A DNA stretch of 64,000 nucleotides from Acetobacter tropicalis (lineage in GTDB: Bacteria; Pseudomonadota; Alphaproteobacteria; Acetobacterales; Acetobacteraceae): positions 1 to 64,000 of the forward strand of contig NZ_LHZQ01000218.1 of the NCBI RefSeq assembly GCF_001580915.1. Reading direction: 5' to 3'. Below the pieces are notes generated by a model that was not told where the DNA came from, made no database searches, and worked only from the letters and a program-made list of their open reading frames with translations. Position 1 is the stretch's first letter. Each line of letters begins with the position of its first letter. The position numbers and the translations under genes were made by a program. Positions 1-64,000 of this stretch are shown one piece after another.

Positions 1-39
1 AGTGAAGAGTGAAGAGTGAAGAGTGAAGAGTGAAGAGTG
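1..39. repeat. Tandem heptanucleotide repeat
   Basis: Five exact copies of the 7-mer AGTGAAG run from the first base of the window, followed by a partial copy. The array may continue to the left outside the window. Nothing coding overlaps it. Such arrays arise by slippage and vary in copy number; no function can be read from it. Confidence 0.9.
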
Positions 40-124
40 GAAGGGGTAAGGCGCTGAAAACCCTATTCTGAATTTCCCAAGCGCAGGATTACCACAGGGT
101 TATGCTTGTCACCCATTCCCCAAA

Positions 125-145
125 GGAGGGTTTTTAGAAACCCCT
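125..145. repeat. GGAGGGTT...AACCCCT palindrome, copy 1
   Basis: An imperfect 21-bp palindrome just downstream of the dsbD-like gene. Two further copies of the same design lie at 24348-24367 and 24430-24449, which suggests a dispersed small palindromic element of the REP type. Confidence 0.5.
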
Positions 146-155
146 AAAGGCGAAA

Positions 156-184
156 GCGGGAGAGAGTAGTTTACCCCCTCCCGC
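156..184 (-). terminator. Hairpin downstream of dsbD-like gene
   Basis: A 7-bp GC stem (156-162 with 178-184) lies 17 bp past the stop of the minus-strand dsbD-like gene. There is no clear U-tract, so termination here is only probable. Confidence 0.4.
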
Positions 185-200
185 CGCGTCCCACTGTTTC

Positions 201-2468
201 TTATTTTGTCTGATTTTCGAGTGTGCTGATCACCAGCCCCGGTGTCAGAATTTGCGGCAGGGTGACCTCCGGCCCGTGGGCGGGGCTGTAGATGTAAAGC
301 GGCACCCCATCACGCCCGCGTTCTTTCAGAAAAGCGCTGATGGCGGGGTCATGGTTGGTCCAGTCTCCGCGCAGCATGGTAATGCCCTGTTTTGCAAATG
401 CCTGCTGGGTTGCGGGAACATCCAGCGCCACCCGTTCATTCACCAGACAGGTAATGCACCATGCGGCGGTCATGTCCACAAACACTGGCTTGCCTGCGGC
501 CTTCAGGGCCTCAAACCGGGCGGTGCTGAAGGGCTCCACGCCTTTGGGCAGGGCAGAGGTCTGTGGGCTGGCCGTTGCCGAACCCTGCTGGTGCAGAAGG
601 GCGGGAATAAGCGCCAGTGCGCCCAATAACCCCAGAAGCGCCAGCCCATGCAGGGCGGCATTGGTGCGCGTGTGCCCTTGCTGGATCAAGCGGGTCTGCG
701 CCACGCCATACAGCCATGCGGCAAAACTCAGCAGCACCATGCCAGTGGCAAGCAGCAGCACAACGGAGGCCCCACCTTCCAGCGCCGCCACCCACAGCAG
801 CCAGACGCAGGAGCCGAGTAGGGGAAAGGCCAGAAACTGGCGCAGATACTGCATCCACGGGCCGGGGCGCGGCATGCGGGCAGCAAGGCCCGGTATGGCG
901 GTCAGCAGCAGGTAAGGGGCGGCCAGCCCCAACCCCATGGCGGCAAACACCGCCAGCCCCGCAACCGGCGGCCCGGAAAGCGCACCGGCAATGGCCACCC
1001 CCATGAACGGGGCGGTGCAGGGCGTTGCCACCACCACGGCCAGAATACCCGTCAGCACATCATGCCAGTGGCCGTGCTTGGGTGTGCCGGAAACCCCGCC
1101 AGATACCGGCATGAATTCAAAAACACCCAGCAGATTCAGTGCCATGCCAAACAGCAGCCATGTTATGAGCGTGACAAACACCGGAGACTGGAACTGAAAG
1201 CCCCAGCCTTCTGCTGCACCGGCCACACGCAGCGCCATCATCAACCCGCCAAGGGCCAGAAACGTGACCATCACCCCCAGCGCATAACACCCGGCGCTGG
1301 TAATCTGTGTGCGCCGTTCCGCCTTGCCCAGTTTGGCGACGGAAAGAGCCTTCATGGCCAGAATGGGGAAGACGCAGGGCATCAGGTTCAGAATCAGCCC
1401 ACCCAGAAACGCAAATACAACCTGCTGACCAAACCCGGCCTGTGTCAGGCTGCTGGCGGCTGTGGCGCTTCCCCCACGAGGCGCCACTCCGCCTACGGCA
1501 CCCGGCGCGGGCTTGGCGGTCTGATACAGGGCGTGTTCGCTGCCTGCTGCGTCTTTCAGAACAAGAATGCCGGAAAGGGACTGGGTTGATGCAAGGTCGG
1601 GCAGGCGTTTCAGGTGCAGTTCCACAGCGCCGTTCTGCACGGCCTCGTTCTGCGGGGCCGCCTGATCAATCAGGCCCGGCTTGTCTGGCATGAACCACGC
1701 TTCTTTCACCGCGCGGGGCGAGAGATCCTGCCCGCTCACGCGCAGCGTGCCATCTGCGGCAAGGGTAGCGGTATAAGGCGAAGGAACCGGCGTGGCCTGC
1801 ATAGCGGCCTCAAACAGGGGCGTTTGAGCGGAAGGATGTGGTGCGCCTGCGGCCAGAGGCAGGCTGAGGTCTGCTTCCTCCGGCACGCAGACACTGGCGC
1901 ACACCAACCAGCTTGCGTGCGCTTTAAGCGTGGTGGGGGCATCCGTGCCAGAACCTGCGCCTGTGGCGGAGGTTTTTTCGGCAGAAGCAGCCTCTTTTGC
2001 CGCATGCAACGACAGGGAAAGCGGCAACACCACATCGCCCGTATAGGCATAGGACATCAGTGAGGCATCACGGATGCGTTGAGGTGTGGGCCACTGGATG
2101 GCGTCGGTTTTGCCCGTCAGCCCACCTTCCGCCGTTATGGTGACTGCCGTGGCCTCTCCGGCATCACCGGGGTTCTGCCAGTATGTGTGCCAGCCCGGTT
2201 GCAACTTCAGGCGTAGCGCCACACGCAGGGGCGTGCTGCTGTCTACCGTGTCACTGTCGGTTATCAGTGTGGCAACGCTGTGCTCGGTGCTGACTGCCGC
2301 GCTTTCCGCCGCCTGTGCCTGCGGCAGATAGGCTCCTGCCGCCACCATGGTAACCGCAGCCAGCAGGGCACAGGCCCCTGCGGCCCAGAGACTACGCAAC
2401 ACAGCACGCGTGCGCGGGGCAGCGGTTTGATCAGGCGGAACAGAGCAGGGCAGGGCTCGGCAAGGCAT
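201..2468 (-). CDS. dsbD: DsbD/ScsB-type thiol:disulfide interchange protein
   Basis: Membrane electron carrier that takes reducing power from cytoplasmic thioredoxin and delivers it to periplasmic thiol proteins. From the chosen start it has 755 residues: a hydrophobic leader (about 25-55), a periplasmic N-terminal domain with a Cys pair near C190/C194 followed by VPEE as in the ScsB branch, a multi-pass membrane core with the redox motifs MPCVFP and TPCTAP, and a C-terminal thioredoxin domain with WCITC (about C671/C674). The frame stays open to 2645, but the preceding 59 residues look non-native; the Met at 2468 directly precedes the export signal and was chosen for that reason, although no good ribosome site is visible. 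A thioredoxin-like exported protein at 4304-4822 could be a partner. Confidence 0.85.
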   Translation of the reverse strand: MPCRALPCSVPPDQTAAPRTRAVLRSLWAAGACALLAAVTMVAAGAYLPQAQAAESAAVSTEHSVATLITDSDTVDSSTPLRVALRLKLQPGWHTYWQNPGDAGEATAVTITAEGGLTGKTDAIQWPTPQRIRDASLMSYAYTGDVVLPLSLSLHAAKEAASAEKTSATGAGSGTDAPTTLKAHASWLVCASVCVPEEADLSLPLAAGAPHPSAQTPLFEAAMQATPVPSPYTATLAADGTLRVSGQDLSPRAVKEAWFMPDKPGLIDQAAPQNEAVQNGAVELHLKRLPDLASTQSLSGILVLKDAAGSEHALYQTAKPAPGAVGGVAPRGGSATAASSLTQAGFGQQVVFAFLGGLILNLMPCVFPILAMKALSVAKLGKAERRTQITSAGCYALGVMVTFLALGGLMMALRVAGAAEGWGFQFQSPVFVTLITWLLFGMALNLLGVFEFMPVSGGVSGTPKHGHWHDVLTGILAVVVATPCTAPFMGVAIAGALSGPPVAGLAVFAAMGLGLAAPYLLLTAIPGLAARMPRPGPWMQYLRQFLAFPLLGSCVWLLWVAALEGGASVVLLLATGMVLLSFAAWLYGVAQTRLIQQGHTRTNAALHGLALLGLLGALALIPALLHQQGSATASPQTSALPKGVEPFSTARFEALKAAGKPVFVDMTAAWCITCLVNERVALDVPATQQAFAKQGITMLRGDWTNHDPAISAFLKERGRDGVPLYIYSPAHGPEVTLPQILTPGLVISTLENQTK

Positions 2469-2645
2469 GCACGGACTTTCGAGTAGGAAAAAAACAGATG
2501 TGGTTCTCTTATAGACCAGAACGGGCCAGGGACGGCAGAGGATGCGTACAAAATTGGTGCAGATAACGCGGCTGCGCAAATGGCACAGGCTTGGGGGCAT
2601 GGTAAACACGCTGCACGGACGGTCTGCGGGGCGTGGCGCTGCCAT

Positions 2646-3033
2646 GGCGGAATGGCCCCATTGGGGCCCCTTCCTCTGCGGGGAACATCCTGCTCTTCTA
2701 ACTGGGGGGGGCTAAACGCGTCTGAGCAGACAGGCGGCGTGCCGTGTCTTGTTCAAGCGGGTCCTTTCGGTTCTCAGCGCCGGCTGTAGGATGTCGCCAC
2801 GCAGGCAACAGGACCGACTGTTACGAGCATGCCACAGTTGCGGATAATGAGCCCCCCTTAGCAGAAGAGAACCGGCAGTAGGGCCATGCTCGGCCTCTCA
2901 TAGGCTTATACTGTGCAGGGAGAGGGGCTGTTATCTGGTGTTCCGCTGGCCTAAAATCGGTCAGCCCGCCTGATATGCGGGGTGCCAGTTCGTTCGTGGG
3001 GCTGGTGCGTCTCATTTAGCCAAAGCAGTACCT
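2646..3033. other. Intergenic region without a recognisable gene
   Basis: Divergent promoter region between the minus-strand dsbD-like gene and the plus-strand glycosyltransferase. Only short frames without protein-like composition occur; no convincing promoter pair was recognised. Confidence 0.5.
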
Positions 3034-4155
3034 ATGTTTTCTTTTGCCCGATTGTTTCGCCGCAAGGCTTCCGTGGCGTCAGCCGTTTCTGCGCCTCTTA
3101 CGTTGGCGGAAGCGGCGTCCAATGTGCGGGTGCTGGATAATGCGCAGCCACAGCCAGCCGGGCTGGTGGACGATGGGTTCCTGCCAGAGGGGGGGCGCTC
3201 CCTGTTCCGTGGCTGGGTTTCAGAGCCTCTTGTTCTGCGGCAGTACGAGCTTGAAGATGTGGTGCTTGACCGCACGCTGATGGTGTTTCTCAAGGATGGA
3301 CGGCCCATTATGGATACCGCCTATCTGCAACCACAGCAGGCCGTGGCGGAGCTGACCGTGCGGAAGGAGGATCTGGTGCCCGTACCACCGGGGCAACCCG
3401 CCATGGCCGCCTGTTTTGACCACTGGAGCACCAATTATTACCACTGGGTTGTGCACACCGTGCCCCCCCTGTTCAGCCTGCGCCAAAGCGGGTTTGGAGG
3501 CGGGTTGATCCTGCCCCATCTGACAGAGTGGCAGGAGGAAACCGTGCGGATGAACGGGTTTGATCCGGCCCGTGCCACCCTGACAGAGCCAGGGCGGCAA
3601 TATGCTTTCCGCAAAGTGATTTACACAGATTGCGTGCGCGGCGCAGCGGATTTTTCCATTCTACCAACATCCCGTCAGGCCTATCACGCGCTGGCGGCGC
3701 AGGCCGGGGTGACAGGGCAGGAGGCCCGAACGCTTGATCTGTTTATTGAACGCGGAGGTGCCGCCAACCGTCTGATGCCCAATGAGGGTGATCTGGCACA
3801 GGCTTTGGCGCAGGCCGGGTTTACCATTGTAAGGCCGGAAACCCTGAGTGTGGCCGGTCAGATGCGGCTGTTTGCGCGAGCGCGGTTGGTTGTGGGGGCG
3901 TTAGGCGCGGGTATGGCCAATCTGGCATGGTGTCGGCCCGGCACGGTGGTGTGTGAGCTGGTGCCCCAGCAGCATCAGAACCCCTGCAATTTGGCGCTGG
4001 CCATGCAAATGAACCTACCCTATTGGGGCGAACTGGTGGAAACGGGGGTGGAGACGGAAAGCCATGTGGCGGCGTCTCAAAAGGGGTTCAATGTGCCGGA
4101 ACTGGTGCAGCGCGCCCAACAACTGGCCGCATACGCGCAGGCTCATGTGCAATAG
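3034..4155 (+). CDS. GT61 (DUF563) family glycosyltransferase
   Basis: Protein of 373 residues related to glycosyltransferase family 61, which includes enzymes of capsule and exopolysaccharide assembly. The family hallmark NYYHW (about residue 135) followed by a PPLFSL segment is present. The C-terminal donor-site block reads GALGAGMANLAW, followed by a CELVPQ stretch, matching the usual G-A-G-L-x-N / v-E-l pattern. There is no signal peptide or membrane segment, so it should act in the cytoplasm. It stands alone between two redox genes with no other polysaccharide genes nearby, so its acceptor cannot be inferred. The start at 3034 lacks a strong ribosome site. Confidence 0.8.
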   Translation: MFSFARLFRRKASVASAVSAPLTLAEAASNVRVLDNAQPQPAGLVDDGFLPEGGRSLFRGWVSEPLVLRQYELEDVVLDRTLMVFLKDGRPIMDTAYLQPQQAVAELTVRKEDLVPVPPGQPAMAACFDHWSTNYYHWVVHTVPPLFSLRQSGFGGGLILPHLTEWQEETVRMNGFDPARATLTEPGRQYAFRKVIYTDCVRGAADFSILPTSRQAYHALAAQAGVTGQEARTLDLFIERGGAANRLMPNEGDLAQALAQAGFTIVRPETLSVAGQMRLFARARLVVGALGAGMANLAWCRPGTVVCELVPQQHQNPCNLALAMQMNLPYWGELVETGVETESHVAASQKGFNVPELVQRAQQLAAYAQAHVQ

Positions 4156-4258
4156 CTTTGAAGCGTGCGCGCTGCCCTGGATGGACCCAATGGTGGGTGG
4201 GGTAGTAGGCCCCCTATGCAGCCTGCCAGCACCGTTTTGGATCTGTGCTGGCTAACAA

Positions 4259-4291
4259 CAAAAAAGCTGCCGGGAAAACGCTGCCTCCCGG
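4259..4291 (-). terminator. Rho-independent terminator of thioredoxin-like gene
   Basis: Read on the minus strand: stem CCGGGA/TCCCGG, then a short linker and seven T residues (the A run at 4259-4265 on the plus strand). It lies 12 bp beyond the stop codon at 4304. Confidence 0.65.
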
Positions 4292-4303
4292 AGAGAAGAA
4301 GGC

Positions 4304-4822
4304 TTACGAACGTTTGGACCATTCCGCCAGTTTGTCCACCACGGCCTGCGCGGACATAGTGCGGGCATTGCCCAGTTCCAACGTGGTATCCGCGTTCAGC
4401 ACCTTGCCTTCTGGCGTGACAATAAGAGCCACCGGAATGGCTTTGACTGTCACACCATATTTGCGGGCAATATCCATGTTCTTGTTGAAGTGGTCCACAT
4501 TGACTGAGACCACAACAAAGTTTTCCTGCACCCATGGCGCAATGGCCGGGTGGCTGAGCACACCTGCCAGCACGCGGCAGTCCGGGCACCAGTTTGCGCC
4601 AAAATCAATCAGCACCTTGCGGTTGGTCTTGCGGGCTGCGGCAAAGGCGTTTTCCACGGCCTGCGGGGCCTCTTCCGGTGCGGCGTAGGGGTGGGCAACG
4701 GCGGTAATCTGCGCGTTACCAACTTGCGGTAAGGGGTGGGCCGCAAGGGCCGCACCGGTGCCGGAAAAAGCCGTAAGGGTGGTTGCCAGCATAAGGGCGG
4801 AAAAAGACCGTGACGCAACCAT
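4304..4822 (-). CDS. Exported thioredoxin-like protein
   Basis: About 172 residues. A signal peptide (basic start, then SALMLATTLTAFS and an Ala-rich cleavage zone) is followed by a thioredoxin fold with the active site NWCPDC, an unusual CPDC redox pair found in Thioredoxin_7-type proteins. A VTVKAIPVALIV segment supplies the cis-proline region. The Met at 4822 was preferred over an upstream one at 4849 because a GGAG lies nine bases before it and the signal peptide starts there. It is probably a periplasmic thiol reductase or chaperone, plausibly kept reduced by the DsbD-like protein 1.8 kb away, although they are separate transcripts. Confidence 0.75.
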   Translation of the reverse strand: MVASRSFSALMLATTLTAFSGTGAALAAHPLPQVGNAQITAVAHPYAAPEEAPQAVENAFAAARKTNRKVLIDFGANWCPDCRVLAGVLSHPAIAPWVQENFVVVSVNVDHFNKNMDIARKYGVTVKAIPVALIVTPEGKVLNADTTLELGNARTMSAQAVVDKLAEWSKRS

Positions 4823-5057
4823 GCACAGATGCTCCAGAAAAGGGTACAAAAAGAAACCAACTGTAGGCTGAGACAGGGGGCTGCCGTCAATCCTTGTAAC
4901 GGACGGAAACGGGCGGATAGTGGACCGAATGCTGTGGGCAGGTTGGGCACAGGTCTTTTTTGCATGCGGATGGGGTGATCTTCACGCCGTTGTTACGGAA
5001 AATAAAAACGGTGGCGCGGGAAACGCTTGTTAAGCTGCTGTGTCATAACACCCGGAA

Positions 5058-5084
5058 AGCGGATTGAATCCGCTCGATTTTTTT
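5058..5084 (+). promoter_or_regulatory. Perfect 17-bp palindrome plus T-run before lactonase gene
   Basis: AGCGGATT-G-AATCCGCT is a perfect inverted repeat (5058-5074) followed by CG and seven T residues at 5078-5084. It ends three bases before the GTG start of the lactonase gene. It could be an operator for the gene pair or an intrinsic terminator/attenuator in the leader. Confidence 0.5.
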
Positions 5085-5086
5085 GA

Positions 5087-6004
5087 GTGAGTCTGCCCAT
5101 GCCCTCCTCTGTTGCGCCTGTGGATGAAACCGTAACCTGCCCGGCACCCTTTGCAACGTTGCAGCGTCCCACGTTTGTGGTGCCTGATCTTGCCTGTGAT
5201 ACCCATGCCCACGTGATTGCGGAGGATACCGCCCGTTATCCCTTCACGCCAGACCGCAGCTACACGCCGCCGCCCGCGCCGGAGGCCGCCTATCTGGCCA
5301 TGCTGGATGCGCTGGGGTTGCAGCGTGGTGTTCTGGTGCAGCCCAGCATTTACGGCACGGACAACCGCTATATGCGTCATGTGCTGGCGCGCCATCCAGA
5401 CCGTTTGCGCGGCGTGGCTGTGATTGATGCCACTGTCAGCGATGCAGCACTTGAGCAGATGCATGCTGAAGGCGTGCGGGGCGTGCGCATTAACGCCCTG
5501 TTTCGTGGTGGTGTGGCGCTGGACAGCATGGAGCAGATTGCCGCACGCATTGCGCCCTTTGGCTGGCACATGCAGTTTCTGATTGATGTCGCGCGCGGGC
5601 TGGAACTGCTGCCCCGCATTGCGCGCCTTGGGTGCGGGGTGGTGATAGACCATATGGGCTATCTTACGCCTTCCGTTGCGCAGGATGTTGGGGCACTGCG
5701 GGCACTTGAAAAATGCGTTGCGGAGGAAGGCTGGTGGGTAAAACTCTCCGGCGCGTACCGTCTGGTGCAAAACCTTGAGGACATGCGGCAGGTCACGCCG
5801 CTTGCACAGGCGCTGATCCGCGCCAACCCGGAGCGCATGGTGTGGGGGAGTGACTGGCCCCATGTGGCCGTGCGTGACATGCCAGACACCACAGATCTGC
5901 TTTCCATGCTGGCGGAATGGGCACCGGATGATGTGACACGCAACCATATTCTGGTGCGGAACCCTGCGGTGCTCTACGGTTTTGCGCAAAAGACGCCAGA
6001 CTGA
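5087..6004 (+). CDS. Amidohydrolase, 2-pyrone-4,6-dicarboxylate lactonase-like
   Basis: Protein of 305 residues in the metal-dependent amidohydrolase_2 group, closest in layout to LigI-type 2-pyrone-4,6-dicarboxylate lactonase. The first metal motif CDTHAHV sits near residue 40, IDHMGY in the middle, and the essential late Asp in WGSDWPH near residue 250. Enzymes of this group open lactones or decarboxylate small aromatic-derived acids in the cytoplasm. An MFS transporter follows 62 bp downstream, suggesting an uptake-and-hydrolysis pair for an aromatic or lactone acid; other genes of the protocatechuate 4,5-cleavage route are absent here. The first codon is GTG at 5087; an ATG at 5099 is an alternative. 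Exact substrate unknown. Confidence 0.75.
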   Translation: MSLPMPSSVAPVDETVTCPAPFATLQRPTFVVPDLACDTHAHVIAEDTARYPFTPDRSYTPPPAPEAAYLAMLDALGLQRGVLVQPSIYGTDNRYMRHVLARHPDRLRGVAVIDATVSDAALEQMHAEGVRGVRINALFRGGVALDSMEQIAARIAPFGWHMQFLIDVARGLELLPRIARLGCGVVIDHMGYLTPSVAQDVGALRALEKCVAEEGWWVKLSGAYRLVQNLEDMRQVTPLAQALIRANPERMVWGSDWPHVAVRDMPDTTDLLSMLAEWAPDDVTRNHILVRNPAVLYGFAQKTPD

Positions 6005-6066
6005 ACCCGTAGCAAAACTCTTTTTAAAATCGTCTGTTCCAATAATAAGAAAAACTGGAAAACAGT

Positions 6067-7299
6067 ATGACGTGGCTGACCGGGCTTTCCCGTGCAGAGA
6101 AAGCAACCTGCCTCTCCGCCTTTGGTGGCTGGATGCTTGATGCATTTGACTACATGATTTTCACCTTTGTCATTACCACGCTTATTGCGCAGTGGCACAT
6201 CAACGCGGCTTCTGCCGGGGCATTGGTGACAGTCACGTTGCTGTTTTCTTCCATTGGGGGATGGGGCGCAGGCATTCTGGCAGATCGGTTTGGCCGCGTG
6301 CGGCTGCTTCAGGCCAGCATTCTGTGGTTTTCCGCCTGCACATGCCTTATCGGGTTTTGCCAGAATTTTACACAGCTTTTTATTGTCCGCACCTTGCAAG
6401 GTATCGGCTTTGGCGGGGAATGGGCCGTAGGCTCCGTTCTGGTGGGGGAAATTGTGCGGCCCGAACACCGGGGGAAGGCGGTCGGGCTGATCCAGAGTGG
6501 TTGGGCCGTGGGGTGGGGTGCGGCGGCGGCGCTCTATGCGCTGGCCTTCAGTGTGCTGCCGCCCCATCTGGCGTGGCGCAGCCTGTTCTGGGTAGGCATT
6601 CTGCCCGCCTTTCTGGTGCTGTATGTGCGGCGTCATGTACCGGAACCTGCGGGGTTCCAGGCGCTACAGGCCACGCGGCAGAAAGCGCAGGCTCAGCCGT
6701 TCTGGGCCATATTCAGCCCCGCTCTGTTCAGAACAACCGCGCTTTCTGCGTTGCTGTGCCTTGGTATTCAGGGTGGATATTACGCCATTACCACATGGCT
6801 TCCTACCTATCTGGAAAGGGAGCATGGGCTTTCTGTCATCCATACGGGTGAATATCTGATGGTGGTGATTATCGGTTCGTTTCTGGGGTATGTGTGCGGG
6901 GCGTTTCTGGCTGATGCCTGGGGCAGAAAACCCACATTTTCCTTTTTTGCCGTGCTTTCCCTGTGCAGCGTGATTGCCTACCTGCTGCTGCCGCTTACCA
7001 ATATGGAAATGCTGATTGCAGGCTTCCCGCTCGGGTTTTCTGCATCGGGCATCTATAGCGGTCTGGGGGCGTATTTGTCCGAACTGTTTCCGCAGGCGTT
7101 GCGGGCAAACGGGCAGGGATTTGCCTACAATTTTGGGCGCGCCATGGGGGCGTTCTTCCCCGGCCTTATCGGCTTTTTAAGCCAGAGCATGGGTCTGGGC
7201 AGGGCCATCTGCCTGTTTGCCGCCTGCGCGTATGGCGCAGTCTTGCTGATTGTGATGTGTCTGCCGGAAACAAAAGGTAAGGTTTTGCAGAATTTCTGA
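6067..7299 (+). CDS. MFS transporter, organic/aromatic acid type
   Basis: Protein of 410 residues with about twelve membrane segments. The loop 2-3 motif reads ADRFGRV and its counterpart in the second half ADAWGRK, both typical of the major facilitator superfamily. The opening GGWMLDAFDYMIFTF resembles the aromatic acid:H+ and lactate/sialate symporter groups, with an acidic residue in the first helix. It follows the lactonase-like gene by 62 bp without an intervening terminator, so the two are probably cotranscribed, and the transporter likely imports that enzyme's substrate. The substrate itself is inferred only from this linkage. Confidence 0.8.
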   Translation: MTWLTGLSRAEKATCLSAFGGWMLDAFDYMIFTFVITTLIAQWHINAASAGALVTVTLLFSSIGGWGAGILADRFGRVRLLQASILWFSACTCLIGFCQNFTQLFIVRTLQGIGFGGEWAVGSVLVGEIVRPEHRGKAVGLIQSGWAVGWGAAAALYALAFSVLPPHLAWRSLFWVGILPAFLVLYVRRHVPEPAGFQALQATRQKAQAQPFWAIFSPALFRTTALSALLCLGIQGGYYAITTWLPTYLEREHGLSVIHTGEYLMVVIIGSFLGYVCGAFLADAWGRKPTFSFFAVLSLCSVIAYLLLPLTNMEMLIAGFPLGFSASGIYSGLGAYLSELFPQALRANGQGFAYNFGRAMGAFFPGLIGFLSQSMGLGRAICLFAACAYGAVLLIVMCLPETKGKVLQNF

Positions 7300-7322
7300 T
7301 TATTCATAGGAAAACAACAGCA

Positions 7323-7362
7323 GGCATGAATCCCTTCCCGTGCTGGCAAAAGGATTCATGCC
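7323..7362. terminator. 11-bp inverted repeat between convergent genes
   Basis: GGCATGAATCC (7323-7333) pairs perfectly with GGATTCATGCC (7352-7362) around an 18-base loop. It lies between the convergent transporter and DUF1269 genes. Neither side has a long T-run, so it is a possible bidirectional terminator. Confidence 0.45.
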
Positions 7363-7425
7363 CCTGCATAGGGCACCGCTTCTGTCACCCTATTCCTGTT
7401 GTGTCTTTACCTGGCCTGTGGGGTT

Positions 7426-7962
7426 TCAGGCGGCAGGCTGTGGCACAGCGGCTTTTTCAAGTACGTTTTTCAGTTGAGCTTCACTTTCAGGGGAAAGGGA
7501 GGTTTGCAGCACACGGGCGTGGCCCTTGAACTTCTGAAGATCTGCCAGCACTTTTTCAGGCTGCGCTTTGCGCACCAGAATGAACAGGGCAGAGGTATTG
7601 GGCGGAATGGTCTCGCTCAGAGATTTGATGAAATTATCATCAATACCGTAATCCGAGAGCTTGCCCGCCAGTGCGCCAGCCCCGGCGCCCACCACGCTGC
7701 CAGCTACAAACCCGGCCAGCGGGTTCAGGCATAGAAGCCCCACCAGCACGCCCCAGAACCCGCCGGAAAAAAGGCCCCAGGATGCACCAGCTTTTTCAAG
7801 GTTGATGCTTTGGTGCAAATGCACCTTGCCCTCGGCATCACGCACCACCACCACGGCGTCTTCAAGATCGAGCAGGTATTCTTTCTGTAGTTTCCGGCAT
7901 TCTTCCAACGCCAGTGTGGCGTCATTGGTATGGTCAAACCCCAGAACAACAAGATCAGACAT
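7426..7962 (-). CDS. DUF1269 family membrane protein
   Basis: Protein of 178 residues. It begins with the family signature LVVLGFDHTNDATLAL, followed by DLEDAVVVVRD, a Gly-rich hydrophobic hairpin (about residues 62-105) and a C-terminal soluble part with SALFILVRKAQPEKVLADL. Members of DUF1269 are small membrane-associated proteins of unknown function, often stress related. It is divergent from the exported protein at 8221, with a possible shared operator in between. Confidence 0.8.
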   Translation of the reverse strand: MSDLVVLGFDHTNDATLALEECRKLQKEYLLDLEDAVVVVRDAEGKVHLHQSINLEKAGASWGLFSGGFWGVLVGLLCLNPLAGFVAGSVVGAGAGALAGKLSDYGIDDNFIKSLSETIPPNTSALFILVRKAQPEKVLADLQKFKGHARVLQTSLSPESEAQLKNVLEKAAVPQPAA

Positions 7963-8081
7963 GAAATTCGCTCCTTATAGCGTAGGGGAGACAGAGTATT
8001 CCGTCAGTCATTCTCCACGCTGTGACGTAAGGATGCAGAAGCACAGCACCTTTGCCTAATGCGTTTTGCAGAAATCAGACA

Positions 8082-8106
8082 TTCATGAATTTTATAATTT
8101 CATGAA
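8082..8106. promoter_or_regulatory. Paired TTCATGAA palindromes
   Basis: Two identical 8-bp palindromes TTCATGAA (8082-8089 and 8099-8106) are 17 bp apart centre to centre in the divergent intergenic region 7963-8220. The spacing is close to 1.6 helical turns. A candidate operator only. Confidence 0.35.
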
Positions 8107-8220
8107 ACAGGACCGATAAGTTCCTGAAAACAGCACGCATAACAGACCGGCATGCAGCTCACTTGTCCGCATGGCGGCCTCGCCTGATAGTGCGCACAAA
8201 CATATATCAGGAGGTTTGAC

Positions 8221-8706
8221 ATGAAGGGGTTTCGTCACGTTGCCCTGCTGGCAGCCTGCGGTCTGGCTTTTGCTGGCGCTGCACACGCCCAGACAGCACT
8301 GAACACGGCGCCCGCGCCAGCCGCTATTGTACCAACCGCCACGTTGGGGAGTGAAGCCCCCATGACTGCATCAAACGCCGCATCCGGCGTGCTGGATCAT
8401 GATGGTGTGCCCACGGTTGACAACGCCACCGCAGGCAATATCGCCGGGCTGATGTATTACTGCTATGCCCGCGACATTGATGACGACACAACCGTGCGGT
8501 CCCTTGGCCGTTCTCTGGCCAAACGCGGTGATGTTCAGTCTGATGCCACATACCCCAGTGGTGGGGCAGGACTGCTGCTGGTTGGCAGCGGTGGCCGTCT
8601 GCTTGACCTGAATACCCTTGGCAAGGATCAGCGCACCGCAACCTGTGCCCATGCTGCCCAGCGCGGCATTGAACTGGATGACGGTTCCTTCCTGCTGCCG
8701 TCCTGA
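8221..8706 (+). CDS. Exported protein resembling DUF2501 (YjjA-like)
   Basis: Protein of 161 residues starting just after a perfect AGGAGG. A clear signal peptide (residues 1-23, ending AAHA) precedes a Thr/Ala-rich linker. The conserved part has AGLMYYCYARD with one Cys and a late TCAHAAQ with the second, plus a central SGGAGLLL. Two periplasmic cysteines and this spacing recall the DUF2501 family; that assignment is from memory of the family layout. The gene stands alone and ends in a strong terminator. Confidence 0.6.
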   Translation: MKGFRHVALLAACGLAFAGAAHAQTALNTAPAPAAIVPTATLGSEAPMTASNAASGVLDHDGVPTVDNATAGNIAGLMYYCYARDIDDDTTVRSLGRSLAKRGDVQSDATYPSGGAGLLLVGSGGRLLDLNTLGKDQRTATCAHAAQRGIELDDGSFLLPS

Positions 8707-8719
8707 TTTTTCAGGCAAG

Positions 8720-8775
8720 ATCCCTTTTACGCAGAGTGTGGCTTCTGCGTAAAAGGGATGTCCGAAAATATTTTT
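8720..8775 (+). terminator. Strong hairpin terminator
   Basis: A 16-bp perfect stem (8720-8735 with 8744-8759) around an 8-base loop. A T6 tract follows about ten bases later rather than immediately. Confidence 0.7.
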
Positions 8776-9310
8776 TGTAAGTTAGACAATAAAAAAATTC
8801 AGTTCTTCTCTATTCTTTGCAGCGCGTGAGGTGACACTCCCTACCAAAATCCAATGGGCATAGGGGCAAGTCGTTCTATTCACACGCAAAAAGTGTATTG
8901 CATTCCAGATTAGGGATTTCTCCTGAAAACTCATTCTTTAAGAACGGTTTTTCTAATCTGATGTCTTTGGATACAGATTGTTTCTGGCAGATCCAGCCTG
9001 GCACGATAGAACTATTTTTCGGGTATCTAGAATGTCTATAGGCAGACATCGAAGGAACGCACCAGTAAGCCCCATCGACACGACAGGTTCTCATCTTCTC
9101 CTTCTACTGGAACACACAGCAAGAAAGTTGGTAAGTGTGACGTCTCCTTCAATGAGAAGGATCAGGACCTTTTCTGCTTTCCTGCCAGCCTGATGCTTTA
9201 CCCCGTTGTCCGTTGAGGGCACCGGGAAACAGGTGGCGTCAGATCGTCACGCACACAGAGGAGTGGCAGTATAAAAAGGGCTGGCAGGCGTGGACAGGCA
9301 GGAGGCCGGG
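8776..9310. other. Gene-poor AT-rich interval
   Basis: About 530 bp with no frame showing protein-like composition, signal peptide or motif. No RNA gene was recognised. Confidence 0.4.
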
Positions 9311-9526
9311 TTAATGTCCGTGGTCGTCATGCGCGCCGGGCTGGAGCACAAACAGCCGAGAGCAATAGGGGCAGACGGTCTGGTGACCACCAATTTTCAA
9401 CCAGACACGCGGGTGCCCAAGCGCGCCCAGGCCGCCATCGCAGGCAATCTTGCGTCTATCCACCACAATGGTTTCCACATGCCCAAGCCGGGGATGAGGC
9501 ACCGGATTGGTTGGCTGAATGAGCAT
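9311..9526 (-). CDS. Small zinc-finger (zf-CHCC) protein
   Basis: Protein of 71 residues. It carries the signature ACDGG..ALGHPRVWLKI followed by H..VCPYCSRLFVL, a Cys-His-Cys-Cys metal site known from the mitochondrial complex I subunit NDUFS6 and small alphaproteobacterial homologues. The bacterial proteins are widely conserved but their role is not settled. The Met at 9526 was chosen because an AGGGAGGA site lies about seven bases upstream; an earlier Met at 9565 has none. Confidence 0.8.
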   Translation of the reverse strand: MLIQPTNPVPHPRLGHVETIVVDRRKIACDGGLGALGHPRVWLKIGGHQTVCPYCSRLFVLQPGAHDDHGH

Positions 9527-9699
9527 TCCGCAAATCCTCCCTCTGGCGCACGGTACTCTTTTCATGAGGTGTGCGGCCAGCCTGTTCGTGCAGCCTTCAG
9601 CCCCCGCATGGTTTTCACATGGGCATGACTGGCGCTGATATGGCGGGGATGATACGCGGTTGAGGGTCGAGTTCCTACCATCCCTCTCATCCCATCCGC

Positions 9700-11055
9700 G
9701 TGAGCATGCTGTTTTTTCTACCGTTTCTTCCCCGTGTCAGTAGGGTCTTTCACCGTACAGAGGGGGCTGGTGTGGCCCCTGTAAGGATGCATGTGCCTTC
9801 GGGATGCAGGGCCGCCCGGTTTGATAGGGCACCATTGGGGCAGATTCCGTTCAGGCAGGCCTCTTTTCTTGCGATTGTGCGAGGTGTGGCGCAGTTTGCC
9901 TGTGTTCACGCTCGTCTTGCCCGGTTGACGCGCCTTCTGAGTGTCAGGTTTTGGCGCACCAGAAGCCACGCGGGTGTCGCCTGCGCTATCTTGCGGGGAA
10001 GGGTGGGTTTGGCAGCACTTGCTGTCGGGCTGGCTGGATGCACAACAACCCTACCGCCACCACCCAGGCCGCCTGCCCGTTTCGCGGCTGCAGCGCGGCT
10101 TGTTCCGCCAGATCACACTTTTGTTCTTTCTGATGGCGCGCGTATGCCTGCGCGCGTTTGGCCCGCACAGCAGCACGAACACGCAGTCCTGCTGGCCCTG
10201 CATGGGTTTAATGACAGCCGGGACGCGTGGGAGGCACCGGCCCCGTTTTTCACTCAGCACGGTGTTACGGTCATCGCGCCAGATCAACGGGGATTCGGGC
10301 AGGCCCCCCTCCGTGGTGGCTGGGCAGGAACAGCGCGCATGGTGGCGGATGTGCGTGAGGAAGTAGCGCAAATTCAGAAAATACATCCGCAGACTCCGCT
10401 TTATCTCGCGGGGGAAAGTATGGGCGGCGCTGTGCTGATTCTGCTCATGGCCCAGTCGGAAGCGCCAAGGGTGGCCGGCACGATGCTGCTTGCGCCTGCC
10501 GTATGGAATCTGGGGGCGGGGGCCGATATTCCGCTGCGGGTGCTCTCCACTCTCTTTCCCAGAAATCTGGTAACAGGGAGAGAACTGCCCGTGCATGTTG
10601 TGGCCAGTGACAATATGGCCGCGCTGATTCGTCTGTATTATGACCCACTTACCCTGCGTGCTACGCGGCTGGAAGCCTTGCAGGGGTTGGTGGCCCTCAT
10701 GAAGCAGAGCGCCCGCGCCGCCCGGCACATCCATGGCCCCACCTTGTGCGTTTACGGAGACAAGGACCAACTGGTGCCGCCGTCTGCCATGGCGGAAGTT
10801 TGGCGCAGCATGCCCGCGCATGTGCGGCTGGATCTGGTGCCCGGTGGCCACCATCTGCTTCTGCGGGACCGCAATGGCAAGCTGGTGATGCAGGACATGC
10901 TGGGATGGATGAACACGCCAAATACATGGCTGCCCTCTGGTGGCGATAGTGCCACAGCCGCATGGCTGGCGCAGGGCGTGGGAGAAAACGGGTGGGGGAA
11001 AAACACTCTGCCGCTCTTCCTCCCCGCCCAGATGGACACACTCGCAGGGCCCTGA
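9700..11055 (+). CDS. Alpha/beta-hydrolase lipoprotein (S33/lysophospholipase-like)
   Basis: Catalytic domain of a monoacylglycerol-lipase or serine-aminopeptidase-like hydrolase. The nucleophile elbow GESMGGAV, the acid in GDKDQLVP and the histidine in GGHHLLLRD form the expected triad, and LHGFNDS provides the oxyanion loop. A lipobox LAVGLAGC followed by a Pro-rich linker implies an envelope lipoprotein. The open frame begins with GTG at 9700, about 95 residues before the lipoprotein signal; the real start is probably later (a TTG or GTG near 9990-10005) but no ribosome site decides it. Substrate unknown. Confidence 0.75.
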   Translation: MSMLFFLPFLPRVSRVFHRTEGAGVAPVRMHVPSGCRAARFDRAPLGQIPFRQASFLAIVRGVAQFACVHARLARLTRLLSVRFWRTRSHAGVACAILRGRVGLAALAVGLAGCTTTLPPPPRPPARFAAAARLVPPDHTFVLSDGARMPARVWPAQQHEHAVLLALHGFNDSRDAWEAPAPFFTQHGVTVIAPDQRGFGQAPLRGGWAGTARMVADVREEVAQIQKIHPQTPLYLAGESMGGAVLILLMAQSEAPRVAGTMLLAPAVWNLGAGADIPLRVLSTLFPRNLVTGRELPVHVVASDNMAALIRLYYDPLTLRATRLEALQGLVALMKQSARAARHIHGPTLCVYGDKDQLVPPSAMAEVWRSMPAHVRLDLVPGGHHLLLRDRNGKLVMQDMLGWMNTPNTWLPSGGDSATAAWLAQGVGENGWGKNTLPLFLPAQMDTLAGP

Positions 11056-11287
11056 TTGGGTACCGGAACACACTCCCGCTATTTGTGGCAGTGCCGCACG
11101 CGTATCACTCACTTTTTACAGGAGAATATATTCCTTCCTCATTGCGCGACAGAACGTAAAGCCGGCCTTTTGCTGGTGCTCTTAACCTTAAGGGCACTAC
11201 GGGCAGATGCTTTTTCTGGTGGAATTGTCTCTTTGTCCGCAATACAGGCTTGGCAGCATCCCGCCTTTGCGCTAGGGAAAGGCCCGT

Positions 11288-11364
11288 GGACCCGTAGCTC
11301 AGCTGGATAGAGCGTCGCCCTCCGAAGGCGAAGGTCGAAGGTTCGAATCCTTTCGGGTCCGCCA
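11288..11364 (+). tRNA. tRNA-Arg (CCG)
   Basis: A 77-nt cloverleaf with acceptor GGACCCG/CGGGTCC, D-arm AGCTCAGCTGGATAGAGC, anticodon stem TCGCC/GGCGA with loop CTCCGAA, T-arm GGTTCGAATCC and encoded CCA. The anticodon CCG reads CGG. A weak -35/-10 pair (TTGGCA, 17 bp, TAGGGA) lies at 11250-11278. An integrase remnant 40 bp downstream suggests that this tRNA was a phage attachment site. Confidence 0.95.
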
Positions 11365-11407
11365 TCTATGGAACAAAACCGCAGTTTATAGCCATTTTTT
11401 CATGGTG

Positions 11408-11684
11408 TTAGACGCTATTGTTTTTGGCGTTAGACACTTTCTCAAATTTTGCCATAGCTTCAAGCTCCATCTTTTTTTGCTCGACTGATTTTGTATAGCG
11501 CATGACTTTGGCAAGGGATCGGTGGCCTAGAATCGCAGCTATTTTGATGCGGGGAGCGGCACAATGGGAGTGTCGCCGCAGCGCACCAGTCCTTGAAGAC
11601 ATTATAAAAAGCCATTCACGCCATATGGCTTCCCATCACTGATGCGCGATAGGTCAGTCTGGTCGCGTCCGTTCCAAGCATCCT
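11408..11684 (-). pseudogene. Tyrosine integrase, C-terminal remnant
   Basis: The minus strand retains the end of a phage integrase in shifting frames: SDGKPYGVNGF, then FYNVFKDWCAAATLP, then ILGHRSLAKVMRYTK, which holds the box II G-H and the catalytic Tyr. At least two frameshifts separate the pieces. It abuts the IS element at 11685 and is the distal half of the gene whose proximal half lies at 12547-13010. Its position beside tRNA-Arg fits an element integrated at the tRNA 3' end. Confidence 0.75.
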
Positions 11685-12534
11685 GGGCTAATCGACATTC
11701 ATGCGATCCAAATCATGACTGCTGCGATATAGATGAAGCCGGTGAAATGGATGGTTCTGCGATCGTAGCGCGTTGCGAAACGACGAAAATGTTTGAGGAG
11801 ATTGAAGCATCGTTCGATACGGTTTCGGTCTTTATAAAGAGCCAGGTCGTGCGAGATGAACACCTTGCGGTTCCGTTTTGACGGAATGACAGCCTCTGCG
11901 TTCATGACGGCAATCTTTTCGCGGAACCCATTGCTGTCATAAGCCTTATCGGCGATGACCGCGCTCGCAGCCTGGCCTTCGAGCAATGCAGGTGCCTGGG
12001 TGGCGTCATGAACCTGACCGCCGGTGATAATGAACCGTAACGGTCGACCCAGAGCGTCGGCCAGCATGTGGATATTGATGGTCAATCCACCTCGGGAACG
12101 CCCCAGCGCCTGATCTTGCGCCCCCCTTTTCCGGTCGCCGCGTGCTGGTGGGCACGGACAATGGTGCTATCGATTATCAGATGCGCATTGTCGCGATCGG
12201 CGGTCAGCGCAGTGAGTACCCGCTCCCACACGCCGGCATGGCACCAACGACTGAAGCGCCGGTGGACCGTCTTCCAGTTTCCTTAGCGTTCAGGCAGGTC
12301 GCACCAGTGAGCGCCAGATCGCAAGACCCCTAAACATCCTTTTACGAACAGACGGTTATCCGATCCAGTCCGCCCAGGATCACTCGCTTTCCCAGGCAAC
12401 AGAACCCTGATCTGCTCCCACTGCGCTGTGCTCAATTCGTATCGCTTGATCCCCATCGCATGCTCTCCCCATCAACACGGAGACCTATGAAGCAGCGATT
12501 AGCCTATTTGGGAATCCTGAATGTCGATTGACCC
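11685..12534 (-). mobile_element. IS5-family (IS427-like) insertion sequence, degenerate
   Basis: About 850 bp bounded by related ends: GGGCTAATCGACATTCA at 11685-11701 and the inverted TGAATGTCGATTGACCC at 12518-12534. It encodes a two-frame DDE transposase on the minus strand. It sits inside the phage integrase gene. No target duplication could be confirmed by eye. Confidence 0.75.
11699..12457 (-). pseudogene. IS5-family transposase, broken
   Basis: The first frame begins at an ATG near 12457 with [17 protein letters not shown] and continues through HWCDLPER, where an in-frame TAA replaces a residue. It resumes as WKTVHRRFSRW and IIDSTIVRAHQHAA (first catalytic Asp). After a G-rich stretch near 12120 the second frame (11699-12085) carries the remaining DDE domain, with ADKAYDSNG and DRNRIERCFNLLKHFRR, the latter containing the catalytic Glu. 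Such a two-frame arrangement is normal for this IS group and relies on -1 frameshifting, but the internal TAA makes this copy likely inactive. Confidence 0.7.
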
Positions 12535-12546
12535 TAGCTCATCCCT

Positions 12547-13010
12547 TCAGATCTGAGTGGATGGGTATCCAGAGACATGCGCTAGCCTCTGCTGCGTTCC
12601 ACTCGTCCATTTTTGCAGGTATTGATCTATTTCTGCATCTGTCCAAGCATGGATACCTTCGCTTTTTTGTCGTTTAACCTTCACCGATACCGTTGGATCA
12701 TCCTCTCGCCAGCTTTTGCCAATAGCGAACAGCATCAACTGGCTGAGAAGTCGCGGATGTGCGTTCGAGTGGTGGTGGCATCGCCAAGAGTGTTGATTGT
12801 GGCCATCGCATGCTGAGCTTTCGTTTCAGCAAAAGGACCGCATCCAGCCGGGTTTGAGCGTATGCGTTGCAAGAACAGATTATACACGGCCTGAGTGCTT
12901 TTCCTCAAGTTTAGGTATTCATCAGATTTTTTCCATTGGATGATTAGAAATTCGAGAGAGCCTAATTGGACGCGTTTCCTTCCGGCCTTCTGTGATCTTG
13001 ATGCTTTCAA
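12547..13010 (-). pseudogene. Tyrosine integrase, N-terminal part, frameshifted
   Basis: The first frame (13010-12735) holds the SAM-like core-binding domain: FLIIQWKKSDEYLNLRKSTQAVY. A frameshift at about 12736 moves to a second frame (12738-12547) with WREDDPTVSVKVKRQK, GIHAWTDAEIDQYL and GTQQRLA, the typical junction before the catalytic domain of rhizobial and acetobacterial phage integrases. The catalytic middle is then lost where the IS5-type element enters. The gene cannot produce a working recombinase. Confidence 0.75.
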
Positions 13011-13083
13011 GTTCTTTTATCGCCAATGCTCGAAATGCGCTTACTGACAACGCAAGGTACTCTGTTGCCTCTTTGGTGCGCAT
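12922..13083 (-). CDS. AlpA/excisionase-like HTH protein
   Basis: A small protein of about 53 residues that starts with RTKEATEYLALSVSAFRAL, the helix-turn-helix form of AlpA/Xis-type excisionases. It overlaps the 5' part of the integrase in another frame, an arrangement common in temperate phages. The Met at 13083 is used; the frame is open to 13155. With the integrase destroyed it probably has no current function. Confidence 0.55.
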   Translation of the reverse strand: MRTKEATEYLALSVSAFRALAIKELESIKITEGRKETRPIRLSRISNHPMEKI

Positions 13084-13281
13084 TACCTTGCGTTTTACGT
13101 TAGATGCAGACACGCTCCTTATTTGTGGATGTTCTAAAAATGTCCTTGTTTGCACGCGTGGTCATCCTTACTCAGGACATATCCTGTCAGGATTTCTTGA
13201 AAACCGGCTTTTATGTAGCCAGTTTTTTGTGTCTGATGCTCAACTCAAAACTGGAGGCGTCCATATGGACGGAACACCATA

Positions 13282-13776
13282 GTGTCGAGGACAACCACGT
13301 CCTCAGGGACACCTATCCCTGCATTGCCGCTGGCATCCTCCGTCTCAGTGACGGATACGGTCATTGGCGTTGTGACATCGGGCGGCGTGACTGCTGCTGC
13401 GAAATTTGCAGTATCTGCGGAGCAGGGCGGCCAGGCCGCGACTGACACCGAGCCTGCGGTGCTTACGCCTGATATCCCGCTAGACGATGCCACAAAAATT
13501 GGCAGCACAGGCAAGACTTTATCCGATGTGCTGGCGCGGGCCGATCAACTGCCGTCAGGCACATATTACGTTGATCAGAACGATGTTGTTCGATTGGCGC
13601 GTCAGGTAGGTGAGCTACCAGATGACGTGTCGCTGAACGGCAATGTTTACATGGCAGGCGCAACTGCTCTGCCGACAGGCCTTACTTCAAATGGTGGCGT
13701 CATCATGACCGACGGTACCATCTATTTCCCCAATACCTGGAACAATAACGGCGTCCTGTGCGCCGCTGGAGTATAA
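13282..13776 (+). CDS. Phage tail-associated protein
   Basis: Protein of 164 residues beginning with GTG at 13282. It is rich in Thr, Gly, Val and Ala. The second half reads DATKIGSTGKTLSDVLARADQLPSG and then a beta-rich region with TSNGGVIMTDG, as in tail-fibre or baseplate-linked repeat proteins. Just four bases separate it from the S74 fibre gene. The missing upstream structural genes and the abrupt N-terminus suggest it lies at the edge of a deletion in the prophage. Confidence 0.5.
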   Translation: MSRTTTSSGTPIPALPLASSVSVTDTVIGVVTSGGVTAAAKFAVSAEQGGQAATDTEPAVLTPDIPLDDATKIGSTGKTLSDVLARADQLPSGTYYVDQNDVVRLARQVGELPDDVSLNGNVYMAGATALPTGLTSNGGVIMTDGTIYFPNTWNNNGVLCAAGV

Positions 13777-13779
13777 ATT

Positions 13780-14808
13780 ATGTCTGTAGCAACTGGTAAT
13801 CCTGTTTTTGAAACTGTTGGTGGTGATGCTTCCGCCGCCACTGTGACACCAACTGGCAGAACGACGGCTGGCAGCTTGGCTGATCTGGCCGCACAGGTCG
13901 TGACGAATACGACTGATGCAGGAACGGCAAAAGCCAATGCTGCTTCTGCGCTTAACACAGCCAATTCCGCAGCAGCGCAGGCTACAGAGGCGCTGTCTCA
14001 GGCCAGCAAGGCAATTACGTCCAGCAGTGCTAACATCGCTGGCGGATATGCTGCGCTGGATGGTTCAGGGAATGCCAATGTTCCTGGAAATATGGCTGTG
14101 GGTGCCAGCAACTCTGGAGCACGATCTTTTTCCATTGGCCATACGGGTCTTAAAGACTGGATCAGGTTTCAGTTCTATACAGGGACAGGTGTCGCGGCCA
14201 ACCCAGACTTTGTTTTTATCGGTATGAATGGTACAGGCAATACGGATGGGACTTGCGCTTTGCAGGGGACGGCTTTTCAACCCCTGTCCTCTAATACAAT
14301 GACCCTTGGGTCATCTAATAATGCATGGTCTGGTATTACGTCTCAGACCGCTGTTGATGTCATTTCTGACTTGAATGACAAAAATATCATCGGCACGCTT
14401 GGAAATGCTACATATGCGGATGTAACTGCTAAGCTTCGTGTCGTATGGGCGTCCATTTCTGGTGTCGTCTATACCCTCAAATCCGGTCAGTCCGGCCGAC
14501 AGCATATTGGTGTCATTGCACAGTATGTGGCCGCTGCGTTCAAGGCGGAGGGACTGGATGCTGCTGACTTTGGTGTGTGGTGTTCCACACCCAAAAAGCA
14601 GATTGTCACCAAGGCCGTTGATGGTCAGAAAATAATGTCTATCGAGCCTGTTTACGAGACCGATGGTAAGACCCAGGCAACTCAAGAAACCATTCGATAT
14701 GCTGAACTGCTTTCTCTTGGTCTGTTTTGTGAAAAACTGGAACGTGCTGATCTTGAGGCGCGTGTGGCTGCGCTGGAAAGCAAATCCACGTCTTCTATAG
14801 CCGCTTGA
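13780..14808 (+). CDS. Phage tail fibre with S74-like chaperone domain
   Basis: Protein of 342 residues. The N-terminal half has an Ala-rich coiled coil (about residues 45-75, ALNTANSAAAQATEALSQASK), followed by a beta-rich stalk. From about residue 195 it carries SDLNDKNIIG and, near 241, HIGVIAQYVAAAFKAEG, matching the intramolecular chaperone/peptidase S74 family; the Ser-Asp pair is where such domains self-cleave after trimerising the fibre. A final coiled coil (LEARVAALESK) follows. It sits between another tail protein and the CotH-like gene with 4- and 8-bp gaps, so the three form one late-gene transcript. Confidence 0.75.
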   Translation: MSVATGNPVFETVGGDASAATVTPTGRTTAGSLADLAAQVVTNTTDAGTAKANAASALNTANSAAAQATEALSQASKAITSSSANIAGGYAALDGSGNANVPGNMAVGASNSGARSFSIGHTGLKDWIRFQFYTGTGVAANPDFVFIGMNGTGNTDGTCALQGTAFQPLSSNTMTLGSSNNAWSGITSQTAVDVISDLNDKNIIGTLGNATYADVTAKLRVVWASISGVVYTLKSGQSGRQHIGVIAQYVAAAFKAEGLDAADFGVWCSTPKKQIVTKAVDGQKIMSIEPVYETDGKTQATQETIRYAELLSLGLFCEKLERADLEARVAALESKSTSSIAA

Positions 14809-14816
14809 GGTGATGT

Positions 14817-16166
14817 ATGAGCGATATTCTTGACAATACAATCTGGGCGCTGAACAGCGCCCAGACCTCTGTGCAGATCCCGCGTCCGTCAGGGCAATTT
14901 CGTATGATTCTGACGGGAGATTTGCCTGCATCATCCAGTGATACAACAAGTGTGAAATGTGCTCTGATGCAGGGTGAAAATATGCTTTTCAGGTGTGCTG
15001 CTGATATCTCATGGCAAGGTCAGTCTTCCATGGCTGACCCAAAGCACAATTTCAAATTGAAACTGAAAACCGAGGCAACAGAGGACAAATTTTCCGTCAA
15101 ACTTGGCTCGTGGGTGCCTACGAACAAGATTGACCTGAAAGCCTATGGTCAGGGTCCCAACAAGAATTATGGCAATTCTGATCGGTCCATGGTGCGGGAT
15201 ACGACTGCCGGGAAAGTATGGCGCGCAATTCGGCGTGCAAGCTCTTTTCCGGACAATATGATCGTGCCATTGCACGCCTGGGCCTACGATCAGGTAAACG
15301 ATAATGGATTAAGATCCGGCGCCCTTTTTTCCACAGAAGGGTTTCCTTGTGCTCTGTATTTTGGTTCGGATTTTTACGGTCTTTATACATTCCGGTCCAC
15401 GGCTCCTAATGAGGATTATCTCATTGATGAGAAAAATCCTATGCATTATCTGCTACAGCCGCAGCACATTCATGGAACGGGTGCTAATTCCTGGTATCAG
15501 TTTGATAGTAGCGGGTGGGCCATTAGTAGTCCGAAACTCAAGGGTTATGATGACCAGGATGACATATCAAAGAAATTTCCAAAACAGTTTGCTGTCATAA
15601 ACAGGCTGTTTACATATTTTGGGAATGTTTACTCTGGGGCGGATACTCTGGCCAATGCAGAGCAGTATATCAATGTTTCTTCATGGATAGACTATATTCT
15701 ATTTTGTGAAGTTGTTGGAAGTAACGACGCGTTCATGAATAATGTCATGCTCGCCTCATGGGATGCTACCAGTACATCAGGACTTTGGCATCTATGCGCT
15801 TATGATCTGGATGAAACTTTCGGGATATTATTTGGAAACACTGGAACAAGCACACTAAACACTCCAGAGGGGATGGGGTTTGTGAGCAACGTAAACCGTT
15901 TTACCAATGGTATTTTCTACGATCTCAACCAGTTTTTTGCGCAGGTTATTCGGTTTAGGTATGCCAGTCTTAGAAAAATAGGTGTTATTTCTGAGACATC
16001 CTTGTTTCAAATGGTCTTTGAAACAACCCATTTGATGGACCCTGATGATGTTGAGACTGACAACACCATGTGGGGTACGAATGTTCAGGCAAAGATCGGT
16101 TATATCCTGAACTGGATTAATCGGCGTATATCCTGGTTGGATCAGCAGTGGGGCTACAGCGGGTAA
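14817..16166 (+). CDS. CotH-like protein in a phage tail module
   Basis: Protein of 449 residues with features of the CotH family of atypical protein kinases. ISWQGQSSMADPKHNFKLKL (about residues 65-85) corresponds to the strain G-x-S...K-x-f-x-l-k motif; IDLKAYGQG and a later RSMVRD match the downstream block; YDLDETFGILFG near residue 330 corresponds to the D-x-D-x-T-F/W-G metal site. CotH proteins phosphorylate spore-coat proteins in Bacillus, and relatives occur in many secreted or phage contexts. A GAGGTGATG site precedes the ATG, eight bases after the fibre gene. In this setting it may modify or decorate the tail fibre, which is an inference. Confidence 0.65.
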   Translation: MSDILDNTIWALNSAQTSVQIPRPSGQFRMILTGDLPASSSDTTSVKCALMQGENMLFRCAADISWQGQSSMADPKHNFKLKLKTEATEDKFSVKLGSWVPTNKIDLKAYGQGPNKNYGNSDRSMVRDTTAGKVWRAIRRASSFPDNMIVPLHAWAYDQVNDNGLRSGALFSTEGFPCALYFGSDFYGLYTFRSTAPNEDYLIDEKNPMHYLLQPQHIHGTGANSWYQFDSSGWAISSPKLKGYDDQDDISKKFPKQFAVINRLFTYFGNVYSGADTLANAEQYINVSSWIDYILFCEVVGSNDAFMNNVMLASWDATSTSGLWHLCAYDLDETFGILFGNTGTSTLNTPEGMGFVSNVNRFTNGIFYDLNQFFAQVIRFRYASLRKIGVISETSLFQMVFETTHLMDPDDVETDNTMWGTNVQAKIGYILNWINRRISWLDQQWGYSG

Positions 16167-16194
16167 AAACCTGACCGTCTGACGATGACTTTTG

Positions 16195-16215
16195 CCGCCG
16201 TTGGGCGGTTTTTTT
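16195..16215 (+). terminator. Terminator of the tail operon
   Basis: Stem CCGCC/GGCGG with a 4-base loop followed by seven T residues, 28 bp after the CotH-like stop codon. Confidence 0.8.
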
Positions 16216-16309
16216 GTATCCTAAAAACACATAACAGGCACATGAGCGAGGCTGATGCCTCCGCGTCGGATGATGACCTGCGGTCCATTGTCGATGGGCA
16301 TACGGAAGA

Positions 16310-17379
16310 TGAATTGCCTCAGGTTTGTGGAGACGTTTTTTATCTGAACTAAGCGGCTAATGCATGTGATTTCTGTTGTGCACAAAAGTGTGATTCATCT
16401 GGCGGGATGTTTCCAATGGAGGACAGGAGCTGCCGATTGTTGAACCAGTCGCCCCACTTATGCGTTGCCAGCTCAACAGCTTCCTTGTTTTTCCATAGTC
16501 CTTGCCGATAGATGAGTTCGGTTTTGTAGAGCCGTTGATAGTCTCCACCAAGGCGTTATCATAGAAAAATCCCCAACGCTTCCGACAGAGGCAACGAGGC
16601 CTGCTTCAACCAGCCTTTGCGTGTAGCGAATAGACACATATTGACTACCCTTATCGGAATGATGGATCACTTTTCCCTCAGGCTACCTCTGGCACAGAGC
16701 CTGTCAGAGGCAGGTGTATGGAACTGACGCTGAAACAGATCCTATCGGCAGGGACGTTGCGGGTCTGGTCCCTTTGCCACGAATAACACTTTTTAGTCCC
16801 ATCTGGCGCCTCAGCCGCTTTACCGTGCAGCTGGCGATAGTCCTGCCTTCGCGTCTGAGCTGATGCTAGACCTTGCGTACTCCGTAGACACGGAAGTTAT
16901 CGTTCCATATTCTGCCGATTTCATGACACAGCTCTTTGTCTTTCTGGTTGCACACAAAGGGATTTTTTTGCCTGGCTACAGGGGCATAATAGACAGATGG
17001 CGCAATCGGCAGAACCTTGCAGATTGACCCGACACCATATGTCTGCCGGTGTTCCTCAATGAAGCGTGTCATGGCCTGCCGCAATGCGCGGTTCTCACGC
17101 TCCGGTTGCCTGATCTCTCCCGATCAGGAAGCTCACTTACCGCAGGTGCATTGCTCGTTCATGAAGACGGGTCCATTTTGACAGCGTGTCAGGATGAATA
17201 TCCAGCTTTGGCGCTATCATCATCACTGCTGAACAACGGGACGGATGGTTTTTCTCTTCTTCCAGAACCATGCGGGCTGCACTGTCGCGGAATTCAGGCG
17301 GAAAACGCTACGATTTGTTACTCATAATTATCTCTTACCTATCGGGTCCGGCTGTCTCCACAAAACCCAGGGCAATTCA
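16310..17379 (-). mobile_element. IS3-family insertion sequence, decayed
   Basis: Ends are matched imperfect inverted repeats: TGAATTGCCTCAGGTTTGTG... at 16310-16335 and its counterpart TGAATTGCCCTGGGTTTTGT... (reverse complement of 17353-17379). Between them, on the minus strand, is an orfA remnant followed by an orfB remnant in several frames. The roughly 1.07-kb length is somewhat short for the group, consistent with internal loss. Confidence 0.75.
16360..17325 (-). pseudogene. IS3-family transposase orfA/orfB remnants
   Basis: orfA begins near 17325 with MSNKS, an immediate in-frame TAG, then RFPPEFRDSAARMVLEEEK and HPDTLSKW (helix-turn-helix). orfB begins at 17084 with MTRFIEEHRQTYGVGSICKVL and ends a first frame at RVYGVRKV. 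The integrase core survives only as HHSDKGSQYVSIRYTQRLVEAG (16670-16600) and ETINGSTK in further frames. With several stops and shifts, it is not functional. Confidence 0.75.
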
Positions 17380-17916
17380 ACCTGACCTAGCAGTTAGAGG
17401 GACTGCTTAACATCAAGACCCCTTTTAGTCTGGAGCTTGATATCGGTGGGCGGGGCCCCTGCCACCTCGTTGCGCGGTTGCAGTAGGGACGAGTGGCGCA
17501 AATCGAATACAACGGGACGAGCGGCAACGCCGACTGGACACTATGCTGTCTTGAGGTCTCTCAAGGTGTTTCTTTTTTAAGTCACACTAGCATCACAATC
17601 TGTTAATATAGTTGCGGGTAGAAAAGCCGGGATAGGGACTGCAAATCCTCCACGTGAACATCAAGCGCCTAACGTATGCCGCATAAGCGTGCATGAAGAG
17701 TTCTGAGCAGGATAAGTCCCGAAAAATAGATGGTCAGAATAATCAAGGTTCTCCATATAAATAATAATGTTAAATAAGTATTGTAATTATAATGTTTATC
17801 AACAAAACGTTATGTTGAATTTTATGATTGTAATGGCCACATTCTGTATTGAGCATGACACGCACAGCGCAGATATTCAGAATGTGCGTATTGTATGAAT
17901 ATTACTGGAATGCAAG
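17380..17916. other. Non-coding interval after the IS3 remnant
   Basis: About 540 bp, increasingly AT-rich from 17570. No gene-like frame was recognised. No duplicate of the tRNA-Arg 3' end was seen here that would mark the far attachment site of the island. Confidence 0.4.
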
Positions 17917-18963
17917 ATGCCACAAGACGAGAAGAAAAGAGATTGGTCCCACGTTCTGCCGCATCTTCATTTGCCGCACTTCCACCTTCCACATATCCGA
18001 TTACCCCACATTCACTGGCCGCATTTCCACATTCATTTTCATGATCGACCGCTGGCGGGGGAGCCGCATCCTGAACGCCCCTTTCACTGGCGGCTTTATG
18101 GGTGTGAGATGGTTGCCACTGCGGTGCTCATGGTGGTCGGGCTTGCCTGCGTTATTCTGCTCTCAGCACCCCATTCATGGATAGGGGATCATCTCGCTCT
18201 GCATCCTGCCATTCAGGCGGCATTGTGCGGATTATGTTTCGGGCCGGCTGGAACAGTCGCGGCAATGACCCCCTTTGGCAAGGTCAGCGGGGCGCATCTT
18301 AATCCATCAGTCACACTGGCTTTCATGCTCTCAAAAAAAATCGTGTAGATTGATGCGCTGGGTTACATCATTTCTCAGATTATCGGTGCTGTTTTGGGAA
18401 CAGCGCTTGTTTATGGCGCAGGATATTTTCTCTCTTCATGGAAAGTGCATGCGCTGGCCGTGCATTACGGCGCGACCGTGCCTTATACGGGCGTGCCTGT
18501 CTGGTTTGCGCTTGGTTCTGAAATACTGGTTACGGGTCTGTTGATTGCCACACTATACTGGTTGGCGGCGCATCCGCGTTTCAAGTGGATCACCCCTTGG
18601 ATTGGAGGGATCTTCTTTTTTGTGATGAACCCACTTACCGCCTGGATTTCCGGCAACAGTGCCAATTTTGCGCGTTCGTTCGGACCAGATCTGTTTGCAG
18701 GTAACTGGAATGGCTTGTGGATTTATCTGCTAGGCCCTTTTATCGGGTCTTCTCTTGCTGTTATCGCCATTCAGGCGGATATATTGGGCAAAATTCATCT
18801 TATGGAAGCACGGTTGGTCAATTTCGGGCATCATGGGCGTGTGCCGCATATGGATGACCCGCATTTTGTCCACGAGGCCCCTGAGCATTATGAGGAGTAT
18901 AAACAGCATCTTCAAATGATCTCAGAATTACAAAAACAACGCACAGTAGAAGATGACATATGA
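17917..18963 (+). pseudogene. Histidine-rich aquaporin (MIP family) with internal amber stop
   Basis: One continuous frame of 348 codons interrupted only by TAG at 18346-18348 (codon 144); family context suggests it was TGG (Trp). Residues 12-42 hold twelve histidines in LPHxH-type repeats. Six membrane segments of an aquaporin follow. The first pore motif is HLNPSVTLA (NPS instead of NPA) and the second is SANFARSFGP (NFA instead of NPA). The C-terminal tail is again His- and acid-rich. Both halves keep good coding character, so the stop is recent or is read through. Aquaporins conduct water or small solutes; altered NPA motifs may change selectivity. Confidence 0.8.
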
Positions 18964-19090
18964 AATTGGTTGGTGAAGGCGGTAGCCTGACACACCAGAA
19001 TATGTAAGGATTTTTTTATTTCCTGCTTTTACAGGCCATGATGCAAAGGCCACCCGCGCGGAGCGGGTAGCCTTTGTGGGAGAGAAAAAA

Positions 19091-19528
19091 TTAAGGAGCC
19101 ATGGAAGATGCAATGGCTCCGCTCACCACCCCCGCAATAACACCCGTGGCAATGCTGGTCAGCAGGAACTGATTGCCATACTGGAGCCAGCGGTAACCGG
19201 AAGGTGGAGCCCACAGACCGGGCCGCCCGCGCCAGTTATTAACAACCCAGCGGTCACTGTATGGGCCGTCATAACGGTCCCCGCGCTGCCATCTGCGGTT
19301 CATGTCATAATTATCAAAGTTATCGCCTCGGCCGCCTCTGGGGCCATGCCTCATCTGGCCGCCCGGTCCACCACGCGGTGGGGGCGGGGGAGTAGCGCGC
19401 ATGTCTCGGCCGCCTTGTTGATAGAAGCCTCCGCGCTGGTTACCTGGACCAAACTGCTGCGCCAAAGCAGGCGAACCAAGCATCAGGATGCCGGTTGCCA
19501 GAAATGCCGCAATAGACTGTGTTTTCAC
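19091..19528 (-). CDS. RcnB-family periplasmic protein
   Basis: About 145 residues. Signal peptide TQSIAAFLATGILMLGSPALA, then a long Gly/Arg/Pro-rich low-complexity region, then the RcnB fold: RWVVNNWRG...LWAPPSGYRWLQYGNQFLLTSIATGVIAGVV. RcnB in E. coli modulates nickel and cobalt homeostasis in the periplasm; many alphaproteobacterial members are uncharacterised. The start was set at GTG 19528 because AAGGA lies eight bases before it and the signal peptide begins there, although the frame is open to 19630. Confidence 0.75.
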   Translation of the reverse strand: MKTQSIAAFLATGILMLGSPALAQQFGPGNQRGGFYQQGGRDMRATPPPPPRGGPGGQMRHGPRGGRGDNFDNYDMNRRWQRGDRYDGPYSDRWVVNNWRGRPGLWAPPSGYRWLQYGNQFLLTSIATGVIAGVVSGAIASSMAP

Positions 19529-19768
19529 CCGTTTTTCCTTCGCATAAGGGAGCATTCTGTCGTGCAGGGGGAAAATGCCCTCATGCAAACGGTGGCCTGT
19601 TTTTGAGGCTGTATTGTGGCGTTGCAGCATGGAGTTCCTCCAACATAGAAGGATAGGTGTCGCTGCCTTCAGTGGGTGTTTTTGTGAGCCCTAAGCGCAT
19701 GTTTTGCGTTTAGTATTTGCCGCGTATCGGTCTGATTGCGGTGTATCTGTTTTGATACAAATCACATT

Positions 19769-19796
19769 AAAAAAAGACGGCCCCGTAAAGCCGCCT
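19769..19796 (-). terminator. Terminator after the Asn/Gly-rich protein gene
   Basis: On the minus strand AGGCGGC pairs with GCCGTCT (one G-U) and is followed by seven T residues. It lies about 30 bp past the stop at 19825. Confidence 0.7.
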
Positions 19797-19824
19797 TTCT
19801 TGAGGGAAACTCTGGAGGAGTAGA

Positions 19825-20202
19825 TCAGTTCTGCTGGTTGCCGTCCTGCTGGTCGTTATCGCTGCGAGACTGGTGGTTGTGGCTACCCCGTTCTCTCCTG
19901 TTCTCCCGGCGGCTGCCACCGTTACTGTCTCCCTCTTCACGATTACCGCGCATGTTGCTCATACGCTCCATGTTGCCGCCCCGCCGATTATCAGAATTGC
20001 TCCCCATGCTTTGCATATCCTGCATGCCGTTCATCGGGCCCCGGTCACCATACTGGCTGCCAGTGCCATGCCCGCGTTCACCAGATTCACCATTATGGGA
20101 GAAATGACCGTTTTGGGACTGATAGGAAGAGTCATCCTGAGCTTGTGCCATGGCAGGCAGGGCAAGCCCAAAGGCCGCAGCGAGGATAAGTGCTTTTTTC
20201 AT
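19825..20202 (-). CDS. Exported Asn/Gly/Arg-rich low-complexity protein
   Basis: Protein of 125 residues. A textbook signal peptide (KKALILAAAFGLALPAMAQA) is followed by about 100 residues composed almost only of Ser, Asn, Gly, Arg, Asp, Gln, Met and His, so it should be intrinsically disordered in the periplasm. No known domain was recognised. Met- and His-rich stretches such as MNGMQDMQSMGS could bind metal, which is speculation. It belongs to a cluster of similarly small envelope proteins. Confidence 0.65.
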   Translation of the reverse strand: MKKALILAAAFGLALPAMAQAQDDSSYQSQNGHFSHNGESGERGHGTGSQYGDRGPMNGMQDMQSMGSNSDNRRGGNMERMSNMRGNREEGDSNGGSRRENRRERGSHNHQSRSDNDQQDGNQQN

Positions 20203-20569
20203 CTCGTAATATCCTTTCCGCTGGCCAATTTGTTTGCCAGCGTTCAGGCGGACGTTATGGATCAGGATGATTTTAATAAAGGGCTGGATGAAAATATCAG
20301 CTATTCACAAAGGATGTTTTGAAAACCAGCAAATGAACCATGGTGTAATTATGATTATAGGCCGGGAGGGCAGACATATTTACGTTACACACAACGGCCT
20401 GATGAGGCTTGTTTGGACAGAATGGGGCATGTACGTTGCTGTGTGACGTAAGAGCGCCCGTTTTGTGAGGGTTGTTTCAAGGGGAGGTAAAAAGGCCTCG
20501 CAAAAGTGTGTACGCGCTAATGTGGAGCAGGATGACTTTCCGTGCGTTAAAAACGCGGGAGGTATCGTG
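20203..20569. other. Intergenic region without a recognised gene
   Basis: Divergent interval between the Asn/Gly-rich protein and the small acidic/basic protein gene. Short frames here lack conserved features. Confidence 0.4.
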
Positions 20570-20698
20570 ATGACGAAAACTGAAAAAGAGAAGAAACCAT
20601 CGAAGAAAGAGCGTGAACTTGATGAGTCTCTGAAAGAAAGTTTTCCGGCCAGTGATCCGCCCTCACAGGAAGATCCGGATAAAAAGGTAGGGCGTTGA
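20570..20698 (+). CDS. Small charged protein with LDESLKESFPASDPPS motif
   Basis: A 42-residue soluble protein, highly charged at both ends. The centre LDESLKESFPASDPPS is a conserved signature of small proteobacterial proteins of unknown function. The ATG at 20570 follows GGGAGG by seven bases; the frame is open further upstream but composition changes there. A strong hairpin terminator follows. Confidence 0.7.
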   Translation: MTKTEKEKKPSKKERELDESLKESFPASDPPSQEDPDKKVGR

Positions 20699-20730
20699 TA
20701 CGGCTGCGCTAGCCTGAAAATCGTGTGGAA

Positions 20731-20766
20731 AAGCCTGCCACTCCGTGCTGGAGGGCAGGCTTTTTT
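20731..20766. terminator. Bidirectional terminator
   Basis: Stem AAGCCTGCC/GGCAGGCTT with a 14-base loop, six T residues on the plus side and an A4 run on the other, so it can serve both the small charged protein gene and the convergent Gly-rich lipoprotein gene. Confidence 0.8.
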
Positions 20767-20780
20767 GTGGAAATACTGCT

Positions 20781-21029
20781 TCAGTAACCGCCGCCGCCCA
20801 TGCTGCCATAGGGGCCAGACTGTCTGCCGCCCTGCTGGTTTTCGTAGCCGCCACCAGGGCCGCCGCCTTCCCGGCCACTGTAATGTCCGCCATGTTTGCC
20901 ACCATTTCCCCCTCCGCCGGGGCCACCAGGACCACCCATTCTGTCGCCTCCAGGGGGCGGAGGCATGCAGGCGGCCAGAGTACACGTTGCCAGAAGAGCA
21001 GCAAGGGCAGTGAGGGCTTTCGGTTTCAC
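20781..21029 (-). CDS. Gly-rich lipoprotein
   Basis: About 82 residues. Lipoprotein signal with lipobox TCTLAAC, then MPPPPGGD and an almost pure Gly/Pro/Tyr tail. Several starts are possible (TTG 21044, ATG 21038, GTG 21029); GTG 21029 is preferred because GGAG lies nine bases upstream and it gives a normal short lipoprotein signal. No domain recognised; probably anchored in the outer membrane with a disordered exposed tail. Confidence 0.6.
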   Translation of the reverse strand: MKPKALTALAALLATCTLAACMPPPPGGDRMGGPGGPGGGGNGGKHGGHYSGREGGGPGGGYENQQGGRQSGPYGSMGGGGY

Positions 21030-21142
21030 GAATAACATCTCCAAAAAGCGTATGGGAAAAGAAGCATCCGGTAGGAAAACGAAAAATTTATGGCAGAACC
21101 AGAGGCAATAAAGGCCGGGATGAAAAAATCAGGAAGCCCACG

Positions 21143-21352
21143 TCAATTATAAAGGCCAAGCGGGCCAGCAAACATCCATAATCCGGCAATCAGCAAAACG
21201 CCTGTCACAATAACGGGGAGGATCACCGCCACCAGAAAACTCCGGTTTGTTGGCTGGGGTGCGGGAATACCTGCCTCGCGGAAAATGGCGTCTGCCCGCG
21301 CATCCGCTTCGGCATCTTCGGGGTTTTCTTCGGTCCAGTTCTCTTCTGGCAT
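21143..21352 (-). CDS. Small single-span membrane protein
   Basis: Protein of 69 residues: an acidic N-terminal half (ENWTEENPEDAEADARADAIFREAGIP) and one hydrophobic span (SFLVAVILPVIVTGVLLIAGLW). CAGGAG lies about ten bases before the ATG. No family recognised. The acidic part should face the cytoplasm by the positive-inside rule only weakly, so topology is uncertain. Confidence 0.6.
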   Translation of the reverse strand: MPEENWTEENPEDAEADARADAIFREAGIPAPQPTNRSFLVAVILPVIVTGVLLIAGLWMFAGPLGLYN

Positions 21353-21475
21353 AGGGGAGATACTCCTGCGGCAAATATGTGCGTCTTGTAGCGTAGTCTG
21401 ACAGAAAGAGCCCTGTTTTCGTCACAATGCTTCCGCACGTCGATCTGGCACAAAAACGAACTGTCAGGCGTGTGA

Positions 21476-21937
21476 ATGATCAAAAATCCGGCCGTGGGCC
21501 TTGCGTGTGTCTGCCTGTTTCTGGCGGGATGCGCCTCTCATCGGCATGATGACGCACAGAGTGTCTGCCAGCAAGGGCCATCAGGCCAGGCCCGTCATGG
21601 CATGCACGGCACATTTCTCAGCAGTGTAGGAAAAACAGTTGGGGGTGCCATGCCAATGGCCCTGAATGCCATACCCGGTGTAGGGGGTGTGGCGGGTGGC
21701 CTTGCCGGTATGGGTATGCAGCAGGCCATGGGTGGCTTTACAGGCGGTCCCGGTCATTCCCTGGGGCAGGATGATGGGTTCCGTCAGAATGGCTTTGATC
21801 GGCACAAACCGCCTACTGAGGATGAGGAGGACGCCGCGCAGAGCCAGAGAAACGTTAAAACTATTCCCTGCAGGCCGGAAGAAGACGATATGCCCGATCT
21901 GCATGCGGAGGATATTCATATGGAAGAGACGCGCTAG
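21476..21937 (+). CDS. Lipoprotein with Gly/Met-rich central segment
   Basis: Protein of 153 residues. Lipobox CLFLAGC gives a lipidated Cys at about residue 19. A Gly/Met/Ala-rich hydrophobic segment (about 50-85, VGGAMPMALNAIPGVGGVAGGLAGMG) could insert into or coat a membrane, and the C-terminal third is acidic with several His. No family recognised. It converges on the Spy-like gene across a shared terminator. Confidence 0.6.
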   Translation: MIKNPAVGLACVCLFLAGCASHRHDDAQSVCQQGPSGQARHGMHGTFLSSVGKTVGGAMPMALNAIPGVGGVAGGLAGMGMQQAMGGFTGGPGHSLGQDDGFRQNGFDRHKPPTEDEEDAAQSQRNVKTIPCRPEEDDMPDLHAEDIHMEETR

Positions 21938-21984
21938 TCTGGTTCGCGTCGATACCGTGGAGCATAGGAAGCCTGCTTGCCAGT

Positions 21985-22013
21985 AAAAAGGCTGCCCCGA
22001 GAGGCAGCCTTTC
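21985..22013. terminator. Bidirectional terminator
   Basis: AGGCTGCC pairs with GGCAGCCT around a loop of six bases, with A5 before and a T-rich tail after. It separates two convergent genes. Confidence 0.75.
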
Positions 22014-22021
22014 TTGTGGTT

Positions 22022-22516
22022 TTACTTGTCCGCTGCGGGGGCAGTAGGGGCAGGCGGCGGGGGCGGCGGAAGGCAGGGTGCTTCTTCTTTCTTGGCAGCA
22101 ATCTGAGCAAGCTGCTTTTTGGTCAGCACATCATGAATTTGCACTTCTTTTTGCAGGTGCTGGGTTTCGCGGTTGGTGCGCAGGGTATCCAACTGCTGCG
22201 TAAGCGCTGTGAGCTGGTTGGTATCAACCTGACCTGGTGTGGTCAGTAGTGTGCGGATCTGTTCATGAATGGCGTGTTCCTGTTCCATATCCGCTTTGGG
22301 GTCTGGACGGTTTGCTTCCATGATCGCCTTGATCTTCTTTTTCTGAGAAGATGTCAGCTTAACGCCATCCAGAGAGAGGATGTGGCCGTGCGGGTGGCAC
22401 ATGCCATGGTGCGGCGGAGGTGGCGGCGGCGCGGAAGTTTCATCAGCCCGGGCCAAAGAGCCTGCCGCCGTGAACATTCCAAAAGTAAGGGCCGTGGCCA
22501 GCAAAGCTTTTTTCAT
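22022..22516 (-). CDS. Spy/CpxP-like periplasmic protein (LTXXQ type)
   Basis: Protein of 164 residues. Signal peptide KKALLATALTFGMFTAAGSLARA, a Pro/His patch, then a helical core with LTSSQKKKIKAIMEANRPD, the LTxxQ motif of the Spy/CpxP family. A second helical block follows (TALTQQLDTLRTNRETQHLQKEV), with a Pro-rich end. Family members are ATP-independent periplasmic chaperones and stress sensors. Its neighbour 2.5 kb away is RcnB-like, and both families respond to metals in enterobacteria. Confidence 0.75.
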   Translation of the reverse strand: MKKALLATALTFGMFTAAGSLARADETSAPPPPPPHHGMCHPHGHILSLDGVKLTSSQKKKIKAIMEANRPDPKADMEQEHAIHEQIRTLLTTPGQVDTNQLTALTQQLDTLRTNRETQHLQKEVQIHDVLTKKQLAQIAAKKEEAPCLPPPPPPAPTAPAADK

Positions 22517-22947
22517 TCCAAATGCCTTATGTCGTCATCAAAGGGAGAGGCACCGTGCAGGCACCTTTCCATAGAGCCATGATAGGAAGGGATATGTGGT
22601 GATAAAATGGCGCATTTGTGGAGGAAGCGATAAAATGATGCTCCCGCCTGATCTGGAAGGAAAACGGCTAAAAAAACAGAATTTAATCCAAAAAACGAAT
22701 AAATAGGAATTATTTAAAAATAAAATAACTCAATATAGTGTGATATAAAACAAGACCAAATTTGTTCTGTTACTTCAGGTATAAAATACAGAATTGACGT
22801 ATCAAGAAAAAAGAGTAGCCTCCAAAAACAGAGGTTACTGCGTTTCCTGCATAGATGGAGGCGCGGAAACTTCATGTTTTTTATGCTGCCTGTGGCCAAA
22901 AAGGCTGGTGAAAAAAGCCGCTTTTCCCACTGGCGCACATTGGAGGC

Positions 22948-23124
22948 ATGGATATGGGCTTGTACGGCGCTATCATTTTTTTCGGGGTGGATCTTATTCT
23001 GTTCGGCTTGGGGCTGCATGATATCAGTTTTGCTGCTTTCACAGCCGCATTCGTGTTGCCCGGCATTATTATGGGGGCCTATGCAGGACACGGCGTGAAG
23101 CAGGACAATATTGAACAGGCCTGA
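22948..23124 (+). CDS. Small two-span membrane protein
   Basis: An open frame of 58 codons (56 if the second ATG at 22954 is used, which has TTGGAGG at a better distance). The protein is mostly hydrophobic: GLYGAIIFFGVDLILFGLGL, then a polar HDIS turn and AAFTAAFVLPGIIMGAYAG, ending in a charged tail KQDNIEQA. Two membrane hairpin helices are likely. It is followed by a good terminator, supporting expression. No family recognised. Confidence 0.6.
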   Translation: MDMGLYGAIIFFGVDLILFGLGLHDISFAAFTAAFVLPGIIMGAYAGHGVKQDNIEQA

Positions 23125-23163
23125 ATTTGTTTTTCAGGTGGCCTGCTGCAACGGGCTGACATC

Positions 23164-23198
23164 ATGCCTGTATGGGACCGCCCATGCAGGCATTTTTT
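23164..23198 (+). terminator. Terminator after small membrane protein gene
   Basis: A 13-bp stem (ATGCCTGTATGGG with CCCATGCAGGCAT, one G-U) and a 4-base loop, followed by T5. Confidence 0.8.
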
Positions 23199-23435
23199 AT
23201 AGCAGGTGGTTTCGAGCCTGTTCTTAATCTCAACGCGCACGAGAACAGAGCTTAGCTTATTCGTTTATTGCGAAATTAAAGTAAGGGCCGCCCACTGCTT
23301 CTGTGCTGCACTATAATCCCCATTAAAATGAAGTCACCCAAAAAGCCAAAGAACTTGGGCATCACTAAAAACACGACGGTCAAGTTTACAATTTTTCAGG
23401 GAAAACGTTTTAAATCAAAGAATTAAGACAGGCGA

Positions 23436-23511
23436 TGGTGGAGCTGAGGGGAATCGAACCCCTGACCTCCTCATTGCGAACGAGGCGCTCTCCCAACTGA
23501 GCTACAGCCCC
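23436..23511 (-). tRNA. tRNA-Ala (CGC)
   Basis: A 76-nt cloverleaf on the minus strand: acceptor GGGGCTG/CAGCTCC (with one G-U), anticodon stem CCTCG/TGAGG with loop TTCGCAA (anticodon CGC, reading GCG), T-loop GGTTCGATTCC and encoded CCA. Confidence 0.95.
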
Positions 23512-23529
23512 GCCTGTATGGTTTTTGGG

Positions 23530-23557
23530 TGTATAGGGCTTACTAATAGCGTGTCAA
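23530..23557 (-). promoter_or_regulatory. Sigma-70-type promoter of tRNA-Ala
   Basis: On the minus strand TTGACA, a 16-bp spacer and TATACA end 18 bp before the mature tRNA, a near-consensus promoter. Confidence 0.7.
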
Positions 23558-23627
23558 GCTGTATTGTGGCATGGTTTTGGCATGGAGGTGTTCGCCTTCA
23601 ATGCTTTGAATTCAAAGGAGTTGCCGC

Positions 23628-23927
23628 TTGCTGTTTGGCCTTTTTTCACTGTTGATGCGGTTGCTGAACATTTATTGCTGGATTCTGCTCCTGTCCTGCA
23701 TTTTCATCAATCTTTGCATGTTCGGCATTCTGGATAGCCGTAACCAGTTGGTCTGGAAGGTGGGCGTGTTCTTTAATCGCCTGACAGAACCGGTGCTGGA
23801 ACCCGTGCGGCGCCTGTTGCCCATGCCGGGGGGAATAGATTTCAGCCCCATGGTTGTGTTGCTGGGTATTCAATATGTTGTGCAACCCATTCTGGTTGAA
23901 TTGTTCAGAATGCTGATAATGCGTTAG
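23628..23927 (+). CDS. YggT family membrane protein
   Basis: Protein of 99 residues with two to three membrane segments and the family core [35 protein letters not shown]. YggT proteins are small integral membrane proteins linked to osmotic or ion tolerance and cell-division loci. The start is TTG at 23628: AAAGGAG lies seven bases before it and there is no competing ATG. A strong terminator follows. Confidence 0.85.
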
Positions 23928-23977
23928 GCCACAGAGGGGCGATGTGAAGCAGTTCGCATCGCCTTGTTTTTTATCCT

Positions 23978-24007
23978 AAGGGCGTTCGGTCACGAACGCC
24001 CTTTTTT
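23978..24007 (+). terminator. Strong terminator after yggT-like gene
   Basis: An 11-bp perfect stem AAGGGCGTTCG/CGAACGCCCTT with a GTCA tetraloop and following T4. Confidence 0.9.
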
Positions 24008-24800
24008 GTGAGTGCACGGTTTTCCATTACTATTAAACAGGGGTAGCTCACCTTCTTTTCTGTCTTACAAGCGCATAGCTGCAAAGGGAGGCTAAGGTCG
24101 CTCTTCTTAGGTAGGAACAAATACCAGCACTTTTGGAGCAGTTTGTATCATGCTGGCCTGAATGTTTTGTGGGTGGAGAACGTTTTCCTGATCAGGTCTT
24201 ATGAGAAACGTTTTTTACTCTGCCATAGCGTTTCAACTATTTTTATAACCTTCTCGTTATTTATTTAATTTTCCGAATGGGTTTTATTTACGAAAACAGA
24301 TTCGATATTTTGTCTGTCCTGATTTTATAGGCTTCACCAGAGGAGATGGAGGGTTTCAAAACCCCTTCTTTCCCGCCCGTATAAAAAATCGTAACCCATT
24401 GATATTTCTACTATTATAAAAATTAAAATAGGGGTTTTTAGAACCCTCCAGATGAGGATTTTCATGGTGTTATTGCAGGCCATAAAGGCGCAATCAACAG
24501 ATATGCCAATTTTCAAAGTTCTGCATATTATGTTTTTTGGTCAAACATTTTTGTTCTTTTTGATCATGGTAACACCCAGGTTTTTTCAAGGGCACGATGC
24601 TTCCGGTAATTGAAGAGGCGGGAGTATTCAAGAATATTGTTTATAAAATCTGCTTTCTTTCAGATTTCATCATCGCAACTCCAGATGCGAACGTTGCTGG
24701 TCAGGCATTGTGCAGAAGGAGTGATATAATTGCGTATGTGCAGGCAGACAGAGGGGCAGCAAGGTAACATGCGCCGGTAAGACGCATGAAGCTGGGCTGG
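24008..24800. other. AT-rich gene-less region
   Basis: About 790 bp, clearly more AT-rich than the surroundings, with no gene-like frame. It contains two of the GGAGGGTT...AACCCCT palindromes and ends in a methyltransferase remnant. Confidence 0.5.
24348..24449. repeat. Paired GGAGGGTT...AACCCCT palindromes (copies 2 and 3)
   Basis: GGAGGGTTTCAAAACCCCT (24348-24366) and AGGGGTTTTTAGAACCCTCC (24430-24449) are inverted relative to one another and 63 bp apart. Each is also internally palindromic. The same unit occurs at 125-145. The head-to-head pair resembles a bacterial interspersed mosaic or REP doublet. Confidence 0.55.
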
Positions 24801-25190
24801 AGCATCAAGAAGACGCTCTGCTTCGTCCGGGCGGGTTCATTGCATTCAGTGTGCTGCATCCTTGTTTTATTACACCGGGCTTGAAATGGCAGAAGGATGA
24901 CCACGGTCAGACAACCGGCCTCTGCGTTGCACGCTATTTCAGCAAACAAAGTTTTATAGAGAACTGGAAATTTGGGGATCGCCCCAAAGATGAGAATGTA
25001 ATGCCGTTCTCTGTCCCTCGTTTTCCAAGGACTATCGGAGACTATCTCAATGCCGTTGCTTCTGCCGGCTTTCGCATCACACGAATAGAAGAGCCTCAAC
25101 CAACTGAACACACCTGTAAAATAGCGCCACGATTCCGCAGATGGCGTGACCTCGCGGCGTTCCTGCTGATGGTCAGAGGGAACGCCCGAA
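24801..25190 (+). pseudogene. SAM-dependent methyltransferase, C-terminal remnant
   Basis: In one frame: LLRPGGFIAFSVLHPCFITPGLKW, VARYFSKQSFIENWKFGDRP, then FSVPRFPRTIGDYLNAVASAGFRITRIEEPQPTE and RRWRDLAAFLLMVRG. This is the distal half of a class I methyltransferase with the R-P-G-G-x-x motif IV/V region; no N-terminal SAM-binding part (GxGxG) exists upstream. The frame continues to 25327 with sequence that no longer looks native. Confidence 0.65.
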
Positions 25191-25405
25191 GTGAGGGCTA
25201 TGGGACGCCTTCAGGCGTGCATCCTGGCCTGAGAATATTATGCGCTTTCCATGAGAGATGCCGCCATTGGAAGAGCACCAAAAAAACAGACTGTGTCTGT
25301 GCGACGCGCTTATGGCCCAAAGTCTGAGGAAGTATTTCCTGCCAGATGCACAAACATCTGTGAAAATACACATCAAAGCTTCACGATTCTAGGGGGAGTC
25401 TAAAA

Positions 25406-25481
25406 TGGTGCCCAAGGGCGGGATCGAACCACCGACACTGCGATTTTCAGTCGCATGCTCTACCAACTGAGCTACTTGGGC
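25406..25481 (-). tRNA. tRNA-Phe (GAA)
   Basis: A 76-nt cloverleaf on the minus strand: acceptor GCCCAAG/CTTGGGC, anticodon stem TGCGA/TCGCA with loop CTGAAAA (anticodon GAA), T-arm GGTGGTTCGATCCCGCC and encoded ACCA. Confidence 0.95.
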
Positions 25482-25506
25482 ACCGCAGCCTCGCGGCGTG
25501 AGAGGG

Positions 25507-25535
25507 GGTTTATCTCAGCCTGCGTGCGGGATCAA
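25507..25535 (-). promoter_or_regulatory. Candidate promoter of tRNA-Phe
   Basis: On the minus strand TTGATC, a 17-bp spacer and TAAACC end 25 bp before the tRNA. It sits just after the yacG stop, so the tRNA may also be read through from that operon. Confidence 0.45.
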
Positions 25536-25536
25536 G

Positions 25537-25719
25537 TCACCTTTCGTCATTTCTTTCGTCTTTCTCCATATTTTCTTCGTCAACCGGGGGGCCGGGGATG
25601 CGGTACTGCCCGGTAAACCAGCGCCCGAGGTCAATATCCGCGCAGCGCTGGGAGCAGAACGGCCGTGTGGCCTGCTGGGTAGGTTTGCCGCACACGGGGC
25701 AGGAAGCTGTTTTAGTCAT
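25537..25719 (-). CDS. yacG: DNA gyrase inhibitor YacG-like zinc protein
   Basis: A 60-residue protein with four Cys in the YacG pattern: SCPVCGKP and then [15 protein letters not shown], followed by YRIPG. YacG binds zinc and in E. coli inhibits gyrase. The Met at 25719 overlaps the stop of the upstream RNase gene by 8 nt (ATGACTAA), implying translational coupling and supporting this start over the one at 25758. Confidence 0.85.
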
Positions 25720-26803
25720 GGTCAGTCGTCCAGAAAAAATCCGGCAGGGAAGGGTCAAGTGTTACGGCCAGAGCCTTGCCGCGCTGGGTAATGCAGTCCG
25801 CCAGTGCCTGCGGGTCTTTTTCCAGCGCGGTGATGATCCCCAGCCCACCTCGAATTTGGGTCGCGTCGGGATGATTGGCAAGAATAATGCGCAAGGCTGC
25901 TAGAGCCTGTCCATGCGGGCAGGAGAGGAGTTCCGGCAGGGAAGGGTGGATACGGGCCCGGACAATTTCCACCAGCCCCAGCGCCGTAATACCAAGGCAG
26001 CGTGGGCGCAATGGGTCTGCCTGTAGCATCGCTTTAATGGGTTCCAGCAGGGCCTGACGCTTGCGGGTGGAAAGGCCTGCAGGGTCAATCAGGATAGCCC
26101 CGGAGAGGTTGCGTAGCCTGATCTGTTGAAACAGGGCGGGCAGAGCATCCCGGTTGGCGGCAAACTGGGCCGTCTGTTTCGTCCAGCCTGTTGCCGTTGG
26201 GGGCGCGTCCATATCAATGGCGATCAGCGCAGGGGTGGGCGTGATGCTCGCCGTCATGCCGCCGGGCAGGGAGACGCTTGCCTCCGCCAGTGCATCGCAG
26301 GCGTGGGCTATGGCTTCAGGGAAAGGGCTGAGGGCCTGCTCACGACGGTCTCGCAAGGTTGGGGGGATCAGTGCCGCCGCAGCAGCGGAATCCACAGTGA
26401 TGCGCGCCTGTGGCCAGCGGTCTGCCAGTCGCTCAAGTGGTGTCGGGCCACGGGTTAGCAGGCAGGGTTTGTCTGGCAGGGGTGTGGCAGGTGGTTCCTG
26501 TGCCTGCACACGCAGGCCTTTGCCGCCTTGCGCCGCACGGGTTACGCGCACGGTAAGCATCTGGCCTTCCGTAACGGGGTCCTTTCCGTTCTGTATGGGA
26601 AGAAAACCGCTTTCCCCTTTGCCCAGATCCACAAAAGCACCACCCATGGCGGGCATAAGGGCGCTGATGCGGGCCTGATACACGTCTCCTACCCCATCAG
26701 GGGCGGCAGGCCGCCACAGAGCGTAGTCGAGAAGAGTGTTGTGCTGGGTAACGGCAAGCCGAAGCTCGCCGGGGAAGAAGGCAACGCGGAGAACGGTGCT
26801 CAC
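25712..26803 (-). CDS. Ribonuclease E/G family protein, short form
   Basis: Protein of 363 residues. An N-terminal S1-like RNA-binding part ([27 protein letters not shown]) is followed by the RNase E/G catalytic scaffold with the metal-site segment [19 protein letters not shown]. The zinc-link cysteines of RNase E are absent and the protein is shorter than typical RNase G, as usual for the second alphaproteobacterial paralogue. Its GTG start overlaps the maf stop by 4 nt. It is probably an accessory rRNA/mRNA-processing enzyme; activity is unproven. Confidence 0.8.
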
Positions 26804-27432
26804 GGAAGCCAGTGGCCCGGCTGACCACGGAGCAGTTGCGCCGTTTCAAACAGGGGTAGGCCGATGACACCAGAGGCGCTACCGGAAATAAAGCGGATAA
26901 ACCCGGCAGCATGCCCTTGCAAAGCATACCCCCCCGCTTTGCCCTGCCAGTCTCCGGCATCCAGCAAGGCCTCAATCTGATGGTCGGTGAGGCGGGAGAA
27001 AGTGACAGCCGTTTCCACCACGCGCTCTCCCGTGCGGCCATCAGGCCACGCAGCAGTAGGCACGCAGCGCAAGGCTGTGAGCACCGTATGGCGGCGGCCG
27101 GAAAGCAGGGTCAGGCATTTGCGTGCCGTTTCCCGGTCTTCCGCCTTGGGAAGAATACGGCGGCCAAGGGCCACAACCGTATCAGCCCCCAGCACAAGGG
27201 CAGGTTCTGTTATCTGATGGGCAACAGCCGCGGCCTTTTCTGCCGCCATACGGCGCACGTATGGGCGCGGCTGTTCGTCACGCTGCGGTGTTTCATCAAT
27301 ATTGGCGGGAAAAACGCGGTCTGGCGTCAGCCCCAGCTGGGCCAGAAGGTCCAGCCGACGGGGCGATGCCGAAGCCAGCACAAATGCAGGACGCACCGCT
27401 GTTTCCGCGCCAGCAGGCCCGGAGGCGGTCAT
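26800..27432 (-). CDS. maf: Maf family nucleotide pyrophosphatase
   Basis: About 210 residues with the Maf signatures LASASPRRLDLL near the N-terminus, DETP, RMAAEKA and LGADTVVALG. Maf proteins hydrolyse non-canonical or canonical nucleoside triphosphates and affect septation. The Met at 27432 starts directly after the infA stop; an alternative at 27477 would overlap infA. The gene overlaps rng by four bases, so infA-maf-rng-yacG is a tightly packed unit, a conserved alphaproteobacterial order. Confidence 0.85.
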   Translation of the reverse strand: MTASGPAGAETAVRPAFVLASASPRRLDLLAQLGLTPDRVFPANIDETPQRDEQPRPYVRRMAAEKAAAVAHQITEPALVLGADTVVALGRRILPKAEDRETARKCLTLLSGRRHTVLTALRCVPTAAWPDGRTGERVVETAVTFSRLTDHQIEALLDAGDWQGKAGGYALQGHAAGFIRFISGSASGVIGLPLFETAQLLRGQPGHWLP

Positions 27433-27436
27433 CGTC

Positions 27437-27655
27437 TTACTTGAAGCGGAAAGTGATACGACCTTTGGAAAGGTCATACGGTGTCATTTCAACGTTCACG
27501 CGGTCACCAGCCAGAACGCGGATACGGTTTTTGCGCATCTTGCCGCTGGTGTGTGCCAGAATCATGTGTTCGTTGTCGAGTTTCACACGGAACATCGCGT
27601 TGGGCAGCAGTTCGGTCACTGTGCCGCTAAATTCAATCATGTCTTCTTTAGACAT
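27437..27655 (-). CDS. infA: Translation initiation factor IF-1
   Basis: A 72-residue OB-fold protein, with the usual opening [12 protein letters not shown] and the conserved [32 protein letters not shown]. The length is exactly that of the family. IF-1 binds the A site of the 30S subunit during initiation. It heads the maf-rng-yacG group on the minus strand. Confidence 0.98.
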
Positions 27656-27726
27656 GGCGTCCTTCGTTCATTTTCAAGCCTCGTTACAGTTGGGATGAGC
27701 AGATATGGGTGAGGGACCGTATCCGG

Positions 27727-29040
27727 TCAAGCGTTAGGTGTTCCCTTTGCCAGAACATCCAGCCGGGCCGAGATGCTCAGCGCATGGGCTTCAAGCCCTT
27801 CCGCATGTGCCAGCGCCACCCCGGCAGGGCCAATACGCCGCAGCGCATCCGGCCCGCCAGAGAGGAACGTGGTACGTTTCATGAAATCAAAAACAGACAG
27901 GCCAGAGGCAAAGCGCGCGGTGCGTGATGTGGGCAGTACGTGGTTGGGGCCACCCACGTAATCGCCCACCGCTTCCGGGCAGAAACGGCCAAGGAAAACC
28001 GCGCCAGCGTGCCGTACACGGGCAAACAGGCTTTCCGGATCATCCACCATCAGTTCCAGATGTTCCGGGGCCAGACGGTTGGCCAATGTGACTGCTTCTT
28101 CCAGCGAGCGCACAATCAGAACAGCGCCATTACGCTTCCAGCTTGCGCCCGCAATGGCAGACCGGGTGAGGGTACGCAGTTCCGTTTCAACTGCCGCAAT
28201 AACGGTATCAGCAAACGCGGCATCTGGGGTGATCAGCGTGGCCTGCGCAAGTTCATCATGTTCGGCCTGCGCCAGAAGATCGAGTGCAATCAGGCGCGGG
28301 TCTGTTGCCGAATCGGCAATCACCACCACGTCAGACGGCCCGGCAATGCTGTCGATTCCCACATGGCCGAACACCTGCCGCTTGGCTTCCGCCACATAGG
28401 CATTGCCGGGGCCAACAATACGGTCAACCGGGCGAATGGTCTTGGTGCCGAACGCCATGGCCCCTACGGCCTGTGCCCCGCCCACACGGTAAATTTCTGT
28501 CACGCCGGCGCGGTGTGCCGCGGCCAGAACCAGCGGGTTGATCACACCGTTGGGTGTGGGCACGCACATGGCCAGACGCTCCACCCCGGCTACACGGGCG
28601 GGAATGGCGTTCATCAGCACGGAGGAAGGATAGGCCGCCTTGCCACCCGGCACATACAGGCCCACGGCATCCAAGGGAATCCAGCGGAGCCCCAGTGTCA
28701 TCCCCACATCATCCGTGTAGCGGATATCCTGTGGCATCTGGGCCTTATGGAAGGATTCAATGCGGTCTGCCGCAACATCCAGCGCAGCCAGAAGATCCGG
28801 GCTGACCTGCGTCCGGGCTTTTTCCACTTCCTCTGCTGTAAACGCCAGTTTTTCGGGCGTGAGGGGAAGATGGTCAAATTTTTCCGTCAGCGCGCAGAGG
28901 GCCGTATCTCCGTCACGCCGCACCTGGGCCAGAATGTCCGCAACGGGGGCATGCACTTCCTGCCCCTGTTCTTCCCGCGCATCCAGAAGGGAGGAGAAAG
29001 CGGCTTCAAAGCCGGGGTCACGGATATCAAGGCGTTTCAT
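27727..29040 (-). CDS. hisD: Histidinol dehydrogenase
   Basis: Protein of 437 residues catalysing the last two oxidations to L-histidine (NAD and zinc dependent). Recognised by GLYVPGGKAAYPSSVLMNAIPA, VGGAQAVGAMAFGT, VDRIVGPGNAYVAEAKRQVFG, GPSDVVVIAD and the C-terminal LPTSRTARFASGLSVFDFMKR. Its ATG overlaps the hisG stop by 4 nt, so both are translated from one message. The remaining his genes are not nearby. Confidence 0.97.
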   Translation of the reverse strand: MKRLDIRDPGFEAAFSSLLDAREEQGQEVHAPVADILAQVRRDGDTALCALTEKFDHLPLTPEKLAFTAEEVEKARTQVSPDLLAALDVAADRIESFHKAQMPQDIRYTDDVGMTLGLRWIPLDAVGLYVPGGKAAYPSSVLMNAIPARVAGVERLAMCVPTPNGVINPLVLAAAHRAGVTEIYRVGGAQAVGAMAFGTKTIRPVDRIVGPGNAYVAEAKRQVFGHVGIDSIAGPSDVVVIADSATDPRLIALDLLAQAEHDELAQATLITPDAAFADTVIAAVETELRTLTRSAIAGASWKRNGAVLIVRSLEEAVTLANRLAPEHLELMVDDPESLFARVRHAGAVFLGRFCPEAVGDYVGGPNHVLPTSRTARFASGLSVFDFMKRTTFLSGGPDALRRIGPAGVALAHAEGLEAHALSISARLDVLAKGTPNA

Positions 29041-29786
29041 GAAGACTGTTCTGCCTCAGCTTTTTCGGTCTGTCGGGCGTTGGCCTCAAGGGCGGTGCGA
29101 AAACTGTTGATAATGGCTGAAATCTCTTCAGGCCGCGTTTTCAGCGCCGTTCTGTTCACAATCAGGCGGCTGGTTACGTGCGCAATGGTTTCCACTTCGC
29201 GCAGGCCATTGGCGCGCAGGGTGGAGCCGGTATCCACCAGATCCACAATCAGGCGGGAAAGGCCCAGCATGGGGGCTAGTTCCATCGCGCCATGCAGATG
29301 GACAATATTGGCGTTGATGCCGCGAGCCGCAAAATAACGGCGGGTGACGGCGGGATATTTGGTGGCAGCCCGAACCTCGGACCAGCGCGCCCATTCGGCG
29401 GGGTCATGCGGCAGGGTGTTGGGCTGGGCAATGGAAATCCGGCATGCGCCAATGCCCAGATCAAGCGGGGCATAGATTTCAGGGTAGTCAAATTCCATCA
29501 GCACGTCTGCGCCGCAGATGCCTACCTGCGCCCCGCCAGAGGCGACAAAGGTTGCCACATCAAAGGAGCGCACGCGCACAACATCCACGCAGGGGTCTTG
29601 CGTGGGAAAACGTAGCTTGCGGCTGTTATCGCCCAGACAATCATCACTGGGCGCCAGCCCTGCCTGTTTCAGCAGGGGGGTAACCGCTTTCAGGATACGG
29701 CCTTTGGGGAGAGCCAGCACCATGGGGGCCCGTTCTTCCGTGCCCAAAGGGCGTACGGGTTGAAGGTCAGGCTGAGGCACGGTCAT
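29037..29786 (-). CDS. hisG: ATP phosphoribosyltransferase, catalytic subunit (short form)
   Basis: Protein of 249 residues: first step of histidine synthesis. It has LALPKGRILKAVTPLL, then GICGADVLMEF and the PRPP loop region LIVDLVDTGSTLRANGL. It ends without the C-terminal regulatory domain of long HisG, so it should need the HisZ partner, which is not in this window. The start may be at 29786 or at the internal Met 29723, which precedes the first conserved strand. Confidence 0.93.
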   Translation of the reverse strand: MTVPQPDLQPVRPLGTEERAPMVLALPKGRILKAVTPLLKQAGLAPSDDCLGDNSRKLRFPTQDPCVDVVRVRSFDVATFVASGGAQVGICGADVLMEFDYPEIYAPLDLGIGACRISIAQPNTLPHDPAEWARWSEVRAATKYPAVTRRYFAARGINANIVHLHGAMELAPMLGLSRLIVDLVDTGSTLRANGLREVETIAHVTSRLIVNRTALKTRPEEISAIINSFRTALEANARQTEKAEAEQSS

Positions 29787-29871
29787 GAAAACTCCGGTCG
29801 GGCAGCAGGGGCAAGAGTGCGTGACGGCGGCACTCCTAGCACAAGGCGGCCCGGTATCAAAGGCAGAGCAC

Positions 29872-29906
29872 CTGCCCGAAGAGACTTAATGCGTCTCTCC
29901 GGGCAG
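29872..29906 (-). terminator. Hairpin just after the rne stop codon
   Basis: CTGCCCG.AGAGAC pairs with GTCTCT.CGGGCAG (one mismatch) around a short loop, five bases past the stop of rne. It lacks a U-tract but is very stable, so it likely defines the mRNA 3' end. Confidence 0.55.
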
Positions 29907-29911
29907 AAAGC

Positions 29912-32842
29912 TCAGCGGCGCCACCATCCAGTGCGGCGGCGGGAAGCTGGTTGCTCATCATCAATGACAATCGGCTGCACCACGGAAGGATCAGCCGCGT
30001 CCTTGCTGTCTTCCGCCGGAGCTGCCTCGGTTTTTGTGGCGACAGAGGCCGCTTTGGCTGCCGTGCGGCGGCGGCGTGCTGCCGGCTTTTCGGCCTCTAC
30101 AGCCGGAGCTTCAGCGTCAGCAGCGTCTGCAACGGAAGCCGTCTCCACCTTTTTCCGCGTGGTGCGGCGGCGGGTGCGGGGCTTGGCTTCTTCCTCGGCA
30201 TCCGCTTCAGGTGCGGCTTCGGTTTTGGCTGTGGGGTCGGCCTTTTTGCGCGTCACACGGCGGCGGCGCGGTTTTGGGGCTTCTTCCTCGGCAGTTGCGT
30301 CAACGCTTTCAGCAGCAGGTTCCGGAGCCTCCGCCGCAGTTGCGGGGGCTTCCTCTTCTGCGGTCCGCGTTGCCGTGCGGCGGCGGCGTGTGGGCCGTCT
30401 GCGGGCAGGCTTTGCCTCTTCCGGCTCAACAGCAACGGTTTCCACCGTTTCTTCCACCTGCGGGGCAGCGGAGACTGAAGCAGGCGCTTCGGCTTCCACC
30501 ACGGCTTCCGTTTCCACAATGACCGGGGCAGCCTTTACGGGCTCAACCGGAGCGGACGTCTTGGCAGGGGCCGGGGTGCGGGCAGGCTGTGGAGCCGGTT
30601 CCGGCTCGGCCATGCTGCTTTCGATCAGATCGAAAATATCGATGCTGCCGCCAAACGGGTTGGCAGGGGTCGGCCCCTGCCATGTGGGACGGGACGGCCG
30701 CGGAGCCGGACCTTCCTCAATCGCAACCCGGATCTGGGGCTGCTCTTCACGCTGCACGCGGGAGTGACGTGTGCGGCGACGGCCCGGAACCAGATTATCT
30801 GTTGCCTCGGAGTCGGCATCTGCCTGTGTGGGGGCAGGCTGTTCCGCTGCGGCAACCGGTGCAATCTGTTCAGGTGCCTGATCCTGGCTGTGCTGAGCTT
30901 CCTCCCGATTCCCGTTGCCACCACGGCGACGACGGCGACGGCGACGACGACGCGGCTCGTCCTCACCTGCGGCAGCCGTTTCCGGCACGGCGGCTGTCTC
31001 TGCAATAGCAGCGGCAGCGACAGGAGCCTCGGCCTGAGCTTCAATCACCGGCGCTTCATCTGCCACCACATTTTCAATGGGTGCTAGAACGGTTGGCGCA
31101 CGGTTTACCCGCGGGGGCTGGCGGCGCTCAATCCGGATTTCCGGGATAGGCAGGGAGGAATCCGCCGCAAACAGGATTTCCATGTGGTGGCGTTTTTCGA
31201 TTTCCGCCAACCAGTCGCGCTTGTTGTTCAGCACATACAGCGCAATCTCTCCGGCCACATGCACCGTAATGGCGGACGCACGGCGGCGTGCCCCTTCTTC
31301 TTCCACAGCGCGCAGCACATGCAGGGCCGAGCTTTCAATGCCACGCACCATGCCGGTGCCCTGACAGTGCGGGCAGGGCGTGAACGCAGCTTCCGCCACG
31401 GACGGGCGCAGCCGCTGGCGGGACATTTCCAGTAGCCCGAAATGGGAGATGGAGCCCATTTGGATGCGGGCGCGATCATGGCGCAGCGCGTCTTTCAGGC
31501 GGCGCTCGATCATGGTGTTGTGGCGGCGGGACTCCATATCAATGAAGTCGATCACAATCAGGCCAGCCAGATCACGCAGGCGGAGCTGGCGCGCGACTTC
31601 ATCAGCCGCTTCCTGATTGGTGCGGAAGGCTGTTTCTTCAATGTTGCGCTGGCTTGTGGCCTTGCCGGAGTTCACGTCAATCGCAACAAGGGCTTCTGTC
31701 TGGTTGATGACCAGATACCCGCCAGACCGCAGGGAAACCACGGGCGAGAACATGGCGTCCAGATGCCCTTCCACATGATAGTGGGTAAAGAGCGGCTGGT
31801 TTTCCTTGTTCCACAGGCGCACCTTCTCGGCGTGCTGGGGCATGAGCAGGCGCATGAAGTCCCGCGCGGCTTTCCACCCGCTTTCTCCATCCACCAGAAT
31901 TTCATTGATCTCACGCGTGTACACATCGCGGATGGCGCGTTTTACAAGGCTTGCTTCCTCGTAAATCAGCGCGGGAGCGACCGACTGAAGCGTGAGTTCA
32001 CGAATATCATCCCACAGATGCAGCAGATATTCGCAGTCACGCGTAATTTCCGGACCGGGCCGCTGGGCGCCTGCCGTCCGCACAATCATGGCCATGCCAC
32101 GGGGCAGGTTGAGGTCGGACACAATATCCCGCAGGCGGCGACGGTCTGCTACGGATGTAATCTTGCGGGACACCCCGCCGCCACGCAGCGCGTTGGGCAT
32201 CAGCACACAATAGCGGCCAGCCAGCGAGATATAAGTGGTAAGGGCCGCACCCTTGTTGCCGCGTTCTTCCTTGACCACCTGAACCAGCAGCACCTGGCGG
32301 CGGCGGATGACTTCCTGAATACGGTAGTTGCGCATGAAGCGGGCAATCCGCTTCTGGATCAGCGCTTCTTCGCCAGTGTCGGTTTCACCGCCGACATAAT
32401 CAGGGGTCTTGCTGCGGCCATTGGTGCGGGGAGCGTCTTCGTTCCCTTCGGCGGAGGCTTCGGTTTCCGCGTCTTCGGACTCGTCAGACTCCGTCAGATC
32501 CGTTTCGGCTTCGGTCTCATCGGTCCCGTTGTCGGCATCATCCAGCAGGGTTTCTTCTTCAGCCTGCAGGGCGAGCAGCTTTTCACGGTCGGCAACCGGA
32601 ATCTGGTAGTAGTCCGGGTGGATTTCGCTAAAGGCCAGAAAACCATGGCGGTTGCCGCCATATTCAACAAAGGCGGCCTGAAGGCTGGGCTCTACGCGAA
32701 CAACGCGGGCAAGGTAGATGTTTCCTTTGAGCTGCTTTTTTGCAGCCGCTTCAACATCATAATCTTCAAGTCTGTTTCCATCCATAACGACAACGCGCGT
32801 TTCTTCCGCGTGCGTCGCATCGATCAGCATACGCTTTGACAT
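29912..32842 (-). CDS. rne: Ribonuclease E
   Basis: About 976 residues. The N-terminal half has an S1 domain (YLARVVRVEPSLQAAFVEYGGNRHGFLAF), with an acidic insertion typical of alphaproteobacteria, the 5' sensor and RNase H-like parts, the DNase I-like catalytic site (LIVIDFIDM) and the zinc-link CPHCQGTG. From about residue 590 it is a disordered tail of Ala/Glu/Pro with many Arg-rich blocks (RRRRRRRRR, RRRRVTRKK, RRRRTAAK), the scaffold for degradosome partners and RNA. The Met at 32842 begins the conserved domain and has GGAG twelve bases upstream. It initiates mRNA decay and rRNA/tRNA processing. Confidence 0.95.
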   Translation of the reverse strand: MSKRMLIDATHAEETRVVVMDGNRLEDYDVEAAAKKQLKGNIYLARVVRVEPSLQAAFVEYGGNRHGFLAFSEIHPDYYQIPVADREKLLALQAEEETLLDDADNGTDETEAETDLTESDESEDAETEASAEGNEDAPRTNGRSKTPDYVGGETDTGEEALIQKRIARFMRNYRIQEVIRRRQVLLVQVVKEERGNKGAALTTYISLAGRYCVLMPNALRGGGVSRKITSVADRRRLRDIVSDLNLPRGMAMIVRTAGAQRPGPEITRDCEYLLHLWDDIRELTLQSVAPALIYEEASLVKRAIRDVYTREINEILVDGESGWKAARDFMRLLMPQHAEKVRLWNKENQPLFTHYHVEGHLDAMFSPVVSLRSGGYLVINQTEALVAIDVNSGKATSQRNIEETAFRTNQEAADEVARQLRLRDLAGLIVIDFIDMESRRHNTMIERRLKDALRHDRARIQMGSISHFGLLEMSRQRLRPSVAEAAFTPCPHCQGTGMVRGIESSALHVLRAVEEEGARRRASAITVHVAGEIALYVLNNKRDWLAEIEKRHHMEILFAADSSLPIPEIRIERRQPPRVNRAPTVLAPIENVVADEAPVIEAQAEAPVAAAAIAETAAVPETAAAGEDEPRRRRRRRRRRGGNGNREEAQHSQDQAPEQIAPVAAAEQPAPTQADADSEATDNLVPGRRRTRHSRVQREEQPQIRVAIEEGPAPRPSRPTWQGPTPANPFGGSIDIFDLIESSMAEPEPAPQPARTPAPAKTSAPVEPVKAAPVIVETEAVVEAEAPASVSAAPQVEETVETVAVEPEEAKPARRRPTRRRRTATRTAEEEAPATAAEAPEPAAESVDATAEEEAPKPRRRRVTRKKADPTAKTEAAPEADAEEEAKPRTRRRTTRKKVETASVADAADAEAPAVEAEKPAARRRRTAAKAASVATKTEAAPAEDSKDAADPSVVQPIVIDDEQPASRRRTGWWRR

Positions 32843-33098
32843 AAAAAGAAAAACTCCGGTGTGCCGGTGGCCGGCCTGTCCGGTGCGTCCGCTTGGGCGG
32901 GTGGGCACGGAACGGGGGCTCTTCCGGCAGGCGAGAATAGGTATTTACGACATAATGAGGGGCAGCGGCCAACCCGGACAGTGAGGTGACGGCAGAGGCA
33001 CGAAAACAGGAGTCTGTTTCCCCTCTGGTCATGCGCTCAACGTATAGGCTCCGGGCGATGGTCATGTATCCTTCAACCAAAATTTCCTGCTCCCATCC

Positions 33099-33129
33099 GC
33101 GCGGGGCGGCGCTGTAACGCCAGCCGCGC
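33099..33129. promoter_or_regulatory. GC-rich hairpin in the rne leader region
   Basis: GCGCGG/CCGCGC plus GGCG/CGCC with a 2-base bulge form a ten-pair hairpin about 260 bp upstream of rne, in the rne-ami divergent region. rne leaders of other bacteria carry structured autoregulatory elements; whether this one does is unknown. Confidence 0.3.
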
Positions 33130-33566
33130 CCTTTGACGTGAAAAGGAGCGGAAACAGGATGCATGACGGGCAATCTGCCTTGGGCCATGCCTACTCACCA
33201 TGACGCAAAGTGCAACAAACCGCAAGCCATTCAGAATAACTGTTTTTTAGACCTTTCTACGGTGTCATGGTTTGGACATTATCTTTCTTCAGTATCGTCG
33301 CAATTTTCAGGGTGCGAGAAATCATGCCGCCAGAGCACCAGCCATTACAGCCTTTCTTCATGCCCACGTTCCATACGGTGGAGGGAGCGCCAGCCCCTGT
33401 GTGGGCCAGCCATAGGGCTACGGCATCCGGGCTGAAAGGCCAGGCAGGGGAGGCCGCAGGCCCCTTTGCTGCAGAGGGCGGTTTGTGTCAGGTTGCCACT
33501 GGTGTCTCTCCGGGCAGTTCTGCTGAAGGGGATGCCGCGGGGCTGGAGCCAAAGGAGCAAAGCAGC

Positions 33567-34457
33567 GTGTTCCCATATCATGCCAAGGCCGGTTTTTCGG
33601 CAGGTTCCCTTCTGTTGCCCACGCGGCGCGGGCTCATCAGGGGCGGGGCAGGTCTGGTGATGTTGGGGGCAACTGGTTCTGTAGCGCAGGCCGCCGCGCA
33701 TGGTGGTAGCGGCGCTGCAAAGCATACGCTGTCAGCCCCTGCCATTGTGGGCAAGGCCAAGCCAGCCCTGCCTCTTGTCATGCTGGACCCCGGCCACGGC
33801 GGGAAGGACCCCGGAGCCATTGGCTTTTCTGGCACGTATGAAAAACACGTGGCGGAAGCAGCGGCGGCGGAACTGCAACGCCAACTGGTGGGCACGGGCC
33901 GCTACCGCGTGGCGATGACGCGCACGTCTGACCGCTTCATTCCGTTGGATGGCCGCGTGGAACTGGCGCAACAGCACGGGGCGTCCCTGTTTATCTCCAT
34001 GCATGCGGATGCGCTGCATAATGCCTCCGTGCGGGGGGCAAGCGTTTACACACATTCCCATGGCGCATCTGATAGTCAGACTGCGGCCCTTGCCCAGACA
34101 GAAAACAGTGCAGACCGGTTTGGCGGCCCGCTGGTGCAGGGGGCATCGCCAGAAGTGCAGCAGATTCTGGCCAGTCTGGTGACGGAAGAGGCGCGCCGGG
34201 GTTCGGCCCATATGGCCAGTGCCGTGGTGTCTTCCTTCCAGACCCGCATCGCGCTGTTGCCGCACCCACATCGGCACGCCGCATTTGCCGTGCTGAAATC
34301 GGCGCAGATCCCATCTGTTCTGGTGGAAATGGGCTTCATGTCCAACCGTCTGGATGAAGCCGCGCTGCGGCAGGCCGGGCACCGGGCCATGGTGGCGGGG
34401 GCCATGTGTAACGCGGTCAACCGGTATTTTGCCTCCGCCGGGGTTGGGTTGGGGTAA
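33567..34457 (+). CDS. amiC: N-acetylmuramoyl-L-alanine amidase (Amidase_3), Tat-exported
   Basis: 296 residues from the chosen start. It cuts the amide between MurNAc and the stem peptide and is needed for cell separation. It has a twin-arginine type signal (PTRRGLIRGGAGLVMLGATG), then VMLDPGHGGKDPGA (zinc His), the Glu in YEKHVAEA, SLFISMHADA (zinc His) and VLVEMGFMSN (catalytic Glu). The frame is open 100 codons further up, but GTG 33567 follows AAAGGAG by nine bases and places the export signal at the N-terminus. The AMIN domain of E. coli AmiC is absent. Confidence 0.88.
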   Translation: MFPYHAKAGFSAGSLLLPTRRGLIRGGAGLVMLGATGSVAQAAAHGGSGAAKHTLSAPAIVGKAKPALPLVMLDPGHGGKDPGAIGFSGTYEKHVAEAAAAELQRQLVGTGRYRVAMTRTSDRFIPLDGRVELAQQHGASLFISMHADALHNASVRGASVYTHSHGASDSQTAALAQTENSADRFGGPLVQGASPEVQQILASLVTEEARRGSAHMASAVVSSFQTRIALLPHPHRHAAFAVLKSAQIPSVLVEMGFMSNRLDEAALRQAGHRAMVAGAMCNAVNRYFASAGVGLG

Positions 34458-34562
34458 AAGACAACGGGAAAATTGTTACCAAACGGAAAGGAACCCTCTT
34501 GGCGGGTGGCTCGGTTTGTTTATAAAATGAAATATTATAACATGACTGAGTGATGCAAAGAG

Positions 34563-36236
34563 ATGAAACAGAGCTATCGTGCCGGCGTAAAACTGGCCTC
34601 CCTTCTGGCCAGCGTTTCCGTGCTGGGGGCCGGTATGCTGGTTGCGCAGCCAGCCGCATGGGCTGAAGACGCCAAACCCGCCGCTGAAACTGCCAAGGCC
34701 AAGGATGGCGCGGCAGACTTTTTTACCAAACCGCAGAGCGTGACCTCCACCGGCTCCGTTACGGTGCATGGGGCGCATATTGACTATCAGGCTGTCTCCG
34801 GCACGCTGATAGTGCATCCCAAAGGCTGGGATGACGCCGTTCTGCCTGATGAGGACAAGGATAAAAAAACACCAGCAGCGGCTTCCATTTTTTATGTGGC
34901 CTATTTCAAGAAAGGTGTTCGCCCGGAAAATCGCCCCATTACATTCATTTATAATGGTGGGCCCGGCTCCTCCACCGTATGGCTACATATGGGTGCGTTT
35001 GGCCCCAAAAAGGTTGTTACGGCGGATGATGCACACACACCTGCCGCGCCCTATGCCATTGTGAACAACAATGACAGTCTGCTGGATGTATCTGACCTTG
35101 TGTTTATTGATGCGCCCGGCACCGGCTATGGCCGTCTGACCGGCACGGACAAGGAAAAAACGTTCTTTGGCACGGATGCAGATGCCCGTGCCTTTACGGA
35201 CTTCATTGCCCAGTTTCTTTCCCGCTATGGGCGCTACAATTCCCCCAAATATCTGTTTGGGGAAAGCTACGGCACCACCCGTTCCGCCATTGTTGCCAAC
35301 CAGTTGGCGGATGATAAAGGCATTGATCTGAACGGCGTTATCCTGCTCTCACAAATTCTGAACTACGATAACGATATTGATGCCGCGCAGATGAATCCCT
35401 CGGTGGATCAGCCTTATGTGCTGGCCCTGCCCAGCTATGCCGCCACGGCGTGGTATCACAAGCGTATTCCCAATCAGCCGAACGATCTGAAGGGCTTCTT
35501 GCAGGAAGTGGAGCATTTTGCGCTAACGGACTATACGGCCGCCCTGCAGGATGGAAACAGCATCACGCCAGAAAAACGGGATGCCATTGCCCAGAAACTG
35601 CATGACTATACCGGCCTGCCTGTGGACTACATCAAAAAGGCAGATCTGCGCGTAAACGGCGGAGAATTTGAAAAAACCCTTCTTGGGGATAAAGGGGTTG
35701 ATACAGGGCGTCTGGATAGCCGCTTCTCTGGCCCCACCATGGACCAGCTTTCCCAATATCCGTTTTATGATCCGCAATCTTCGGCCATGTCTTCCGCCTA
35801 TATTGCTGCGTTTAATGATTACGCGCGCAACACGCTGCATTACGGCAATAGCTCCGTGGTGGGTGATGGGTATCAGGAATACAAATTCTTCTCAGACGCC
35901 ATTACAAAGTGGGATTTCTCACACGCGCAGCCGAATACGGATTTCCCCATTCATGGGGCTGTAAATGTGCTGCCTGATCTGGCCTCGGCCATGAAGCATA
36001 ACACCAGCCTGAAAGTGATGCTCAACCAGGGCTATTATGATCTGGGAACCCCGTATTTCGAGGGGATTTATGAAATGCGGCATCTGCCGATTTCTCATGA
36101 TTTGAGCAAGAATATTCAGATTGTGCAGTATGAATCCGGGCACATGGTCTATGCGCATCAGGACTCTCTGGCCCAGTTGCATGATAACGTGGCTAAGTTC
36201 ATTACCGGCACCTACTCACCGCTTGCTGGTAAATAA
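34563..36236 (+). CDS. S10 family serine carboxypeptidase-like peptidase
   Basis: Protein of 557 residues with a signal peptide (SLLASVSVLGAGMLVAQPAAWA). It carries the S10 landmarks: YNGGPGSSTVW (oxyanion), DAPGTGYG, FGESYGT with the nucleophile at about residue 237, the Asp in QGYYDLGTP and the His in ESGHMVY. S10 enzymes remove C-terminal residues and are stable at acid pH, which suits a periplasmic or extracytoplasmic role in an acid-producing host. It is a single-gene unit with its own terminator. Confidence 0.88.
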   Translation: MKQSYRAGVKLASLLASVSVLGAGMLVAQPAAWAEDAKPAAETAKAKDGAADFFTKPQSVTSTGSVTVHGAHIDYQAVSGTLIVHPKGWDDAVLPDEDKDKKTPAAASIFYVAYFKKGVRPENRPITFIYNGGPGSSTVWLHMGAFGPKKVVTADDAHTPAAPYAIVNNNDSLLDVSDLVFIDAPGTGYGRLTGTDKEKTFFGTDADARAFTDFIAQFLSRYGRYNSPKYLFGESYGTTRSAIVANQLADDKGIDLNGVILLSQILNYDNDIDAAQMNPSVDQPYVLALPSYAATAWYHKRIPNQPNDLKGFLQEVEHFALTDYTAALQDGNSITPEKRDAIAQKLHDYTGLPVDYIKKADLRVNGGEFEKTLLGDKGVDTGRLDSRFSGPTMDQLSQYPFYDPQSSAMSSAYIAAFNDYARNTLHYGNSSVVGDGYQEYKFFSDAITKWDFSHAQPNTDFPIHGAVNVLPDLASAMKHNTSLKVMLNQGYYDLGTPYFEGIYEMRHLPISHDLSKNIQIVQYESGHMVYAHQDSLAQLHDNVAKFITGTYSPLAGK

Positions 36237-36260
36237 AATAGTCCGTTCAGCCTATTTTGA

Positions 36261-36293
36261 AAAAGCCCGTCAGATCAGTCTGGCGGGTTTTTT
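36261..36293 (+). terminator. Terminator of the S10 peptidase gene
   Basis: CCCGTCAGA pairs with TCTGGCGGG (one G-U), loop TCAG, followed by T6. It lies about 30 bp past the stop. Confidence 0.85.
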
Positions 36294-36477
36294 ATATGTG
36301 AAAGCAGTGGCTTGTCTTAACCAGTCGTCTCGCTGCGGCGTTTCCTATGATCTTTGCGGCTTTCAAGGTACGGTGTCAGCTTACGGCTGTGGCGTTCTAC
36401 CCTGCGTGCCTGACATCTGATGTGGTAAAGGAGAGAGCGCATGTCTCCAGAGATTGGGGCGTAGACGTCTCTTTCCG

Positions 36478-36753
36478 TTAAGGTAGCCTGCTTTGCGTGT
36501 GCTTCAGGATGGCCATGAGGACGCTGACGGCAAGCCCTGCCAATGCTCCCAAACCAAACCAGTATAGAAGACCTTTCTCAAAGTCCCGATACAGACACAG
36601 AAAAAGTGCGAGAACAGGCCAGCAGAACCGGAGAAGTTGATACGCTTTTCTCCGGCTCTGGGCGAGCGGAAAAAGCTTGCAGGTGCGGGGCTGGAGGCGT
36701 TCATGCGCCCAGAATGCGCAGGCCCACGCAACAAACACATATAGGCTGATCAT
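36478..36753 (-). CDS. DUF3325 family membrane protein
   Basis: Protein of 91 residues with three hydrophobic spans. It opens SLYVFVAWACAFWAHERLQP as in DUF3325. Its ATG overlaps the stop of the PepSY protein by 4 nt. In many proteobacteria DUF3325, a PepSY-TM protein and DUF3649 accompany a TonB-dependent ferric-siderophore receptor, exactly as here, which supports a role in iron uptake or reduction. Molecular function not known. Confidence 0.75.
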   Translation of the reverse strand: MISLYVFVAWACAFWAHERLQPRTCKLFPLAQSRRKAYQLLRFCWPVLALFLCLYRDFEKGLLYWFGLGALAGLAVSVLMAILKHTQSRLP

Positions 36754-38243
36754 GACGCGTGCCTGTGCAGTTTTCTGGCTATGATCAATGCTACCAGCCC
36801 CATGAGTATGATCAGCGCGTCCAGCGTGTAATAGCGTGTTGCATCATGCCGCCAGCCATGACTGTGGGTAAGAACGTCAACCACCGGCAGGCCGAGCGCC
36901 ACAAAGGCCAGCCCTGTAAGCTGCGTGCGCCAGCAGGAGGAGGCCGTGTTTTTGAACGCGCAGACAAGCCCATGAAGGGCAGAAAGCATCCAGAGTGCGA
37001 AGAATACCTGAATTTCCGCGTGCATGCGGTCTGGCATGTGGGCGGGCAAAAGGCGGTTGGCCCATAACAACCCTGCAATGGCTAACGGAAGACCAACCAG
37101 AACCCCTATGGTCAGGCCTTCCGCTGTTTGGAACAGGATCATCTGTCCGGATGTTTTGCGGCGCTTCATCAGGAACAGCACCAGCCCACTGCCCATAAGC
37201 ACGGTGCAGGCCATACCGGAGAGAAAATAAAGCCAGGACAGGAGAGGCGAGGAGAAACGGGCGTAATGCAGGCCGTGCAGGAGTTCTACCGTGCGGACAG
37301 CTGCCCCTTTCTGAATAAGGGAACTGATGAAATGTCCATCTGTACGGCTGAATGTTACCAGATCACGTGTCAGGAACAGACTGGCGTCATCATTGCGAAA
37401 AATACGGATCTGGTCTTTGGAAAATATGATCAGTTCGCACCGTTCGGCATGCATGATCTCTTGCGCACGGCTGATCAACGGCCCCAGTGGGGGCGGCATG
37501 GGGCCTGTGCGCGATGTGGGAGCCGGGGTGTTTCCTTTTGCCGGGGGTGTGGCTGGCGCAGGAACCGGAACAGCCGCCTGTTGCGCAGGCAGGAAGGGGT
37601 GCGGCGGAAGGATATCGCGCGCACGTATAACTGTGCCTGTGTAGGTGATCATGATCAGAAAAGGTAGAAATAGAACGCCGGTCACAAGGTGAGCATCCAG
37701 CCACGCACGGGGGCGTGCGCCAAAGGGACGAAACAGGATTAGATCCGGCCACATGGCCTTGATCTGAATGGCGATGCCAGAACCTACCGTAAGCAGAAGG
37801 CAGACGCCCAGCAGGGTGACAATGGTGCAGCCCAGTACCGGGCCATTGCGCAAGGCGTAGTGAAAATCAAAGAAAAACTGGCCGCCTGCTGTCTGGCGTG
37901 CCGGAAAACGGTGACCATCCACAGGGTCCAGCACCGGGCCAATAAATTCATGCCCATCATAATGTAGCACCCGGATAACCGGGTCCCGGCGGGAGGGGAG
38001 CGTTATAAAGGCAAACAGGTCTTTCTCCTGCTCCGTCACCATGGTTTCTGCTGCACGTTGCAGCGCCACGGCAGTGGGCGCAGGCGGTTTGTCCAGAGAG
38101 ACTTCCGGCTGCATCCACTGGGTTATTTCTTTGTCAAACACGCTGAGCGTGCCGGTGGCAAACACGCATGTCAGCACCAGCCCGGCCAGAAACCCGACCC
38201 AGCTGTGCAGCCATCCCATATGAACCCGAAATGTGTCACGCAT
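36750..38243 (-). CDS. PepSY-associated TM (iron-regulated) membrane protein
   Basis: Protein of 497 residues. It opens with HMGWLHSWVGFLAGLVLTCVF, the first span of PepSY_TM proteins; DYALRNGP-like FHYALRNG and conserved His in or near spans suggest heme or metal ligation. Several further spans follow (VTLLGVCLLLTVGSG, VTGVLFLPFLIMITYTGTV, WLYFLSGMACTVLMGSG). Family members are thought to be inner-membrane ferric-siderophore reductases. It is coupled to DUF3325 and placed head-to-tail with DUF3649. Confidence 0.82.
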   Translation of the reverse strand: MRDTFRVHMGWLHSWVGFLAGLVLTCVFATGTLSVFDKEITQWMQPEVSLDKPPAPTAVALQRAAETMVTEQEKDLFAFITLPSRRDPVIRVLHYDGHEFIGPVLDPVDGHRFPARQTAGGQFFFDFHYALRNGPVLGCTIVTLLGVCLLLTVGSGIAIQIKAMWPDLILFRPFGARPRAWLDAHLVTGVLFLPFLIMITYTGTVIRARDILPPHPFLPAQQAAVPVPAPATPPAKGNTPAPTSRTGPMPPPLGPLISRAQEIMHAERCELIIFSKDQIRIFRNDDASLFLTRDLVTFSRTDGHFISSLIQKGAAVRTVELLHGLHYARFSSPLLSWLYFLSGMACTVLMGSGLVLFLMKRRKTSGQMILFQTAEGLTIGVLVGLPLAIAGLLWANRLLPAHMPDRMHAEIQVFFALWMLSALHGLVCAFKNTASSCWRTQLTGLAFVALGLPVVDVLTHSHGWRHDATRYYTLDALIILMGLVALIIARKLHRHAS

Positions 38244-38258
38244 GAAGAACGGTGTCTT

Positions 38259-38591
38259 TCATGGCATGATGAGGTTACACGCAGCGATCAGGCCGCACAG
38301 CGCCAACAAAATCCACAGCCCCCACCCATGGGTGCGTGCGCCATACCCCAGCAGCAGCAAAAGCGGCAACGCTGCCGTGGCAACCGCTTCTGCCACTGTA
38401 ATGGCCACCCTGTTTTCCACACCGTCGCGCAGCACCGTATGCATGACAATAAAATGAGCGCTCAGATAGGCGAGCACGGCAGCAGTGGCCAACTGCGCCA
38501 TGCGTTTGTAAACGGCATGGCGTTTTTCAATCCGCCTCCGCGCAGCAGGCGCTGCGGGGCGGGAAACGGGCTTTCTGACGGCGTCTGGCAT
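38259..38591 (-). CDS. DUF3649 family membrane protein
   Basis: About 110 residues with three spans. After a Pro/Arg-rich cytoplasmic start it reads AQLATAAVLAYLSAHFIVMHT and ends WGLWILLALCGLIAACNLI. It lies 15 bp upstream of the PepSY gene in the same direction, so it probably leads the three-gene minus-strand operon. The Met at 38591 precedes the conserved part; the frame is open to 38675. Confidence 0.65.
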   Translation of the reverse strand: MPDAVRKPVSRPAAPAARRRIEKRHAVYKRMAQLATAAVLAYLSAHFIVMHTVLRDGVENRVAITVAEAVATAALPLLLLLGYGARTHGWGLWILLALCGLIAACNLIMP

Positions 38592-38658
38592 GGGGGTGTG
38601 GTACAGCGTTTGAAAGGAGGAGGACAGGGTTTGTGGAGTGTATGACAATAAATCAATT

Positions 38659-38686
38659 TTGCGAATAGCTATCAATTGCGTATGAG
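38659..38686 (+). promoter_or_regulatory. Candidate promoter/operator of the TonB receptor gene
   Basis: TTGCGA, a 16-bp spacer and TATGAG lie 35 bp before the receptor ATG. The spacer contains the palindrome ATAGCTAT (38665-38672), flanked by CAATT and AATTG, a place where an iron regulator could bind. It does not closely match the classical Fur box. Confidence 0.4.
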
Positions 38687-38720
38687 GGGGTCAATCAAGA
38701 TGCTCTTTGTGAAGGTTTGA

Positions 38721-41039
38721 ATGATCATGACGCGATGCCTGTTCTCCCTTGGCCGGTATAGGCGTCACCTCCTGTTGGCGACTGCTATCATTGTAACAGG
38801 TGCGGGAACTGCCCGCGCGGGCGCGGCGGAAACGCCAGCGTCCAAGGGCAAAGCAATCCCTGCTGTAGCGCAGACACCTTCCCATGCGGGCAATTCGCAG
38901 CCCGCAGGATCGGACATAGCTCCTCCGCCCGCGCCCGCAGGTGCCCCGCAGGGAGAGAGCGGTGTATCATCCTCCGCCAGTGCGGACGAGCAGATTGTGG
39001 TCAAGGCCAAGCGCCGGAACCAGATGGAAGTTATCAGCGGCGGTCAGTTGGGGGCTCTGGGCACCAAGAAGGGGCTGGATGTGCCCTTCAATATCCGCAG
39101 TTATACGTCCAGCCTTATTCTCAACCAGCAATCGCAGACACTGGGGCAGGTGCTGGAGAATGATCCGTCCGTGCGCACCACTTACGGCTACGGCAATTTC
39201 TCTGAAATGTTCATTATACGCGGCTTTCCTGTGTATGGTGATGATATTGCAATCAATGGTCTGTATGGCATCACGCCGCGTCAGCTTGTTTCTCCGCAAC
39301 TGTATGATCAGGTGCAGGTGCTCAACGGAGCCAGTGCGTTTCTGAACGGGGCAGCCCCCGGCGGCACTGGCATTGGTGGCAACATTAACCTCATGTTCAA
39401 ACATGCGGAAAATACGCCCATTACTCGCATAACGGGAGATTATACCAGCAAGGCCACGGGGGGCGGCAGTTTGGATGTGGGGCGGCGTTTTGGGCAGGAT
39501 AAAGCCTATGGGCTGCGCCTGAACGTGGCCGGGCTTTCCGGCCAGACATCCATTGATCATGAACGCAGACACAGCGCCGCAGTGGGCGCAGATTTTGACT
39601 GGCATGATGATCGCACCCGTATTTCCGTGGATATGAATTACCAGAATCAGGGCGTGGACTGGGGGCGGCCCGGTGTGTTTCTGGGCAGTGGCGTAACCCA
39701 TGTGCCCCGCGCGCCGTCTCCCGCCCATAATTATGGGCAGGCCTGGACATATAACGAACTCAATTACATTTTCGGCATGCTGAACGTAGAGCATGATTTT
39801 TCAAAACATCTTACAGCCTATGCTGCTTTTGGCGGCATGGGAGGGAACGAAAAGGGGGACTATTCTTCCCTCACTCTTTCTGATGGTCGGACCGGCGCAG
39901 GCACCAGCGGCAGCATGTATGTGCCCGTTGTGCAGACCAATGAGAGTACGCGCGCCGGGGTGCGGGCCCATTTCACTACAGGGCCGGTCAAGCATGAAAT
40001 GAATGCCGGTGGGTCTGGCTTGTGGGAGGAGTTTGACACTGCTTATGCCATGGCGTGGGGCTCCTCCGTGGCGACCAATCTGTATCATCCCAATTATGCG
40101 GCGCCACTGGTGCAGAATCTGGTGGGTGGGGACATCAATAATCCCAAACGCAACAGCCAGACACGCCTCTACAGCCTGTATTTTTCAGACACCATGTCCT
40201 TTTGGCATGATCGCATCGCGCTTACGGCGGGCTTCCGGTATCAGAACATGTTGATCAACGGCTACGCCTATAATGGCGGTGGGCTGACCGCCCATTATGA
40301 TCGTGGTGCCATTACGCCTGTTGTCGGCCTGGTGATTCATCCAACACGCCGCACCTCCCTTTATTTCAACCGCATAGAAGGGTTGGCGCAGGGGCCACGA
40401 GCCACCGGCGCGAATGTTGTCAATCTGGGGCAGATTTTCCCGCCTTACAAAAGCGTGCAGTATGAAGTGGGGGCTAAATACGATATTGGACGTTTCACGA
40501 CCACACTGGCTTTTTATCAAACCTCCCAGCCCAATTCCTACACGGAACCGTATGGGAATGAGGGGGCGTTGATTTTCCGTGCAGACGGCCTGCAACGCAA
40601 CCGTGGGGTGGAGTTGAATATTAACGGGCAGATACTGCCCGGCCTGCGGTTTAACGGTGGTGCAACGCTGATTGATGCACAGTTGCGGCGTACGGCAGGG
40701 GGAGAAAATAATGGCCATAGCGCCATTGGTGTGCCGAATTATACCATTAACGGTAATCTGGAATATGATCTGCCTTTCCTGAAAGGGGGCACTGTGGTCG
40801 GGCGGGTGGTCAATACCGGCAAACAGTGGGTCAATACCGCCAATACGCTGCATCTGCCTGTCTGGACACGGTTTGATCTGGGCGTGCGTTATACGTTTGC
40901 GGTGCAACATAAACCGCTTACCTTGCGTTTTGGCGTGGATAACATTGCAAACACCCGTTACTGGTCATCCGCGTTCAATGGCTATCTATTGCAGGGCCTG
41001 CCAAGAACATTCAAATTCTCCTTCACGGCAGATTTGTAA
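38721..41039 (+). CDS. TonB-dependent siderophore receptor
   Basis: Protein of 772 residues. Signal peptide (about 1-34), a Pro/Ser-rich spacer, a TonB-box-like EQIVVKAKRR (about residue 92), the plug domain (LGQVLENDPSVRTTYGYGNFSEMFIIRGFPV, NGAAPGGTGIGGNINLMFK) and a beta-barrel ending with aromatic-rich strands and F-S-F-T-A-D-L. It belongs to the ferrichrome/pyoverdine-type receptors. GAAGG lies five bases before the ATG. The divergent PepSY, DUF3649 and DUF3325 genes complete the usual iron-uptake locus; the siderophore ligand is unknown. Confidence 0.92.
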   Translation: MIMTRCLFSLGRYRRHLLLATAIIVTGAGTARAGAAETPASKGKAIPAVAQTPSHAGNSQPAGSDIAPPPAPAGAPQGESGVSSSASADEQIVVKAKRRNQMEVISGGQLGALGTKKGLDVPFNIRSYTSSLILNQQSQTLGQVLENDPSVRTTYGYGNFSEMFIIRGFPVYGDDIAINGLYGITPRQLVSPQLYDQVQVLNGASAFLNGAAPGGTGIGGNINLMFKHAENTPITRITGDYTSKATGGGSLDVGRRFGQDKAYGLRLNVAGLSGQTSIDHERRHSAAVGADFDWHDDRTRISVDMNYQNQGVDWGRPGVFLGSGVTHVPRAPSPAHNYGQAWTYNELNYIFGMLNVEHDFSKHLTAYAAFGGMGGNEKGDYSSLTLSDGRTGAGTSGSMYVPVVQTNESTRAGVRAHFTTGPVKHEMNAGGSGLWEEFDTAYAMAWGSSVATNLYHPNYAAPLVQNLVGGDINNPKRNSQTRLYSLYFSDTMSFWHDRIALTAGFRYQNMLINGYAYNGGGLTAHYDRGAITPVVGLVIHPTRRTSLYFNRIEGLAQGPRATGANVVNLGQIFPPYKSVQYEVGAKYDIGRFTTTLAFYQTSQPNSYTEPYGNEGALIFRADGLQRNRGVELNINGQILPGLRFNGGATLIDAQLRRTAGGENNGHSAIGVPNYTINGNLEYDLPFLKGGTVVGRVVNTGKQWVNTANTLHLPVWTRFDLGVRYTFAVQHKPLTLRFGVDNIANTRYWSSAFNGYLLQGLPRTFKFSFTADL

Positions 41040-41246
41040 AAAACGGGAAGACAGTATCAGGCGCATACGTTACGGGCGGCTGTTCAGCCTTTCTTTTTGA
41101 CAGTCGCCCCCCGGCCCCTGCCGTGTTGCTCCAGGGAGGTGTCTCCCCACCGTGCGAGCAATTTCAACAATAAGCTTGAGCCCGCGCGTGGTCAGTCTTA
41201 GGACAGAACCAGATTGGGAGATGTCTGTTACAGACACTTCTGTTTT

Positions 41247-41275
41247 TGAAACCACCCTTCGGGGTGGTTTTTCTG
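41247..41275 (+). terminator. Terminator with UUCG tetraloop
   Basis: AAACCACCC/GGGTGGTTT stem with a TTCG tetraloop followed by T-rich sequence. It lies 15 bp before the start of the phage-like operon and closes transcription from the receptor side. Confidence 0.8.
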
Positions 41276-41291
41276 TTTCTGGATAGACATC

Positions 41292-41684
41292 ATGCAAGAT
41301 AATCGATGCGCAACGGCGGAGGAAGTCGCTGTTCTGCGTGAACGTGTGGCGCGGGTGGAAGGCGGCCATGATCATCTGCGCGATGGTCTGGACATCCTTT
41401 CACGCCAGTTTTCTGAATTGCGGCGGGATCTGACACAGGCTGTAGATGATAATGCGGCCTGCACGCGGCAGGAGATTATGAGCCGTGTTGATGCCATGAG
41501 CCGCAATACACACCGGCGCGATGCGGAAGTTTCTGATCGGCTTGCCCGCATAGAAGGCGGAATCCGTCTGGCAAACTGGATTACTGTAACGGTGATTGCA
41601 GGCGCAACCACATTGCTGAGTTGGGCGCAGATGGGGGATGCCCTGTGGCGTTTCTGGACGCATTTTCTGGCAGGTGGTGCATGA
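41292..41684 (+). CDS. Coiled-coil protein with C-terminal membrane anchor
   Basis: Protein of 130 residues. Heptad-like helices (EEVAVLRERVARVEGGHDHLRDGLDIL, SRQFSELRRDLTQAVDD) lead into one C-terminal span (WITVTVIAGATTLLSWA). Such proteins are common as the first gene of lysis modules in prophages of alphaproteobacteria. Its stop overlaps the hydrolase start (ATGA), so the two are translated together. Exact role unknown; it might hold or localise the hydrolase or act as a pinholin-like factor. Confidence 0.65.
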   Translation: MQDNRCATAEEVAVLRERVARVEGGHDHLRDGLDILSRQFSELRRDLTQAVDDNAACTRQEIMSRVDAMSRNTHRRDAEVSDRLARIEGGIRLANWITVTVIAGATTLLSWAQMGDALWRFWTHFLAGGA

Positions 41685-42097
41685 GGACGCCTGTGAATAT
41701 TGCCGCCCGTACGGCATGGGGGGAAGCCAGAGGCGAGGGCGCGCAGGGTATGCAGGCCGTACTGAACGTGGTGCATAATCGCGTGGCCAAGCCGGGATGG
41801 TGGGGGCGGGATGTAATCTCTGTCTGCCGTGCGCCATCCCAGTTTTCCTGCTGGAGAACACAGGACCCAAACCGGACAAAACTTCTGACCGTAACTGCAG
41901 AAAATCCACAGTTTCATGAAGCCCTGTTACTGGCGTTTCAGATGGAGCTGGGGCAACTGCCGGACCTGACAGATGGCGCGGATCATTACTTTGATTGCCG
42001 TACACCACCGCCCTTCTGGGCGCGTGGCAGGTTTTACAGAAAAACAATTGGTCATCACGCGTTTTATCGGGTGGGCCTTAAGGGGGATGGATCATGA
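41681..42097 (+). CDS. Cell wall hydrolase, SleB-like (Hydrolase_2)
   Basis: Protein of 138 residues without a signal peptide. The core reads AARTAWGEARGEGAQGMQAVLNVVHNRV, with the catalytic Glu in W-G-E-A-R/G-E, then SVCRAPSQFSCW, typical of the SleB/CwlJ family of lytic transglycosylase-like enzymes. Lacking an export signal, it would need the holin-like protein downstream to reach peptidoglycan, as phage endolysins do. It overlaps both neighbours by 4 nt. Confidence 0.8.
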   Translation: MRTPVNIAARTAWGEARGEGAQGMQAVLNVVHNRVAKPGWWGRDVISVCRAPSQFSCWRTQDPNRTKLLTVTAENPQFHEALLLAFQMELGQLPDLTDGADHYFDCRTPPPFWARGRFYRKTIGHHAFYRVGLKGDGS

Positions 42098-42390
42098 AGC
42101 AGGCTCTTGTCACCGGAGGGAAGATCAGCGGTATTGTTGCGCTTGTTCCCCTTCTGGTTTCTGAAGTTCCCGGACCGTGGGATACAGTTTTATGCACAAT
42201 CGTGATTATCTGCGGGGCCATTGCCACGGCGGTACCCGCGCCGCAGACCGGGTCTGGCTGGATGATGGCCTATAAACTGGTTTCTGTTATCGGCCTGAAT
42301 TTTGGGTGGGCCGCCAACCATCTTGCGGCGGGGCAGCATACGGTGCCGCAGCCGCAGGCACCTGATACGTCAGGCAAAGCCAGACAGTAG
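42094..42390 (+). CDS. Holin-like membrane protein
   Basis: Protein of 98 residues with two to three spans: SGIVALVPLLVSEV, TVLCTIVIICGAIATAV and a third around AYKLVSVIGLNFGWAAN, with a short polar tail. Size, topology and direct coupling (ATGA) to a signal-less hydrolase indicate a holin. No family name can be assigned with certainty. Confidence 0.6.
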   Translation: MKQALVTGGKISGIVALVPLLVSEVPGPWDTVLCTIVIICGAIATAVPAPQTGSGWMMAYKLVSVIGLNFGWAANHLAAGQHTVPQPQAPDTSGKARQ

Positions 42391-42455
42391 TTTTCCTTTT
42401 TCAGATGCACAATAACAGGCCGCCTCAGGGCGGCTTTTTTTATGGAGCAAGATGT

Positions 42456-43022
42456 ATGAAGCAGATTTCACGCCGCGGGGTGATACGGTCAGGTGGTCTG
42501 GCCTGCCTGGGGAGTGTGCTGACAGCCTGCACGGTGACCACCAAAGGGGCTGTAACATCCTTGACTTTGGATGTGGGCAAAGTGGAGGCCTATGCGCAGG
42601 CTGGATATAATTTTGCACAGATGGTTCTGGCTGTGCCCAATGTGGCGCAGGCGCTGGGCGCACCCGCCGTTGCAGTTGTAGAAGTGTGTGCGAAAAATGT
42701 TCTGGCTGCTCTGGATGTTCTAAAAAAAGAGGCGCATGGAAGCCTGACTGTTTCTTACAATTCGGCCTCTGTCAAACAGGCATTTCAGTCCATTCTGGCT
42801 GATTTTCAAACCGTCATTACGGCTGCTACAACGCTGTTGCACGCACAGGTGAAGGGACACCCCTCCCCCACGGTTCAGAGCAGACTTGCCCTTGGCGTGA
42901 CTGCGGCGGAAACCATTGTGTCTCTCATGCAGGCCATGGTGAGCATGAGCAGTCGGGCAGAGGAAAGAGTGCCGCGTATGAGTGAGAGCGCAGCCCTTGC
43001 TGTGCTCGGAGTGCGCCTGTGA
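42456..43022 (+). CDS. Tat-type lipoprotein of the lysis-like operon
   Basis: 188 residues. The start SRRGVIRSGGLACLGSVLTAC combines a twin-arginine-like pair with a lipobox, so it should be lipidated at about Cys25. The rest is helical and Ala/Val-rich without recognised domain. GGAG lies nine bases before the ATG at 42456. In a lysis cassette it could act at the outer membrane like an o-spanin, but it is much longer than typical ones. Confidence 0.6.
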   Translation: MKQISRRGVIRSGGLACLGSVLTACTVTTKGAVTSLTLDVGKVEAYAQAGYNFAQMVLAVPNVAQALGAPAVAVVEVCAKNVLAALDVLKKEAHGSLTVSYNSASVKQAFQSILADFQTVITAATTLLHAQVKGHPSPTVQSRLALGVTAAETIVSLMQAMVSMSSRAEERVPRMSESAALAVLGVRL

Positions 43023-43033
43023 TGGGGCTGCAT

Positions 43034-43132
43034 GCTTTGCTATGTACTTTGGCAGGTATTGGGTGGCCAGACCATGCTGGTTGTTCTGTTTGTCTTGTGT
43101 CGGCGTCAGCAGCAATGGCCGGATGCCTGATG
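43034..43132 (+). CDS. Possible short single-span peptide
   Basis: A 32-codon frame, beginning MLCYVLWQVLGGQTMLVVLF and ending in basic/Gln-rich CRRQQQWPDA, fits a tiny single-span protein. A competing frame starts at 43022, overlapping the lipoprotein stop. Neither has a strong ribosome site. It is offered as a candidate only because the rest of the operon is very tightly packed. Confidence 0.25.
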
Positions 43133-43200
43133 TGATTGCAGGGGCGGGAACAACAGGTGCAGGCAAACGTTGTGTCATGATAGCAACAAGGAATGAGACA

Positions 43201-43323
43201 ATGGAAAAACTCTCTGAAGATTTTCAGAAACGGCAGAAACCAGCCGCGCGGGTTATTGTGTCCGTGAGCGTGGCGCTGGCCGTGTTCTTCATGATGGTGG
43301 CCAAGGCACTACGGAATAAATAA
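43201..43323 (+). CDS. Small C-terminally anchored membrane protein
   Basis: A 40-residue protein: a charged N-terminal half (EKLSEDFQKRQKPAAR) and one span (VIVSVSVALAVFFMMVAKAL) with a basic end. AAGGA lies eight bases upstream of the ATG. It is the last gene of the lysis-like cluster; the family is not recognised. Confidence 0.5.
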   Translation: MEKLSEDFQKRQKPAARVIVSVSVALAVFFMMVAKALRNK

Positions 43324-43380
43324 GGCCCTTGAAAGTGTGACCATGCTTTCCTTGTCCGGAGAGTATTTTTGCTTTTTAAA

Positions 43381-43431
43381 CTACGTTTTTATCAGAGAAA
43401 CGTAGCCGGACAGGCAGGTGTGCTGCCTGTC
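43381..43431 (+). other. Two tandem RNA hairpins upstream of the terminator
   Basis: Hairpin 1: CTACGTTT (43381-43388) with AAACGTAG (43398-43405). Hairpin 2: GACAGGCAG (43409-43417) with CTGCCTGTC (43423-43431), both perfect. Together with the terminator stem that follows, they make a 100-nt structured leader before the cysteine peptidase gene. Confidence 0.6.
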
Positions 43432-43439
43432 TGATTCTG

Positions 43440-43489
43440 CGCCGCAAAGAGATGTCAGCCTGACACTTGATGCGGCGTTATTTTTTTTC
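43440..43489 (+). terminator. Terminator/attenuator directly before the peptidase gene
   Basis: Outer stem CGCCGCA/TGCGGCG encloses an inner stem TGTCAG/TGACA; a T8 tract follows. It ends ten bases before the ATG at 43499, so it either ends the upstream transcript or attenuates the peptidase gene. Confidence 0.7.
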
Positions 43490-43498
43490 AGGATACCT

Positions 43499-44269
43499 AT
43501 GCAAAGAAAATTGGGATGTCGGCCTGCGGAGCGTCGGGCTGGGCAACCGCGGCTGTCCGGTTTGCGGATGATGGCGCGAAAGGCTCCCGCGCGTCTGGTG
43601 CGTGACCATGTTGATCCGGCCCCTCTCTTGTTGGGGAACGACCGGGTGGGGGACTGCACATCGGTCGGGCTGGCCAACCATATTCGGGCCACGGCAGCGC
43701 TTGCCGGATTTCAGGTGGCCGTAACAGAGCAGGATGCCCTTCGTTTCTATAGTCTTTCTACAGGCTATGACCCCTCCCGCCCCGTAACGGATCAAGGGGG
43801 AGTGGAGGTGGATGTTCTGGCCTGTGCCGGGCGTACCGGATACGGACTGGCCACGCAGACGTTCTACCCTTTGTGGGGCACGGCGGAGGAGGGGGACTTT
43901 AACACCCTACGCTTGATTGTTGCGGGCCTTGGTGCGGCCTACGTGGGGGTGCAACTGGCGCTGGCTGATCAGGCCTCGGGCGTGTGGGACACTCTTACGC
44001 CGGGAGACCAGCGGCCCGGTTCCTGGGGTGGGCATTGTGTGCTGGTCTGGGATTATGCCGGAACGGCGGATGATGATCTGGTCACGCTGCTTACGTGGGG
44101 GACGCGCCAGAAATGCACATGGCGCTGGCTGCGCTCCCGCCTGATGGAAGTGCATGGCGTGTTATGGCCGCAACTCATGCTGCCGGGCGGCCTTTACCCA
44201 ACAGGGGATGATCTGGAAAAGCTGAGGGCTGAGAATGCTGCTTTTCTGGGAGCGGTTTTAAGCTGCTGA
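43499..44269 (+). CDS. Papain-like cysteine peptidase, phage-type
   Basis: 256 residues. NDRVGDCTSVGLANHI places a Cys (about C53) at the start of a helix after a G-D turn, as in papain-fold enzymes. GSWGGHCVLVWDY supplies the His (about H179) and LLTWGT (about W200) the usual third-position region. Similar proteins occur near tail and lysis genes of phages of this class. No signal peptide is present. It follows the lysis-like cluster after a structured leader. Substrate and role unknown. Confidence 0.6.
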   Translation: MQRKLGCRPAERRAGQPRLSGLRMMARKAPARLVRDHVDPAPLLLGNDRVGDCTSVGLANHIRATAALAGFQVAVTEQDALRFYSLSTGYDPSRPVTDQGGVEVDVLACAGRTGYGLATQTFYPLWGTAEEGDFNTLRLIVAGLGAAYVGVQLALADQASGVWDTLTPGDQRPGSWGGHCVLVWDYAGTADDDLVTLLTWGTRQKCTWRWLRSRLMEVHGVLWPQLMLPGGLYPTGDDLEKLRAENAAFLGAVLSC

Positions 44270-44495
44270 CATAATCCCCCAAAACTGTACCCGCTATCCA
44301 CAGGCTTACCCACGCAACCATCCGCAGAATCTGGGGATAAGTGGAAAAGCTGCCTGCTCTGTTCGGGCAGGCTGGCGTGCCCAGCGCTAGGGAGTGCGTT
44401 GGCGCGGTGGTTTCTGCAAACCTGAAATCTGTCGTGCAAACGGGATCGGAAGGGAGGTATGGTCCCTGCACCTGAAAGCGTATTGGTCCCTGTGT
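44270..44495. other. Convergent intergenic region with a small hairpin
   Basis: Separates the cysteine peptidase from the histidine kinase on the opposite strand. It contains the stem GCCTGC/GCAGGC around 44352-44372 and two 9-mers that each differ by one base from TTATCCACA (44294-44302 and, inverted, 44332-44340). No gene seen. Confidence 0.35.
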
Positions 44496-45587
44496 TCAGA
44501 GCGCCTCCGACGAGACGTGCTCTGCGGAGGGGAGCGTAGGTTGGTGGGGGAAGCAGAGAGTGACAATCAACCCTTTCGGCTGCCAGTCTTTTGTAACCTC
44601 TCCTTTTGCAGAAGAAATAAGGCGCCCAAGCAAGCCACTGCCAAAGCCGACTGCATGCGGAGGGGCAGAAACAGGTGGGCCGCCCGTTTCCTTCCATTTG
44701 AAACGTAGGTGATGGTCTTCCTGCGCCCATTCGAGGGAGACAAGGCCATGGCAACTGCTCAAAGCGCCATACTTCATGGAGTTTGTTGCCAGTTCATGAA
44801 AAATGAGGGAAAACCGGGTGACTTCATTTTTGGCAACGCTGATGGGGGCTCCATGCAGTGCACAGCGTGTTCCGTAAGGTTGCAGCACGGCTTGCAGAAT
44901 GCCGTGTAAATCCATGGCCTCGGCCTGAAGCGGATCATCCCCTTTTGCATGGCGCGCCAGAGAGGAGACACGGGCAAGGGCACAGAGTTTTCTTTTTAAA
45001 ATATGGGTTGCGCTTTCCGTGGCGTCAGGGTGTGAGGCTTCTTCTTCAGAAAGGGTGACAAGCCCGTTTACAACGGCAAAAAGATTGCCAATGCGGTGAT
45101 GCATTTCCTGTGTCAGCATGCGTTCCCGCTCAAGCGCATGCTCCAGTTTCAGCCGTAGTGTGGTGGTTTGCGTGATGTCACGGGAGACACATAAAATAGT
45201 GGCCGTGTTTCCAGAAGCAGCAATCTGGGGGATGAGAATATTATCCCAATACATAAATCCATCTTCCACACGGCTTTTGCCCTGAAAGCGGGCTTTTTCA
45301 CCGCGTGCGGCTTTCTTGAGCGCCCTTTCTCCTTCCTCATGGACTTCGGGTGGCAGAAGGGACAGCCACGGCATGCCAAAGCCCGTATGTTGCGGAACGT
45401 TCAGTGCCTGACATCCTGCGCGATTCATCATCAGAAGAGTGCCATCGAGCGCTAACACCTTGATGCAGTCTGGTGTGGCATCAAGCATGGCGTTTTGCAT
45501 ATCAGGAAGCGCAATGGGAGAGGCCGTATTCAAGGCAGGAAAAAGAGTCTTGGCATATGTCTCGGCTGCTTTTTCCATATTTTCCAT
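44496..45587 (-). CDS. PAS domain-containing HWE-type sensor histidine kinase
   Basis: Protein of 363 residues. An N-terminal PAS domain (about 32-140; ATPDCIKVLALDGTLLMMNRAGC) ends in the DIT coupling motif (SRDITQ). The phosphoacceptor region is EMHHRIGNLFAVVNGL with H164, typical of the HWE/HisKA_2 class. The ATPase domain has HELATNSMKYGAL (N box), GGPPV and GFGSGLLGRLI. There is no signal peptide or membrane span and no LOV cysteine motif, so it is a soluble sensor of unknown stimulus. No response regulator is adjacent. Confidence 0.85.
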   Translation of the reverse strand: MENMEKAAETYAKTLFPALNTASPIALPDMQNAMLDATPDCIKVLALDGTLLMMNRAGCQALNVPQHTGFGMPWLSLLPPEVHEEGERALKKAARGEKARFQGKSRVEDGFMYWDNILIPQIAASGNTATILCVSRDITQTTTLRLKLEHALERERMLTQEMHHRIGNLFAVVNGLVTLSEEEASHPDATESATHILKRKLCALARVSSLARHAKGDDPLQAEAMDLHGILQAVLQPYGTRCALHGAPISVAKNEVTRFSLIFHELATNSMKYGALSSCHGLVSLEWAQEDHHLRFKWKETGGPPVSAPPHAVGFGSGLLGRLISSAKGEVTKDWQPKGLIVTLCFPHQPTLPSAEHVSSEAL

Positions 45588-45599
45588 GTTCAGCTCTGT

Positions 45600-46260
45600 G
45601 TGGATAGGCGGGAGAGGACGCGATGACCTTTGAATATTAGGGTTTCATGAAAAAATGGCAATATTTTGCAGGTAAAGAAAGAGTAAAGAAAATATTAAAA
45701 TTAGTTTCCGTTATATTCACTATGGATAAACACTGATTAAATTTCTCATGACATAGTCAAGAATATCGGGAAATGACGCGGAATGTCAGCAGAGCCGTTA
45801 TTTTTGTTTGTTTTTATTATGAATATTCCATCTGCACTGTCAGCATAGCCGGAAGGGTGTTCAGAGTAGGCAACTTACGTCTCTCTGTGCCGGAGTCTGT
45901 GTGAAAAATCAGCCGTAAAAAGAGGGGCTGGATTTTGTGGGCGGAAAAACAGGAGTTGAGAGCTTGGAGTCCGGAAAGCATCAGGGAAAGCTGGCGCTTC
46001 TAAGCGGTAACAAAATAGCCTCTGGTTGACCTGACAGAGTCTTACGCAGTGTCTTGGGTTGGAGAGTGCTATGCTGTCATTGACTTACGCGGGACAGGTT
46101 AACCCTGACAAAGTCAACCACGCAGAGGCGCGAAGGGTATCTTACGCACATTTTACGAAATCAAAATTGTAAAATAAGAGGGGGTGGGTGTAATTTGGTA
46201 AGTGAGCCAGTCACTCGACCAAATTACACCAAACCCTGTAAACATTCGCAGTAAACTGCG
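45600..46260. other. Gene-less region with scattered CTTACGC heptamers
   Basis: About 650 bp upstream of the kinase gene. The first 250 bp are AT-rich. The second part has three CTTACGC copies at 46041, 46084 and 46141 and partially related GTTGAC/GTCAAC segments. No gene or known RNA was recognised. Confidence 0.4.
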
Positions 46261-46266
46261 ATATGT

Positions 46267-46353
46267 TGGTGCCCAGAAGAAGACTCGAACTTCCACGACC
46301 TTGCGGCCACAGATACCTGAAACCTGCGCGTCTACCAATTCCGCCATCTGGGC
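46267..46353 (-). tRNA. tRNA-Leu (CAG)
   Basis: An 87-nt class II tRNA on the minus strand: acceptor GCCCAGA/TCTGGGC, anticodon stem CAGGT/ATCTG with loop TTCAGGT (anticodon CAG), a variable arm TGGCCGCAAGGTCG, T-arm GAAGTTCGAGTCTTC and ACCA end. Confidence 0.95.
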
Positions 46354-46391
46354 TCAGAGGCAACCCGGAGTGTTCCGGGGTGGTGAAGGGG

Positions 46392-46420
46392 GATTTACTC
46401 TGCCTTTAAGGGGCCGTCAA
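46392..46420 (-). promoter_or_regulatory. Promoter of tRNA-Leu
   Basis: On the minus strand TTGACG, a 17-bp spacer and TAAATC lie about 40 bp upstream of the tRNA. Confidence 0.55.
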
Positions 46421-46647
46421 CAGAGAAAATGAAAAATATCTGACAGATTTGTGTGGTGCAGCGCTCTGGCCCTGTGGAGTGGAATGGAACACAGTCTGAA
46501 ACGCCCGCCTGCCAAAGGCTTTTGGCCGTATTTCAAAGGGGTGGGCAGGAGCCAGAGGGCGGACCGAAACGTGACGGCGCGCACTAAAAGATTAAGGCGT
46601 GCTGAACGCCCCCAGTCCTGATGAGGGAAGTAGAAGGTTTTTTGGGA

Positions 46648-47601
46648 ATGAGCACAGGTAAGATTGCAACAGTTCTGGGTGGCAATGGCTTTGTTGGGCA
46701 GTATGTGGTCCAGAATCTGGCCGAGGCCGGCTATACCGTAAGGGTGGCCAGCAGGCGGCCCGACCGTGCGACTCTTCTGCGCCCCCTGGGGCGGGTGGGG
46801 CAGATTGCGCCTTTCTATGCCTCCGTGCTGGATGATGCTTCCGTGGCCTGCGTGGTGGAAGGCGCGTCCATCGTCGTCAATCTGGTAGGTGTGCTGGGCT
46901 CCACATCCCGGCAGGGGCTGGAGGCCGTGAATGTGCTGGGCGCTGAGCGTGTGGCGCGTCTTGCCGCCGCTGCCGGTGTGGACAGTTTTGTTCAGATGTC
47001 CGCCCTGGGGGCATCTCCCTCAGCCGCTTCCGCTTACGGGCGTAGCCGCGCTGCCGGGGAGGATGCTGTCAGACGCCATCTTCCGCACGCCTCGATCGTG
47101 CGGCCCTCCATTATCTTTGGCCCGGAAGATCATTTCTTCAATCTGTTCGGCACGATGGCCCGCTATCTGCCGATCTTGCCGGTCTATGGCGCCAATACCC
47201 GTGTGCAGCCGGTTTTTGTGGGAGACGTGGCGCAGGCACTGGCCCGCATTGCGCTTGATACCACGCTTGCGGGAAAGATCTGGTCTCTGGGCGGGCCGGA
47301 AGTTCTCACCATGCGGCAGATTTATCAGTGGGTGCTCAAGGAAACGCAGCGTGACCGCCTGCTGTTTACTGTGCCTTCTGCGCTGGCATCCTTGCAGGCC
47401 AGTATTTTTGAGCGGCTGCCGGGCAAGCTGATCACGCGTGATCAGTTGCGGATGTTGTCCGAGGATAATGTGGTGCCCCCCGGCCAGCCGGGATTTGAGG
47501 AACTCGGTATCGCGCCGCGCAGTATTGAGAACACCGTGCCCTTCTATCTGGACCGATATCGGGCTGGCGGTGGTCGATCTGGTGTTATGGTTCCAGAATA
47601 A
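46648..47601 (+). CDS. Complex I NDUFA9-like NAD(P)-binding protein
   Basis: About 317 residues of the atypical extended short-chain dehydrogenase group. The nucleotide motif VLGGNGFVGQYVV is at the N-terminus, then VNLVGVLG, VQMSALGAS with AYGRSRAAGE (a Tyr/Lys site that is degenerate) and VRPSIIFGPEDHFFNLF. This set is typical of the NDUFA9-like family linked to ubiquinone/complex I biology in alphaproteobacteria. The Met at 46648 has AAGG ten bases upstream; another at 46621 has no ribosome site. It stands alone. Confidence 0.82.
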   Translation: MSTGKIATVLGGNGFVGQYVVQNLAEAGYTVRVASRRPDRATLLRPLGRVGQIAPFYASVLDDASVACVVEGASIVVNLVGVLGSTSRQGLEAVNVLGAERVARLAAAAGVDSFVQMSALGASPSAASAYGRSRAAGEDAVRRHLPHASIVRPSIIFGPEDHFFNLFGTMARYLPILPVYGANTRVQPVFVGDVAQALARIALDTTLAGKIWSLGGPEVLTMRQIYQWVLKETQRDRLLFTVPSALASLQASIFERLPGKLITRDQLRMLSEDNVVPPGQPGFEELGIAPRSIENTVPFYLDRYRAGGGRSGVMVPE

Positions 47602-47689
47602 GAGGTTAGGGGCATATAGGTCCGGTTTGATACTTAAATCATATAGGATTTTTGGTTTATTTTGATCTGAATCGGTAAAAAAGAAAGAA

Positions 47690-47712
47690 AGGACAGCAAT
47701 ACTGTCTTTTCA
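47690..47712 (+). terminator. Weak hairpin with T-run
   Basis: GACAG/CTGTC with a CAATA loop followed by TTTT. It lies about 90 bp after the NDUFA9-like gene and could end its transcript before gltD. Confidence 0.4.
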
Positions 47713-47796
47713 TTGCATGGGGTAAGGCGCTACCTGAGGTTCGCTTGTCTGGGGGCGAGGTCTGTCTTGACGCGCCCTTTCTCCGGGAATTGCCGC

Positions 47797-49245
47797 ATGA
47801 CCACACCGATGCTGAAATTTGTCTCTGTTGCGCAGCAGCAGCCTGAAAAACGGACCGCCCAGAACCGGCGGGCCGATTTCGATGAGATTTATGAAGATTT
47901 CAAACCGGTTAAGGCAGCGGAACAGGCCAGCCGATGCTCCCAGTGCGGCGTGCCGTTCTGTTCCGTGCATTGCCCGCTAGGCAACAATATCCCCGATTGG
48001 CTGATGCTGACCGCAAACGGTCGGCTGGAGGAGGCGTATGAGGTCTCTTCCGCCACCAACACGTTTCCTGAAATCTGTGGCCGCATCTGTCCGCAGGATC
48101 GCCTGTGCGAAGGCAACTGCGTGATTGAGCCCGGTTTTGAAAGCGTGACCATTGGTGCTGTGGAGCGGTACATTACCGATACCGCGTTTGAGAACGGATG
48201 GGTCAAGCCCACCCGCCCGCTGCGCGAACGGCCGGAATCCGTTGGTATTGTGGGTGCTGGCCCGGCAGGGCTTGCTGCAGCGGAACGCCTGCGCGCCGTT
48301 GGGTATCAGGTGCATGTGTATGATCGATATGACCGCGTAGGCGGCCTGCTGGTCTATGGTATTCCCGGTTTCAAGCTGGAGAAGGACATTGTCTCCCGCC
48401 GCCACAGGCTGCTGGAAGACAGTGGCGTCACCTTCCATCTGGGGCAGGGTGTTGGAGATGCGGAGGGCGAGATCCCGTTTGCGGAGCTGCGCAAGAAGCA
48501 TGAAGCCCTGCTGATTGCCACTGGCGTGTACAAGGCCCGTGAAATTGGTGGCCCCGGTGCTGGCCTGCCCGGCATTGAACGCGCGCTGGATTATCTGACC
48601 GCCTCCAACCGTCGTTCTCTGGGTGATACGTTGCCTGAGGACGCCAAAGGGCTGGATGCCGCAGGTAAGAACGTGGTGGTGCTGGGTGGTGGGGATACCG
48701 CCATGGACTGCGTGCGCACCGCCATCCGGCAAGGGGCAAAATCCGTGAAATGCCTCTACCGGCGTGACAAGGCCAATATGCCGGGCTCCGCACGGGAAGT
48801 GAAAAATGCGGAAGAGGAAGGTGTGGAGTTTGTCTGGCTGGCCGCCCCGGAAGCGTTTCTGGGTGATGACCATGTGACAGGCGTGCGCGCCACCCGCATG
48901 AAGCTGGGCATGGCGGACCCTACGGGCCGTCAGTCCGTTGAGCCGTTGGAAGGCAGTTCTTTCACGCTGGATGCCGATCTGGTTATCACGGCGCTTGGGT
49001 TTGATCCGGAACCCCTGCCGCAGTTGTGGGGACAGCCTGATCTGGCAGTTTCGCGCTGGGGTACGCTCAAGGTGCGGCAGGACAGCTTCATGACCACCCT
49101 GCCGGGCGTGTTTGCCGCGGGTGATATTGTGCGCGGCGCCAGCCTTGTGGTGTGGGCCATCCGGGATGGGCGGGATGCCGCCGAACGCATTCATAAATGG
49201 ATTAAAGCAAACGCATCGGCCGATGCCGTGGCGGAGCAGGGGTAA
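47797..49245 (+). CDS. gltD: Glutamate synthase small subunit
   Basis: 482 residues. It passes electrons from NADPH via FAD and Fe-S clusters to the large subunit. The N-terminal ferredoxin-like part has CSQCGVPFCSVHCPLGNNIPDW and CGRICPQDRLCEGNC. The FAD motif is VGIVGAGPAGLAAAERL, the NADPH motif VVVLGGGDTAMDCVRTA, and a C-terminal FAAGDIVRGASLVVWAI. The Met at 47797 opens the conserved start. Its stop overlaps the gltB start (TAATG). Confidence 0.96.
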   Translation: MTTPMLKFVSVAQQQPEKRTAQNRRADFDEIYEDFKPVKAAEQASRCSQCGVPFCSVHCPLGNNIPDWLMLTANGRLEEAYEVSSATNTFPEICGRICPQDRLCEGNCVIEPGFESVTIGAVERYITDTAFENGWVKPTRPLRERPESVGIVGAGPAGLAAAERLRAVGYQVHVYDRYDRVGGLLVYGIPGFKLEKDIVSRRHRLLEDSGVTFHLGQGVGDAEGEIPFAELRKKHEALLIATGVYKAREIGGPGAGLPGIERALDYLTASNRRSLGDTLPEDAKGLDAAGKNVVVLGGGDTAMDCVRTAIRQGAKSVKCLYRRDKANMPGSAREVKNAEEEGVEFVWLAAPEAFLGDDHVTGVRATRMKLGMADPTGRQSVEPLEGSSFTLDADLVITALGFDPEPLPQLWGQPDLAVSRWGTLKVRQDSFMTTLPGVFAAGDIVRGASLVVWAIRDGRDAAERIHKWIKANASADAVAEQG

Positions 49246-52200
49246 TGGATATGGACAAGCTCCCGAACACCGGAATGGGTGAAAGCGCCGAGGCTTTTCT
49301 GGAAGCATGGGACAACAACGTTGCCGCGCTTGAAGGGCTGTATGACCCTGCGGATGAACGTGATTCCTGCGGCGTTGGTCTGATTGCCGCCCTTGATGGC
49401 AAAAGCCGGCGTGATGTGGTGGAAGCCGGCATTGCGGCGCTGAGTGCCATCTGGCACCGCGGCGCGGTGGATGCTGATGGTAAAACGGGTGACGGCGCGG
49501 GGATTCACGTTGAAATTCCGCAGGATTTCTTTGCCGATGCCATCACCAGCACGGGTGATCAGCCGGAAGACGGCACCATTATTGCTGTGGGGCAGGTGTT
49601 TCTGCCCAAGACGGACCTGACCGCGCAGGAACAGTGCCGCCAGATTATTGAAACCGAGATTCTGGCGTTTGGTTACGGCATTTACGGCTGGCGTCAGGTG
49701 CCGATTGATACGTCCTGCATTGGGGAAAAGGCGAACGCCACCCGGCCGGAAATTGAACAGATCATGATCCGCAATCTGCCCGGCAAGGCGGAAGATGCGT
49801 TTGAGCGTGATCTGTACGTCATCCGGCGCAAGATCGAGAAAGCGGCCATTGCGGCGCAGGTGGACCTGTATATCTGCTCGCTCTCCTGCCGTTCGATCAT
49901 CTATAAGGGGATGTTCTTGGCCGAGCATCTGACCGAGTTCTATCCGGATCTTCTGGACAAGCGCTTTGTCAGCCGGTTTGCCATTTATCACCAGCGCTAT
50001 TCCACAAACACTTTCCCCACATGGAAGCTGGCGCAGCCATTCCGGCGGCTGGCCCATAACGGGGAAATCAACACCATTTCCGGTAACGTCAACTGGATGA
50101 AAAGCCATGAAACACGGCTGTCTCATCCAGAGCTTGACCCGTGGATGGAGGATATCAAACCGTTGGTGCAGGCGGGTGGGTCTGATACCGCCATTCTGGA
50201 TAACGTGTTTGAACTGCTGACCTTCTCTGGCCGGGATGCGCCTGCGGCCAAGGCGCTGATGGTGCCTGCCAGCGTGGGGGGCAATTCCTCCATGAAGCAG
50301 TCCCACCGGGACATGTTTGCCTACTGCAACGCCGTGATGGAACCGTGGGATGGCCCCGCCGCCCTGTGCGCCACGGACGGCCGGTGGGTGATCGCCGGGC
50401 TGGACCGTTCCGGCCTGCGCCCCCTGCGCTATACCGTAACGGCTGATGGCCTGCTGATTGTAGGGTCTGAAACCGGCATGGTGCGGGTGCCCGAAGCCAA
50501 TGTGGTCAAGCGTGGCCGCCTTGGGCCGGGTGACGTGATCGGCGTGGATCTGCAAGCACCCAAACTGTATGGCAATGAAGAACTGCTGGATCTTCTGGCC
50601 GCCCGTCAGGAATTTTCTTCCTGGGTGGGGCGTATCCAGAAAATTGGTTCCATTGTGCGCTCCGATGTGACGGAGCCTGTGAATTATCAGGGCGAGGAAC
50701 TGCGCCGCCGCCAGTTGGCCGTTGGCACCACGCTGGAAGATCTGGAAACCATCCTGCAACCCATGGTTGAAAATGGCACGGAAGCCATTGGCTCCATGGG
50801 GGATGATACGCCGCTGGCCGTGCTTTCTCCCCGTTATCGGGGGCTGGCGCATTATTTCCGTCAGGGGTTCAGTCAGGTTACCAACCCGCCGATTGACTCC
50901 CTGCGGGAATCGCGGGTGATGAGCCTTGCCACCCGGTTGGGCAATCTGGGCAATATTCTGGATCAGTCTGCTGACCAGTGTGAAATGTTGCAACTGCCCA
51001 GCCCGGTTCTGACCTCTGGCGAGTATGAATCTCTGCGGGCGTTCTGCGGTGCTTCTGGCTGCGTGATTGACTGCACCTTCCCGGTAAAGGATGGCGAGAC
51101 AGGGCTGCGCGAAGCCATTGCCCGTATCCGGCGTGAAGCGGAAGAAGCCGTGCGCGGCGGGTGCACGCATGTGTTCCTGAGTGACGAGAACCAGTCTCCC
51201 AGCCGTGCCTATATTCCCATGATTCTGGCCACCGGCGCGGTGCACACGCATCTGGTGCGCACCTCCCTGCGGACTTTCACGTCCCTGAACGTGCGGACCT
51301 CCACAGCGCTTGATGTACACGCCATTGCCGTCACGATCGGGGTAGGGGCCACCACGGTTAACCCGTATCTGGCGCAGGAATGTATTGCAGACCGGCATCG
51401 CCGGGGCCTGTTTGGCACGTTCAGCCTGCGTGAATGCATGGAACGCTACCGCAAGGCGGTGGACAAGGGCCTGCTCAAGATCATGTCCAAAATGGGTATT
51501 TCCATTGTGGCGTCTTACCGTGGCGGGTGCAATTTTGAAGCGGTCGGTCTTTCCCGCGCGCTGACGGCGGAATTCTTCCCCGGCATGCCGTCTCGTATTT
51601 CGGGTATCGGCCTCTCCGGTATTGCCCGCAATGTGCTGACCTTCCATGGCGAGGCATGGGATGCCACAACCCTCGCCCTGCCTGTGGGCGGCCTGTATAA
51701 AATGCGGCGCAGTGGGGAGCAGCACGCGTTTGATGGCACGCTGATCCATATGCTGCAAACCGCCGTGGCAACGGACAGTTTTACCATCTACAAACGCTAC
51801 GCGGATGCCGTGCGGGCGCAGCCCCCTGTGGCCCTGCGGGATCTGCTGGACTTCCGTGAAGGGCGTACGCCTATTCCGGTAGATGAAGTGGAAAGCATCA
51901 CTCTGCTGCGCAAGCGGCTGATTGCGCCTGCCATTTCGCTGGGCGCGCTGAGCCCGGAAGCACATGAAACGCTCTCCATCGCCATGAACCGCATTGGCGC
52001 GAAGTCTGATTCCGGTGAGGGTGGGGAAGACCCTGCACGCGCCAAGCCGCGCCCGAACGGTGATAACGCATCTTCCGCCATCAAGCAGGTGGCATCCGGC
52101 CGCTTCGGGGTGACCGCGCAGTATCTGAATGACTGCCGTGAGCTTGAAATCAAGGTGGCGCAGGGTGCTAAACCGGGTGAAGGCGGGCAGCTTCCCGGCT

Positions 52201-53801
52201 TCAAGGTGACGCAGCTTATTGCCAAACTGCGCCATGCTACGCCGGGTGTGACGCTGATCTCTCCGCCGCCGCATCACGATATCTATTCCATCGAGGATCT
52301 GGCACAGCTTATCTATGATCTGAAGCAGATCAATCCGGAGGCGACTGTCACCGTCAAGCTGGTGGCGCGGTCTGGTATTGGCACCATTGCTGCGGGCGTG
52401 GCCAAGGCGAAAGCTGATGCCATCCTCATTTCCGGTCATTCCGGCGGCACAGGGGCCAGCCCGCAGACATCCGTGAAATATGCGGGCCTGCCGTGGGAAC
52501 TGGGTCTGGCGGAAGCGCATCAGGTGCTGATGCTCAACCGTCTGCGCCACCGTGTGAAGCTGCGCACGGATGGCGGTATCAAGACCGGGCGTGACGTAGT
52601 GATTGCTGCCATGCTGGGGGCTGAGGAGTTTGGTATTGGCACGGCCAGCCTTGTGGCCATGGGCTGCATCATGGTGCGGCAGTGCCACTTCAACACCTGC
52701 CCGGTGGGTGTGTGCTCTCAGGATGAAGAACTGCGCAAGAAGTTTGAAGGCACGCCGGAGAAGGTGATCAACCTGTTCTCCTTCATTGCGGAAGATGTGC
52801 GCAATATTCTGGCGTCTCTGGGCTTCCGGACCCTGAACGAGGTGATCGGCCGGACCGATCTGCTGCGGCAGGTCTCCCGTGGTGCGGATTATCTGGATGA
52901 TCTGGACCTGAACTCTCTGCTCTCTCAGGCAGATCCGGGGCCGTTTGCCCGTTACTGCACGCTGGATGGCCGGAACGAGGTGCCGGACACGCTGGATGCG
53001 CAGATGATCAGTGATGCCAAGCCGCTGTTTGACCACGGGGAGAAAATGCAACTGCACTATAATGTGCAGAACACGCAGCGCGCCATTGGCACGCGCATGT
53101 CTTCCCTGATTGTGCGGCAGTTTGGCATGAAAACGCTGGCGCCGGGCCACCTTACGGTGCGGTTGCGCGGGTCTGCCGGGCAGTCTCTGGGGGCGTTTGC
53201 GGTGCAGGGCATCAAGCTGGAAGTGCTGGGGGACGCCAACGATTACGTGGGCAAGGGCCTCTCCGGCGCCACCATCAGCGTGCGGCCGTCTCCGTCCTCG
53301 CTGCTGGTGTGCAACCAGAACGCCATTATCGGCAATACGGTGCTGTATGGCGCCACGGCGGGCGAGCTTTACGCCGCAGGTCAGGCCGGTGAGCGCTTTG
53401 CCGTGCGTAACTCTGGCGCGGTTGCCGTGATTGAAGGCTGTGGGTCTAACGCCTGTGAATACATGACAGGCGGCACAGTGGTGATTCTTGGGCCCATTGG
53501 TGACAATTTTGGCGCGGGCTTTACCGGCGGCATGGCCTTTGTGCTGGATGATGACAACAGCTTTGAACGCAAGGTGAATCCGGAGTCTCTGCTCTGGACG
53601 CGCGTTGCACAGGGCGAATGGGCAGATAAACTGAAAGCATTGGTGGAACGCCACGTTGAAGAAACGGGCTCCCCCTACGCCACCATGCTGCTGCACAAGT
53701 GGGATGAGGTTCTGCCGCGCTTCTGGCAGATTGTTCCGCAGGATTATGCGCGGATTATCGGCTTTGAGGTGCCGCAGGAAGCGCAGAAACAGTCTGCCTG
53801 A
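49245..53801 (+). CDS. gltB: Glutamate synthase large subunit
   Basis: Protein of 1518 residues making two glutamates from glutamine and 2-oxoglutarate. The class II glutaminase begins at the mature Cys (RDSCGVG, C42) after a propeptide. The FMN/synthase domain contains the GTGASP loop (ISGHSGGTGASPQTSVKYAG). The 3Fe-4S cysteines lie around 1141-1152 in CIMVRQCHFNTC. The C-terminal GXGXG beta-helix is present (GATISVRPSPSSLL...). The order gltD-gltB with coupled translation implies one operon. The strand opposite this gene carries a very long accidental open frame. Confidence 0.97.
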   Translation: MDMDKLPNTGMGESAEAFLEAWDNNVAALEGLYDPADERDSCGVGLIAALDGKSRRDVVEAGIAALSAIWHRGAVDADGKTGDGAGIHVEIPQDFFADAITSTGDQPEDGTIIAVGQVFLPKTDLTAQEQCRQIIETEILAFGYGIYGWRQVPIDTSCIGEKANATRPEIEQIMIRNLPGKAEDAFERDLYVIRRKIEKAAIAAQVDLYICSLSCRSIIYKGMFLAEHLTEFYPDLLDKRFVSRFAIYHQRYSTNTFPTWKLAQPFRRLAHNGEINTISGNVNWMKSHETRLSHPELDPWMEDIKPLVQAGGSDTAILDNVFELLTFSGRDAPAAKALMVPASVGGNSSMKQSHRDMFAYCNAVMEPWDGPAALCATDGRWVIAGLDRSGLRPLRYTVTADGLLIVGSETGMVRVPEANVVKRGRLGPGDVIGVDLQAPKLYGNEELLDLLAARQEFSSWVGRIQKIGSIVRSDVTEPVNYQGEELRRRQLAVGTTLEDLETILQPMVENGTEAIGSMGDDTPLAVLSPRYRGLAHYFRQGFSQVTNPPIDSLRESRVMSLATRLGNLGNILDQSADQCEMLQLPSPVLTSGEYESLRAFCGASGCVIDCTFPVKDGETGLREAIARIRREAEEAVRGGCTHVFLSDENQSPSRAYIPMILATGAVHTHLVRTSLRTFTSLNVRTSTALDVHAIAVTIGVGATTVNPYLAQECIADRHRRGLFGTFSLRECMERYRKAVDKGLLKIMSKMGISIVASYRGGCNFEAVGLSRALTAEFFPGMPSRISGIGLSGIARNVLTFHGEAWDATTLALPVGGLYKMRRSGEQHAFDGTLIHMLQTAVATDSFTIYKRYADAVRAQPPVALRDLLDFREGRTPIPVDEVESITLLRKRLIAPAISLGALSPEAHETLSIAMNRIGAKSDSGEGGEDPARAKPRPNGDNASSAIKQVASGRFGVTAQYLNDCRELEIKVAQGAKPGEGGQLPGFKVTQLIAKLRHATPGVTLISPPPHHDIYSIEDLAQLIYDLKQINPEATVTVKLVARSGIGTIAAGVAKAKADAILISGHSGGTGASPQTSVKYAGLPWELGLAEAHQVLMLNRLRHRVKLRTDGGIKTGRDVVIAAMLGAEEFGIGTASLVAMGCIMVRQCHFNTCPVGVCSQDEELRKKFEGTPEKVINLFSFIAEDVRNILASLGFRTLNEVIGRTDLLRQVSRGADYLDDLDLNSLLSQADPGPFARYCTLDGRNEVPDTLDAQMISDAKPLFDHGEKMQLHYNVQNTQRAIGTRMSSLIVRQFGMKTLAPGHLTVRLRGSAGQSLGAFAVQGIKLEVLGDANDYVGKGLSGATISVRPSPSSLLVCNQNAIIGNTVLYGATAGELYAAGQAGERFAVRNSGAVAVIEGCGSNACEYMTGGTVVILGPIGDNFGAGFTGGMAFVLDDDNSFERKVNPESLLWTRVAQGEWADKLKALVERHVEETGSPYATMLLHKWDEVLPRFWQIVPQDYARIIGFEVPQEAQKQSA

Positions 53802-53837
53802 ACAGGCCGCAAGGCACACTGAACAGGCCAGCCGCAA

Positions 53838-53882
53838 ACGGGCGGGGCAGGGGGCGAAAGCCTTCTCCCCGCCCGTTCTGTT
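53838..53882 (+). terminator. Terminator of the gltDB operon
   Basis: ACGGGCGGGG pairs perfectly with CCCCGCCCGT over a 19-base loop, followed by a T-rich tail, 37 bp after the gltB stop. Confidence 0.75.
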
Positions 53883-53948
53883 TGCAGTGTGATCCGTCTT
53901 GCATTCTGTGGGGTCGCGCGTAGCAAAATTGCGCGTTACAGTGGCCCC

Positions 53949-55793
53949 ATGCAACACATGACGCTTCTCCCCCGTTTTCAGCAGTTTCCGGCTCTGGCCG
54001 CTGAAACGGCTGTGTCTTCTCCTGCCTCTGCCGAGGCTCCGGCGCTCCCCCGGTGGGACCTTTCCGCGCTGTATGCCGGGATGGATGATCCCGCCCTGAC
54101 GCAGGATCTGGCTACGGCTGAAAAGCAGGCCAAAGCCTTTGCTGCCCGGTATCAGGGCAAGCTGGCAGATCTGTCCGGCGCGGATCTGGCCAAGGCCATT
54201 GCGGAAGGGGAAGCCATTGAGGAGCTTCTGGGCAAGGCAGGCTCCTACGCCTCCCTGCTGTTTGCCGCCAATTCATCCGATGCCGCCATTAGCCGGTTCA
54301 GTCAGTCCATCAATGAAAAACTGACCGATATCTCTGCTTATCTGCTGTTCTTCACCTTGGAGTTGAACCGCATTGAAGATGCGGATCTGGAGCAGAAGTT
54401 GCAGGACCCCGCACTGGCGCACTGGAAGCCTTTCCTGCGTGATACGCGCCTGTTCCGCCCGCATCAGCTTTCTGATGAGGTGGAAAAGGTACTGCTGGAA
54501 AAATCCGTTACCGGAGCGCAGTCTTGGTCCCGCCTGTTTGATGAGACCATTGCCGCCTTGCGTGTCACGCTGGATGGCGAGGAGGTGACGGTTGGCGATG
54601 CGCTGAACCGGCTTTCCGATTCTGACCGCGGTGTGCGTGAACGCGCAGGCAAGGCCGTTGGGGCCGTGTTCGGAGCCAATATTCGCCTGTTTGCGCTGAT
54701 TACTAACACACTGGCCAAGGATAAGGCTATCTCTGATGGTCTGCGCCATTATGCGCGGCCCACATCCTCCCGCAATCTTTCCAACATGGTGGAAGACGAG
54801 GTGGTGGATGCGCTGGTTTCCGCCGTGCGGCAGGATTACCCGCGTCTGGCGCACCGCTATTACGCGCTGAAAGCCAAATGGATGGGGCTGGACAAGCTGG
54901 AGCATTGGGACCGCAATGCACCGCTGCCCGGCTGTGAAGACCGCAAGATCCCGTGGGACGAAGCCAAGCAGATTGTGCAGAAAGCCTATGATGGGTTTGA
55001 CCCGCGCATGGGCAAGGTGATCAACACCTTCCTCACCCATCCGTGGATTGACGTGCCACCTGCACCTGGCAAGTCACCGGGTGCGTTCGCGCACCCCACC
55101 GTGCCGTCCGCGCATCCGTTCATCCTGCTCAACTATCATGGCCGCACGCGGGATGTGATGACGCTTGCGCATGAGCTTGGGCATGGCGTGCATCAGGTTC
55201 TGGCAGCCAGGCAGGGCTACTTCCTGTCCAACACGCCGCTTACACTGGCTGAAACGGCCAGTGTGTTTGGTGAAATGCTCACCTTCCAGTCCCTGCTGGA
55301 TGCGGAGCAGGACCCTGCCCGCAAGCGCACCCTGCTGGCTGGCAAGGTGGAAGATATGCTCAACACCGTGGTGCGCCAGATTGCGTTCTACGAATTTGAA
55401 ACCCGCGTGCATGATGAACGCAAGAGCGGTGAACTGCTGCCCGAACGCATTGGCGAGATCTGGCGGCAGGTGCAGACGGAAAGCCTTGGTCCGGCCTTCA
55501 ACTTTACCCCGGACTATGATGTGTTCTGGGCGTATATTCCGCACTTCATCCACTCACCGTTCTATGTGTATGCCTACGCGTTTGGGGACTGTCTGGTGAA
55601 CGCCCTGTATGGTGTGTTCACGGATGGCACTCCGGGCTTTCAGGACAAATATATTGCCATGCTGGAAGCCGGTGGCACGCTGCGCCACAAGGAACTGCTG
55701 GCCCCCTTCGGGCTTGATGCGTCCGACCCCAATTTCTGGCGCAAGGGGCTGGATGTGATTTCCGGCTTTATTGACCAGTTGGAGCAGGCCTGA
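53949..55793 (+). CDS. pepF: M3 family oligoendopeptidase F
   Basis: About 614 residues. The zinc site HELGHGVHQ (HExxH) lies in the last third, followed by the downstream Glu in LAETASVFGEML, the M3B arrangement. There is no signal peptide, so it should degrade short peptides in the cytoplasm. The Met at 53949 was chosen; the preceding 20 codons look like untranslated sequence. The UbiB-like kinase gene starts three bases after the stop, so the two are cotranscribed. Confidence 0.9.
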   Translation: MQHMTLLPRFQQFPALAAETAVSSPASAEAPALPRWDLSALYAGMDDPALTQDLATAEKQAKAFAARYQGKLADLSGADLAKAIAEGEAIEELLGKAGSYASLLFAANSSDAAISRFSQSINEKLTDISAYLLFFTLELNRIEDADLEQKLQDPALAHWKPFLRDTRLFRPHQLSDEVEKVLLEKSVTGAQSWSRLFDETIAALRVTLDGEEVTVGDALNRLSDSDRGVRERAGKAVGAVFGANIRLFALITNTLAKDKAISDGLRHYARPTSSRNLSNMVEDEVVDALVSAVRQDYPRLAHRYYALKAKWMGLDKLEHWDRNAPLPGCEDRKIPWDEAKQIVQKAYDGFDPRMGKVINTFLTHPWIDVPPAPGKSPGAFAHPTVPSAHPFILLNYHGRTRDVMTLAHELGHGVHQVLAARQGYFLSNTPLTLAETASVFGEMLTFQSLLDAEQDPARKRTLLAGKVEDMLNTVVRQIAFYEFETRVHDERKSGELLPERIGEIWRQVQTESLGPAFNFTPDYDVFWAYIPHFIHSPFYVYAYAFGDCLVNALYGVFTDGTPGFQDKYIAMLEAGGTLRHKELLAPFGLDASDPNFWRKGLDVISGFIDQLEQA

Positions 55794-55796
55794 GCA

Positions 55797-57158
55797 ATGG
55801 CAGAACGTGATCTTGATAACAGCGGCATGTTCGGGGAACTGCGCCGCATGGTGCAGACCACGGGCACGGTAGGCGGCATTGCCGCCCGCATGGCCGGACA
55901 CAAGATAGGCCTGCGGTCTGGTGGCGCGTCCCACGCGGAAGATCTGAAATCCATGCTGGGGGGGCTGAAAGGCCCGCTGATGAAGGCGGCCCAGCTTCTG
56001 TCCACCATTCCCGGTGCCCTGCCGGAGGAATATGCCAAGGAACTGGCCGAACTTCAGGCCAACGCCCCGCCCATGGGCTGGAACTTTGTGCGCCGGCGTA
56101 TGGCAGCGGAACTCGGCCCGGGCTGGGAAAAACATTTCCGCTCCTTCGGGCGGGAAGCTGCGGCGGCTGCCAGTCTGGGGCAGGTGCATCAGGCCGTGCT
56201 GACAGACGGCCGTCGCGTGGCGTGCAAGCTGCAATATCCGGACATGAAAGCCGCCGTGGAGTCTGACCTGCGGCAGTTCCGTATGGCCATTGGTGTCTAC
56301 CACCGGCTGGATAACGCCATCCGGCAGGATGATGTGGTGGAGGAACTGGCCGAACGCCTGCGGGAGGAACTGGACTACACGCGGGAGGCCGCAAACATGC
56401 GGCTGTATCGCGCTATTCTGGCTGACTGCCCGGAGATCACGGTTCCTGCGCCGATTGATGAACTTTCTACTCATCGCCTGCTGACCATGGAGTGGGTGAG
56501 CGGCCGCAGTCTGAACGCCGCGATTGAAGCCGGACTGACCGAGGAGCAGAAAAAGAAGATTGCCCGCTCCCTGTTCCGTGCATGGTATCTGCCGCTGTAT
56601 CAATATGGCGTGGTGCATGGTGACCCCCATATGGGCAACTTCACCCTGCGCGATGATTACGGGCTGAACCTGCTGGATTTCGGGGCGATCCGTATTTTCC
56701 AGCCGTCCTTTATCAAGGGGAACATTGACCTCTACCGGGCCTTGCAGAGTGGCGACAAAGCCATGGCGACGGAGGCTTACGCCGCTTGGGGCTTTACGAA
56801 CCTGACGCCTGAAAAGGTGGACGTACTGAACGAATGGGCGGGCTTCCTGTACGCTCCGCTGATGGACGACCGTGAACGGTTCATTCAGGAAGACAGCAAC
56901 CCTGTGTTCGGGCGCGAAGTGCTGACAAAAGTGCATGAAGGTCTGCAGCGCACGGGCGGCGTTCGCCTGCCGCGCGAATTTGTGCTGGTGGACCGTTCTG
57001 CCGTGGGGCTTGGTTCAGTCTTCATGCGCCTGAAGGTGAAGATGAACTGGTATCAACTGTTCCATGAAATCATTGCGGAATTTGATGAGCAGGCTTTGGC
57101 TGAACGCCAGAAAGCTGCCGTGGCAGCCGCACGCTTTCCTGAAACGCCGATAACGTAA
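55797..57158 (+). CDS. ABC1/UbiB (AarF) family atypical kinase
   Basis: Protein of 453 residues. The family-defining K-x-G-Q segment appears as LMKAAQLLSTIPGALPEEYAKELAELQ (KAAQ variant), then AAAASLGQVHQA with an A-rich loop, the ATP Lys in VACKLQYPDM, YGVVHGDPHMGNF (catalytic loop) and LLDFGAIR (DFG). Relatives (UbiB, COQ8) support ubiquinone synthesis through an ATPase activity. No C-terminal membrane pair as in E. coli UbiB is evident, so it may be a paralogue rather than UbiB itself. Confidence 0.85.
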   Translation: MAERDLDNSGMFGELRRMVQTTGTVGGIAARMAGHKIGLRSGGASHAEDLKSMLGGLKGPLMKAAQLLSTIPGALPEEYAKELAELQANAPPMGWNFVRRRMAAELGPGWEKHFRSFGREAAAAASLGQVHQAVLTDGRRVACKLQYPDMKAAVESDLRQFRMAIGVYHRLDNAIRQDDVVEELAERLREELDYTREAANMRLYRAILADCPEITVPAPIDELSTHRLLTMEWVSGRSLNAAIEAGLTEEQKKKIARSLFRAWYLPLYQYGVVHGDPHMGNFTLRDDYGLNLLDFGAIRIFQPSFIKGNIDLYRALQSGDKAMATEAYAAWGFTNLTPEKVDVLNEWAGFLYAPLMDDRERFIQEDSNPVFGREVLTKVHEGLQRTGGVRLPREFVLVDRSAVGLGSVFMRLKVKMNWYQLFHEIIAEFDEQALAERQKAAVAAARFPETPIT

Positions 57159-57403
57159 CGGGTTATCTGCCGCAGGAGAGACGGCAAAGGCCCGTGCTCT
57201 TTCAGTCTCTCCTGCCAATCGGGTTCTGCCTTCTTCATGCAGGTTTGTTTGAAGCGTCAGCCAGATCAGCCGGACTACGTTTCTGGGGGCTGAGTGTGTT
57301 GGGCGGGCATCCCAACAACGTTTCATCAAGCCTCCAAATTTTCTGTTTTTCATTCCCCAAAAGCCCGCAGTAATTTCCAACCATTGAGTTTTTAAACAGA
57401 CTC

Positions 57404-57982
57404 TTATGGGAGGAAGGGCAGGAATATTGGCTCACCCGTAAAAAGAGGGGGACCATATTTCGGGGTGGACTGGGGCGCCCCCATGCGAAAATTGATTCGC
57501 TGGTGGTAAGGGTGGCTTACAGGTTTGCCGTGCTGCATTGCCGGGAAGAAAACGGCGTGGCTCATAAAATCCAGTCCGGCCTGATTGAAATAAGGGTTGG
57601 TCCCTTTTTCAATGTGGCAGCCATGGGCTTTCCCTTTTTCATCAATGTCGCATCCCACTATCGCCATACCGGTAATGTTCCGTTGCTCCATGAGCGTCGG
57701 GTAATAGGGTGGGGGCGTGGCCAGTTTGTTGAGGTGTGGTCCACGGTTATCATCCACAAAGCCATTATACTGTGTAGGCGGGGGCGGCGCAGGGTGTGGC
57801 TTCGGCTGTGTCATCCCCATCACCAGCACATACAGCCCGCAGCATGCCGTTGCGGCGGTCAGTATCCAGCTTTTGGCATTGGGGGCCTCTTCCTGCTTTT
57901 GTAGCAGTGGGTGCGCGACTGGTTCTACCGGAGGCGGCTGATGTTTTTGAGTTTCATCAGGGTCAGGCGGGGCAGAAGCCAT
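57404..57982 (-). CDS. TonB C-terminal-domain protein, copy A
   Basis: Protein of 192 residues: a Pro/Gln-rich cytoplasmic start, one span (SWILTAATACCGLYVLVMGM), a Pro-rich linker and a C-terminal domain with YPTLMEQRNITGMAIVGCDIDEKGKAHGCHIEKGTNPYFNQAGLDFMSHAVFFPAMQHGKPV. The pattern of Y-P, G-x-v-x-v-x-x-x-x-G and final A-x-x-x-x-x-F-x-P-A is that of TonB family C-terminal domains, with an extra Cys pair. It is a close paralogue of the protein at 58205-58798. No exbB/exbD is adjacent. Confidence 0.7.
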   Translation of the reverse strand: MASAPPDPDETQKHQPPPVEPVAHPLLQKQEEAPNAKSWILTAATACCGLYVLVMGMTQPKPHPAPPPPTQYNGFVDDNRGPHLNKLATPPPYYPTLMEQRNITGMAIVGCDIDEKGKAHGCHIEKGTNPYFNQAGLDFMSHAVFFPAMQHGKPVSHPYHQRINFRMGAPQSTPKYGPPLFTGEPIFLPFLP

Positions 57983-58204
57983 GAAGCAGCCTCATCAGGA
58001 GAGCGGAGCAAGAGGACAGGCTACCGGCAGAGGCTACCCCGTTTCAATAAAAAGCGTACAGGACCATCCTCACGTTTTCTATAGTTCCGTTTTTGCAAAG
58101 AGCACTCAAGAAAATCTGTCTGGGGGGCTAGTGGCTCTTTGTTTTCTATGGGCTGCATCTGATTTTTTGTTTCTTAAATACTCGTGTTTTTCGCAGACCT
58201 TTTT

Positions 58205-58798
58205 TCACGGAAGATAAGGTAGGAGAGTGGGGCCGCCGGTAAAAAGCGGTGGTCCATATTTGGCGAAGGACTGTGCCTGCTCCGGCTTTATGCCGAAAAA
58301 CAACCGCATACGAAAATGCCGTGTAACCGGTTTGCCGTGCTCCATGGCAGGAAAGAAAACCGCGCGGGCCATATACTCCATGCCCGCGCGGTTGAAATAA
58401 GGATTGGTGCCCCGTTCTATACGGCAGGCATGGGCCTTGCCATCTTCACCAATATCGCACCCTACAATACTGATACCGGAAATACCTTTGTCCCTCATTT
58501 CTGGTGGAGTGCGCAGGCGTGGTGTCTCTACTCTGTTCAAGACAGGCTTGTGATTGTCATCCAGAAAGGCGTAGCTGCCTGATGATGCGGATGTCTGGGT
58601 TGGAGACGTATCGGGCTGATGGGCGATACCCATAATCAGCACATAAAGACCACAACAGGCTGCGGCCGCACCAACAATCCAGCTTCTGGCATGAGCCGCT
58701 TTCTTCTGCTTCTGGGGCCGGGCAGAGAGCACAGGCTGCTCATCCTCCTGCGGAGAACGACCAGGGGAAGGCGGTGGATCAAAAGGCGCGGGAGCCAT
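58205..58798 (-). CDS. TonB C-terminal-domain protein, copy B
   Basis: Protein of 197 residues with the same layout as copy A: a polar start, a span SWIVGAAAACCGLYVLIMGI, a short linker, then RTPPEMRDKGISGISIVGCDIGEDGKAHACRIERGTNPYFNRAGMEYMARAVFFPAMEHGKPV and the shared ending KYGPPLFTGGPTLLPYLP. It lies about 220 bp upstream of copy A on the same strand and clearly arose by tandem duplication with later divergence. The retained CCG in the span and the Cys pair of the domain are conserved in both. Confidence 0.7.
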   Translation of the reverse strand: MAPAPFDPPPSPGRSPQEDEQPVLSARPQKQKKAAHARSWIVGAAAACCGLYVLIMGIAHQPDTSPTQTSASSGSYAFLDDNHKPVLNRVETPRLRTPPEMRDKGISGISIVGCDIGEDGKAHACRIERGTNPYFNRAGMEYMARAVFFPAMEHGKPVTRHFRMRLFFGIKPEQAQSFAKYGPPLFTGGPTLLPYLP

Positions 58799-59036
58799 CG
58801 ACAGGCCTTATGCTGGTAAGATGGACGTGAGACTACAGGAAGAGATCAGTATTTTTCAAATGAAAGCATCGTGCCACAGGTATACATATATGAGGCTTAC
58901 AGTTTGAATAAACGGCCGATAAGAGGTGAATAGAAGAGCCATCTCCTCAGTTATCTGCTTCGCGCAACCATTATATTCTGGCTATGAGCCCTGAGCCTGT
59001 TAAAAGGTTCAGACGCATGAGCGGAGCAGTAGTGGC

Positions 59037-59885
59037 ATGTTTGATGACTACCTCGTAGGAGACCTCATCCGCCCCAAAGCGGTGCAGAAACCAAACGCGC
59101 CTTACTCCAGATTATATAAACCTTGGTTCCTGAAGCGTAGGCCAGCCTTGGTCCTGAACCGGACTGAGTTTGGGAAGGACGCTCCGCCAATGGGGATAAT
59201 CGCCTATCGCCGAGAAAACAGGACCTGGGTTCAAAGCCGTCTCATGAACCTTACATGGTTTGACGTTGTAGCCCGGCCTGCTGCCAGCCCAATGCTGAAT
59301 CGCTTCCATCCTTACAAGCCGCCTGCGCAGAGACGGTCCATCAGCATTGGACGGCATAAGAAGTGTGTTGTCAGCGTGCAGTGGGCGTACGATACATCTA
59401 CGTGCGATCCTGACCACCCCATCATGTATGCGGCGCTGCCGATGTCGCCTGCCCAACTTGGAGCCTATGTAAGACACGCTCTGTCAAACTCGTCCTGTCA
59501 TACGCACATTCGGAACGATAGTTTAGAAGTGCGAAAGGAGTATATCGCCAGCATCCATCAGAAGGCAGGGGAGAGAAGCGTTACCCTCAAGTCGCAACTG
59601 AAAGCCGAGTTCGGCGTGGAAGCAGACAAGGTGCTCAATAGCCACAGTGTCACCAGAATTAGCTCAACCTTCGATTGCCTTCGTCTCTCCAAGGCCAAGA
59701 TGATTGACAGGCGTGCGATGGATATCCACGTCGGATATGATGCATCGAACGATGAACTTGGACGCGCCGTCTTGGAGATGTTCGACCGCCCCCTCCTCAA
59801 GCAGGCGGCCTTTGACGCGCAATGGTCGTATCTTGTGCAACTGATGCCCTATCTTGAGCCAGCTATTCTTGATGCGTGGTTTTGA
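59037..59885 (+). CDS. Unknown protein with two DUF1436/CdiI-like segments
   Basis: Protein of 282 residues, no signal peptide or span. Two segments look alike: AALPMSPAQLGAYVRHALSNS (about residue 145) and HVGYDASNDELGRAVLEMFDR (about 250). Both resemble the end of DUF1436/CdiI_2-type immunity proteins (S-D-E-E-L-G-x-A-L). The second half is preceded by VRKEYIASIHQKAGERSVTLKSQL, also as in that group. This suggests a duplicated immunity fold, but the match is by eye and weak. The locus is lower in GC and without neighbours of known pathway. The start may be at 59037 (ATG) without a strong ribosome site. Confidence 0.45.
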   Translation: MFDDYLVGDLIRPKAVQKPNAPYSRLYKPWFLKRRPALVLNRTEFGKDAPPMGIIAYRRENRTWVQSRLMNLTWFDVVARPAASPMLNRFHPYKPPAQRRSISIGRHKKCVVSVQWAYDTSTCDPDHPIMYAALPMSPAQLGAYVRHALSNSSCHTHIRNDSLEVRKEYIASIHQKAGERSVTLKSQLKAEFGVEADKVLNSHSVTRISSTFDCLRLSKAKMIDRRAMDIHVGYDASNDELGRAVLEMFDRPLLKQAAFDAQWSYLVQLMPYLEPAILDAWF

Positions 59886-60115
59886 TAACGTTCTTCAGGA
59901 AATCTCAGAGTGTCTAATAAAGCCACAGGTTCTTACCTGTCGATACGTTTGCCGGATCGGGTAGTGGGGACCGTTCTATCTGATACCAGTCAAGTCACAT
60001 CAGACCGACGCTGCAACCAGTCCTGAGCCCGGGTGTAGGCGCACGTGAACGGATTGACGTTGATTTTAGATCATGATGCCGAGATTGTAGAAGGCATGGA
60101 GGGAGTTTTCGCATA

Positions 60116-60358
60116 ATGTCTTATTTGTTCTGGCAACCTGATTGTAAGCCTTCAATAACGCGCCGTACCGTTCTTACGACCATTTTTGCCTCTTTACTTG
60201 CCCCTAAAGTTGTAACCGCAGCTTCTCCAGATCAATCAACGAATTTAATGGATGCTTTCTGGGTCTGTTACAATTCAAATCGGGGTGCAGATCTTGAAAC
60301 GCGGGTCGCAGCCCTGACCAGTTCTTTAGTCTATCTCTTTCCACTGAGGGAAGGATAG
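60116..60358 (+). CDS. Small protein with export-like N-terminus
   Basis: 80 residues. TRRTVLTTIFASLLAPKVVTAA resembles a (possibly Tat-type) signal peptide with cleavage after TAA; the 40 residues that remain are polar with one Cys. It may be the beginning of a truncated exported protein. The family is not recognised, and GGAGGG-like sequence upstream (about 60102) gives modest support for translation. Confidence 0.35.
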   Translation: MSYLFWQPDCKPSITRRTVLTTIFASLLAPKVVTAASPDQSTNLMDAFWVCYNSNRGADLETRVAALTSSLVYLFPLREG

Positions 60359-60437
60359 CCGCAGCGAGAAATCAGCCCGCCATGTTGGAGCAGAAAAACA
60401 GGTAGAGTAGATTTCTGTAATGCGTGTATTCTGCGGC

Positions 60438-61241
60438 ATGGACCAGCAACTCGTCATCATCTGTCTGCTGACGGCAGGCATCAACCTCATCGGCACACTG
60501 GCGTACGCCGCACGCATCGCGGGGGGTCGGACAGGACGGATTGCCATGAGCTTTGCGCTTTTCAATATGTTGGTCTTGGTCAGTCGGACTTCGAACAGTT
60601 TTCTTGGGCCATTTCTTGCAAAGAGGATCGAGATGCGTCTCGCTTCGGGTGGTGGCGATGCTTTGCTCGGCGATTTTCGTCTTGTTCTATTGAGTGCGAC
60701 AATCGCAGTCTTTATCGGCATTGTGATGGTGCCGACCGGACAACGAATGTTTGTAAAAGCCATAGGCTATTTTCAACGCCATCGATCGACAGCGCGCTTA
60801 TTGGCGAGAACAGCCAGCCCAGCCGGGCTGATGGCCATCAGACAATCAATAGCCTGGCCTACGCGTGGGCATATGCGTGCCATGAAGAAAGAACGCGGGG
60901 TAGGGTGGGGTGTCCTTCTGGGCAATGTTTTGGCCCAAGCGCTCATTACGGTAGGGGTCTTGGCATCGCTTTATGCTGGTTATCTTAACCCCGCCTATCG
61001 CGTCACGGCTTCACAGCTTTCCGCGGTTATCAACGGCGTTGCAACAATACTGCTTTTTGCGTTGATAGATCCCCAGCTCTCGGTCATGACAGATGATGTC
61101 GTTGAAGGGCGCGTGGACGCCAGTCTGTTTCGTCGCACTATTGTCTGGATATCCCTAAGTCGGTTGGTGGGCACGGTGATCGCACAGGCATTTTTTCTTC
61201 CCGCAGCCCTCATGATCGCATGGATTGCCAATCACGTTTAA
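60438..61241 (+). CDS. Amj-type lipid II flippase
   Basis: About 267 residues with six or more spans. It opens VIICLLTAGINLIGTLAYAARIAGGRTGRIAMSFALFNMLVLVSRTSNSF, the signature of Amj (YdaH, DUF2837), the alternative lipid II flippase first described in Bacillus subtilis. Amj moves the peptidoglycan precursor across the inner membrane independently of MurJ. Proteobacterial copies exist but are not universal. The Met at 60438 fits the family start; another lies at 60420. It sits alone beside the immunity-like gene, in a stretch with lower GC. Confidence 0.75.
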   Translation: MDQQLVIICLLTAGINLIGTLAYAARIAGGRTGRIAMSFALFNMLVLVSRTSNSFLGPFLAKRIEMRLASGGGDALLGDFRLVLLSATIAVFIGIVMVPTGQRMFVKAIGYFQRHRSTARLLARTASPAGLMAIRQSIAWPTRGHMRAMKKERGVGWGVLLGNVLAQALITVGVLASLYAGYLNPAYRVTASQLSAVINGVATILLFALIDPQLSVMTDDVVEGRVDASLFRRTIVWISLSRLVGTVIAQAFFLPAALMIAWIANHV

Positions 61242-61310
61242 ATTTTGACGAAGGCAATGGTCGGCGTCGCAAACATTTCTTTTATTCGCTTTCTGGTAAA
61301 CTATTCTTTC

Positions 61311-62310
61311 TCATCGTGTCATAAAATTTGTGATGATATCGGTCAGCTTTTCAAACGGGGGCTGGAGGAGGGGTGCGGCGTTGAAGCGGCCCTGTTTGTA
61401 AATGCCGCGTGGGTGGGTGAGGGCCATGAAACCTTCCTTTCCGTGATAGGCTCCAATGCCGCTTTCTCCTACGCCGCCAAAGGGCAGATCTTCCTGAGCG
61501 TAATGCAGCAATGTGTCATTGACCGTGACATTTCCTGAAACGGTATATTTCAGAACCCTGTTGAGTTCATGGCGTTTTTTTCAAAATAATACAGTGCCAG
61601 CGGGCGAGGGCGTTCGTTGATGAAGGCGATGGCTTCATCGGGATGCCAGTATGTCAGAACAGGCAGGACAGGCCCGAAAATTTCTTCCTGCATGACGGCC
61701 ATTTCGGGTGTTGCGTCCAGCACAAGAACGGGGGCGAGGAGATGATCGGCAGGTGAATCCTCTCCCAGCCGGATAACACGCGCCTTAAGCGTCTGGGCGT
61801 CATGAATCAGGCGGTTCAGCCGTTCGTAGTGATGCTGGTTGAGGATGGCTGTATAATCGGGAGATCCAGCATAGCCGTGTGGATAAAGCTTTTTTACGGT
61901 GTCCTGAAAGGCTGTGGCAAAAGCGTTCTGATCCGCTTTATGGACCAGCACATAATCCGGTGCGATGCAGGTTTGTTCGGCATTGATCAGTTCACCAAAT
62001 GCAATACGTTCCGCCGCACGTTTCATGGAAAAACCGGGTTCGATCACCACGGGAGATTTGCCGCCCAGTTCAAGTGTAACCGGCGTAAGATTTTTGGCGG
62101 CCGCCGCGGCAATTTTTTACCAACTGCCGTGCTTCCTGTGAACAGGATATGATCAAACGGCAAAGCCGTGAATGCAGCCCCGGTTTCTGCGTCGCCCATC
62201 ACAACGGAAACCTGCTCTGGGGTAAAAACAGCCTGCACAATCTGGGTGATGACTGCCGATGTGGCAGGTGTGAGTTCCGAAGGTTTGAGCATGGCGCGGT
62301 TGCCATCAGC
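61311..62310 (-). pseudogene. Coniferyl-aldehyde-dehydrogenase-like gene, broken
   Basis: Minus-strand fragments of one aldehyde dehydrogenase in several frames: GNRAMLKPSELTPATSAVI and FTGSTAVGKK (62310-62100), a frameshift, then SPVVIEPGFSMKRAAERIAFGELINAEQTCIAPDYVLVH with the catalytic Cys (62050-61550), another frameshift at about 61540, then DLPFGGVGESGIGAYHGKEGF and the C-terminus (61511-61311). The first roughly 150 residues are missing because the gene is cut at about 62305, where a TetR-type regulator remnant on the opposite strand begins. Confidence 0.75.
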
Positions 62311-62553
62311 GCACTGGCGGCAGCGTGCTGGGCGCAGGTCCATGGTCTGGCGCTGTTGGGCATCAACGGTCAGCTTCTGGAGAAAAAAGTGGGGCCAGAC
62401 CCCGTTCCCGCCACGTTGGACGTGCTGCTGGATGGTGTGTGTTGCGGAGAGTGGTCAAAGCCCACACACGGGGCGCATGGACCAGAAGGGAGCGCGGCGT
62501 CCGCCGGCACTATGGGGAGAGCGATGGGGAGTGGTTCCGCACCATTTTTTTAA
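62300..62553 (+). pseudogene. TetR-type regulator, C-terminal remnant
   Basis: In one plus-strand frame: ISALAAACWAQVHGLALLGINGQLLEKK..VPATLDVLLDGVCCG, the typical ligand-binding C-terminus of a TetR regulator (W-a-x-v-H-G-l-a-l-L...G). There is no DNA-binding domain upstream; the frame instead runs into the reverse of the aldehyde dehydrogenase. The original arrangement was probably a divergent regulator-dehydrogenase pair whose shared promoter and both N-termini were deleted. Confidence 0.6.
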
Positions 62554-62697
62554 TTTCGGGCATGACCGGAAAAAAAAAGCAGGCTGAGTGTTTTTAACAC
62601 GAGAAGAAGTGGAGGCGTGTGAACCCGGAAGAGCATGGCGCGTTAATGTTGGTAAGGGTCTGGCTGACCGGACCCAAAAGTATCAAGGAGAATTCCG

Positions 62698-62877
62698 ATG
62701 GGCGAATTTACTGACAAAGTTAAAGGCGCTGCTGACAAGGTTGTGGGTTCTGTCAAGGAAAGCGTTGGGAAAGTGACCAACGACCCGGAACTGGAAATCA
62801 AAGGCAAGGCACAGAAAATCAAAGGTGATGCTGAAAAGGCCAAGGGCACCGTAAAAGGTAAACTCAACGACCTCTGA
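62698..62877 (+). CDS. CsbD family stress protein
   Basis: A 59-residue, Lys/Gly/Ala-rich hydrophilic protein: GEFTDKVKGAADKVVGSVKE...DPELEIKGKAQKIKGDAEKAKGTVKG. This is the CsbD-like pattern of short charged repeats (x-K-x-K-G). AAGGAG lies seven bases before the ATG. CsbD proteins are general-stress induced in many bacteria; the molecular function is unknown. A strong terminator follows. Confidence 0.9.
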   Translation: MGEFTDKVKGAADKVVGSVKESVGKVTNDPELEIKGKAQKIKGDAEKAKGTVKGKLNDL

Positions 62878-62900
62878 TCGGATCTGACAGGTTTTTGGGG

Positions 62901-62932
62901 AAAGAGCGCCTGAACAAGGCGCTCTTTTTTTA
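62901..62932 (+). terminator. Terminator of the csbD-like gene
   Basis: A 10-bp perfect stem AAAGAGCGCC/GGCGCTCTTT with a 7-base loop running directly into a T-tract. Confidence 0.9.
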
Positions 62933-63100
62933 TGGCGGGAGCGCGCAAGCTCTCTTGAGGCTCTTTTGTCCGCCAATGCGATGCACGATGACCTTGTCTC
63001 AAAGAGCGCGTAGTCCGTAGGGCACCTTCTCTCCGATAGGGCAGGCGGCTATGTCAGACATTCGTATGAGTGTCAGGTAGAGGGCGAGTTTTCCAGTGGG

Positions 63101-63147
63101 CCACCGAGCCGTATCCCTCCTTTATTAGGTAAGGTACGGCTCGGTGG
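63101..63147. terminator. 13-bp perfect inverted repeat
   Basis: CCACCGAGCCGTA (63101-63113) with TACGGCTCGGTGG (63135-63147) around a 21-base loop, ten bases past the stop of the lipoprotein gene at 63157. It lacks a T-run; it may act as a terminator on the minus strand. Confidence 0.5.
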
Positions 63148-63156
63148 TATCAGGCC

Positions 63157-63747
63157 TTAGTAGGCCTGATAGTCCACTTTTTTCAGGTGTGTTTCATTGT
63201 AATCCAGTTGGTCCTTGGTCAACTGGAAGCCCACTTCAAAGCGGTAGTCGGATTCCGTGTTCTTGGGCGGAATGGGCAGATCAACCGTCACCACATGCGT
63301 ATCTGTGGTGTAACTGGACAGATTGGCCGGGAACTGGAACGTGTGGTGGAACACGTGCTTGTTCACAATTTTATCGCCATGCACCACGGCAATGAACCAC
63401 GGCAGGGTGACCGTGCCATCATGCGCGGCCATGCCACGGCTGACCACAAACCGCAGCGCGATTCGGGTTTGCAGGTCCTTGCGGCCTGCGGCCAGACAAT
63501 CCCCCTGCAACTTCAGAATGCTGGCACGCGTGACCAGATGCGGGAAGGTGAAGGTTTTGCCTTCATACTGGTAGTAATCCGCCGCTTCGGGGGGGATATG
63601 GGTCAGCGGGCAGCTGGGCGCGAATGAGACGGACTGGCTTTCTTCATCTCCACATCCGGCCAGTGCGGTCAGCAGGCCAAGTGCCACAAAGCCGGACAGC
63701 GCAACGCGCGGTAGCAGGCGGTGTGGGTGGGAAAGGTCATGCGGCAT
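63157..63747 (-). CDS. Conserved exported lipoprotein of unknown function
   Basis: About 196 residues. A basic start and span (VALSGFVALGLLTALAGC) end in a lipobox. The mature part has two further Cys (FAPSCPLTHIPP and KLQGDCLAAGR), suggesting a disulfide, and beta-rich segments (TRIALRFVVSRG, TVTLPWFIAVVHGDKIVNK, THVVTVDLPIPP). No domain recognised. Met 63747 or 63765 are possible starts. Confidence 0.65.
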   Translation of the reverse strand: MPHDLSHPHRLLPRVALSGFVALGLLTALAGCGDEESQSVSFAPSCPLTHIPPEAADYYQYEGKTFTFPHLVTRASILKLQGDCLAAGRKDLQTRIALRFVVSRGMAAHDGTVTLPWFIAVVHGDKIVNKHVFHHTFQFPANLSSYTTDTHVVTVDLPIPPKNTESDYRFEVGFQLTKDQLDYNETHLKKVDYQAY

Positions 63748-63827
63748 GTGCGAATCCGGGCTCATCAGTTAAAGGGTTGAACAGGCAGAAAACAGGACCA
63801 AAAAAGGACTAAAGACAGACACACCTA

Positions 63828-63998
63828 TCAAACGTGGGGCTCCGATGCCCGAAAACGGCTTGCATCCGCCCCGCGCTTTGCGTAGGCCATGCGCACGGTT
63901 ACCGTGCCTTCTCCGGGTTTCGGGCATAGCCTTTTTTCAATATGCTTTGTCATAGCCACTTCTTCTATACCGTCCGCCGCAAGTTTGGGGAACACCAT
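63828..63998 (-). CDS. C-terminal part of a gene running off the right edge (uncertain)
   Basis: An open minus-strand frame of 56 codons reaches almost to the window end: EEVAMTKHIEKRLCPKPGEGTVTVRMAYAKRGADASRFRASEPHV. Its composition is protein-like and it precedes the lipoprotein gene in the same direction. It may be the end of a longer gene located to the right, or non-coding; the family is not recognised. Confidence 0.3.
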   Translation of the reverse strand: MVFPKLAADGIEEVAMTKHIEKRLCPKPGEGTVTVRMAYAKRGADASRFRASEPHV

Positions 63999-64000
63999 GC

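Follow-up and report, generated by a model that had tools for sequence, protein, structure and literature searches.

A CotH-family kinase-fold protein encoded beside a tail fibre in an Acetobacter prophage remnant, with a possible role in phage receptor-binding devices

Overview

A gene for a CotH-family protein with a predicted kinase fold lies directly behind a tail-fibre gene in a prophage remnant of Acetobacter tropicalis, and related CotH domains recur in phages of several unrelated hosts. The DNA considered here, termed the window, is a stretch of 64,000 nucleotides (contig NZ_LHZQ01000218.1, positions 1 to 64,000). We give a probability of roughly one half to the reading that phage CotH is a kinase-fold enzyme which phages use as an interchangeable component of their receptor-binding device and which transfers phosphate to a surface polymer. 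A preliminary description of the window, made by motif reading, had assigned the protein to the CotH family and had considered a virion-linked kinase modifying the fibre or the receptor, which is plausible. The features on which the argument draws are the following (approximate borders for the insertion sequences, whose strand is not given).

11288-11364, + strand: tRNA-Arg (CCG)
about 11685-12537: IS5-family insertion sequence, 92% identical to a plasmid copy in Acetobacter pomorum
13282-13776, + strand: 164-residue protein matching phrog_31364 (open reading frame list and PHROG profile match)
13780-14808, + strand: 342-residue tail fibre with an S74-type chaperone end (PHROG and Pfam matches)
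14817-16166, + strand: 449-residue CotH-family protein (Pfam, AF2 model and residue columns), with the catalytic-type residues K76, K108, D122, D304, N309, D330 and D332
16194-16219, + strand: terminator-like stem-loop (16194-16209) followed by a T run, at the end of the cassette
about 16310-17388: IS3-family insertion sequence, broken

The cassette and its setting

The three genes were described as tightly spaced, which is borne out by intergenic gaps of 3 and 8 bases; all three frames are open. The terminator-like site behind them is weak evidence by itself, since six such sites were observed as against 4.2 in shuffled sequences. The first gene had been called tail-linked, and this label stands as far as its tail-fibre neighbours are concerned; it rests on these neighbours because the sole profile match of the 164-residue protein itself is to phrog_31364, a family of unknown function. 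The protein probably anchors the fibre set. Its relatives mostly comprise 234 to 260 residues, with two exceptions of 155 and 175 residues, and in comparison with a 234-residue relative about 70 central residues are absent. The S74-chaperone fibre beside CotH was recognized as such by the profiles. The Peptidase_S74 match is short (E=1.3e-5, 25.8 bits at a cut-off of 22) and covers residues 222-258 of 342, in the C-terminal half, corresponding to profile positions 19-57 of 58, and the protein also matches PHROG tail families, the best being phrog_177 (9.5e-42) and phrog_7121 (9.6e-39). Among the 25 matches listed, the fibre is 25-32% identical to C-terminal portions of tail spikes, including capsule lyases.

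The preliminary description was silent on the incompleteness of the phage. The cassette is flanked by the IS5 copy on one side and the broken IS3 copy on the other, and it is part of a prophage remnant rather than of a complete phage. Among 10 open reading frames scanned, a subset of those between 17849 and 25324, none matched structural phage families and two gave weak matches to families of unknown function. The tRNA-Arg gene may possibly mark the original integration site; within 11200-24000, no attachment-site repeats derived from it were found, and the only direct repeat reported there is a pair of 17-base copies lying clear of the tRNA gene. The stretch 12547-13010 (- strand) resembles a tyrosine integrase by eye, but an integrase remnant is not claimed since the profiles were silent (no Pfam match up to E=0.1 for 12735-13010, and no PHROG match up to E=0.01 for 12547-12735 and 12735-13010).

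Family, fold and catalytic-type residues of the CotH protein

The motifs on which the CotH assignment had been based are present in the 449-residue protein, namely WQGQSSMADPKHNFKLKL and YDLDETFG (residues 329-336), and the profile search against PF08757 confirmed the family over the whole domain (E=5.7e-17, 62.6 bits at a cut-off of 23.8, profile positions 2-322 of 322). The AF2 model (pLDDT 82.6, pTM 0.87) matches the CotH structure 5jd9 of Bacillus cereus with Z=28.7 and 3.3 A over 331 residues and 5jda with a Z score of 28.4, the next fold outside CotH following at 11.6. Compared directly with the PDB, the sequence on its own returned no CotH match up to E=1, and searches with alignment profiles reached CotH at E=2.5e-4 and E=4.1e-4. 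On the evidence of profile and model, the product of 14817-16166 is a CotH-family protein of predicted kinase fold.

The catalytic-type residues are likewise in place. D304 and D330 align in the profile alignment with Asp 224 and Asp 247 of 5jd9, which are spaced by 23 residues, so that the catalytic Asp pair of CotH kinases is present in the window protein; the correspondence of the 5jd9 pair with Asp228/Asp251 of the Bacillus subtilis protein rests on the equal spacing of 23 residues. G68, K76, K108, D122, G188, D304, N309, Y329, D330 and D332 are invariant in all of 52 distinct full-length proteins, a set that forms 32 groups at 90% identity and 19 groups at 50% identity, in which the window protein was counted once and from which three fragments (L055 twice and L014) were left out. 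In B. subtilis CotH, changes at Asp228/Asp251 abolish activity according to the available part of PMC7821199, and the phage protein is predicted from these residues to be catalytically active.

Linkage of fibre and CotH across genomes

Conservation of the fibre-CotH pair could be followed in 100 genomes, eight of which contain a strong match to the fibre family, with CotH adjoining in every case. Two of the 10 genomes with CotH lack the fibre family, and there the domain is located inside proteins of 864 and 898 residues. In a ninth genome (G002), the fibre match is weak (E=3.2e-4, with two stops) and not accompanied by CotH, and in contig G042:C131 a fibre fragment lies at the contig end, where CotH is not in reach. 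CotH is also found beside fibres in named Acetobacter genomes, and a small fibre-like protein of 136 residues is often part of the Acetobacter cassettes. Among 385 sampled genomes of the host class, four contain CotH, including the source genome; of the other three, one (G246) has the fibre-CotH pair, one (G275) has CotH among other genes and missed by the phage profile, and one (G114) has it at a contig end. Broken CotH copies occur elsewhere (G047:C3 and L055). Of the genes lying behind CotH, one has a lysis role backed by matches to endolysin families.

In Acetobacter malorum, the cassette forms an orphan chromosomal locus, which makes a role on the side of the host conceivable, and the A. 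malorum pair is 90% identical in CotH as against 39% in the fibre. A link of the cassette to a resident head-tail element of Acetobacter was considered and set aside: a head gene of that element at no less than 75% identity is present in seven of the eight cassette genomes versus 15 of 49 across the genus (intact in 14, in pieces in one; hypergeometric 5e-4), a figure confounded by kinship.

Fused CotH domains and domain exchange

The preliminary description had regarded a virion-linked kinase as unusual, a judgement that does not hold for the domain as such: besides Acetobacter genomes, phage records for Klebsiella, Acinetobacter, the Lactobacillus group and Bacillus contain CotH domains, and a mention is contained in the available part of PMC8008677. 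In the first three of these phage groups, a fibre or baseplate protein carries CotH as its C-terminal domain. In Klebsiella Peduoviridae, the gene for such a protein is located directly behind that of a tail protein which follows the baseplate genes. The same slot is occupied in relatives by a beta-helix tailspike that follows tail protein I and in other relatives by a tail fibre also annotated as putative endo-N-neuraminidase, the names of slot partners here and in the other hosts being mostly annotations; the N-termini of the Klebsiella slot proteins are 45-55% identical. The partner in Acinetobacter is a neuraminidase-annotated protein whose N-terminus is 40% identical over 95 residues, and in Acetobacter it is a GH43-like protein with a match below the Pfam cut-off. 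These shared N-termini were seen among fused relatives, and the CotH of the window is a stand-alone protein.

Domain swaps are directly visible in two pairs. In one, the first 121 codons are 74% identical and the remainder, including CotH, 28%; in the other, the first part is 52% identical and the remainder 97%. The CotH of the L076 type from Acinetobacter is 39-41% identical to Klebsiella CotH as compared to 24-26% for the other Acinetobacter CotH. A full-length model of the Klebsiella type matches 5jd9 in its CotH part with a Z score of 28.8, and most of its N-terminal 240 residues are of low confidence. Pfam recognized no lectin domains in nine fused CotH proteins scanned. In IMG/VR, a fused query of the L025 type had no relative, and a query of the L022 type gave five loci that match its Ig-like part only and were left out. 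Judged by the swaps and shared N-termini, phages have probably taken up CotH as an exchangeable part.

The dN/dS ratio of CotH was 0.04-0.12 in 12 of 15 pairs (0.06-0.12 in five stand-alone pairs and 0.04-0.08 in seven fused pairs), three of the 12 exceeding a dS of 1.6, a range in which the estimate is poor. The other three pairs comprise two whose dS was saturated over CotH and a distant one with a ratio of 0.36 at a dS of 2.4. On these estimates, the CotH relatives in viral contigs and in the orphan locus of A. malorum are under purifying selection.

Relation to known systems

Acetobacter does not sporulate, and a spore-coat role defines the founding members of CotH, not the Pfam family PF08757. 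The spore-former proteins (B. cereus 5jd9/5jda, B. subtilis) have the fold over 331 residues and the catalytic Asp pair in common with the window protein, and the structural alignment gives an identity of about 12%; unlike them, phage CotH is either encoded within a tail-fibre cassette or joined to a fibre anchor. In phages, fusions of CotH domains with hypervariable C-type lectins are mentioned as unstudied by Benler et al. 2021 (available part of PMC8008677), and CotH is listed for six putative DGR target proteins in the accessible text of PMC4159848. A CotH domain within a phage protein is common to these cases and to the window, where the protein stands alone beside an S74 fibre. In Clostridium perfringens, a CotH gene is part of a locus in which it adjoins polyphosphate polymerase genes (PMC11677781). 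Fungal CotH3, described as mediating invasion via binding to GRP78 (PMC7140881, in part), is also a CotH protein at the cell surface and differs from phage CotH in being eukaryotic, in lacking a fibre and in its ligand.

With the tail-spike enzymes (beta-helix depolymerases, neuraminidase-like spikes), the CotH fusions share the genomic slot and related N-termini, but these enzymes are hydrolases or lyases, whereas CotH has a kinase fold. All tail-spike enzymes that we know of break bonds, as lyases, hydrolases or esterases. The SGNH esterases of Klebsiella prophages are tail-spike enzymes outside our slot comparison, and the word 'kinase' is absent from the available main text of that report (PMC13123978). 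The listed open-PMC titles and abstracts contain no study of CotH in tail fibres; in the available portions of open-PMC texts checked for 'CotH' together with phage-tail words, PMC8008677 was the sole real mention (PMC10570037 aside). Other text matches were the surname Cother, another surname and 'cotherapies'.

Proposed role and alternatives

The same CotH domain in unrelated phages, at the position of a surface enzyme, is probably part of host recognition or alteration. In Acetobacter, CotH is a separate product of the cassette that also encodes the S74 fibre, and in the fused forms from Klebsiella, Acinetobacter and the Lactobacillus group it makes up the C-terminal domain of the fibre or baseplate protein itself. 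Its position suggests the task of a tail-spike enzyme: CotH would sit near the tip of the fibre and most likely move phosphate onto a polymer on the surface of the target cell, be it lipopolysaccharide, capsule or cell-wall glycan. Both the presence of CotH in the virion and the polymer substrate are deduced from gene position and domain arrangement. For the stand-alone form, binding of CotH to the fibre and entry into the virion are predicted from linkage.

ATP is scarce outside cells, which leaves a kinase at the tip with no obvious phosphate donor. Inside the infected cell ATP is plentiful, and CotH might act there during virion building by phosphorylating the fibre, the 164-residue protein or itself, an alternative that we consider unlikely. 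It would agree with the intact catalytic-type residues, with the constant neighbourhood of CotH and fibre, with the possibility that fused forms act in cis, and with B. subtilis CotH, whose phosphorylation targets are the coat proteins CotB and CotG as well as the kinase itself (PMC7821199, in part). By composition, however, no repeat rich in Ser/Thr and Lys/Arg is prominent in the three cassette proteins (S/T 16-21%, K/R 4-8%), the divergence of the A. malorum fibre beside a nearly constant CotH means that a fibre substrate must retain its site through the swap, and the proteins that occupy the slot elsewhere bear annotations of surface-acting enzymes.

That the CotH fold merely binds a receptor, its kinase activity being unused as in the comparison with fungal CotH3, appears improbable to us. 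The C-terminal tip position and the domain swapping would suit such a binding domain, and surface CotH3 does bind a host protein (accessible part of PMC7140881), but a mere binding domain should tend to lose the catalytic-type columns, which are retained in all 52 proteins, and to diversify, contrary to the low dN/dS and to the A. malorum locus, in which CotH is constant and the fibre variable. Least credit is given to a decayed cargo gene of the prophage remnant with no present role: insertion sequences on both sides, the lack of a recognized structural phage gene among the neighbours scanned and the broken copies in other genomes speak for it, and the three intact frames of the window and the purifying selection on relatives (in viral contigs and at the A. 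malorum orphan locus) speak against it, although for the window copy taken by itself such decay is conceivable.

Implications

The wider form of the phosphotransferase reading, to which we give only tentative credence, is that virion-borne CotH phosphotransferases constitute a new class of tail-tip enzymes that act during adsorption by modifying the target cell's surface polymer instead of cutting it and that were spread by domain exchange among unrelated phages. If true, phosphate transfer in the slot of a tail spike would be a different way of handling the receptor, and a phosphotransferase at the tip would raise the question of the source of its phosphate donor. The cassettes, with and without fusion to an anchor, are small clonable systems for roles of CotH outside spores.

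The CotH cassette of the window

The window contains a cassette of three open reading frames (ORFs), which are separated by only 3 and 8 bases and are followed by a terminator-like site 3' of the last gene. It lies near a tRNA gene and insertion sequences:

13282-13776, forward strand, 164-aa protein
13780-14808, forward strand, 342-aa tail fibre
14817-16166, forward strand, 449-aa CotH protein
near the cassette, tRNA-Arg
near the cassette, IS5 copy
near the cassette, IS3 copy, broken

The three ORFs and both motifs quoted in the preliminary description are present in the sequence, and PHROG and Pfam profiles agree with it that the middle ORF encodes an S74-type tail fibre; the first ORF matches phrog_31364, a phage family without assigned function. 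Among the scanned ORFs around the cassette, no phage structural function was recognised. With such neighbours, the locus is therefore a remnant cassette with open frames and not an entire prophage. Fragments at 12547-13010 (reverse strand), for which a profile search gave no match, resemble by eye a decayed tyrosine integrase.

The assignment of 14817-16166 to the CotH family, previously proposed from motifs, is borne out by a Pfam profile match (E=5.7e-17) and by the structure prediction that had been suggested as a check. The model (pLDDT 82.6, pTM 0.87), computed from an alignment of the window protein with 24 relatives taken from contigs of viruses and of named genomes, matches CotH of B. 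cereus with Z 28.7 (3.3 A over 331 residues) and the CotH structure containing Mg/AMP with Z 28.4, the next entry being H. pylori CtkA (Z 11.6). In Foldseek, the two CotH entries rank first (E=2.8e-11 and 3.7e-11), followed by PI3-kinases (2.3e-4 and weaker), and the top match in a viral structure library is named 'CotH kinase protein'. A 13-sequence profile retrieves the B. cereus structure 5jd9 at E=2.5e-4 and aligns D304...N309 of the window protein with Asp224...Asn229 and D330/D332 with Asp247/Asp249 (5jd9 chain positions counted from the profile alignment). For CotH of B. subtilis, replacement of Asp228 and Asp251 is reported to inactivate the kinase (PMC7821199); through the equal 23-residue spacing, we infer that D304 and D330 correspond to these residues.

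CotH proteins and their slot in other phages

CotH also occurs in phages of other hosts. In the Klebsiella phage ST437-OXA245phi4.1 (Peduoviridae), a 649-aa protein has CotH as its C-terminal part, and its gene comes immediately after those for baseplate assembly, wedge, baseplate, and tail proteins. Over its first 107-134 residues, this protein shares 45-55% identity with the N-termini of same-slot proteins of other Klebsiella Peduoviridae, which include a beta-helix tailspike (MK433580) and a tail fibre (NC_049453/MK422453; in the other record a putative endo-N-neuraminidase). In Acinetobacter phage records, two conserved genes on one side and the NlpC/P60 and host-specificity genes on the other enclose a slot that is occupied by either a 607-aa CotH protein or a neuraminidase-annotated protein, with N-termini 40% identical over 95 residues. 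In a second phage region of an Acetobacter genome (L122 in G021), an 834-aa protein takes the place of the cassette, flanked by a relative of the gene preceding the cassette in A. pasteurianus (L041) and by relatives of the genes following it. Its first residues are 44-61% identical to the first cassette protein over 28-62 residues. The similarity of its C-terminal part to GH43 (E=1.2e-5) does not reach the Pfam cut-off. Two Lactobacillus-group phages combine a C-terminal CotH with N-terminal BppU_N regions (one above, one below the cut-off). By its slot, CotH occupies the place of proteins annotated as surface-glycan enzymes. CotH parts and anchors recombine: in the Acinetobacter-type pair L064/L076, identity is 74% over the initial 121 compared codons but 28% over the remainder, and in L057/L058 it is 52% for the N-terminal part but 97% for CotH.

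Conserved residues and selection

The CotH profile matches 82 ORFs in the fetched loci, equivalent to 55 distinct proteins including that of the window. Omission of three fragments left 52 distinct full-length proteins from Acetobacter, Klebsiella, Acinetobacter, Lactobacillus-group, and unnamed phage loci, which cluster into 32, 23, and 19 groups at 90, 70, and 50% identity and are as little as 16% identical to one another and 18% to the window protein. G68, K76, K108, D122, G188, D304, N309, Y329, D330, and D332 (window numbering) are invariant in all 52, and Q67, N78, R127, P239, W324, R437, and D442 differ in 1-10 of them. Ratios of dN/dS (Nei-Gojobori) were 0.06-0.12 for whole genes of stand-alone CotH (5 pairs) and 0.04-0.08 for the CotH part of fused proteins (7 pairs), 3 of the 12 pairs having a dS above 1.6, where estimates are poor. 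In two further fused pairs, dS of the CotH part was saturated, and a distant pair had a dN/dS of 0.36 at a dS of 2.4. Since the catalytic-type residues are conserved and dN/dS is low, the enzyme function of CotH appears to be in use.

Distribution and linkage in Acetobacter

CotH of this type occurs in 10 genomes among 147 relatives, all of the same genus. The fibre of a related prophage matches in 8 of 100 genomes; the window fibre finds the same eight strongly (E at most 1.5e-16) plus one weak, broken match. The pairing with the fibre, whose conservation the preliminary description had marked for checking, holds in 8/8 cases, the best fibre match adjoining CotH with or without an intervening gene for a small fibre-like protein (136 aa). 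The CotH genomes without the fibre (G026 and G045) carry CotH inside 864- and 898-aa proteins. The overlap of both genes among 49 same-genus genomes (hypergeometric 1e-7) is not a clean test, as the cassettes share ancestry. The same gene order follows baseplate genes in L041 and in a further locus (L036), and in L038 the cassette lies between a minor tail protein and the tape measure (L037 alike by eye). The cassette thus moves among tails of different kinds. Of the genes that follow it, one has endolysin-family matches in two loci, and the others gave weak matches or none.

Several observations concern individual loci. A fibre-CotH pair (L115:6689-9385) also exists in a genome from a different genus of the family (G246), where it lies among what by eye are host-like genes. 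Close to the cassette, an acyltransferase is encoded in two genomes (PF01757 at L018:196-1296; O-antigen-acetylase-type phrog_3333 and phrog_6705 at L026:9983-11083), which suggests surface modification by the same elements. Two identical 898-aa CotH fusions in opposite orientation on one contig of G045 (L024/L025, C82), with neighbouring ORFs of equal length, represent either a duplicated prophage or an assembly artefact.

In A. malorum DsW_057 (L019/L043) and LMG 1746 (L021/L044), a cassette of fibre, 136-aa, CotH, and endolysin-like genes adjoins a TonB receptor gene, and no phage structural gene was recognised among the few neighbours scanned. Of the six upstream ORFs compared between the strains, five have a dS of 0.42-0.57 and the sixth (104 aa) gave none. 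CotH has a dS of 0.64, the pair of genes that follows it 0.49 and 0.61, and the subsequent pair on its strand 0.50 and 0.27. Farther downstream, three ORFs on the opposite strand gave odd values (dS below 0.03 with identities of 78-86%) and are unlikely to be real genes. By these values, the cassette was inherited together with its neighbourhood, and this apparently orphan chromosomal cassette could be a domesticated fragment. CotH is 90% identical (dN/dS 0.08) and the fibre, which has been swapped, 39%; in this one pair, a varying fibre and a constant enzyme fit a division into fibre specificity and CotH activity.

A resident phage-like cluster (L118 in the window genome, G000:C156:33000-52999; L119-L121, L123, L124, L127) encodes major head protein, tail sheath, tape measure, baseplate, and fibre. 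Structural-named genes of L119/L120 and L121/L124 show dN/dS of 0.02-0.18 at dS of about 0.26-0.47, and the head gene is present at no less than 75% identity in 15 of 49 genomes, once in pieces. The cluster may be a domesticated element, gene-transfer-agent-like or tailocin-like.

Proposed function

Taken together, the slot, the conserved residues, and the low dN/dS point to CotH as most likely the enzymatic part of a receptor-binding device, where it would transfer phosphate onto a surface polymer. The weak point of this reading is the phosphate donor, extracellular ATP being scarce. Phosphorylation of fibre proteins by CotH during virion assembly would avoid the donor problem and is in line with CotH precedent, but a substrate-like composition does not stand out.

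CotH kinases of spores are well known, and public phage records name the protein 'CotH kinase family protein', 'CotH protein', or 'spore coat protein'. Phage CotH domains have been called 'currently unstudied' (PMC8008677), and a table of putative DGR target proteins gives CotH for 6 of them (PMC4159848). Among the open-literature matches listed, no title or abstract indicated that CotH had been studied as a tail-fibre enzyme that can be interchanged with others. The protein is a member of the CotH family in a putative role as a tail enzyme.
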